Source of the DNA: Spirochaetota bacterium
GTDB taxonomy: Bacteria; Spirochaetota; JAHITG01; JAFGFC01
Assembly (NCBI GenBank): GCA_016931325.1
Contig: JAFGFC010000117.1
Location: forward strand, 1-35,775
DNA: 35,775 nt
Reading direction: 5' to 3'
Shown here: positions 1-35,775 of the stretch, piece by piece
Layout of the letters: each line of letters opens with the position of its first letter
How positions within the stretch are numbered: position 1 is the stretch's first letter
The notes under the pieces: model-generated
Seen by the model: the letters and a program-made list of their open reading frames with translations, nothing else
Database searches by the model: none
What the model was told of the DNA's origin: nothing
Position numbers and translations under genes: made by a program

Positions 1-1079
1 ATATAGGCATAGAGAAAGGGTTTGAGGCTTGAACCGGGTTGACGAAGGGATAAAGCGCCGTTCACCTGACCGTCATCATCCCTGTTATAATAATCGGCTG
101 ACCCGACCATACATACAATGTCGCCGGTAGTGGCATCCAGGACCACGCAGGCTGCGTTATTGACATTATTGCCTCTCAGGGTATCCAGATGGTTGTTCAG
201 GATACTTTCGACTTTTTTCTGGATCGAATAATCCAGAGTGGTCCTGACTTCCAGCACATTTTCAAGGTTCAGCCGGCTCAGTTTGTTTTTTATATAGAAA
301 CAGAAATGGGGGGCACGAAAAGGTTTGGTAAATTTTACCAGGCTCACTTTCTCCTCCCGGGAAAGAGAATATTTTTCTTTTGAGATATATCCGTTCTCCA
401 GCATTTGTTTCAGGATATATCTCCTTCGCTCGTCAACTATTTTATATTTTTTATAAGGATTATAGATGGTACCGGATTTCAGGATAGAGACCAGAAAAGC
501 TGATTCTGAAACGGAGAGTTGTTTAACAGGTTTCCCGAAGTAAGTCTGGCTGGCCACACCGATGCCGTAAAGATTATTACCGAAGAAAGCCCTGTTCAAA
601 TAAGCTGTCAGAATCTCCTGTTTGGAAAAATGATATTCCAGCCTCAGGGCCAGAAACGATTCAATGATCTTGTTGAAAAAATTTCTCGGCCGGCCATAAA
701 TGATCCTGACCAGCTGCTGGGAGATGGTGGACCCGCCGGATACGATCCTTAGATTCCTGATATTATCTTTAAACGCCCTTGCCACAGCCAGAAGATCGAT
801 CCCTTTATGGGAAAAGTATCGTTTATCCTCAGCCGCTAACAGGGCTTTGATCAAATGATCAGGCAGATCAGAAAAAGAAACGGGTTGATAGAATCCCCCC
901 TTCTCCGGGTATAAACGGGAAAGGACAATGCTTTTCCTGTCACGGATGATGAGAACATTCTTGATGGCAAAATTCAGTTCAGCTCGAGGGATCGGTTTTT
1001 TCAGGTAAAACCATATAGTGGTTATCAGGCTGATACATGCCAGGCCTGACAGGATGATGATTCTATTTAACCGTGACAT
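1..1079 (-). CDS. pbpC: Penicillin-binding protein 1C-like, GT51 transglycosylase domain (C-terminal part outside window)
   Basis: Translated by hand on the minus strand: MSRLNRIIILSGLACISLITTIWFYLKKPIPRAELNF...LLAAEDKRYFSHKGIDLLAVARAFKDN...GGSTISQQLVRIIYG...; EDxxFxxHxG and GGSTISQQ are GT51 motifs. Overlaps the A2M stop codon by 17 bp. Confidence 0.93.
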   Translation of the reverse strand, partial: MSRLNRIIILSGLACISLITTIWFYLKKPIPRAELNFAIKNVLIIRDRKSIVLSRLYPEKGGFYQPVSFSDLPDHLIKALLAAEDKRYFSHKGIDLLAVARAFKDNIRNLRIVSGGSTISQQLVRIIYGRPRNFFNKIIESFLALRLEYHFSKQEILTAYLNRAFFGNNLYGIGVASQTYFGKPVKQLSVSESAFLVSILKSGTIYNPYKKYKIVDERRRYILKQMLENGYISKEKYSLSREEKVSLVKFTKPFRAPHFCFYIKNKLSRLNLENVLEVRTTLDYSIQKKVESILNNHLDTLRGNNVNNAACVVLDATTGDIVCMVGSADYYNRDDDGQVNGALSLRQPGSSLKPFLYAY

Positions 1080-4000
1080 ACTGTTGACCATAATAGCCAA
1101 AGACATCCGGGTCATACATCTCTTCGACTTTTGTCGGGGGTAACAGATATTTCCCCGGTGTAACGGCCCTTACAACAAATCGATAGGTATGGTCACCGTG
1201 GTAAAGGCTGTCAGCAAAGACCAGGACTTTGTCCTCATAATTTTCTGTATGGTTGAATGATCCCCACCATCTGTCAGTGGTTTTCAGGCCCTTGTATTTA
1301 TCCTGAGATTCGGTCTGGAAAGAGAGATTGATGATCCTGAACCCGGCCGGGATGGGGTCATCAAGAACAACAAAATGCCGTTCCTGTTTGGTGTTTACCT
1401 TCAAGACCACCACATAATCTTTGCCTGATTCAAAGACGGGATCTTCCACTTTTTTACCGTCCAGTGTCTCATACCATTTTTCAACTTTCATCCCTTCATC
1501 CCGGGACTTTAAGAGCTCTTTCGGCGCGTATTTCAAACGCAGGCCATAGTAGAGCCGGCCCTGGCCCTGACGTTGCATGACGGCTTTCAGTTCTTTGCCA
1601 CGTTCAAATTTATCAAAATCAAAATTTTTGAGCACAGAAGGATCGGTTCTTGTCTTAAATGCCTGGCTTAACAGGCTCTTTCCTTCCACAAGAAAAGTGG
1701 CTTTGAAATCAGGTTTGTCCTTTTCATACAGTTTGAAATAATCGGTCATGGCATAAAAAGCAAAAACATTATCCTGAGTATTCAAATACTTTCCTTTTTT
1801 CCGGCTTCTGACCAGCCAGTTAACCACTTTATCATTAAGTGTATTCTCAATGCGGGTCTCCATAAAAGCCTGTAGAATAATAGAGGTGGCGCGGATACTG
1901 GAAGAATGGATCCACCACAGGCCTTCCATGTTCTCATCTTCAAAATGAGCGGTTGTGGAAGAGAGTTTCACTTTATTGAAAAGGATCTGGGTCACTTTTT
2001 CCATCTGTTTGGAGGAGTATTTGGTCAGATACATGGCTTTTAAAAGGCTGGCTTTTCCAAACAGAGGTATTTTTTCCACTTCATCCAAAAGCTTGTTGAT
2101 AAGCGTGCGATTGGGTTTATTCCCTAACGCCAGAACATAAGCGATATAGGACTGAGAGGTGAGATGACAGTAATAATTGTAAGGTAAATTCTTATAACGG
2201 GAAATATATCGCGCATAATCGGAAAGATAATTCAAAGCCTTGTTCAGCATGGCCTGATCCACTTTATACCCTTCCTCTTTCGCCTTTAACAGGGCAAAAC
2301 AGGCATAGGCGGTCAGCCAGGGTGAGTCCCAGTATTTGCTCGTCCAGTAGCAGAATCCTCCGTTATAGGCCTGGTAATTGGGCATCTCTTTGAACACATC
2401 ATTGACCAGCCTGTCCAGTTCTTTTTCTGTATAGATGGTCAGGTTCAGATCAAGGATGAGCCTTTTTGACAGGATCACAGGGAGGATCTTGGACAATTTC
2501 TGCTCAAGGCATCCGTAAGGATATTCCAGCAGAAAGTCAATACCGCTTTTCAGACCGGAAAATGCTGTGGGAGAGAGGTATACCTGCAGATATCCGGCAC
2601 CGGGGAATACCTCCTTCTCATCAGGAATAACGATCTTTTGCATATCCTCATTCTTATCAAAACTTTCAAAAAGGGCCACGCTTTCCGTGAGCCGCGGGGC
2701 TTTGACCTCAAAGGTCTTTTCCACAGCATCACTGTATTTATCCGCCCGGGCAGCGATCTTGACCTTGACTTTCCCCACCTGATCACAGTGAAAATCGAAC
2801 CTGACATCGGCCGATTCTCCTTTTTTCACTTTGACCGTCTTTATTTTATCTCCTTTAATTTTAGCGTTTTCCACTTCAATGGCCATTCTTATCTGAGCGT
2901 CTTCTTCCGTATAATTATAGACAACCGCTCCGGCCTGGAACGTGTCGTCAACAATGGCGAACAAAGGCAGGGTGGTCTTGAGCATGAGATACTTTTTTAC
3001 GATCACGTAATCCTCGCCTGAACCAAAATACGATTGTCTGGTCACCGGGGTGACCATAATGCGGAATGTTGTCAGATTATCAGGCATATTGAATTTTATC
3101 TTGGCCTGCCCGTTCTTATCTGTAACGATATCCGCTTTATAGAACGCGGTGGAGAGAAAAGTCTTGCGAAAACTAAAAAGGTCCATCTCCATATCGCCGT
3201 CTCTTTTTCTCATGGCTTTTTCTGATGGCGCGCCGCCGCCGCCGCGGTTCTCGCCTTTTTCACCATAATTCCTCTGACCGATGATATGGAGCCTGGTGTC
3301 AGAGGTGTTGACATTCAGCGACCTCGGCCCGTAAAAGGTGGAGAAGAAATCCGGTGTCTGATACCCGATCAAATTCAACACACCCACATCGCAGACAGCG
3401 ACCATACATTCGGCTTCCACACCTTTGCCTTTTTTATCCTTTACTTTGAAATTTACTTCCAGAGGTTCACCGGGTTCCCTGGTCTTGTGGCTTTTTTCAA
3501 TATCCACCTTGAGGCGCCGCTCTTCCGGTGAGACATTGAGCGCCACATAGCCGATCTTTAACGACGGTTTACCCAGGTCAGTTCCCCAGTTGGTAAAGGA
3601 TTTATCTTCCACGCGTCCTTTTACCAGGGAGACACCGACAAAGACATTGGGCAGATAATCTTTCTCAATAGGTATTTTCACCACAGCGGCTGATCCCTTT
3701 ATCTTTTTCACCCATTGTTTCAAAACGAATTCCCGTTCAACGGTCACCAGGGCCGTGCATTGATCATAAGGGGACTTGATAAGAACCTTGGCTTCATCTC
3801 CTGGTTTATAGTTCATCTTGTCAGCCACCAGCTCGATCCTGTCATCATCGCTCATGAGCCAGGGAGCATACCCTTCACCCACGGAATAGACATAATCGTC
3901 CGCTTTCACCTTGCATCCTTTTGAATCTTTTGACTCGGCTCTCAGATAATACATGCCGGTCTGTTCGGGTTTAAAGGAAAAGGTTTTTCCTTTTTTGGTT

Positions 4001-6807
4001 GTCTCGATCTCATCTTCCAGTACCAGTTTATCCACTTTCTGGCTCTGCCAGCTGTACCGGCCGCCGACCTCGGCCTTTCTCACGGACTCCCAATATCGTC
4101 TGTATACTTTTATCTTAACCTCATCATCCTCTCTTCTATTACCGTCAGGGTCAACCGTAATAATGGTGAATTCCGCCTTTTTCCCTTTTTCCACAAAATA
4201 TTTTTCCCGTTTCAAGCCGATATAAAAGCGGCTGCCGTGAACCATAAGGCTTTTGCGGCTGCTCACCTGCTGCTGGTCTTCTCCGTAAACCGTGGCTTCC
4301 AGAGTGATATCAAAGGAATGGACATCTCCCTGCCATTTCAGATCAACAGGGATCTTTAATTCCCCTTTTTTGTCAAGAACCGTTGTCTCTGATCTCAATC
4401 GTTTTGACTGATAATAGTAGTATTCATCATCCAGCCATTTCATCTCTGTAAAATTGAATCCCTCATTCCCGGGAGGTCTGTAGGAGGTCTCATTGGCATT
4501 CACCACATAGTAGACTTTTTTATCGCTCATGGGCGCGCCGAACAGATACCATCCTGTCACATTGAATGTGGCTTTCTCATTCAGATAGTATTTTTTATCC
4601 TGGGCCCAAATTCTAACTTCATACTGAAGAGGCTGAAAGACCTCGACGCGGAAACTGCCGTATAGATTGACATACCCTTTCATGGGCTCGATCTTTTGCT
4701 CTTCTTTGGGCTTGATCTTGGAACGTTTATCCTCATCCTTTTTCTGGAATACCTGAACGGAATAGTATCCGGTAGGAGCATTCTCGGGTATTTTCAGATC
4801 GATGAAAAAAGAACCAAAACTGTTCAATTTTACTTTTCCCTGTTTCAGCTTGTTGCCTCTTGAATCTTTCACAATATAGTCCAGATCTTTCAGACTGGAG
4901 ATTTTCCATTCCCCTTTGATCTTTTCACGCAATACCCCTTTCATGTGGACCTTTTCTCCGGGCCTGTAAAGGCCACGCTCGGTCCGTATCGCGCCCTGAT
5001 AATCAGGATAGACGGGATTCATATTGTAGCTGATACCGAAACGCCAGGGATAGATACCTGTTCCCCATTCAGAATTGATGAACACAACATCTTTTCCCTT
5101 CTGGGCAAAGACCCATTGTCTCACCCCTTCCCATGTATACTGTTTTAATCCGAAATTGAGCCAGCCGGGAGTTTTCGCCATACCTTCCCTGTCGGTCTTG
5201 CCTTTCCATAGAACCTTATTATAATCATCTCTTATCTCTATGTCGGCTCCGCTGACAGGTTTTTCTGTTTTCAGGTCGGTTAAAAAGATCAAATTTCCTT
5301 CCGCAGAGAATTTAGCCGTCAGGCCCATATCCGTGACCTGAAGAAAGGACCTGTATTCCGGCTCATAATTATCGCAACCCTGCCTTCCCTTCAGTTCCAG
5401 GTTGATGAGCCCGTATTTCTGTTTCTTAAGGTATTTGTCGAGATACAGGGCCTTGAGCTGGTACTTGTTTTTCAATGTCTTGGGTTCATAGGCTTCGTCC
5501 ATGTCAAATTTAAATTTATTGCCGTACTGTTTCGCATGCTTGTAGAGATGCTCCACTTTCCAGGGAATATAGAAATAATTTCTCCAGAGGCAATGCGGGA
5601 TAATATCATCTTTATCCACCACTTTGGTCCTTATCACCATATTTTCAGGATTCCGCAGGGTGACGGGGAATTTCCGTCCCTCATAGGATTCTACAATACC
5701 CATGCCGGTCGGCATGGAGAAATACGGGGAATAGGAACCCACATCGATCTTTATAGTAATATCATTGTTCAGCTTCTGGCCGAAGATATCCTTGAGGTCC
5801 CTGGCCAGTTTTATCTCATAGCTCTTTTCCGGCTCAAATCCCAGGGTGAGGCAGAAGTCATGGGTGTTCCAGGTAGAATTTTCATAATCGTCCACCGGGA
5901 GTTTGATCTGTGGGTTGACCGTCATATTCTTGAAGAGTTCACGGTATTCCACCGGGTTAGTAAAAGGCAGGCTGAGGGCGTCACAGTAGTTCCAGCTGCA
6001 TCGCTCCGGAAGGATCTTTTGATAGATTTCCCCTGTGAATTTAAAATCATAATAAGTATAAAAATAAATAAGACTTTTGTATTTGGTCCCCAGATGCCCT
6101 TCCAGAGCCGGGCAGCCCGGTTTGATATAGACCGTTATTTTAGAGCTTTTATTGAATTCACGCGTCGGCATTAAAACCAGGGCTGTTTTTTTATCAAAGC
6201 TCTGTCTTTCCCAGTAATACAGTTCATTGGTCTGGATATAACGGGTCCTGTAGGGAACATCCTGCCCGTCCTCTGTGATCGTGATATACTCAGAGGTGTT
6301 CAGCTTCATGGGCAGGTTGAAATAAAGGTAGACGTAACTGTCCAGCCTCACCCATTTCTGTTCATTATAGGGAGTGGACCGTGAAAGGGAAGGCCTCAGG
6401 GTCTCAAAGCTCCAGACATGATCAGTTTCCAGTTTATTCCCCTGAACAGAGGTTATACCTTTTTTCACAGTAACGGTTATTCTCGTGTTGACAGGGAATT
6501 TTTTATCAGGATAAAAGGCCAGGCTCCGCGTGCCGAGCCATTTGTACTTGCCCGTGGTGTCATAGCTCAGTTGAATAGGCCCTTCCTTGATCTCTTCATC
6601 CAGTTTTTTCAGGGCCACGACCGGTTCATTGAACGTAATCGTGATAGCCTCTGATTCCCTCACGCCTTCTGTTCCGCCGCGGGGAGAGACGGCGATCACT
6701 TTCAACTCTGATTTGGTCAGGGCCGTGTTAAAGAAATGCAGGCCGCTTAAAAAGACCAGAATAAGGCTGAATAGCAAAATAGCGACAAGATTAATGTTCT
6801 TTTTCAT
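1063..6807 (-). CDS. Bacterial alpha-2-macroglobulin family protein (YfhM-like)
   Basis: 1914 aa with N-terminal hydrophobic segment, MG2-type region (YRPGEKVHMKGVLRE), LPDNLTxFRIMVTPV-like segment (MPDNLTTFRIMVTPV), and thioester motif GCLEQ (DNA 2500-2511). Adjacent to pbpC, a well-known pairing. SD AAGGAGT. Confidence 0.95.
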   Translation of the reverse strand: MKKNINLVAILLFSLILVFLSGLHFFNTALTKSELKVIAVSPRGGTEGVRESEAITITFNEPVVALKKLDEEIKEGPIQLSYDTTGKYKWLGTRSLAFYPDKKFPVNTRITVTVKKGITSVQGNKLETDHVWSFETLRPSLSRSTPYNEQKWVRLDSYVYLYFNLPMKLNTSEYITITEDGQDVPYRTRYIQTNELYYWERQSFDKKTALVLMPTREFNKSSKITVYIKPGCPALEGHLGTKYKSLIYFYTYYDFKFTGEIYQKILPERCSWNYCDALSLPFTNPVEYRELFKNMTVNPQIKLPVDDYENSTWNTHDFCLTLGFEPEKSYEIKLARDLKDIFGQKLNNDITIKIDVGSYSPYFSMPTGMGIVESYEGRKFPVTLRNPENMVIRTKVVDKDDIIPHCLWRNYFYIPWKVEHLYKHAKQYGNKFKFDMDEAYEPKTLKNKYQLKALYLDKYLKKQKYGLINLELKGRQGCDNYEPEYRSFLQVTDMGLTAKFSAEGNLIFLTDLKTEKPVSGADIEIRDDYNKVLWKGKTDREGMAKTPGWLNFGLKQYTWEGVRQWVFAQKGKDVVFINSEWGTGIYPWRFGISYNMNPVYPDYQGAIRTERGLYRPGEKVHMKGVLREKIKGEWKISSLKDLDYIVKDSRGNKLKQGKVKLNSFGSFFIDLKIPENAPTGYYSVQVFQKKDEDKRSKIKPKEEQKIEPMKGYVNLYGSFRVEVFQPLQYEVRIWAQDKKYYLNEKATFNVTGWYLFGAPMSDKKVYYVVNANETSYRPPGNEGFNFTEMKWLDDEYYYYQSKRLRSETTVLDKKGELKIPVDLKWQGDVHSFDITLEATVYGEDQQQVSSRKSLMVHGSRFYIGLKREKYFVEKGKKAEFTIITVDPDGNRREDDEVKIKVYRRYWESVRKAEVGGRYSWQSQKVDKLVLEDEIETTKKGKTFSFKPEQTGMYYLRAESKDSKGCKVKADDYVYSVGEGYAPWLMSDDDRIELVADKMNYKPGDEAKVLIKSPYDQCTALVTVEREFVLKQWVKKIKGSAAVVKIPIEKDYLPNVFVGVSLVKGRVEDKSFTNWGTDLGKPSLKIGYVALNVSPEERRLKVDIEKSHKTREPGEPLEVNFKVKDKKGKGVEAECMVAVCDVGVLNLIGYQTPDFFSTFYGPRSLNVNTSDTRLHIIGQRNYGEKGENRGGGGAPSEKAMRKRDGDMEMDLFSFRKTFLSTAFYKADIVTDKNGQAKIKFNMPDNLTTFRIMVTPVTRQSYFGSGEDYVIVKKYLMLKTTLPLFAIVDDTFQAGAVVYNYTEEDAQIRMAIEVENAKIKGDKIKTVKVKKGESADVRFDFHCDQVGKVKVKIAARADKYSDAVEKTFEVKAPRLTESVALFESFDKNEDMQKIVIPDEKEVFPGAGYLQVYLSPTAFSGLKSGIDFLLEYPYGCLEQKLSKILPVILSKRLILDLNLTIYTEKELDRLVNDVFKEMPNYQAYNGGFCYWTSKYWDSPWLTAYACFALLKAKEEGYKVDQAMLNKALNYLSDYARYISRYKNLPYNYYCHLTSQSYIAYVLALGNKPNRTLINKLLDEVEKIPLFGKASLLKAMYLTKYSSKQMEKVTQILFNKVKLSSTTAHFEDENMEGLWWIHSSSIRATSIILQAFMETRIENTLNDKVVNWLVRSRKKGKYLNTQDNVFAFYAMTDYFKLYEKDKPDFKATFLVEGKSLLSQAFKTRTDPSVLKNFDFDKFERGKELKAVMQRQGQGRLYYGLRLKYAPKELLKSRDEGMKVEKWYETLDGKKVEDPVFESGKDYVVVLKVNTKQERHFVVLDDPIPAGFRIINLSFQTESQDKYKGLKTTDRWWGSFNHTENYEDKVLVFADSLYHGDHTYRFVVRAVTPGKYLLPPTKVEEMYDPDVFGYYGQQYVTVK

Positions 6808-6882
6808 AATAAGACTCCTTGGAAATATATTATGGCTTTACAGTGATATTAGACTTGTCAATATAAAAAAAGTTCCCTTAAG

Positions 6883-6921
6883 TTTTAACGGAGGCATGTC
6901 TCTGACATGCCTCCGTTAAAA
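6883..6921. repeat. Perfect 18-bp inverted repeat (hairpin)
   Basis: TTTTAACGGAGGCATGTC-TCT-GACATGCCTCCGTTAAAA. Confidence 0.95.
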
Positions 6922-6926
6922 TATTT

Positions 6927-7529
6927 TCATTTTAATTTTTCAGCCAGTTTAAAGTAGACAAGAATATAAGCGATCATGGCTGTGGGCATGGACCAGAACA
7001 GGCCGATCACCAGACCCAGAACACCCAAATAGCTGACCACCGCGGCTACAATAGAAAAGCCCAGAATGTCCCATTTGTTGCCCTGGGTGATCTTGGCGCT
7101 GGCTTTCAAGGATTCAATGGCCTTCATGTTCTTATCAATGATCAGGTAGGGGAAGAACATGTATTTAATTCCCCATATGATCGCCGGAAAGATAAGGAGG
7201 ATCATGCCGGCCAGAACAATAAGGTAGTAGAGCAGACTGGCCCCGATGAATGATAAGAGATATTTTCCTCCGGAGAATAGATCGCCAAACGTGGTATCTT
7301 GCCCTTTCGCTTTTTTAAGAAAGATAATGACCAGACCTATTCCCAGCCAGTAAGAAAAAATGATATAGACCACCTGGCCTACAAACTGGATCTTTTGAAG
7401 TGGTTTTAGGTTGATCACGAAAGCCACGGCCACGATCAAAATAAAATAAACGATCAGGATGCCTAAAAAGAAGAAAAAATTCTTTTTAGTGATCTCCCAT
7501 CCTTTTTTAATGGAATCTGAAATAAACAT
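6927..7529 (-). CDS. Integral membrane protein (GPDPase-membrane/DUF975-like)
   Basis: Multi-TM protein starting MFISDSIKKGWEITKKNFFFFLGI; start chosen at 7529 because GGGAGGTGATGTG-ATG provides an SD (ORF-track start at 7547 lies in a palindrome). Confidence 0.7.
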   Translation of the reverse strand: MFISDSIKKGWEITKKNFFFFLGILIVYFILIVAVAFVINLKPLQKIQFVGQVVYIIFSYWLGIGLVIIFLKKAKGQDTTFGDLFSGGKYLLSFIGASLLYYLIVLAGMILLIFPAIIWGIKYMFFPYLIIDKNMKAIESLKASAKITQGNKWDILGFSIVAAVVSYLGVLGLVIGLFWSMPTAMIAYILVYFKLAEKLK

Positions 7530-7546
7530 CACATCACCTCCCTTCA

Positions 7547-7572
7547 TTAGCCAAGCCTTCAGGCTTGGCTAA
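7547..7572. repeat. Perfect 12-bp palindrome, REP-like
   Basis: TTAGCCAAGCCT-TC-AGGCTTGGCTAA; related to 12462-12487. Confidence 0.93.
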
Positions 7573-7581
7573 TTGGAATTT

Positions 7582-8310
7582 TTAACAGGCTCGCAATTTA
7601 TTATAATTCTTATACAGTGTATTATTGATCCGTAATAATTCCTTTTTAATCTTTTCCGGTTCATTCGTTTTTTCCGGTTCGTTCTGAAAGACAGCATAAG
7701 GGACCTTTGTACGGTTGATCGTAAGAACATTTTTCTGCCGGCTTAATTTTTTCCAGTCATCGGTTCTGTACTTTTTCATTACCCGGTCAGGGACCGTATG
7801 AAAAAGGATACTGTCCTCAAGGTCAGGGTCATAGCGCCTTTTATTTTTCCGCAACGATTCTTCATAGGAAACATTGACATAATAAATAACGGTTCTGGAA
7901 AGGAGGCTTCTGTCAAGAAGGGATAAAGAGTCTTTGTATCCGTTCGTTCCTCCACGGGAGAATTCAATGAAAAGGGTGTTTCTTTTAAAAAAAAATTGTG
8001 TGTTATATTTTTCTTTAAACAGGGTATTGATATCGCTGATTAATTTTTTATAGACAGAGTTATTCTTGACGACATACCCCCCGATCTTGATCTTTAAAGT
8101 ATCAAGGCGTTTTTTCGTCATTTTTTCCCTTCTGTCATCCATTTCGCCTCTTTTCCAGATGAACTTGAAATCATCGATCTCCACGATATGGGCTATATGG
8201 AACTTTTCGATTCTCTGTTCAATATCTATTTTTTTTAAATAATCAATGATCTCCGATTTCCCTGCTGCTGGTCGCCCCAGCAGAAGAACGATATCGAACT
8301 TGTCTCTCAT
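7582..8310 (-). CDS. P-loop NTPase / kinase-like protein
   Basis: Walker A-like LLGRPAAGKSEI near N-terminus; 242 aa. Confidence 0.65.
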   Translation of the reverse strand: MRDKFDIVLLLGRPAAGKSEIIDYLKKIDIEQRIEKFHIAHIVEIDDFKFIWKRGEMDDRREKMTKKRLDTLKIKIGGYVVKNNSVYKKLISDINTLFKEKYNTQFFFKRNTLFIEFSRGGTNGYKDSLSLLDRSLLSRTVIYYVNVSYEESLRKNKRRYDPDLEDSILFHTVPDRVMKKYRTDDWKKLSRQKNVLTINRTKVPYAVFQNEPEKTNEPEKIKKELLRINNTLYKNYNKLRAC

Positions 8311-8400
8311 CTTCCCAATTGTAATTAATTTGAAATAAAAGTCAAAGAAAAAAACATATTGTTAGATGTTTAAAACCTCGTGGTCGAATCCTATTCCTCC

Positions 8401-8415
8401 TTGTCCTGCGGACAA
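8401..8415. repeat. Short hairpin TTGTCC-TGC-GGACAA
   Basis: Perfect 6-bp stem, 3-nt loop, in the gap between the P-loop and radical SAM genes. Confidence 0.8.
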
Positions 8416-8429
8416 TTCCTAGGGATGCG

Positions 8430-9371
8430 TTATATTTTCTTGATTTTATAAAAAATATCTTTATTGACCTGTTCGGGCAAGATCAGAAAGCTTTCCTCCA
8501 TTGCTCTTAATATTTTATTGATCTGCACAATACGGATACCGAGTGCTTTGGACAATCCAGCAGCTGTTTCAGGTCTTCTCTTGAGGATCCCCAGAATCTG
8601 TGATTTCAGTTTAAGAGGGGCTGAGGCTTTTTGATAGACCACACCGCCTTTTCTGACAATGATGTCAACGGGAATACCTGTCTGGGAAAGGAATTGCTTG
8701 ACCTGTTTCAATTCATTAAAAGGTAAGGCCCTGGCCTTTTTATCAGCCGGTGGCCTGTCTATGGTATTCAGCTGAACCCTGTCAGGTCTGATTCTCTCTA
8801 CGGCCTTTTTTAATTTTTCTATTTCTCTCTGAGAGTCATTGATATCTTTCACGAAGAGTATCTCCAGCCATAATCTTCCGGTGAATTTTTTTTTAAATTT
8901 TGCCAGGGCAGAAATGATCTTATTGATCTTCAGACCCTTGCAGGGTTTGTTCACCTTTTCAAAGACCGCCTGGGTGGCGGCATCAAGAGAGGGGATGACA
9001 AGATCAGAGCGCATGACCGATTCGGCGACCTTGTCTGAAATAAGCAGGGTCCCGTTCGTGAGGATGGCCACAGGAACAGAGGTCATTTCCTTTATTTTTT
9101 CAATGAACCAGCTGATATCCAGGTTCAACAGGGGTTCACCGGAACCCGAAAAGGTGATATAATCAAGGGCCGGCTTTTGTGATAAAAAAAACTTTATCTC
9201 CCGTATCAGATCATCTTTCTTAACAAAAGATCTTCTTTCAAGGGTTTTATGGGTCGTTGGCCCGCATTCGCAGTAGATACAGTCCAGCGTGCAGGTTTTA
9301 AAAGGGATAATATCAATACCCAGTGATAGCCCCAGACGTCTTGACGGCACGGGCCCAAAAAGATATTTCAT
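8430..9371 (-). CDS. Radical SAM protein (COG0731-like) with C-terminal winged-helix-like region
   Basis: FGPVPSRRLG...CTLDCIYC (CxxxCxxC), SGSGEPLL; ATGA overlap with the upstream protease gene. Confidence 0.88.
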   Translation of the reverse strand: MKYLFGPVPSRRLGLSLGIDIIPFKTCTLDCIYCECGPTTHKTLERRSFVKKDDLIREIKFFLSQKPALDYITFSGSGEPLLNLDISWFIEKIKEMTSVPVAILTNGTLLISDKVAESVMRSDLVIPSLDAATQAVFEKVNKPCKGLKINKIISALAKFKKKFTGRLWLEILFVKDINDSQREIEKLKKAVERIRPDRVQLNTIDRPPADKKARALPFNELKQVKQFLSQTGIPVDIIVRKGGVVYQKASAPLKLKSQILGILKRRPETAAGLSKALGIRIVQINKILRAMEESFLILPEQVNKDIFYKIKKI

Positions 9372-10048
9372 ATCATTTTACCTATCAGGATCCAGTTCGT
9401 CAGTTTGCGGAAAAAATCAAAAAAGAAGTAAAAAATAAAAGAGAATCGACCGCTGATAAAAAGTATAATAAAAAGGACAACGATATAGGTCCTGGCCTTG
9501 TTCAGATAGAATTTCCATCGTATGGGAAGGAGCAGGTTCAGGATCCATGAGCCATCCAGGGGAGGGATGGGGATCAGGTTAAAAGCGGCAATGACCAGGT
9601 TCACAAAGATAAACCATACTCCGAAATATTTGATAAAGTTTATAAAGATCATGGAGTTGGCGATAAATGTGATCTTCAGGCCTAGACGGATGATAATGGC
9701 CATGACCAGAACATAGAGAAGATTGATCCCCGGGCCGGCCAGGGCCACTTTGAAACTGTCTTTATCAGGGTGCTTGAAATGAATGGGATTGATGGGGACA
9801 GGCTTGAATATGACAAGAGGAACAAATTTCAGATTCGTAAAAATATTAGCCAGAATAATGATAGCCGGCAAAAGGATGGTGCCGAACGGATCAATATGTT
9901 TAAGGGGATTGATCGTCAAGCGCCCGGCTTCTTTGGCGGTAGGATCCCCGAGACGGAACGCCGCATAGCCGTGGGCCAGTTCATGGGAAATAGCGGAAAT
10001 AAAAAAGATAATAAACCAGATCAAAAGAAAGATGATATCTGTTAAAAT
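9368..10048 (-). CDS. Site-2 protease family (M50) intramembrane metalloprotease, probable ATT start
   Basis: HELAHGYAAFRLGDPTAKEAGRLTINPLKHIDPFGTILLP; HExxH motif. Start extended from ORF-track TTG (10024) to ATT at 10046-10048, 6 nt downstream of AGGAGG (10055-10060). Confidence 0.85.
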   Translation of the reverse strand: MLTDIIFLLIWFIIFFISAISHELAHGYAAFRLGDPTAKEAGRLTINPLKHIDPFGTILLPAIIILANIFTNLKFVPLVIFKPVPINPIHFKHPDKDSFKVALAGPGINLLYVLVMAIIIRLGLKITFIANSMIFINFIKYFGVWFIFVNLVIAAFNLIPIPPLDGSWILNLLLPIRWKFYLNKARTYIVVLFIILFISGRFSFIFYFFFDFFRKLTNWILIGKMI

Positions 10049-10051
10049 AAC

Positions 10052-10447
10052 TTACCTCCTCTGAAGTTTTTCCTCTGTTTCAGGATGATTCCTTAAATAT
10101 TCTTCCAGTTCCTTATAATGGGCATCACTGTACCGGCTCATTTCAGCTTCGGTCAGGCCGTATTGACCGTAGAGCTCTTTTATCTTATTGTTCAGCTCTT
10201 CAATAACCTTTTTCGCATCTTCTTCAGAGGCAGAACCTAGCTGTTCACCATATTGCATGGTTAATTCATTGACCTTTATGCTGATAGTAAAAAATATTTC
10301 CGGATTTAATCGGTCTTCCATGGAGACTACCTGCTTGAAATCCTTGCCCTCCCCGGAAATATTCTTGTCCAGACGTATCTTCTTTTCCTTTTTGCCGCAG
10401 GTGGTGACAGATAGGATAACGATTAATAAAATAACGAATATTCTCAT
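10052..10447 (-). CDS. Small predicted lipoprotein, unknown function
   Basis: Internal start MRIFVILLIVILSVTTCGKKEKK gives a signal peptide with lipobox-like SVTTC; upstream ORF portion overlaps an intergenic inverted repeat. Confidence 0.6.
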   Translation of the reverse strand: MRIFVILLIVILSVTTCGKKEKKIRLDKNISGEGKDFKQVVSMEDRLNPEIFFTISIKVNELTMQYGEQLGSASEEDAKKVIEELNNKIKELYGQYGLTEAEMSRYSDAHYKELEEYLRNHPETEEKLQRR

Positions 10448-10522
10448 ATTCAATTGATTTAAAAAATTATTCAAATTAAGGTTCATAGTCAAGAAGATTC
10501 GGATAGTTGGATTTTCATTATC

Positions 10523-10574
10523 AGGCGAGGATACTGTAAATTTTTTGAATCCGAAAAATTCAGTATCCGCGCCT
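10523..10574. repeat. Inverted repeat in divergent lipoprotein/apbE intergenic region
   Basis: AGGCGAGGATACTG ... CAGTATCCGCGCCT: 14-bp arms with one mismatch, plus inner ATTTTT/AAAAAT pairing. Confidence 0.9.
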
Positions 10575-10633
10575 TTAAACAAGGAAAATTCAGGTGTCCT
10601 CATGAAGGAGGCGAAGGGAGATACGGAATTTCT

Positions 10634-10661
10634 TTGACATGAAAATTAAATCTGTTATGTT
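10634..10661 (+). promoter_or_regulatory. Putative leaderless promoter of apbE
   Basis: TTGACA-N16-TATGTT then 6 nt to ATG (10668); no SD. Confidence 0.6.
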
Positions 10662-10667
10662 CCTATC

Positions 10668-11690
10668 ATGAGATCAAATGTCGTACGATCTATGGTCCTT
10701 ATGCTCGTTACACTCTTCATGAATTGTGCCGGACCCTCTTCATCCCATCTTTTTCAGAGAACCTTTTTTAAATTTGATACCGTGGTGACGATCAAAATAA
10801 CAGATAGATCTGTTGATGAAAAAAGTTTTCATGCCCTTATGAAAGAGGTTAAAAAGATACTGGATCATTATGATGAGATCTTTAATATGTATAATAAAAA
10901 AAGCAGCCTGTTCCGGATAACAAAATTCAAAGCCGGTCAGCAATACCCTCTGAACAGTGATATCTACCAGTTACTGAAAGAAGTAAAACGGTTCTACAAG
11001 CTGACAGAAGGATATTTTGATCCGACCATCGGCTCAGTGACACAGCTGTATGATTTCACCGGGGAAAGGAAGATGCCCTCCGGGGAAGATTTAAAGAAAG
11101 CCCTTGAAAAGGTGGGCATGGAGCATGTTGTTCTAATAGAGCCTCATTATGTCATTTTAAACAGAGCCCCTGTGCGGTTTGATCTGGGGGGGGCCGCCAA
11201 AGGGTACATTATCGATAAAATAGCCCGTTTCTTAAAAAATACGGAAATCAATGATTTTCTTATTAATATCGGCGGGGATATTTTTGTTTCAGGGGATAAT
11301 CCTTATGGGAAAAAATGGAAGATCGGCCTGCAGGACCCGAGGAACAAAAGCCAAATAATCACCCAGTTCGATCTCACCGATTCTTCTGTTGTCTCCTCAG
11401 GAGATTATGAAAGATTTTTTATCTATAAAGGAAAGCGTTACCATCATATCATCGACCCCTTTACCGGATATCCGATAGACAATAATATTATCAGCGTTAC
11501 GGTCGTAGCCGGGAACGCCCTCCTGGCTGATATCCTTTCGACCTCGGTTTTTTTACTGGGGAGAGAGAAAGGCATAGCCCTGTTAAAAAAGTTCAAGACA
11601 AAGTATGTCTTGATCGAAGAGACAGCGGATAAGGGTATGGAATTTTATTCTAATTTCCTTAAAATAAAAAAGGACAAAGGATTTTATTAA
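10668..11690 (+). CDS. apbE: FAD:protein FMN transferase (ApbE family) lipoprotein
   Basis: DLGGAAKGYIIDKIA, NIGGDIFVSG, HHIIDPFTGYP motifs; lipobox-like LFMNC. Confidence 0.93.
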   Translation: MRSNVVRSMVLMLVTLFMNCAGPSSSHLFQRTFFKFDTVVTIKITDRSVDEKSFHALMKEVKKILDHYDEIFNMYNKKSSLFRITKFKAGQQYPLNSDIYQLLKEVKRFYKLTEGYFDPTIGSVTQLYDFTGERKMPSGEDLKKALEKVGMEHVVLIEPHYVILNRAPVRFDLGGAAKGYIIDKIARFLKNTEINDFLINIGGDIFVSGDNPYGKKWKIGLQDPRNKSQIITQFDLTDSSVVSSGDYERFFIYKGKRYHHIIDPFTGYPIDNNIISVTVVAGNALLADILSTSVFLLGREKGIALLKKFKTKYVLIEETADKGMEFYSNFLKIKKDKGFY

Positions 11691-11718
11691 AAACGAAAAA
11701 ACATGTTCTCTTTGCTGT

Positions 11719-11964
11719 CTATCTGAATGTAACGATCGTAACGCCGCTTCCGCCTTCATAATACGGCGCCTGTTCAAAGCCTTCAACAAAAGGCTGTCTG
11801 GAAAGATAAGCCGCCACCATCTCTTTTAACTTTCCGCCGCCTTTGCCGTGAACGATCTTTATTTTTTTTATTCCTTTTAAATACAGGATATCCAGCTCTT
11901 TCATCAACTTGAGCTCGGCCTCATCCCATCTCAGACGCCTCAAATAGATAACATCCTTTTTCAT
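11719..11964 (-). CDS. Smr-domain protein
   Basis: KIVHGKGGGKLKEMVAAYL...FEQAPYYEGGSGVTIVTF, typical of the MutS2/Smr C-terminal domain. Confidence 0.88.
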   Translation of the reverse strand: MKKDVIYLRRLRWDEAELKLMKELDILYLKGIKKIKIVHGKGGGKLKEMVAAYLSRQPFVEGFEQAPYYEGGSGVTIVTFR

Positions 11965-12440
11965 TGCTCCTTTTCTGATCCATCGGATTCTGTCCCCAAT
12001 TTCTGTTTCACGATCTCGTTCACCATTTTTCCGTCCGCTTTCCCTTTAACCTGAGGCATTATTTTGCCCATCACCTTTCCCATATCTTTCATGGATTCCG
12101 CTTTTGTTTCCTCAATCACCTGATCCACGATCCTGGCCACCTCTTCTTTGCTCATCTGCTCGGGCATGTACTGCATAAGTATCTTTAATTCAGCCTCTTC
12201 TTCTTTGACCCTGTCCTCTTTACCTACTTTTTTGAATTCCTCAATGGATTCTTTGCGCCTATTAACAGCCCGCTGGATCACTTCCATGATCTGCTCTTCT
12301 TCGAGCTCTTCTCTTTCATTTTTGACCTCTTCGTTGGTGAGCTCGGTCTTGAGCATTTTCAATGCTCTTAAAGAATCCTCGTCTTTTTCTTTCATGGCTT
12401 TGTGTATCTTTTCATCCAGCTCTTTCTTCCAATTTTTCAT
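11961..12440 (-). CDS. GatB/YqeY domain protein
   Basis: KKELDEKIHKAMKEKDEDSLRALKMLKTELTNEEV...YMPEQMSKEEV...DMGKVMGKIMPQVKGKADG; SD GGGAGGTAAATC-ATG. Confidence 0.93.
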   Translation of the reverse strand: MKNWKKELDEKIHKAMKEKDEDSLRALKMLKTELTNEEVKNEREELEEEQIMEVIQRAVNRRKESIEEFKKVGKEDRVKEEEAELKILMQYMPEQMSKEEVARIVDQVIEETKAESMKDMGKVMGKIMPQVKGKADGKMVNEIVKQKLGTESDGSEKEQ

Positions 12441-12461
12441 GATTTACCTCCCTTTAACCTA

Positions 12462-12487
12462 TTTCCCGAGCCTGAAGGCCCGGCTAC
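12462..12487. repeat. Imperfect palindrome, REP-like (same family as 7547-7572)
   Basis: Minus strand GTAGCCGGGCCTTCAGGCTCGGGAAA versus TTAGCCAAGCCTTCAGGCTTGGCTAA. Confidence 0.75.
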
Positions 12488-12492
12488 AAAAA

Positions 12493-12831
12493 TCAACCGG
12501 GGGGCCATTGCATGTTTCGGCCGCCCAGAAGATGAAAATGGATGTGAAAAACAGCCTGACCGGCTGCGGCATTGCAGTTAGCCACAACACGATAACCTTC
12601 CTGAGCGATCTTGTATTCTTTTGCCAGTTTGGTGATAACCGCCATAAGCCTTGATGTAATTGAAAAATCCTTTATATCATTCAAAGTGGGAATATGTTCT
12701 TTGGGGATAACCAGTACATGTACGGGGGCCTGAGCATTGATATCCTTAAAGGCCAGAACCTGCTCATCTTCATAAACAATGTCGGCCTTTATCTGTTTTT
12801 CGGCGATCTTGCAGAAAATACAATCACCCAT
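12493..12831 (-). CDS. HIT family (HINT-like) protein
   Basis: CIFCKIAEKQI...HVLVIPKEH...GQAVFHIHFHLLGGR; HxHxH signature. Confidence 0.95.
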   Translation of the reverse strand: MGDCIFCKIAEKQIKADIVYEDEQVLAFKDINAQAPVHVLVIPKEHIPTLNDIKDFSITSRLMAVITKLAKEYKIAQEGYRVVANCNAAAGQAVFHIHFHLLGGRNMQWPPG

Positions 12832-12835
12832 GTTC

Positions 12836-14104
12836 TTATCCTCCTTGCAGTTTATTCATCAATTCAACAGGGTTATGCCAATCCGTTATTTTGATCTTTT
12901 CCTGAGTGCTGCTTTTCATATTCCTGATGGTCAGGGATTTTTCTTTTAATTCATCCTCACCCAGAATAACGGCATAATCCGCCTTCAGATTGTTAGCTTC
13001 ATTCAACTGGGCTTTGAGACTCCTTCTGCTGAAACCGGACAGGGTCTTGATATCTTTTTGCCTTAAAAACATGACCAGGTCTAAAAAGACAGGGTCGGGT
13101 ATATTTTCCATCAGGGTGACATAAACGGTTAATTCATTGTTTATATCTTTTAATTGACCTGATTCCTCCAGGACCAGAAGAAGCCGTTCAACTCCCGCGG
13201 CCGCTCCTACAGCGGGAGTGCTTTTCCCGCCCATCTGTTCCACCAGATAATCGTACCGGCCTCCCCCCAGAATGGCATTCTGAGATCCCAGTGATCCGGA
13301 TGTGATCTCAAAGACCGTCTTTGTATAATAATCAAAACCCCTTACCAGTTTGGGGTCGATCTTATATGTTACATCAAGGGCATCAAGATGTTTCTTCAGG
13401 TTTTCAAAATGACCATGGCAATCATCTTTGAGAAAGTCAATGATAACAGGTGCTTTTTCATAAACTTTCCGGCAGTCGGGAACCTTGCAATCAAAAACCC
13501 TCAGGGGATTTTTTTCACTCCTGATCTTGCAGTCTTCGCACAGGTGCTGTTTTTTTGAATGGAGGAATTTTTTCAAGGCGATAAGATAATCTTTATTACA
13601 GGTACGGCATCCCACACTGTTAATGACAACATCCAGTTCATTCAAACCCATTTTCTGAAAAAGCTCTAAATTCATCTTGATCACCTCGGCATCCAGAAGG
13701 GGAGAATCGCTCCCTATCGCCTCTGTCCCGAACTGGGTAAATTGCCTGTACCGGCCTTTTTGAGGGCGTTCTGCCCTGAACATGGGACCGAAATAAAAGA
13801 TCTTTTTTACCCCGGGTAAAAACGCCAGATTATTCTCAATGTAAGCCCGGATAATGCTGGCTGTTCCTTCCGGCCTCAGACAGATTTCACGTCCTTTTCT
13901 GTCCTGAAAGACAAACATTTCCTTCTGTACAATATCAGTAAAATCACCAATACTTCGTTTGAATAATTCACTGTATTCTATAATGGGTGTGACCATTTCC
14001 TGATAACCGTAACAGGTATACCGCTGTCTTACCAGACGGAATAATTGGTGCCATTTTTCACTTTCCGGGAACAGAATATCTTTTGTGCCTTTTACGACCG
14101 GGAT
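12836..14104 (-). CDS. hisS: Histidyl-tRNA synthetase, probable ATC start
   Basis: Class II aaRS: PVVKGTKDILFPESEKWHQLFRLVRQRYTCYGYQEMVTPIIEYSELFKRS..., PEGTASIIRAYIE, RYRQFTQFGTEAIG, LVRGFDYYTKTVFEI. ORF-track start (13996) omits the conserved KGTKDIL region; the in-frame extension has only ATC as a plausible start. Confidence 0.9.
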   Translation of the reverse strand: MPVVKGTKDILFPESEKWHQLFRLVRQRYTCYGYQEMVTPIIEYSELFKRSIGDFTDIVQKEMFVFQDRKGREICLRPEGTASIIRAYIENNLAFLPGVKKIFYFGPMFRAERPQKGRYRQFTQFGTEAIGSDSPLLDAEVIKMNLELFQKMGLNELDVVINSVGCRTCNKDYLIALKKFLHSKKQHLCEDCKIRSEKNPLRVFDCKVPDCRKVYEKAPVIIDFLKDDCHGHFENLKKHLDALDVTYKIDPKLVRGFDYYTKTVFEITSGSLGSQNAILGGGRYDYLVEQMGGKSTPAVGAAAGVERLLLVLEESGQLKDINNELTVYVTLMENIPDPVFLDLVMFLRQKDIKTLSGFSRRSLKAQLNEANNLKADYAVILGEDELKEKSLTIRNMKSSTQEKIKITDWHNPVELMNKLQGG

Positions 14105-14229
14105 ATCACATCACCTCTTTTAATGTCAAGTACCTTGCGCTACGTTATGAAAAGATGAAAACGTATATCAAAGATATCTTGACAAAAAGTATAAAATCTA
14201 AAAATTTTGTCAATAAAATTCCTGAGAGA

Positions 14230-14389
14230 AACCACAGATAAACACTGATTCATTTTTTAATATTAGTTTTAGGTAATTCGATATTTTCATTTTAATATTT
14301 CCTATAATACCATTTAATAATCAAATTGAAGATATAACCATATAATTTGAAATTTTATTATCTGCGTGTATCTGTGTTAATCCGTGGTT
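14230..14389. repeat. 160-bp element with imperfect 20-bp terminal inverted repeats (MITE-like)
   Basis: Left AACCACAGATAAACACTGAT; reverse complement of right AACCACGGATTAACACAGAT (17/20 identical), AT-rich core. Confidence 0.8.
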
Positions 14390-14411
14390 ACTTTTTCTTT
14401 CTTTTTGCGTA

Positions 14412-14439
14412 TTGACTTTTTGAAATAAGTGATTATAAT
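14412..14439 (+). promoter_or_regulatory. sigma70-type promoter upstream of trxA
   Basis: TTGACT-N16-TATAAT. Confidence 0.7.
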
Positions 14440-14576
14440 ATAGGGGATGTAAGGTCCGCAGAATGGTTTTTCTTTGTTTATCGTTCTTCGTTTTTGGTTT
14501 TAGCTATGAACGATGAACGCTGGGCAACGGAATTGGAACATTTCTGCGGTCAATATTAATTCAGGAGGATGTAAAA

Positions 14577-14891
14577 ATGATCGAAGGTACAGATGCCAAT
14601 TTCGAAAAGGAAGTTTTAAAATCCGATTTGCTGGTTCTTGTTGATTTCTGGGCTGACTGGTGTATGCCCTGCAAGATGATCGCTCCGACTCTGGAAGAGA
14701 TCGCCAAAGAACATGAGGGAAAATTAAAAGTCGTTAAGATGAACGTTGATGAGAATATGCAGACACCGCAATCTCTGGGAATAACCGGTATCCCGACACT
14801 TTTGTTATACAAAAATGGTGAGGTCGTGGAACGGATCGTCGGCGCGGTCCCCAAGTCTCATGTTGATCAGATCCTGAAGAATTATGTTTAA
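14577..14891 (+). CDS. trxA: Thioredoxin with WCMPC active site
   Basis: [24 protein letters not shown]...[23 protein letters not shown]. Confidence 0.95.
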
Positions 14892-14900
14892 GGAAAGATA

Positions 14901-15434
14901 ATGAGAATAAAAACAATATTGTTCTGCCTGCTGTTTTTTACCCTTTCCTTTAATTTCCTGCATGGGAAGGTGAAAAAAAGAAAAGCGCCTGATTTCAGTC
15001 TTTATGATCTGGATAAAAAGGTTCACAGGTTGTCGCAAAAAGAGTACAAGGGCAAGATCATGATCTTGAATTTTTTTGCCACATGGTGTCCGCCATGCCG
15101 TATGGAGATCCCGGACTTTGTTGAATTCTATAAAAAGAACGAGTCCAGGGATGTGAGACTTGTAGGCATATGTCTGGATGCCGATAACACCGCCAGGATA
15201 AAAAAATTTGTAAAAAACTATGAGATCAATTACCCTGTTCTGGTCGGTACCAGGAAAGTCGTTGAGGATTATGACGGAGTGAATGCCATTCCCACAACCT
15301 TTATTATTGATGACAAAGGGATGATCGTTGATAAAATCGTGGGATTTACCAGGAAGGAACTGTTACAGGCCAAGATCGATGATATGATCAAGATCAAAGA
15401 ATCCCAAGATGGTAAAAAAAAGAAAAAAGAGTGA
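14901..15434 (+). CDS. TlpA/ResA-like thiol-disulfide oxidoreductase
   Basis: Signal peptide; APDFSLYDLDKKVHRLS...FFATWCPPCRMEIPDF. Confidence 0.92.
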   Translation: MRIKTILFCLLFFTLSFNFLHGKVKKRKAPDFSLYDLDKKVHRLSQKEYKGKIMILNFFATWCPPCRMEIPDFVEFYKKNESRDVRLVGICLDADNTARIKKFVKNYEINYPVLVGTRKVVEDYDGVNAIPTTFIIDDKGMIVDKIVGFTRKELLQAKIDDMIKIKESQDGKKKKKE

Positions 15435-15436
15435 AT

Positions 15437-16489
15437 ATGAGATACCCTGGCGTTATTGAAAGTTACAAGGAGTATCTGCCTGTAACAGATAAAACTCCCA
15501 TTATCTCACTGAACGAAGGAAATACCCCCCTTATCGAGCTGAGAACCATTCCCCGCAAACTCGGGATCGACCTGAAAATTTATATTAAACACGAAGGTCT
15601 TAATCCCACAGCGTCCTTTAAGGACAGAGGTATGACCGTAGCCATTTCCAAGGCTGTTGAAGAAGGATCCAAAGCCGTCATGTGCGCTTCTACCGGGAAC
15701 ACATCAGCTTCAGCGGCCGCTTATGCAGCGCGGGCGGGCCTGAAGGCTATCGTTATCATTCCCAAAAACGCTATCGCCCTTGGGAAACTCGTCCAGGCGT
15801 TGATACATAATGCCATGGTGTTTGCCTTAAAAGGCAATTTTGATGATGCGCTTGAGATCGTGCAGAAAATAACCTCCGAGTATCCTGTTACACTTGTCAA
15901 TTCCATTAATCCTTACAGGCTGGAAGGTCAAAAGACCGCTGCGTTTGAGATCTGCGATTCACTGGGTTCGGCCCCGGATTATCATTGTATCCCGGTTGGG
16001 AATGCCGGAAATATCACTTCGTACTGGATGGGGTATACTCAATATTATGAAAAAAAGAAAATAAATAAAAAACCCCGAATGATGGGTTTTCAGGCCAAAG
16101 GGGCCGCCCCGATCGTTCATGACAGAGTGATCAAAGATCCCCAGACCGTGGCCACGGCTATAAAAATCGGGAATCCGGCCCGATGGAAGGATGCCGTAAA
16201 GGCTTTAAAAGAGTCCGGAGGATATATCAATATCGTGTCTGACGAGGAGATATTGAATACCTATACTCTTTTGGCACGTGAAGAAGGGATCTTCGTTGAG
16301 CCAGCTTCAGCCACTTCGTTAGCGGGATTGATAAAATATTATCCTGAGGGAATATTTGAAAAGGGAAAAACCGTCGTCTGCACCTGTACCGGTCATGGCC
16401 TGAAGGATCCTGATATGGCCATAAAATCTTCGAAAACACCGATCGTTGTGAAAAAAATTGATGAGATCTTGAAAATCATCGATTTTTAA
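15437..16489 (+). CDS. thrC: Threonine synthase
   Basis: NEGNTPLIEL, NPTASFKDRGMTVA, STGNTSASAAAYAARAGL; PLP fold II. Confidence 0.95.
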   Translation: MRYPGVIESYKEYLPVTDKTPIISLNEGNTPLIELRTIPRKLGIDLKIYIKHEGLNPTASFKDRGMTVAISKAVEEGSKAVMCASTGNTSASAAAYAARAGLKAIVIIPKNAIALGKLVQALIHNAMVFALKGNFDDALEIVQKITSEYPVTLVNSINPYRLEGQKTAAFEICDSLGSAPDYHCIPVGNAGNITSYWMGYTQYYEKKKINKKPRMMGFQAKGAAPIVHDRVIKDPQTVATAIKIGNPARWKDAVKALKESGGYINIVSDEEILNTYTLLAREEGIFVEPASATSLAGLIKYYPEGIFEKGKTVVCTCTGHGLKDPDMAIKSSKTPIVVKKIDEILKIIDF

Positions 16490-16513
16490 GTTGTTTTTTT
16501 CAGGAGGTATTTG

Positions 16514-17509
16514 ATGGCCACAAAAAAAGATATGGAAGAGAAAAAAGAGATTGAGACAAAGTTCTTTGTTCTTATCGGATTAATCGTATTCGTTGCTCTT
16601 TTAGGAGTTTTTATTTTATTTAAAACCCCGACAGCCGTTGCCCCTAAAAAAGAGGAATCTGACGATTTTAAAACTTTTCTGCCCCTCATCAGTAAAAATG
16701 GCATTGCTATTATCAATATTCAGGGAGTGATTCAGTTCGGCCAGAGTTCCTCTTTTTTCGGGATCCATGATTACGGTGCGGATCATATCATATCTAAAAT
16801 AAGGCAGTATACAAAAGAAGACAAGGTAAAGGGGATCGTCTTGAGAATAAACAGTCCCGGCGGGACGATTGGCGCTGTTCAGGAGATATATGAAGCTGTT
16901 CTGGCGTTCAGGAAAAAGGGGAAAAAGGTCGTCACGTCGATGGGTGATATTGCGGCTTCAGGCGGTTACTACATTGCCGCTGCCTCAGACAAGATCGTGG
17001 CTAATCCGGGTACGATCACCGGGAGCATCGGTGTAATTATTATGTCTGCTTCCTTTGAAAAGTTATTTCAGAAGATCGGGATCAGCTATCGTGTTTTTAA
17101 AAGCGGTCGATATAAGGATATCCTTTCTTCCTATCGGGCCATGGCACCGGACGAAAGAGCCATAATTCAATCAGTGGTGGATGATGCTTATAACCAATTC
17201 TATGTGGCTGTTAAAAAAGGACGTAAACTTTCCGCAGCCAAAGTTAGCCAATATGGGGATGGCAGGATCTTTACAGGACGCCAGGGCGAGAAATGGGGTT
17301 TTATCGATCAGTTGGGCACTCTGGAAGATGCCATTCGTCTGGCGGGAAAGATTACAGGTCTGGGCGAAGATCCTTACATTATCAGAGAATATTACAACCC
17401 GTGGCAGAGGATCATCGGCTACATGATACAGAGGAAAACCCTGACAGAGAAGATATTCGAGCTCAAGGATGACAACCCTGTCCCGGTCTATTACCTCTAT
17501 CAACCGTAA
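16514..17509 (+). CDS. sppA: Signal peptide peptidase SppA (S49)
   Basis: LRINSPGGTIGAVQEIYEAV, MGDIAASGGYYIAAASDKIVANPGTITGSIGVI; SD CAGGAGG. Confidence 0.95.
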   Translation: MATKKDMEEKKEIETKFFVLIGLIVFVALLGVFILFKTPTAVAPKKEESDDFKTFLPLISKNGIAIINIQGVIQFGQSSSFFGIHDYGADHIISKIRQYTKEDKVKGIVLRINSPGGTIGAVQEIYEAVLAFRKKGKKVVTSMGDIAASGGYYIAAASDKIVANPGTITGSIGVIIMSASFEKLFQKIGISYRVFKSGRYKDILSSYRAMAPDERAIIQSVVDDAYNQFYVAVKKGRKLSAAKVSQYGDGRIFTGRQGEKWGFIDQLGTLEDAIRLAGKITGLGEDPYIIREYYNPWQRIIGYMIQRKTLTEKIFELKDDNPVPVYYLYQP

Positions 17510-17511
17510 TT

Positions 17512-17621
17512 TCGTTCATCGTTCTGTCCACAGGACGTCCTTTAGGACTGCCCGCAGGGCGGTTCATAGTTCTTTGTTTGTAAGAAAAAACTATGAACCA
17601 AGAACGGCGAACCATGAACGA
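17512..17621. repeat. Nested inverted-repeat element between sppA and the Yip1-like gene
   Basis: Outer TCGTTCAT/ATGAACGA, inner GGTTCATAGTT (17561-17571)/AACTATGAACC (17589-17599), with a GC-rich block of three mini-hairpins GTCCacaGGAC, GTCCtttaGGAC, GCCCgcaGGGC. Confidence 0.9.
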
Positions 17622-17631
17622 GGATTAAAAT

Positions 17632-18252
17632 ATGGAATTATTATCTCAGGCTCCGGCCTTTTTTTATTATCTTATTTTTAAACCACGGATGGTGTTTGAC
17701 TATCTTTATCGTTCCAGGGAAGAAGATCATGTCGGGATCGCTCTGGGAACGGCTTCCCTTGCCTTTGTTTTTGGTTTAATCGGGAAAGCCGTTGCGTTAA
17801 AAAAACAGCTCCTCATAACCTTTTTCATTGAAATAAACATTATTCCCTATATTGTGGGTTTTTTTGGGAACATCTTTCTGCTTTCCGCCATATGGTTCTT
17901 TGTGAAGAGCTTTATCGGTCAGTCGAAACAAAAAAAAGATCTTCAAAAAAACAGATCTCTTATCCTCTTCAAGTCCATCTGCTTTTCTTATTTTCCGCTT
18001 GTCTTTTCCCCGGTCTTTGCGATCCTTGCTCTGGCTATCAATACCGTCAATCCATCAGGTTTTTACTTTCTGTTCAGAATGATCCTCACGGGATGGGTTA
18101 TCTATCTCCAGGTCATTATCTTAAAAACAGTATTTGCGATAAAAACCCTGCAGGCTTTTCTGATGTACATTTTACCTCTGGTAGCTCTGATCGCTTATTT
18201 TTTTATAAAGGTCTGGGTGTTTATATCATCTGTGACATTAAGTCTTTTTTAA
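17632..18252 (+). CDS. Yip1-like multi-TM membrane protein
   Basis: 206 aa, several hydrophobic helices; FKPRMVFDYLYRS-type N-terminus resembles Yip1-domain bacterial proteins. Confidence 0.55.
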   Translation: MELLSQAPAFFYYLIFKPRMVFDYLYRSREEDHVGIALGTASLAFVFGLIGKAVALKKQLLITFFIEINIIPYIVGFFGNIFLLSAIWFFVKSFIGQSKQKKDLQKNRSLILFKSICFSYFPLVFSPVFAILALAINTVNPSGFYFLFRMILTGWVIYLQVIILKTVFAIKTLQAFLMYILPLVALIAYFFIKVWVFISSVTLSLF

Positions 18253-18276
18253 GATATGCGGTATCACCGGGATAAA

Positions 18277-18312
18277 ATGCAAAGTATCTGTAAGATGCAA
18301 AGTATCTGTAAG
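18277..18312. repeat. Perfect 18-bp tandem duplication upstream of lptF/G
   Basis: ATGCAAAGTATCTGTAAG x2. Confidence 0.95.
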
Positions 18313-18330
18313 GATACGGAGTAGCGTAAG

Positions 18331-19452
18331 ATGAAAAAACTGCATTGGTATATTATCAAAGAAATGTTACCGTCATTTTTTGTGGGCCTGGGATTTTTTA
18401 CTTTTATCTTTATCCTTAATCCGATCCTTCGTCTGGTGGATCTTATCATTGTAAAACATGTTGATTTCTTTACTGTTCTTAAACTGTTCTTATTTTTATT
18501 ACCTTCCACCATTGCTATCGTTATCCCCATGGCCACACTGGTAGCGGTCCTTATGGCGTTTGGCCGTCTCTCCAGTGATACAGAGGTGGTAGCGATGAAG
18601 GCCTGTGGAGTCAGCTATTATCATATTTTTTTACCTGTTATTCTTTTTGCCCTGTTCATGAGCATTTCCGGTTATGTTTTTAATGATTCGATCCTGCCAT
18701 GGGGGAATTATGCTTTCAAGCAATTGTATAAAGAGATCGTTCAGAAGAAACCGCTGGCTGAAATTGATGAACACACACTGACACAGATAGGTTACAGGAA
18801 GGTGGGGATAGACAGGATCGATAAAAAGAACGATATCATGTATGGTATTGTAATTTTCGAGGAAGACAGCACGACAGGCGGGGTAAAGACCATCTCGGCA
18901 AAGACAGGCAAGTGGATCACCAGTACTGAAAAAAAAATATCGCAGAATCAGATGCTTCATGTTATGCGTCTCCAGCTCAATGACGGAATTATTCAACAGC
19001 CATCGGTCAATAATCTGGATGAATTCAGTAATATCCCTTTCAAGAAGATGATCATCAATTTTACAGAAATTATTGATTATTTTACGGATGTTGAAAAGGG
19101 CTCCAGGGAAAAGACGACAAAAGAGATAATGGCCGAAATAAAAAGTACGCAGGCCAGTGGGGCTAAACCCCATAAACTATGGGTGGAGTTTCACAAGCGA
19201 TTCTCCATCCCCTTTGCCGCGCTGGCCTTTGTTCTTTTGGGAGCGCCTCTGGGGATCATCTCGAAAAGAAGCGGTAAAAGTGTGGCACTGGGCGAAAGCA
19301 TTGTGATCATTATCCTGTATTATTTGCTTTATACTCTGGGAGAAAGCCTTGGCCGGGAAGGAAAACTGGATGCGTTATTAGCCTTATGGATACCCAATGT
19401 TCTCTTTTCCCTGGCCGGGATCGGTTATATATACAGGATCTCAAAGACATGA
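18331..19452 (+). CDS. LptF/LptG (YjgP/YjgQ) family permease
   Basis: N-terminal and C-terminal TM helices, LPSTIAIVIPMATLVAVLMAFGRLSSDTEVVAMKACGVS, FHKRFSIPFAALAFVLLGAPLGI. Confidence 0.94.
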   Translation: MKKLHWYIIKEMLPSFFVGLGFFTFIFILNPILRLVDLIIVKHVDFFTVLKLFLFLLPSTIAIVIPMATLVAVLMAFGRLSSDTEVVAMKACGVSYYHIFLPVILFALFMSISGYVFNDSILPWGNYAFKQLYKEIVQKKPLAEIDEHTLTQIGYRKVGIDRIDKKNDIMYGIVIFEEDSTTGGVKTISAKTGKWITSTEKKISQNQMLHVMRLQLNDGIIQQPSVNNLDEFSNIPFKKMIINFTEIIDYFTDVEKGSREKTTKEIMAEIKSTQASGAKPHKLWVEFHKRFSIPFAALAFVLLGAPLGIISKRSGKSVALGESIVIIILYYLLYTLGESLGREGKLDALLALWIPNVLFSLAGIGYIYRISKT

Positions 19453-19558
19453 TCGTTATTATAAATTACAGATCACAGATTTCAAATTCAAGATTAGATC
19501 ATTGGAAGATTGTCAAAACCCTCATGGGCAGACCTTTAACACAATTTAAAAAATATCA

Positions 19559-20665
19559 ATGAACATACTACAGGTTATCGCTTCAGGCGGACTGGGCGGC
19601 CGGGAGATGCAACCCGTTAAGCTGGCCGAAATGATGAGAGAAAAGGGGCATAATACTTATCTGCTTGTCAGGAAGGGATCTCTGTCTATCCCCCTTATTA
19701 AAGAAAAGGGGTTGCCATACGATGAATTAAAGATGGACGGGTATCTCAACTTTCGCTCCCTTATCCCTCTGGCAAAAATATTAAAAGAAAAAAAAATCGA
19801 TGTTATTCATACCCATATTTCCAGATCTCTGTTGTTCCTTCATCTCGCCAGAATTCTCAGCAAAAGAAAAATAAAACTGATCTTTACTCAACGGATGGGA
19901 ATGAATGTTAAAAAGGATGATATTTATCATTGGTTCATCTTTAACCGGGTGGATCAGATCATATCGGTGTCAGAATACGTAAAGGCAAGGTTTTTAAAAG
20001 CGGCCCCCTTTTTAAAAGATAAGATAAAAGTGGTTTACAATGGGATAGGCAGAAAGGAAGAAAAGGTCACTTTTAAAGAAAAGAAAAGATTTCAAAAAGA
20101 GTTCGGATTAAAAAAAAGAACAGTCAAGATCGGTCTGGTGGCCCAGTTGAATGCAGGGAAAGGACACATGTGGACCATCCGTGCCGCTAAACTTTTAAAA
20201 GAAAAATATAAATATGAAAATTTCAAGATCTTTTTTGTAGGCAAAGGGGAATGGACTGATTCTATAAAAGATTTTGCCAGGACCCATGACATAGCAAGCA
20301 AGGTGATCTTTGCCGGATTCAGATGGGATGTGGATTATTTTTACAGGAATTTTGATATAGCCCTTATCCCCTCAAAATCCGAAGCCGGCGGTAATGTGAT
20401 CATTGAAGCGATGGCTTTTGGAAAGCCGGTCATATGCTCGGATACAGGTTATTTCCCTGAAGTGATAGAGTCAGGCATAAACGGCCTTATGGTCCGGTAT
20501 GATGACACGCTGTCGCTGACAGAAGCCATGTACCAATTGATAAAGAACGCATCATGGCGCAAGAAACTGGGTAAAAAAGCACGGGAAACCGTACAGAAAA
20601 AATTCCTTTATGACAATACAGTGAAGAATTATATCAGGATCTATACAGAGACGGCGGGGAAATAG
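19559..20665 (+). CDS. Glycosyltransferase family 4 (GT-B) protein
   Basis: GGLGGREMQPVKLAEMMREKGH...IKVVYNGI...RTVKIGLVAQLNAGKGH...PSKSEAGGNVIIEAMAFGKPVI. Confidence 0.93.
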   Translation: MNILQVIASGGLGGREMQPVKLAEMMREKGHNTYLLVRKGSLSIPLIKEKGLPYDELKMDGYLNFRSLIPLAKILKEKKIDVIHTHISRSLLFLHLARILSKRKIKLIFTQRMGMNVKKDDIYHWFIFNRVDQIISVSEYVKARFLKAAPFLKDKIKVVYNGIGRKEEKVTFKEKKRFQKEFGLKKRTVKIGLVAQLNAGKGHMWTIRAAKLLKEKYKYENFKIFFVGKGEWTDSIKDFARTHDIASKVIFAGFRWDVDYFYRNFDIALIPSKSEAGGNVIIEAMAFGKPVICSDTGYFPEVIESGINGLMVRYDDTLSLTEAMYQLIKNASWRKKLGKKARETVQKKFLYDNTVKNYIRIYTETAGK

Positions 20666-20712
20666 TGAATTTCTCCCGGCTATAACCTGCTTCTCTTTCT
20701 TTGTGTTTTTCT

Positions 20713-21342
20713 TTAATGCCTTATTCCGCTTATAAAGAAATAGATACCGAACAGAGCAAGAAAGATACCACACCCCAGTAAGATCATGTGATAGATCTTT
20801 TCGCTGACGAACTGTTTACCCTTCCCGAAAAAGAAAGAAACAAGAGAATACCATAAAAGATCAGCTAAAATATGGCCTGAGAAAAAGGCGGACACTCCCC
20901 AGAATTTATAAGGGATTGATTTCATAACATAAGCCAGGCCAATGGTTACCCACCAGATGGTCCAGTAGGGATTGGAAAGGCTGACAAGAATCCCTCCGAT
21001 AACAGGATGACCGGCGATTTTTACCCGAGATGATCCATCCTTTTTTAAATTTGTTTTTTTAAAGGTTTTTATAAAATGGTAACCCATGGTGATAAGGATC
21101 ATCCCTCCTGCCAGGAAGATGATCCTTATCAAAAGGTCATTCTGAAGAAATTGTCCCATGCCAAAGATTATCCCCAGAAGAAGTACGATCTCCAGGACCA
21201 TGTGGCCCAGAATGACCAGAGGTCCGGCCCAGAATCCTTTTTTCAGGGAGTAAGCAATGGTCACGGTTAAAAGGGGTCCCGGCATGAGAGCGCCGGACAA
21301 GGCCACGAAAAAGGATGTTATAAAAATTGCTCCTATGCTCAT
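20713..21342 (-). CDS. LysE family amino-acid exporter
   Basis: MSIGAIFITSFFVALSGALMPGPLLTVTIAYSLKKGFWAGP...GGILVSLSNPYWTIWW; typical LysE/RhtB pattern. Confidence 0.92.
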   Translation of the reverse strand: MSIGAIFITSFFVALSGALMPGPLLTVTIAYSLKKGFWAGPLVILGHMVLEIVLLLGIIFGMGQFLQNDLLIRIIFLAGGMILITMGYHFIKTFKKTNLKKDGSSRVKIAGHPVIGGILVSLSNPYWTIWWVTIGLAYVMKSIPYKFWGVSAFFSGHILADLLWYSLVSFFFGKGKQFVSEKIYHMILLGCGIFLALFGIYFFISGIRH

Positions 21343-21348
21343 CTGAAA

Positions 21349-21377
21349 AAAGTAATATATTCCAATAATGATGTCAA
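21349..21377 (-). promoter_or_regulatory. Putative leaderless promoter of the LysE gene
   Basis: Minus strand TTGACA-N17-TACTTT-N6-ATG; no SD. Confidence 0.55.
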
Positions 21378-21444
21378 TTTTTAATATGCGACACATCAGG
21401 AGTATTATAAAACTTAGAACCTGGTACATAGTACCTAAAAAGGG

Positions 21445-21472
21445 TTGCCTTTTAAAATAGCGACAGTATATT
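21445..21472 (+). promoter_or_regulatory. Putative near-leaderless promoter of the small membrane protein/ispE operon
   Basis: TTGCCT-N16-TATATT then 11 nt to ATG; no SD. Confidence 0.5.
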
Positions 21473-21483
21473 ATCACTTGATC

Positions 21484-21741
21484 ATGAGGCAGAGAAGTTT
21501 TTTACCTTTTTTTATTTATGTTTTTTTAATGGTTATGTTTTTGATCCTGGTTCGTTTTATAAGCGTGATATTGGCTTTAGCGTTCAGGGTTATCCCTTAT
21601 ATCTTCAGGTTCTGGTATATTTTCTTATTTGCGGCTCTTTTGATCTATTTTATTGTAAAATGGCGAAGAAGGCTTAAAAAAGTCAAAAAGATCCCTGAAG
21701 ACAGATCAACCATCGAGATACACGAATACAAAATACATTGA
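21484..21741 (+). CDS. Small membrane protein, unknown function
   Basis: MRQRSFLPFFIYVFLMVMFLILVRFI..., two hydrophobic segments; stop overlaps the ispE TTG start. Confidence 0.6.
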   Translation: MRQRSFLPFFIYVFLMVMFLILVRFISVILALAFRVIPYIFRFWYIFLFAALLIYFIVKWRRRLKKVKKIPEDRSTIEIHEYKIH

Positions 21742-22607
21742 AAGAGATTACGGTTAAAACACCCGCAAAGGTCAATCTGTTCCTTGATGTTTTAGCACGG
21801 GAAAACAATGGTTTTCACAGTCTGATTACCCTTTTTCAGGCTATCCGGATCTTTGATATCATCAGGATCTTTCCCTCCAGAAAGAATGATTTAACACTAA
21901 AACCGGACGATATTGTCATTGAGCACAATATTGCATGGGATGTCATTGACAGGATAAAGAGAATTAGAAAACTGGACACTTATTTCAAGATCACCATAGA
22001 GAAAAATATTCCTATGGGAGCGGGTCTGGGCGGCGGAAGTTCCAATGCCTGCGGTGTTCTTCTGGGGATCGATCATCTTTTAGATCTGAAACTGACTCAT
22101 GAGGAAAAACTGCATATTATGAGGGCTGTGGGGTCTGATACGGCCTTTTTTCTCAAGGGGGGTATGCAATTTGGCATGCATTTCGGGGAAATGCTTGATG
22201 TGATCGAGTATCCACTCATCTATTCGATCGTTCTGGTCTATCCGGGTATAGCTATTTCAACCCGGCAGGCCTATCAGGCGTTGGAATCTGTTATGTTTCG
22301 CAAGGGTGAGAAGAAGCTCAAAGCCATTATACGGTCTTTGGAAGAAAAAAATCTTGACTATTTGATTGATAATTTATATAATATTTTTGAGGAGATAGAA
22401 TACCAACAATATTCAATTTTGCCGGAAATTAAGAAGAGGCTTAAGGGAGAAGGTGCGGATAATGCACTTTTAAGCGGAACCGGTGCCACTGTGTATGGAA
22501 TTTTTAAAGATACAGAGAGAGCCAAAAAGGCATTTAAAAAAATGGAAAAAGAATATGATAAGGTCTTTTTAACTCAACCCTGGAACCAGGGTGTTATTTT
22601 ATGCTAA
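21738..22607 (+). CDS. ispE: 4-diphosphocytidyl-2-C-methyl-D-erythritol kinase, TTG start
   Basis: TPAKVNLFLDVL, PMGAGLGGGSSNA, LLSGTGATVYGIF: GHMP kinase motifs. Confidence 0.95.
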   Translation: MKEITVKTPAKVNLFLDVLARENNGFHSLITLFQAIRIFDIIRIFPSRKNDLTLKPDDIVIEHNIAWDVIDRIKRIRKLDTYFKITIEKNIPMGAGLGGGSSNACGVLLGIDHLLDLKLTHEEKLHIMRAVGSDTAFFLKGGMQFGMHFGEMLDVIEYPLIYSIVLVYPGIAISTRQAYQALESVMFRKGEKKLKAIIRSLEEKNLDYLIDNLYNIFEEIEYQQYSILPEIKKRLKGEGADNALLSGTGATVYGIFKDTERAKKAFKKMEKEYDKVFLTQPWNQGVILC

Positions 22608-22623
22608 AGGAGGCACTAGAACA

Positions 22624-22878
22624 ATGGAGATTACAGATATCAGGATTAAAAAGGTTGAAAAAGAAGGAAACCTTCTGGGATATGCATCGGTAACATTCGA
22701 TGATGTTTTTGTGGTGCATAATATCCGTGTCATGAGTGGCCGGAATGGAAATTACATTATGATGCCTAATAGAAAGGTAAAAAGTGGTGAATTCAAGGAT
22801 ATCGCTCATCCCATTAATACTGATTTCCGCCGCAAAATGGAAAGCTCTATTTTAGAAGCTTACGATTCTTTAGAATAA
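22624..22878 (+). CDS. spoVG: SpoVG family protein
   Basis: MEITDIRIKKVEKEGNLLGYASVTFDDVFVVHNIRVMSGRNGNYIMMPNRKVKSGEFKDIAHPI; SD GGAGG. Confidence 0.96.
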   Translation: MEITDIRIKKVEKEGNLLGYASVTFDDVFVVHNIRVMSGRNGNYIMMPNRKVKSGEFKDIAHPINTDFRRKMESSILEAYDSLE

Positions 22879-22889
22879 ATATAAAGATT

Positions 22890-22962
22890 TGGGGTGTAGC
22901 CAAATTGGCAAGGCAGCGGCCTTTGGAGCCGCCATCTGGAGGTTCGAATCCTCCCGCCCCAG
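22890..22962 (+). tRNA. tRNA-Gln (anticodon TTG)
   Basis: TGGGGTG acceptor pairs with CGCCCCA; anticodon arm GCGGC-CTTTGGA-GCCGC gives anticodon TTG; T arm GGAGG-TTCGAAT-CCTCC. 3' CCA not encoded. Confidence 0.95.
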
Positions 22963-23021
22963 TATATGTTCATCAGCGGAAATGTTCCCTTTTGGGTCTT
23001 TTCTTTCAGGGGGTTTGATAA

Positions 23022-24314
23022 ATGCTAAATAAAAATAGGATATTTTTTATTCTATTCTTCCCTTTTTTATTTTTTCAATTATCCCATCCTGTTTACAGTT
23101 CCTTCGGGTCTGAAGAAGATGAAAAAATCATCGTGGACTATGTGACCAAGATCATGAAGGTGGACCTGAAACCTTCTGAATACAGTAAAAAACTGCCCCG
23201 CATCAAATGCAGAAAAGATACAGAAGGGTGGAAGATGTATGTTGATAATAAGACCTACTTTATCAGGGGTTTTTGCTATTCCCCTGTGCCGATCGGGTTT
23301 CGCTATGATTGGAATATTGAAAAAAGTCCCAACCGTGAGAATATTTTTGCCATGGATTTTTCCCTCATGCAGACGATCAATGCGAATACGGTCAGACTTT
23401 ACAATCTCTGGCCGGTAGCATGGCTTGAGAAGATATACAAGGAATATGGGATACGATTTGTCATATCCATAGGATTTGGCCAGTATGGGGTTAACGTGAA
23501 AGGGAAATGGGTCCCCACTCCCAATTATGCCAATAACCAGCACAGAAAGGCGATTATTAAAGAAATGGTCGAGATCATCCTTAAATACAGGAATTCTCCT
23601 GCGGTCCTGTTATATGTTCTTGGACATGAGAATAATTATACGTTCAACTGGGAAGTACAGGAGCTGGGAGCGTTCGTCCGCAGCAAAAAACATTTTGCCT
23701 TTGCCAAAGCCTTTTATTCTCTGGCCAATATCGGGGCCAAGATAGCTCACAGGCTTGATCCCAACCATCCTGTTGCCCTGGGAAACGGAGATCTGCAGTA
23801 TATCGATATCATAAACAAGGAGTGTCCCCAGATCGATATTATCGCTCCCAATGTTTATAGAGGAAAAAGTTTCAATTCCTTCTTTGAAGATGTAAAGGTC
23901 AAGATGGATAAACCGCTTTACATTAAAGAACTGGGTTGTGATGCGATGAATTCGCTGACGGAAGAAGAGGATAATTCTTCTCAGGCGGAATACATACAGA
24001 ATCAATGGCAGGAGATCTACACGAATTCAGGAAAAAGAGGGACGGCTAATTGCATTGGTGGAACTCATTTTGAGTTTTTGGACGAGTGGTGGAAAAGTGA
24101 CGAATATAACCGGCCGACCTGGGATGTTCATGACATCACCGCCTCCTGGCCCTCCGAAGGATATATCTTTGACAGCGAGGCCGGTAACAATATGTCAGAA
24201 GAGTGGTTCGGGGTTGTCAGACAGGAACCCAATGTCGTCAACGGAGTCAATGAGAGAGCGCCCCGGCCTGCTTTTTATATCCTCAAGGAAATATGGAAAA
24301 AAGTTCCATATTGA
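23022..24314 (+). CDS. Secreted glycoside-hydrolase-like TIM-barrel protein
   Basis: Signal peptide; YFIRGFCYSPVPIG...INANTVRLYNLW...LLYVLGHENNYTF...KPLYIKELGCDA: GH2/GH5-clan-like positions of two Glu residues. Confidence 0.7.
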   Translation: MLNKNRIFFILFFPFLFFQLSHPVYSSFGSEEDEKIIVDYVTKIMKVDLKPSEYSKKLPRIKCRKDTEGWKMYVDNKTYFIRGFCYSPVPIGFRYDWNIEKSPNRENIFAMDFSLMQTINANTVRLYNLWPVAWLEKIYKEYGIRFVISIGFGQYGVNVKGKWVPTPNYANNQHRKAIIKEMVEIILKYRNSPAVLLYVLGHENNYTFNWEVQELGAFVRSKKHFAFAKAFYSLANIGAKIAHRLDPNHPVALGNGDLQYIDIINKECPQIDIIAPNVYRGKSFNSFFEDVKVKMDKPLYIKELGCDAMNSLTEEEDNSSQAEYIQNQWQEIYTNSGKRGTANCIGGTHFEFLDEWWKSDEYNRPTWDVHDITASWPSEGYIFDSEAGNNMSEEWFGVVRQEPNVVNGVNERAPRPAFYILKEIWKKVPY

Positions 24315-24347
24315 TAGAAAATAAAATCAAAGGGTATTGCGATTGTT

Positions 24348-25082
24348 ATGGGAATGAATAAAAGATGTTTTGTTCTCCTCTCCTTGATCTTTTCCTTGCT
24401 TTTTGTTCTCTCCTTGAAAAAGCCGCTTCCTGAAAAAAAGCTTTTTAGAAAGATCATCATCTCATATAAACATAAGTCATATAAAAACTGCATAAAATAC
24501 AGTGGGCAATATATAAGGATGTATCCAAAAGGAGAGAACATTATTATGGTAAAACTTGTTCTGGCTAATTCTCACCTGAATACAGGGGAGAAGGCCAAAG
24601 CCATAGAAATACTCAAGGCCCATAACCTCGACTATCCGGACTACGAGAAGAACGATCAGGTCAAGTTCCTGCTGGGTAAATTATATTATAAAGAGAAACA
24701 GTATAAAGATTCAAAAACAATATTGAAAGAGATCATCGTTTCCTTTCCTGAAAGTTCCTATGTCAGTGAAGCCAGTAATATTATCGAGCATATCTATAAA
24801 AAAGGATTTTTAAATAAAGAAGATGAGGAACTGGAGGATTTAAAAAGGCTTTATAGTGAGAAACGATACCAGATGATCATTTTACGGGAACCGGATTATT
24901 TAACAAAGAGCCAGAAGCATGCGGATGCGGTCCTTTTTATGGTAGGGGACTCTTTTATCCAGGTCAGTGATCTTACCAATGGCCGGATCCGGCTGGAAAG
25001 GGTGATAAAAGAATATCCAGGATCTGAATACAGCCTGAAGAGTAAAAAGATACTTGAAAAACTGAAGACTCCGGTAAAATAA
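24348..25082 (+). CDS. TPR-repeat (YbgF/outer-membrane-assembly-like) protein
   Basis: Signal/TM N-terminus, then TPR-like helices (LANSHLNTGEKAKAIEILKAH, FLLGKLYYKEKQYKDSKTILKEIIVSFPES). Confidence 0.75.
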   Translation: MGMNKRCFVLLSLIFSLLFVLSLKKPLPEKKLFRKIIISYKHKSYKNCIKYSGQYIRMYPKGENIIMVKLVLANSHLNTGEKAKAIEILKAHNLDYPDYEKNDQVKFLLGKLYYKEKQYKDSKTILKEIIVSFPESSYVSEASNIIEHIYKKGFLNKEDEELEDLKRLYSEKRYQMIILREPDYLTKSQKHADAVLFMVGDSFIQVSDLTNGRIRLERVIKEYPGSEYSLKSKKILEKLKTPVK

Positions 25083-25130
25083 GGATGTGTTTAGCGGCAG
25101 ATTGCAGATCATGATAAACCTTATGATCAA

Positions 25131-26609
25131 CTATAATAATAGCATGATCTTCTTTTCCCCTCTTAAGAAGAGATAAGTTTTAAGAATATGCTTCCTATGG
25201 CGGTTTATCGTGATATCACCAAAGGCGCTTTTAAATCTGACCCTGCCGGAATATATATCTGACAGCAGATTTTTCAACGTGCCATCCACATTTTTATAAA
25301 TGTGGCGTTTCAATTTTTGCGAAGATCTGATCGTGGCCTGGGCGAATTCAATAACCCCTGATTCTTCAACAAGCAGGTTGAGGTCCAATCGGTTCAGCAT
25401 GAGGAGAATATCCTCAAAATTATGCATGGTGTCAACTTTATGGTCGTAGTAGATATTTTTAAGATTTTCCACAACCATGATCCTGGCTTTCATAATGTCA
25501 AGGCTTGAAGCGGTTCTGTGTTCAAAGCTCATGTCTTCATTGAAATGTTGCAGGGCGTTCTGGGTAAGATTTTCTTTGAGAACATTGATCGTCCCGGACT
25601 CGGCGTTTTTCAGGCTCCTGACAATGATCTTGTTCGGGGTCAGGATCCTTAAATCATCAATGGCCTTTTTTTCTTTTGCTTCGCTGATCCATTTTTGAAA
25701 AGTCTTATGGGCAAACATCCTTTTATAATTTTCTTCTTTTAACCTGTCCTTAATATCAACCAGATACCTCAAGCTGGTAATATCCAGTTTGTCTTCCAGC
25801 AGCAGTTCTTCAATGGCTGATTTGATAAGATAAAAACATTCATCGATCCACCGGAATTCAGGATAATTGAGTTTGAGATTTTTATCTATCTCAGCTTTCA
25901 GATTTTTCGAGATATTCCTGAATATTTTCTCGCCGGTTCCCCGCGTCACAAAACCGGCGATCAACCCGGTTAACATGGTCTCTTCTATCATATTACTGGA
26001 AAGCAGAAGGTTGATCACACGCTGCACATCCTTGTCGGACAGGGCTTGGAAAAAATCTCTCAGGTCCCAGAAGGACGTGATGCTGTCCCGGTAGAAACGG
26101 AACTTGAGAAGTTCCAGCGCTTCCTTGATGTTGGATTTCCCTTCTTTCATGGATTTTGGGAACAGGGCACCCAGCAGGGCTTTGAGAAAAGGCATGGGGA
26201 TCAGGATAAAAAAGGGTATCCTTAAAGATTCCTCCAGGACCAGTTCATATTCTAAAACAATATTGGTATATCGCGCACCTGGAGACACACTGAATGAGGG
26301 AAGGGGTTCTTTGATTTTCACGTTCAATTTTTTAAATTTAATGCTGAAAAGGTTATTTTTCCCTTTTTCAAAAAAAGGCAGGATCAGCTCATCCATTTGA
26401 TTGAATAAATTTAATCTGTCCTTTTGCTGAATTAAAAGAAAAAGATAGGATTTGAAAAGACCTGAATATTCCACAGGAAAGATAATAGAATCGTCAAATT
26501 TAAATTTTATCTGTATATCTTCAATCGTAAAGGATTTTAAAAAAATCCTTGAATCATCATACGGCAGGATAAGATCCGGGAAAAAGAAATATTGTTCTTT
26601 AAAGTCCAT
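25131..26609 (-). CDS. Uncharacterised 492-aa protein with apparent FliG-like repeats
   Basis: Three segments resemble FliG M/C armadillo-type units: ~190-272 (SDKDVQRVINLLL...GEKIFRNISKNLKAEI), ~320-390 (SLKNAESGTINVLKENLTQNALQHFNEDM), ~396-485 (FEDILLMLNRLDLNLLVEESG...KRHIYKNVDGTLKNLLSDIYSGRVRF). SD AAGGGGAA-ATG. Confidence 0.7.
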   Translation of the reverse strand: MDFKEQYFFFPDLILPYDDSRIFLKSFTIEDIQIKFKFDDSIIFPVEYSGLFKSYLFLLIQQKDRLNLFNQMDELILPFFEKGKNNLFSIKFKKLNVKIKEPLPSFSVSPGARYTNIVLEYELVLEESLRIPFFILIPMPFLKALLGALFPKSMKEGKSNIKEALELLKFRFYRDSITSFWDLRDFFQALSDKDVQRVINLLLSSNMIEETMLTGLIAGFVTRGTGEKIFRNISKNLKAEIDKNLKLNYPEFRWIDECFYLIKSAIEELLLEDKLDITSLRYLVDIKDRLKEENYKRMFAHKTFQKWISEAKEKKAIDDLRILTPNKIIVRSLKNAESGTINVLKENLTQNALQHFNEDMSFEHRTASSLDIMKARIMVVENLKNIYYDHKVDTMHNFEDILLMLNRLDLNLLVEESGVIEFAQATIRSSQKLKRHIYKNVDGTLKNLLSDIYSGRVRFKSAFGDITINRHRKHILKTYLFLRGEKKIMLLL

Positions 26610-26623
26610 TTCCCCTTGTTAAA

Positions 26624-26670
26624 AAAATGGGGTCAGAACCCGCCCGAAAAGAGCAGGCTGACCCCATTTT
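26624..26670. repeat. 13-bp inverted repeat, REP-like hairpin
   Basis: AAAATGGGGTCAG ... CTGACCCCATTTT between the FliG-like and SurA-like genes. Confidence 0.92.
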
Positions 26671-26692
26671 GATCTATTCGATTTGATTTTAT

Positions 26693-27400
26693 TTACTTAC
26701 TTTCTTTAGGTGTCGATTCTTTCGTTTCTGCCGGTTTTGTCTCTTCTTTTTTTTCTTCCGGCTTTATTTCAGGTTTCTTGATGGTGGCGGGTGCCTCCCC
26801 TGTCCCCGGAGCGCCCAGTTCGCCGGACATAATGGGCCGTATGATATTCTCGTTCTGTTCGATCTGATATTTTCCTCTGAGTTTATCCAGTATCTGAGAG
26901 ATCTTTTTATCATATTTCTGTCTCATGATCTCAAAACGGATCCTTCGTTTCGCCATTTCAGGATCCATGCCTCTGAATTGACTTCTGTTCTTTTGATAGA
27001 AATCAGATATTTCACTATCTTCCACCTTGATATCATCTGCCAGATACTCTTCAATATAAGCGTTGATAACGATCTGCTGTGTATAGAGCTTGATCAGGCC
27101 TTTTACGTCATCTCGCTTGTCCAGTTTCATTTTTTTAGCTTCCAGAAGAATAAGATTTTCATTGACCATGTCTTTCAGACAGGACATTCTCTCTTCCATA
27201 TCCGCTCTGGCTGTCGGTATATATTCCGGAGCCTGTATATATTTCGATTTCAGATAATATTCAAACCTAACATTAAAGTCATCCAGAGTGATCTTGTTGC
27301 CTTCTATCCTGGCCACAACGTTCTTTCCCCCGCCGCAGGTTGTAAAAAACAACACAATGACACCCAGAAGTATGAAAAGAATGATCTTTTGAGTCTTCAT
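26693..27400 (-). CDS. SurA N-terminal-like periplasmic chaperone lipoprotein
   Basis: Lipobox-like FFTTC; VVARIEGNKITLDDFNVRFEYYLKSKY...LKDMVNENLILLEAKKMKLD; Glu/Lys/Pro-rich tail. Confidence 0.8.
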   Translation of the reverse strand: MKTQKIILFILLGVIVLFFTTCGGGKNVVARIEGNKITLDDFNVRFEYYLKSKYIQAPEYIPTARADMEERMSCLKDMVNENLILLEAKKMKLDKRDDVKGLIKLYTQQIVINAYIEEYLADDIKVEDSEISDFYQKNRSQFRGMDPEMAKRRIRFEIMRQKYDKKISQILDKLRGKYQIEQNENIIRPIMSGELGAPGTGEAPATIKKPEIKPEEKKEETKPAETKESTPKESK

Positions 27401-27446
27401 CTTGATTCTCCTTAATTAATAAATATTTAGGGGTAAATATACAACA

Positions 27447-30400
27447 TTACAATAGAGATTGCAACAATTTTTTTAAATTTATTAAGAAATATTTGATTTC
27501 CAGTGAGACATGTAACCGGTTATGAGCAAGGGAATAATGCCGTATTTTTTCTTTTATTCTTGATCTCACTTCCCCGCGCAGGGTGTGAAAAACGATCTCT
27601 ACCAGATATTCATATTTTTTCTGCTTGAGCTCTGTGATTTTTTCGATCCCCAGATTTGTGGCCAGTATTTTTATTTCCTGTAACAGGAAAAGGTTTTTTA
27701 CACACGATGGGATTTTAGCCCCGAAGCGGTCTTTTAGCTCCTTTTCCAGGTCCCGGAGGTCATCTTTGTTTTGACAACGGTTTATCTTTTTGTAGACTTC
27801 AATCTTGAAATTATTTGATCTGATATAAGAGTCCGGGATGAACGCCTCATAATCAAAATCAAATTCCGGCTCGATCACTTCTTCGGTTTCTTCCCCTTTG
27901 AGCTTGAGGATCACTTTGTTAAGGATCTTACAGTACATTTCAAGACCCACAGCCAGAATATTGCCATGCTGCTGTACACCAAATACGTTACCTGAACCCC
28001 GGATCTGCAGATCGCGCATGGCGATCTTATAGCCGGACCCGAGGTCTGTATATTCAAAAATGGTCAGAAGACGTTTCAAAGCGGTTTCTGTCAGCATATC
28101 TTCGGAAGGGATCAATAGATAAGCATAGGATTGTTTGTCAGAACGTCCGACCCGGCCTCTCAGCTGATACAGCTGAGCCAGCCCGAAGGTATCAGCACGG
28201 TTGATCATGATCGTTGTCACATCAGGAAGGTCTATACCGGCTTCAATAATGGTCGTGCAGACCAGGCAATCAAATTTTTTTTCCATAAAATCCAGCATGG
28301 TCAATTCCATTTCATCAGGATCCATCTGGCCGTGGACCACACCTATTTTCACTTCCGGTACTGTACGTTTTAAATAAGCGGCTATGGCCATGATGGACTG
28401 GACCCTGTTATGAAGGAAATAGACCTGGCCCCCGCGATCGAGTTCGAACAGGATCGCCTGCCGGATGATGGCGGGTGAAAATTTTACTATTTTTGTTTTG
28501 ACCGGGATCCGGCCCATGGGAGGCGTATTGATGATACTGATGTCCCTGATCCCGCTCAAGGCCATATAAAGGGTTCGCGGAATAGGTGTCGCGCTCATGG
28601 AGATAACATCCACGGTAGCCCTGATCATCTTTAATCTTTCCTTATGAGTGACCCCAAAACGGTGTTCCTCATCAATGACCACAAGGCCGAGATCCCTGAA
28701 CTTGACATCCGGTTGTATCAGACGGTGAGTGCCGATCACGATCTCTACTTTGCCTTCTGCCAGATCCTTCAGTATCTTTTTCTGATGTCTGGCGGAATTC
28801 AGTCGTGAAACCATTTCAACCCGGACGGGAAAATTCTTTAGCCGGTCGCTGAATGTGTTGTAATGTTGATAGGCCAGTATGGTTGTGGGAACCAGAACAG
28901 CGACCTGTTTGTCGGCTGTGACAGCCTTGAACGCCGCCCGGATGGCCAATTCTGTTTTACCGTATCCTACATCACCGCAGACCAGGCGGTCCATCGAACG
29001 GCTGCTTTCCATGTCGCGTTTGATCTCCTCAAGGCTTTTTATCTGGTCCGGGGTTTCAATAAAGGAAAATCCCTGTTCAAATTCTTTTTGCCAGGATGAA
29101 TCCTGTGGATATTTAAATCCGGCCTGATTCTGCCTTATCGCATAGATCTTAACAAGATCCCTGGCAATAGAAGTCACAGACCGCCGGACCTGATCTTTTG
29201 TTTTTTCAAAGCTGGCCGATCCTAATTTATTTAATTGTGGTGGATTCTCATCATCTCCTATATACCGATGGATTTTGGATATCTTCTCAACAGGTAAAAA
29301 AAGGGTCATGCCTTTATCGAACTCTATCTGCAGGAAATCCCCGGTTAATTTTTTTGACCTCAGGTGCCGTAGGCCTTTATAGATGCCTATCCCATTTTCA
29401 ATATGAACGACAAAGTCGCCTTCTTTCAGTTCAGCCAGACTCTCCAGGGCCTGGATAAGAAGAGGTGTCCTTCCTTTTTCAAATCTGATTTTACCATAAA
29501 AATCATTCTCCTGGATAAAGGCCTGTTTAAAATCCAGTGAAGTAAAACTGTTCTCGAGTTGGCCTTTTCTGAATTGCATTCTGGTGCCCAGATGTTCCGT
29601 GATCTTGTTTTTAAAATCTGTCAGATTCGTTTCTGTATCCGAAATAAAAGTATAATCAATGTGGTCCTGGTTGTTTTTTATGTAATCTTCTTTCAAGGAG
29701 TTAAAGTTACCTTTATAAGGAGGAAGCCCTTCAAATTTAAAGTGGAAGAAGGATTTTTTAGTTGATACGATATCGGCAAAGACGGTTTTAAAGGATGAGG
29801 TAAAATGCCCGATTTCTTTTTTGCTAATGAGAAAATATGGGGGAGGAAGGGCCATTTTATTATGTTTGATCTGATTTTCATAGATCTGGGTATAACGATC
29901 GAACAGAGGATCGATTTCACTCTCTAAAAAAGAGCTGTTCAAAAAGAAAAGGGTGGTCTTTTCAGGAAGGAACTTGAAGAACGGGTCCAATTCATGATAC
30001 AGCAGGGGCAAAGCAGAATAAGGATTCTCCTCTTTCTCCCATTCTTCAGCCAGATCTTTTTTGATGATATTCCTGTATCGGCTGTACCATATAGTCTCCG
30101 GCTTCTGGAAGATCTTGTCCTGTCGTTTGATCAATTCTTTCAGGTTTTTATCAAAGTTGGCCAGGTATTCTTTCTTTTTAATGAGAAAAGAAGCAGGGCT
30201 GATCATGATTTGATCAACCCCTGTGGTGGATTTCTGACTTTCTTTAGAGAAAAAGCGGATACTTTCAACCACATTATCAAATAATTCTATTCTCACCGGG
30301 TCACTATAGAAAGGGACATAGATATCAATGATATCGCCTCTGACACTGAAATATCCGGGGCAAAAAACTTTTTCTTCGCGAATATAACCGTATTCAATCA

Positions 30401-30839
30401 AATTATTTTTCAACGCTTCAAAATCCACAACATCATTGACCTTGATCGTAATCGTATTCTTCCGGAGAACATCAAGGGGAACTGTCTTTATCAGAAGGTT
30501 TTCCAGAGAGGAGATGGCCAGAAAAGGCTTCCTGCTTTTTGTTAAATTGAAAATCGTACGGATGCGGCCGGGCATATCTGATTTTGACAGATCGTCATAG
30601 ATCTTTATGTCATCGGCGATAAGAAACATATCCTCCGGTCTTTGAGAAAAAAATCTCAGATCAGTTAAAAGACTCTCTGCTTTTTTCATATTCTCTGTTA
30701 TTACAATAAGATTTGAGCCTTGCTCAGAGAATATTTTTTCGATCAAAAACCCGCCCGAGGAACCCCACAGTCCGGACAGGTTTACCGTATTATGTTTATC
30801 CATATGATCGATTATCTTTTTAAGCCTGTTCTGTGACAT
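27447..30839 (-). CDS. mfd: Transcription-repair coupling factor
   Basis: GDFVVHIENGIGIYKGL (CarD/RID-like), CGDVGYGKTELAIRAAFKAV, VIDEEHRFGVTHKERLK, SATPIPRTLYMALSGIRDIS, QLRGRVGRSDKQSYAYL. Confidence 0.97.
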   Translation of the reverse strand: MSQNRLKKIIDHMDKHNTVNLSGLWGSSGGFLIEKIFSEQGSNLIVITENMKKAESLLTDLRFFSQRPEDMFLIADDIKIYDDLSKSDMPGRIRTIFNLTKSRKPFLAISSLENLLIKTVPLDVLRKNTITIKVNDVVDFEALKNNLIEYGYIREEKVFCPGYFSVRGDIIDIYVPFYSDPVRIELFDNVVESIRFFSKESQKSTTGVDQIMISPASFLIKKKEYLANFDKNLKELIKRQDKIFQKPETIWYSRYRNIIKKDLAEEWEKEENPYSALPLLYHELDPFFKFLPEKTTLFFLNSSFLESEIDPLFDRYTQIYENQIKHNKMALPPPYFLISKKEIGHFTSSFKTVFADIVSTKKSFFHFKFEGLPPYKGNFNSLKEDYIKNNQDHIDYTFISDTETNLTDFKNKITEHLGTRMQFRKGQLENSFTSLDFKQAFIQENDFYGKIRFEKGRTPLLIQALESLAELKEGDFVVHIENGIGIYKGLRHLRSKKLTGDFLQIEFDKGMTLFLPVEKISKIHRYIGDDENPPQLNKLGSASFEKTKDQVRRSVTSIARDLVKIYAIRQNQAGFKYPQDSSWQKEFEQGFSFIETPDQIKSLEEIKRDMESSRSMDRLVCGDVGYGKTELAIRAAFKAVTADKQVAVLVPTTILAYQHYNTFSDRLKNFPVRVEMVSRLNSARHQKKILKDLAEGKVEIVIGTHRLIQPDVKFRDLGLVVIDEEHRFGVTHKERLKMIRATVDVISMSATPIPRTLYMALSGIRDISIINTPPMGRIPVKTKIVKFSPAIIRQAILFELDRGGQVYFLHNRVQSIMAIAAYLKRTVPEVKIGVVHGQMDPDEMELTMLDFMEKKFDCLVCTTIIEAGIDLPDVTTIMINRADTFGLAQLYQLRGRVGRSDKQSYAYLLIPSEDMLTETALKRLLTIFEYTDLGSGYKIAMRDLQIRGSGNVFGVQQHGNILAVGLEMYCKILNKVILKLKGEETEEVIEPEFDFDYEAFIPDSYIRSNNFKIEVYKKINRCQNKDDLRDLEKELKDRFGAKIPSCVKNLFLLQEIKILATNLGIEKITELKQKKYEYLVEIVFHTLRGEVRSRIKEKIRHYSLAHNRLHVSLEIKYFLINLKKLLQSLL

Positions 30840-30845
30840 GGATAT

Positions 30846-30873
30846 AATCTAACAGAGAAAATCAAGTTGTCAC
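30846..30873 (-). promoter_or_regulatory. Putative leaderless promoter of mfd
   Basis: Minus strand GTGACA-N16-TAGATT-N6-ATG; no SD. Confidence 0.5.
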
Positions 30874-30914
30874 CATTAATGTCATAAAAAAATACAAAAA
30901 CCGCAAGTTTTTTA

Positions 30915-30942
30915 TTGACATTTCTTTTATTGATATTATATT
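30915..30942 (+). promoter_or_regulatory. sigma70-type promoter of the hydrogenase operon
   Basis: TTGACA-N16-TATATT, ~45 nt upstream of the beta-subunit ATG, with SD GGAGT before ATG. Confidence 0.7.
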
Positions 30943-30987
30943 GTCTTTCCATTTGAAAATAATTAATTCTTTAATTAGGAGTGGTTA

Positions 30988-32043
30988 ATGCACAAGATTT
31001 CAAGTGAGAAATTTCACAAAGTACTGGAACAGATCATAAAGGATAATGAGACTTACGGTGCTGTAAAGAAAAGAGATGAATATATCTATGACAGGCTGGA
31101 GACATTGTCTGATCTTGAAATAGAGAATTATGTTCCCACGGTCCTGCCACCCAAAAAATATTTTTATCCCCAGGAAGAAGACCTGGTACAGATAGATTAT
31201 AAAACAAAAAAGGCCAACAGGGTCATCTTTAAAAAAGAGATTGTCCTTCTGGGTGTTCGTCCCTGTGATATCAATGCGATCAGTCTTTTTGACCGGATCA
31301 TGTCTGACGGGAATCCTGACCCGAATTATCTGGAACGAAGAAAGCATATTACGGTGATCGGTTTTGACTGTGTCAAATCCTGCTGGGAGCATGCTCTATG
31401 CGAAGCGGTGGGTACGATCAACGTGAAAGAAGGATATGACCTGTTTTTCAGCGAATATAAAAAAGAATATGTTATTAAAACAGGATCAAAAAAAGGCGAA
31501 GAACTATTTGACCGGTATATAAAAAACAGTCACAAATTATCTGAAAAAGAAAGAGATGACTATCATCATGAAAGGGCAGAGAGGATCAAGAAATTCAATC
31601 ATAAGGTAAAATATCTTTTTCAGGATGTCTCCAGTATCTTTGAAAAGCATTATGATGATCCTTACTGGAAGGAGATAGGAAAAATCTGCCTGATGTGCGG
31701 GAGTTGTGTTATGGTCTGTCCTACATGCTACTGTTTTACCATGGATGAGGAAGTGGACCTTAAATTACAGACCGTTACCAGAAAACGGAAATGGGATGGT
31801 TGTATGTTAAGGGATTTTGCCATGGTGGCCGGCAACCATAATTTCAGACCCACTGCCGAAATGAGATTAAAGCACCGGTGGAACAGAAAATTCAATTACC
31901 TTTTGAAAAAATATCATATGTCCAATTGTGTGGGATGCGGAAGATGCGGTTTTGCCTGTCTGGTCAAGATCAACCCCATTGATATTTTGAATACGATCAT
32001 GGGTAACTACTATTCTGGAGTGAAACATGAGTCAGAAAAATGA
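30988..32043 (+). CDS. Sulfhydrogenase/hydrogenase beta subunit (4Fe-4S dicluster, group 3b type)
   Basis: LLGVRPCDINAISLFDRIM, CLMCGSCVMVCPTCYCF, CVGCGRCGFACLVKINPIDIL; first gene of a hydrogenase operon. Confidence 0.93.
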   Translation: MHKISSEKFHKVLEQIIKDNETYGAVKKRDEYIYDRLETLSDLEIENYVPTVLPPKKYFYPQEEDLVQIDYKTKKANRVIFKKEIVLLGVRPCDINAISLFDRIMSDGNPDPNYLERRKHITVIGFDCVKSCWEHALCEAVGTINVKEGYDLFFSEYKKEYVIKTGSKKGEELFDRYIKNSHKLSEKERDDYHHERAERIKKFNHKVKYLFQDVSSIFEKHYDDPYWKEIGKICLMCGSCVMVCPTCYCFTMDEEVDLKLQTVTRKRKWDGCMLRDFAMVAGNHNFRPTAEMRLKHRWNRKFNYLLKKYHMSNCVGCGRCGFACLVKINPIDILNTIMGNYYSGVKHESEK

Positions 32044-32863
32044 TAAAGATCTCTATGTCCCTGAGAGAGCCAGGATCGTTGAAACAAAAGAAATGACAGA
32101 TCTTGAAAAATATTTCAGGATCAAACTTTTGGACAGAGAGGCCCTCGGACACGCTCCCGGTCAATTCGTTATGGTGACCGTATACGGCGTGGGCGAAGTG
32201 CCCATTTCGGTATCCTCGCCGCCTAATGGAAGATCAGGCGAATTTGAGCTGGTTGTGAGGAAAGCCGGCAATGTGACACAGGCGCTGCATAACCTTGGAA
32301 CAGAGAGCCTGGTGGGTATCCGCGGGCCTTTTGGGACAAACTTTACTTCTAAAGGGTTTGAACGAAAGGACATCCTGTTCATAGCCGGCGGCATCGGTCT
32401 TGTTCCGCTTCGGTCATTTATCAAACAGGTCGTTAATGAGAACAAAAAGTATAGGAAGATAACCATTCTTTATGGCGCCAAATCTCCTGATGAACTGTTG
32501 TTCAAAGAAGAAATGGACCAGTGGGGGAAGAAAGAGAATGTTGAGGTGAAGATAACGGTCGACAAAGGTGATCCATCCTGGAAAGGGAACGTCGGTGTTA
32601 TCACGACCCTTATTCCGCCTCTTGAGATTGATATACAGAATACACTGGTGGCTGTGGTCGGCCCCCCGGTTATGTATAAATTCGTCATTCTGTCCCTGGC
32701 TTCTAAAAAGGTGGCCAATAAAAATATCTATCTTTCTCTGGAGCGAAGGATGAAATGCGGTGTGGGCAAATGCGGGAATTGTCAGATCCAGGGTTCCTAT
32801 GCCTGCCAGGACGGTCCTGTCTATTGTTTTGCCGATATTGAACATCTGAAGGAGGCGCTCTAA
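32027..32863 (+). CDS. Sulfhydrogenase gamma subunit (FAD/NAD(P)-binding, 2Fe-2S)
   Basis: GHAPGQFVMVTVYGVGEVPISVSSPP, FIAGGIGLVPLRSFI, CGVGKCGNCQI...YACQDGPVYC. Confidence 0.94.
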   Translation: MSQKNDKDLYVPERARIVETKEMTDLEKYFRIKLLDREALGHAPGQFVMVTVYGVGEVPISVSSPPNGRSGEFELVVRKAGNVTQALHNLGTESLVGIRGPFGTNFTSKGFERKDILFIAGGIGLVPLRSFIKQVVNENKKYRKITILYGAKSPDELLFKEEMDQWGKKENVEVKITVDKGDPSWKGNVGVITTLIPPLEIDIQNTLVAVVGPPVMYKFVILSLASKKVANKNIYLSLERRMKCGVGKCGNCQIQGSYACQDGPVYCFADIEHLKEAL

Positions 32864-33615
32864 TGAAGCCGAAAGTAGCGTTTTTTGATTTTGCTTCCTG
32901 TGAGGGATGCCAGCTGGCTGTGCTGGACCTGGAAGAAGAACTGCTGGATCTGGTCAATATTGTTGAGATCGTCAACTTTCGTGAGGCGATATCCGAAAAA
33001 GGCGAAGATTATGAGATCGCTTTTATTGAGGGAAGCATTTCCAGCGAACACCAGATAGAAAGGATAAAAAAGATCAGAAAGCAGGCCAAGCTGCTGATAA
33101 CGATCGGGGCCTGCGCCTGTACCGGTAACATGCAGTATCTATCCAATTTTTTTGATTTTGAAGAAGTGAAAGAATATGTCTACGGGGACAAGGCAAAATA
33201 TTTTGATCCTGTCCAGTCAAAACCCATTGACCAGATCGTGAATGTTGATTTCCAGATCCCCGGATGTCCCATAGATAAATATGAATTCTTAAAGGTGGTC
33301 AAACAGGTGATCGCCGGGGGCCTTCCCCGGATCCCCAATTATCCGGTTTGCAGTGAATGCAAAATGCAGGGTAATGAATGCCTTTTGAAAAAAGGAATCC
33401 TCTGTCTGGGGCCTGTCACCAGGGCCGGGTGCGGGGCCATATGCTGTAAGAATTTCAAGTATTGTTTCGGATGCAGGGGATTGGCTCCGGAATTCAATAT
33501 AGAGTCTTTCAAGGACGTGTTGAGAAGTATTGGCTATAAAGAGAAGGGTATAATGGCGCAATTCAAGATCGTTAACGGCAAAGATATTCAACTACTACAG
33601 AGCGGAGGAAAGTAA
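32863..33615 (+). CDS. NiFe hydrogenase small (delta) subunit
   Basis: CEGCQL, GACACTGN, GCPIDKYEFL, three-cluster Cys pattern; TAATG overlap with neighbours. Confidence 0.95.
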   Translation: MKPKVAFFDFASCEGCQLAVLDLEEELLDLVNIVEIVNFREAISEKGEDYEIAFIEGSISSEHQIERIKKIRKQAKLLITIGACACTGNMQYLSNFFDFEEVKEYVYGDKAKYFDPVQSKPIDQIVNVDFQIPGCPIDKYEFLKVVKQVIAGGLPRIPNYPVCSECKMQGNECLLKKGILCLGPVTRAGCGAICCKNFKYCFGCRGLAPEFNIESFKDVLRSIGYKEKGIMAQFKIVNGKDIQLLQSGGK

Positions 33616-34922
33616 TGGGAGACAAGAAGATCGATCTGAACATTGCTGTCAAGTATTTAACCCGGGTCGAAGGGCATGGCAATATAAAGATAGATGTGAA
33701 AAGCGGACAGTTAAAAGAATGTAATCTGGAAATCGTCGAAGCTCCCCGTTTCTTTGAATCCTTCCTGAGAGGACGGCATTATACCGAGGCCCCTTTTATC
33801 ACTTCCCGGATATGCGGTATCTGCGGAATAGGTCATACACTGGCTTCCATAAGGGCTGTTGAAGACGCTTTGAATATAAAGATCACAGAACAGACCAGGA
33901 TCCTGAGGCAGGTTTTAAATAACGCCGAACATCTCCAGAGTCACTGTCTTCATATTTATTTTCTGGTGGCTCCTGATCTGTATAAAGCGAGCAATGTTTT
34001 TACCATGGCCGCCAAGAACAAAGAACTGGCCCTTATCGGCCTGCGTTTGAAAAAGCTGGCTAACGATATGGGTGACGTGTTTGGCGGCAGGACCATTCAC
34101 CCCATAACTCCCGTGGTCGGCGGTTTTACCGATGTGCCGACCAGACAGGAATTGAAGGAGATTCTTGAACGTTTAAAGAAAGCCGGGGATGATATACAAA
34201 AGACCGCAGAGATCTTTAAAAAGGAAGTGAAATTTCCGGATTACGAGAGGCACACAGAGTATATCAGTTTAAAGAACAATTTCCGCTATGCCTTTAATGA
34301 GGGAGATATTTACTCTTCGGATACAAAGATGACTTCCTATAAGAATTACCGGGATATGACCAATGAAAACGTTGTTCCTCATTCCACCGCCAAGCATGCC
34401 AGCCATGCCCGGAACTCGTTCATGGTGGGAGCGCTGGCCCGGTTCAACAATAATTATGAGCAACTGGAACCTTCAGCCAAAAAATTGGCAAAGGAACTGG
34501 GCTTACGGGCTGTTTGCCATAGACCTTATATGATTACCGTAGCCCAGCTGGTAGAAGTGGAGCATTGCCGGGCTGAATCCATCAGGATCATTGAAAAGTT
34601 TTTAAAACAGCTCCCGAAATATGAAAAACCTGTCAGCCCGAAACCCAATACTGCAGGTGAAGGAGTCGGCGCTGTTGAAGTGCCACGCGGCATTCTGTAT
34701 CATAATTATCATATTGATAAAGAAGGTATGATCAAAGATGTGAACTGTATCATACCCACGGGACAGAACATGGCCAATATTGAACAGGATATGCGCGAAT
34801 TCCTGCCCGCCATGTTCGGTAAATCCCAGGAAGAAATAACCCTTTTAATGGAGATGCTCGTCCGGGCCTATGATCCCTGTATCTCCTGCTCCGCCCACTT
34901 CCTGGAAGTCGACTTTGTATAA
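33615..34922 (+). CDS. NiFe hydrogenase large (alpha) subunit, group 3b type
   Basis: L1 SRICGICGIGHTLAS and L2 DPCISCSAH followed by a short C-terminal peptide FLEVDFV. Confidence 0.96.
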   Translation: MGDKKIDLNIAVKYLTRVEGHGNIKIDVKSGQLKECNLEIVEAPRFFESFLRGRHYTEAPFITSRICGICGIGHTLASIRAVEDALNIKITEQTRILRQVLNNAEHLQSHCLHIYFLVAPDLYKASNVFTMAAKNKELALIGLRLKKLANDMGDVFGGRTIHPITPVVGGFTDVPTRQELKEILERLKKAGDDIQKTAEIFKKEVKFPDYERHTEYISLKNNFRYAFNEGDIYSSDTKMTSYKNYRDMTNENVVPHSTAKHASHARNSFMVGALARFNNNYEQLEPSAKKLAKELGLRAVCHRPYMITVAQLVEVEHCRAESIRIIEKFLKQLPKYEKPVSPKPNTAGEGVGAVEVPRGILYHNYHIDKEGMIKDVNCIIPTGQNMANIEQDMREFLPAMFGKSQEEITLLMEMLVRAYDPCISCSAHFLEVDFV

Positions 34923-35046
34923 GGGGACGGACTTAACTTATTAACTTTTGAGAGTTATTATTAATAAAGATCCTGTAAATTACTATATTTTTTTAATCAT
35001 TATAATAAATAAACATGTCAAAAGTTAATAAGTTAAGTCCGTCCCC
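34923..35046. mobile_element. 124-bp MITE/REP-like element with perfect 29-bp terminal inverted repeats
   Basis: GGGGACGGACTTAACTTATTAACTTTTGA (34923-34951) and its exact reverse complement (35018-35046); AT-rich core; no ORF of its own. Confidence 0.9.
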
Positions 35047-35491
35047 ATTGATCATCGGCCTTGGGGACGACTACTACGGCGATGATGCCATCGGCCTTGT
35101 GCTGATCCGAAAATTAAAAGAGGACAGGCCTCTGGGCAAAAAGGTCATTTGTCTGGAGATCGGCAAGAAAAGCTTCCAGATCATTGATCATCTCGATGCT
35201 CATCAAAAGATCCTGATCATCGATGCCGTCAGGATGGGGCTGGACCCGGGCGAATTCAGGATCTTTAAATTTTCGGATGTGAAACCAAAGATCGAAAAAG
35301 AGATTCTGTCTTTCCATCAATTCGGACTGGCGGAAAATTTGCTTTTAGCTGATTGGCTGGGAAATGATCTTTCCCGTGTCTTTATCTTCGGGATAGAACC
35401 TGAGAAACTCGAAACAGGGCAGGGGCTTTCCAAAGAAGTAGAAGATAAAATTGATAAATATGTACGGTCCATTATTTCCTGGATCAGGTAA
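35015..35491 (+). CDS. Hydrogenase maturation protease (HycI/HyaD family)
   Basis: LIIGLGDDYYGDDAIGLVLIRKLKE, AVRMGLDPGEFRIF, SFHQFGLAENLLLADWLG; N-terminal MSKVNKLSPSP encoded by an inverted-repeat arm. Confidence 0.92.
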   Translation: MSKVNKLSPSPLIIGLGDDYYGDDAIGLVLIRKLKEDRPLGKKVICLEIGKKSFQIIDHLDAHQKILIIDAVRMGLDPGEFRIFKFSDVKPKIEKEILSFHQFGLAENLLLADWLGNDLSRVFIFGIEPEKLETGQGLSKEVEDKIDKYVRSIISWIR

Positions 35492-35775
35492 TTATCCGAT
35501 AACACCAAGAGAGATCATGATAAAAGCAGGGCCGTTGATGATGGCATGCAGGGCAATGCTCACCCATGTATTCTTTCTCTTCTGAACGATATAGGTAATA
35601 ATAAATATCATGGGGATGACAGTTACCAGTAATTTCCAGCCGAAAGGAATATGGAACATGGTCCATAACAAACCCTGGATTATCCATGTTTTTTCCTTAA
35701 AGGCCAGCTCCTGCCTTGGAAAGATATAGCCTCTCCAGAACAGCTCTTCTCCCATAATATTGAAAAAGAAGAGAG
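35492..35775 (-). CDS. CPBP-family (CAAX-like) intramembrane metalloprotease, partial
   Basis: GEELFWRGYIFPR (EExxxR), FHIPFG, SIALHAIIN; reading frame continues to the window edge. Confidence 0.88.
   Translation of the reverse strand, partial: LFFFNIMGEELFWRGYIFPRQELAFKEKTWIIQGLLWTMFHIPFGWKLLVTVIPMIFIITYIVQKRKNTWVSIALHAIINGPAFIMISLGVIG

Follow-up and report, generated by a model that had tools for sequence, protein, structure and literature searches.

Towards the right-hand end of the window, i.e., the whole stretch of 35,775 nt that was analysed, an inverted-repeat element lies at the junction between the gene for a NiFe hydrogenase large subunit and that for a maturation protease (Table 1). 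The left arm of the element starts immediately 3' of the TAA stop codon of the large-subunit gene (34920-34922), and its right end is two bases short of a TTG codon at 35048. The arms pair perfectly over 29 bp and are 84% complementary over 44 bp, and a hairpin of this length is far above chance expectation. Thus, coordinates and complementarity agree with a preliminary description of this DNA, which had placed an element of 124 bp, with perfect arms, right behind the large-subunit gene. With its long terminal inverted repeats, its lack of coding capacity and a size within the range of 70-300 bp, the element has the properties of a MITE.

Table 1. Features at and upstream of the junction between the large-subunit and protease genes (window coordinates)
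Feature	Position	Strand	Remarks
Upstream hydrogenase operon genes (Fe-S, FAD/NAD-binding, small-subunit-like)	30988..33615	+	Successive overlaps of 1-17 nt, strong SDs
NiFe hydrogenase large subunit	33615..34922	+	Pfam PF00374; C-terminus DPCISCSAHFLEVDFV intact
Putative ancestral SD, TGGAAG	34903..34908	+	6 nt before TTG 34915; -3.9 kcal/mol
Putative ancestral protease start, TTG	34915..34917	+	Overlaps large-subunit 3' end; now opens only a 9-aa ORF, 34915-34944 (LYKGTDLTY*)
Non-autonomous inverted-repeat element, TIRYT-type MITE, 124 bp	34923..35046	.	Arm pairing; arm recurrence in the genome
Left arm, GGGGACGGACTTAACTTATTAACTTTTGA	34923..34951	+	Perfect 29-bp pairing with right arm
Element core	34952..35017	.	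85% A+T, no coding capacity; unlike the interior of the autonomous element, judged by eye
TATAAT in core	35001..35006	+	Chance P ~0.39; -35 poor
Maturation protease ORF, HycI/HyaD family, from element-supplied ATG	35015..35491	+	Family models span residues 12-157 only
Right arm, perfect complement of left arm	35018..35046	-	Plus-strand reading gives protease codons 2-10 and two bases of codon 11
Alternative start, TTG (residue 12)	35048..35050	+	Two nt beyond the hairpin; no SD

The protease ORF is translated as M-SKVNKLSPSP-LIIGLGDDYYGDD. Its ATG adjoins the right arm, and residues 2-11 of the protein are read from that arm, as had been described. The frame of 158 aa is intact, contains the motifs DDAIG, IIDAV and SFHQFGL, and matches PF01750 (4.9e-23), TIGR00072 (4.2e-32, over the cut-off) and HybD (1cfz; 3.1e-9), with a HycI score of 81.8 bits vs. 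a cut-off of 23. Both the best family models and the solved proteases align to the protein only from residue 11-13 onward, and the arm-encoded SKVNKLSPSP is therefore located outside the family fold. A distant second homologue of the protease (29% identity), in which FFCISN replaces the usual G-x-G-N motif, is encoded elsewhere in the source genome (C5:8509-8886; L034).

Several identities for the hairpin could be discarded. As a T-run is absent on either side, where ATTGATC follows on the plus and TTATACA on the minus strand, it is not an intrinsic terminator. Nor is it a REP or REPIN of the GTAG type, since its ends are GGGGACGG and the GTAG tag is absent. It is not a CGTC REP either: CGTC is found only within the paired stem, and this stem measures 29 bp, whereas CGTC REPs have a stem of 8-9 bp, a loop of 4-5 nt and an unpaired tag. 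Two other strong, perfect intergenic hairpins in the window, at 6883-6921 and 7546-7573, have stems of 18 and 13 bp, respectively, and the second of these (ATTAGCCAAGCCTTCAGGCTTGGCTAAT) resembles the GTAG/TAGCC palindromes of the genome.

A family of inverted repeats and a Y1 transposase element

Pattern searches of the source genome revealed that the complete 124 bp is single-copy, which alone would have counted against the preliminary description. However, the arms recur elsewhere, around a transposase gene as well as in short copies, so that the reading as a relic of a mobile element stands. GGGGACGGACTTAA is found five times in the source genome and in none of the 295 further genomes from the phylum that the search covered. 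Two of the five occurrences bracket a 979-bp element with perfect 28-bp arms (C124:710-1688). This element encodes a REP-associated tyrosine transposase of 306 aa (NCBIfam REP_Tyr_transpos NF047646, 92.3 bits, cut-off 80; Pfam Y1_Tnp, 3e-13), with the HUH motif HFH at residue 60 and Y119 in the sequence YIHQNP (Y-x-H-x-N-P). Thus, a non-coding element in the window shares its ends with an autonomous partner in the same genome, which bears out two earlier proposals, i.e., that the element is non-autonomous and that hairpins of this kind are associated with Y1/REP-type transposases.

When up to three mismatches were allowed in the arms, two more short inverted pairs were found, at C75 (74 bp) and C199 (85 bp), which brings the loci with ACTTAA arms to four. 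The arms in the window differ from those at C124 in 4 of 28 positions, and each of these changes is common to the left and the right arm. Also more generally, changes between copies mostly fall in both arms of one copy, as is expected if arms function as pairs. Convergent pairs of GGGGACGG with exact ends, i.e., short ones plus the C124 element, number ~11 in the genome vs. ~0.1 expected by our own estimate from the octamer frequency, and at least 13 short inverted pairs, some with one end mismatch, are present overall. The additional pairs carry other inner arms, of the TGCGTGACA and TTCT types. The same end form also brackets Y1 genes in relatives; in one from the same order (L104), a Y1 transposase ORF is located between perfect 30-bp arms of the TGC type, GGGGACGGTGCTTGACATTTTGACATTTTT. 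Among the transposase homologues, the element ends were compared for plasmid-borne ones, which end in GGGGACAG or GGGGTCAG.

Judged from these sequences, the element in the window is most likely a mobile-element relic that fits the TIRYT/TIRtron class. Since its core shows no recognisable derivation from the C124 element and the arms of the two differ as described, another transposase, now lost, may have moved it. C120 (L088, ~1180-2830) encodes another REP-type Y1 transposase, distinct from the first (129.7 bits to NF047646), amid GTAG-tagged palindromes such as GTAGCGGAGCCTTAAGGCTCCGCTAC; hence, the genome contains both a GTAG-REP and a TIR-type system. At three further loci (L068, L071 and L072; C85, C164 and C192), short GGGGACGG hairpins lie between A-runs and T-runs and resemble two-way intrinsic terminators.

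All four copies with ACTTAA arms (the window, C124, C75 and C199) are located within 3 nt of a stop codon. Such positions constitute ~0.5% of all positions and 1.7% of the intergenic ones, as computed in the window. Selection against insertions into genes surely contributes to this placement, and a target preference is possible. The C124 element (L006 710) alters the C-terminus of a GGDEF-like gene product, which reads ..IDRRN* when the flanks are joined and ..IDRRRGRT* now, and the C75 copy (L007 2242-2315) provides the G of a TAG stop codon. An ORF of 267 aa that seems to begin within the C104 element was considered as a second case of a start supplied by an element, but was rejected by eye, because a better start, M-K-K-L-L-F, is present just outside that element.

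TIRtrons or TIRYTs are terminal-inverted-repeat-associated tyrosine transposases with dispersed TIR repeats, characterised by the motif GGGGWSAS (Di Nocera et al., 2013; PMC3733652). The system described here resembles them in having a REP-type Y1 HUH transposase inside long inverted repeats with a GGGG motif at their start, and short dispersed repeats in the same genome, which occur as inverted pairs near gene ends. It differs in that the ends are GGGGACGG, which match GGGGWSAS in 7/8 positions with one position off, and in that the copy in the window extends into the coding sequence of a gene and provides the start of that gene. TIRYTs have tentatively been equated with TnpA_REP subclass 2.1, long proteins with C-terminal helix-turn-helix domains (Quentin et al., 2018; PMC6006769). 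The C124 protein, with its Y1 domain at residues 14-123, may resemble this subclass: it has 306 aa and a weak C-terminal match to Bac_DnaA_C (residues 230-286), which is below the Pfam cut-off (20.3 vs. 31.5 bits). REPs and REPINs with a GTAG tag go together with related Y1 transposases, and at C120 the genome has a RAYT of this kind, accompanied by palindromes of its own, but the element in the window has no tag, long arms and a different transposase. Palindromes that are read in frame within genes are known from the Rickettsia RPEs and from intragenic REPs (PMC3733652). The element shares with them that a palindromic repeat is translated within a protein-coding gene, but here the translated part is only one of the arms, which forms the N-terminus and comes with the start codon. 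To our knowledge, RPEs are unrelated in sequence to this element. A literature search for GGGGACGG yielded unrelated papers only.

The probable ancestral start of the protease gene and the proposed insertion of the element

The junction was compared in seven relatives in which the protease gene lies directly downstream of the same type of large-subunit gene (L110 and L113-L118; all from outside the source's own family). In all seven, the protease frame opens within the 3' end of the large-subunit gene, at a distance of 8-14 nt from where its stop codon ends, and an intergenic gap is present in none of them. The closest relative, whose large subunit is 56% identical, has an ATG at -8 after CTGGATG, giving MNNPVLVLGVGN, and the starts of the others are at -11 or -14. 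Several have a TTG at -11 in the same TTTG of conserved F-V codons, and in L021, the TTG at -11 is the sole canonical start upstream of the conserved core. As the upstream genes of the operon also overlap by 1-17 nt, the ancestral protease gene would be expected to have begun within its neighbour as well. When the flanks of the element are joined, they read CTGGAAG, TCGACT, TTG (34915, at -8), TAT AAA TTG ATC ATC, which is open and in frame; a caveat is that joining in frame has a chance of 1/3. The resulting protein begins with M-Y-K-L-I-I-G-L-G-D, with three residues ahead of the one aligned with residue 4 of Escherichia coli HybD.

We consider it likely that a MITE, moved in trans by a TIR-associated Y1 (HUH) transposase, split the 5' end of the protease gene, whose start was then rebuilt by the element. 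The native 5' end had been thought to be replaced by the element, but the joined flanks give an in-frame, overlapping start at TTG 34915 like those of the relatives, and a simple insertion suffices. Most likely, judging from these junctions, the insertion point was a few bases within the 5' end, and the gene was thereby parted from its start codon. The element would have entered the overlap between the two genes directly past the large-subunit stop codon, which in the protease frame is 8 nt past the first base of the native TTG, and would have left the large subunit untouched. A clean insertion with TTG 34915 as the ancestral start would imply TTTGTATAAATTGATC as the element-free junction; since such an allele is not found among the genomes compared, we infer the insertion from the flanks and the relatives. 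The protease would thereby have lost its coupled SD and start; from the old start, translation now ends in the left arm after nine codons. The ORF appears to owe its survival to two circumstances: the right arm has a single frame without stop codons, which coincides with that of the gene, and the arm is by chance adjoined by an ATG. The locus may thus be a clean example of a tiny transposon relic that enters overlapping operon genes, spares the upstream one and gives the downstream one a rebuilt start. The locus also contributes a TIR family with GGGGACGG ends, together with a candidate autonomous element; the element itself is ordinary, and the rebuilding of a gene start is a modest curiosity.

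In a less probable scenario, which nevertheless deserves some weight, the MITE duplicated 1 bp when it inserted between TAA and TTG. The ancestral junction would then be TAATTGATC (TAA-TTG-ATC) and the element-free allele TTTGTATAATTGATC, TTG 35048 would be both the old and the present start, the coding sequence would be unchanged, and the arm would remain untranslated. A terminating ribosome would re-initiate at this TTG, which the folded hairpin sets beside the stop codon. Indeed, an identical base is found on both sides of all four copies with ACTTAA arms (A/A, A/A, T/T and G/G), the TIGR00072 model begins exactly at residue 12, and the TTG is 75% unpaired in the read-through RNA, two nt outside the stem. 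Most of the other GGGGACGG copies, however, have no identical flanking bases. We know of no target duplication in elements of the IS200/IS605 family and of no characterisation of TIRYT insertion. Moreover, the TTG has no SD, and the protein starting there would lack three residues at strand 1 relative to HybD and would also be shorter than the proteins of all relatives, whose starts fall inside the large-subunit gene. On comparative grounds, the overlapping starts of the relatives and the N-terminal length argue against a duplication.

Present-day expression of the protease gene

If the element split the gene as proposed, the protease now most likely begins at ATG 35015, ten element-encoded residues ahead of the conserved fold, or alternatively at TTG 35048. 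We favour the ATG, with some reserve, because it completes the first strand. The claim that it is not preceded by an SD holds: its duplex with the anti-SD has a free energy of +2.3 kcal/mol, and that of TTG 35048 is +0.1, vs. -6.5 to -12.1 for four upstream hydrogenase genes. In the read-through RNA, the hairpin folds at -53 kcal/mol and the ATG region is ~82% paired; the hairpin between the cistrons probably lowers translation of the protease relative to that of the large subunit.

The core contains a TATAAT with a poor -35, 8 nt before the ATG, as had been noted, and the element may carry its own promoter. A leaderless mRNA from or near ATG 35015 would then lack the left arm, and the protease would be expressed apart from the operon. 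The spacing would suit a leaderless start, SDs are missing in leaderless mRNAs too, and the ATG region is open in a transcript that starts in the core (fold of 35007-35110). The suggested internal promoter is nevertheless unlikely, as a TATAAT is expected by chance in a core of 85% A+T (P ~0.39 in a Markov test) and the core of the C75 copy has none. More doubtful still is a domesticated TIR element that sets the dose of the maturation factor, in which a coupled cistron became driven by the element, through core promoter and leaderless ATG or through hairpin-bridged re-initiation, with an N-terminal peptide born from the element. If true, a TIR element would control the dose of a metalloenzyme maturation factor.

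The loss of SD and start could also mean that the insertion silenced the protease gene, which would now be a decaying pseudogene. This is improbable in view of the intact frame with its conserved motifs and the HycI score far over the cut-off. Least credible of all is that the hairpin is a host regulatory structure of the operon (an attenuator, a terminator or a stabiliser of the mRNA) rather than mobile: it is highly stable and located between cistrons, and REP-like elements have been discussed as RNA elements (PMC3733652), but its arms are also found at unrelated loci and on both sides of a transposase gene, no relative (n=7) has an intergenic gap here, and the lack of a T-run excludes an intrinsic terminator.

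Shortly past the element, the native protease sequence GGCCTTGGGGACGAC (~35063-35070), which codes for GLGDD, matches 7/8 of the terminal arm bases and could pair with CCGTCCCC of the right arm (within 35015-35046) in an alternative RNA fold. The resemblance to the arm end is probably a coincidence that results from the GLGDD motif.
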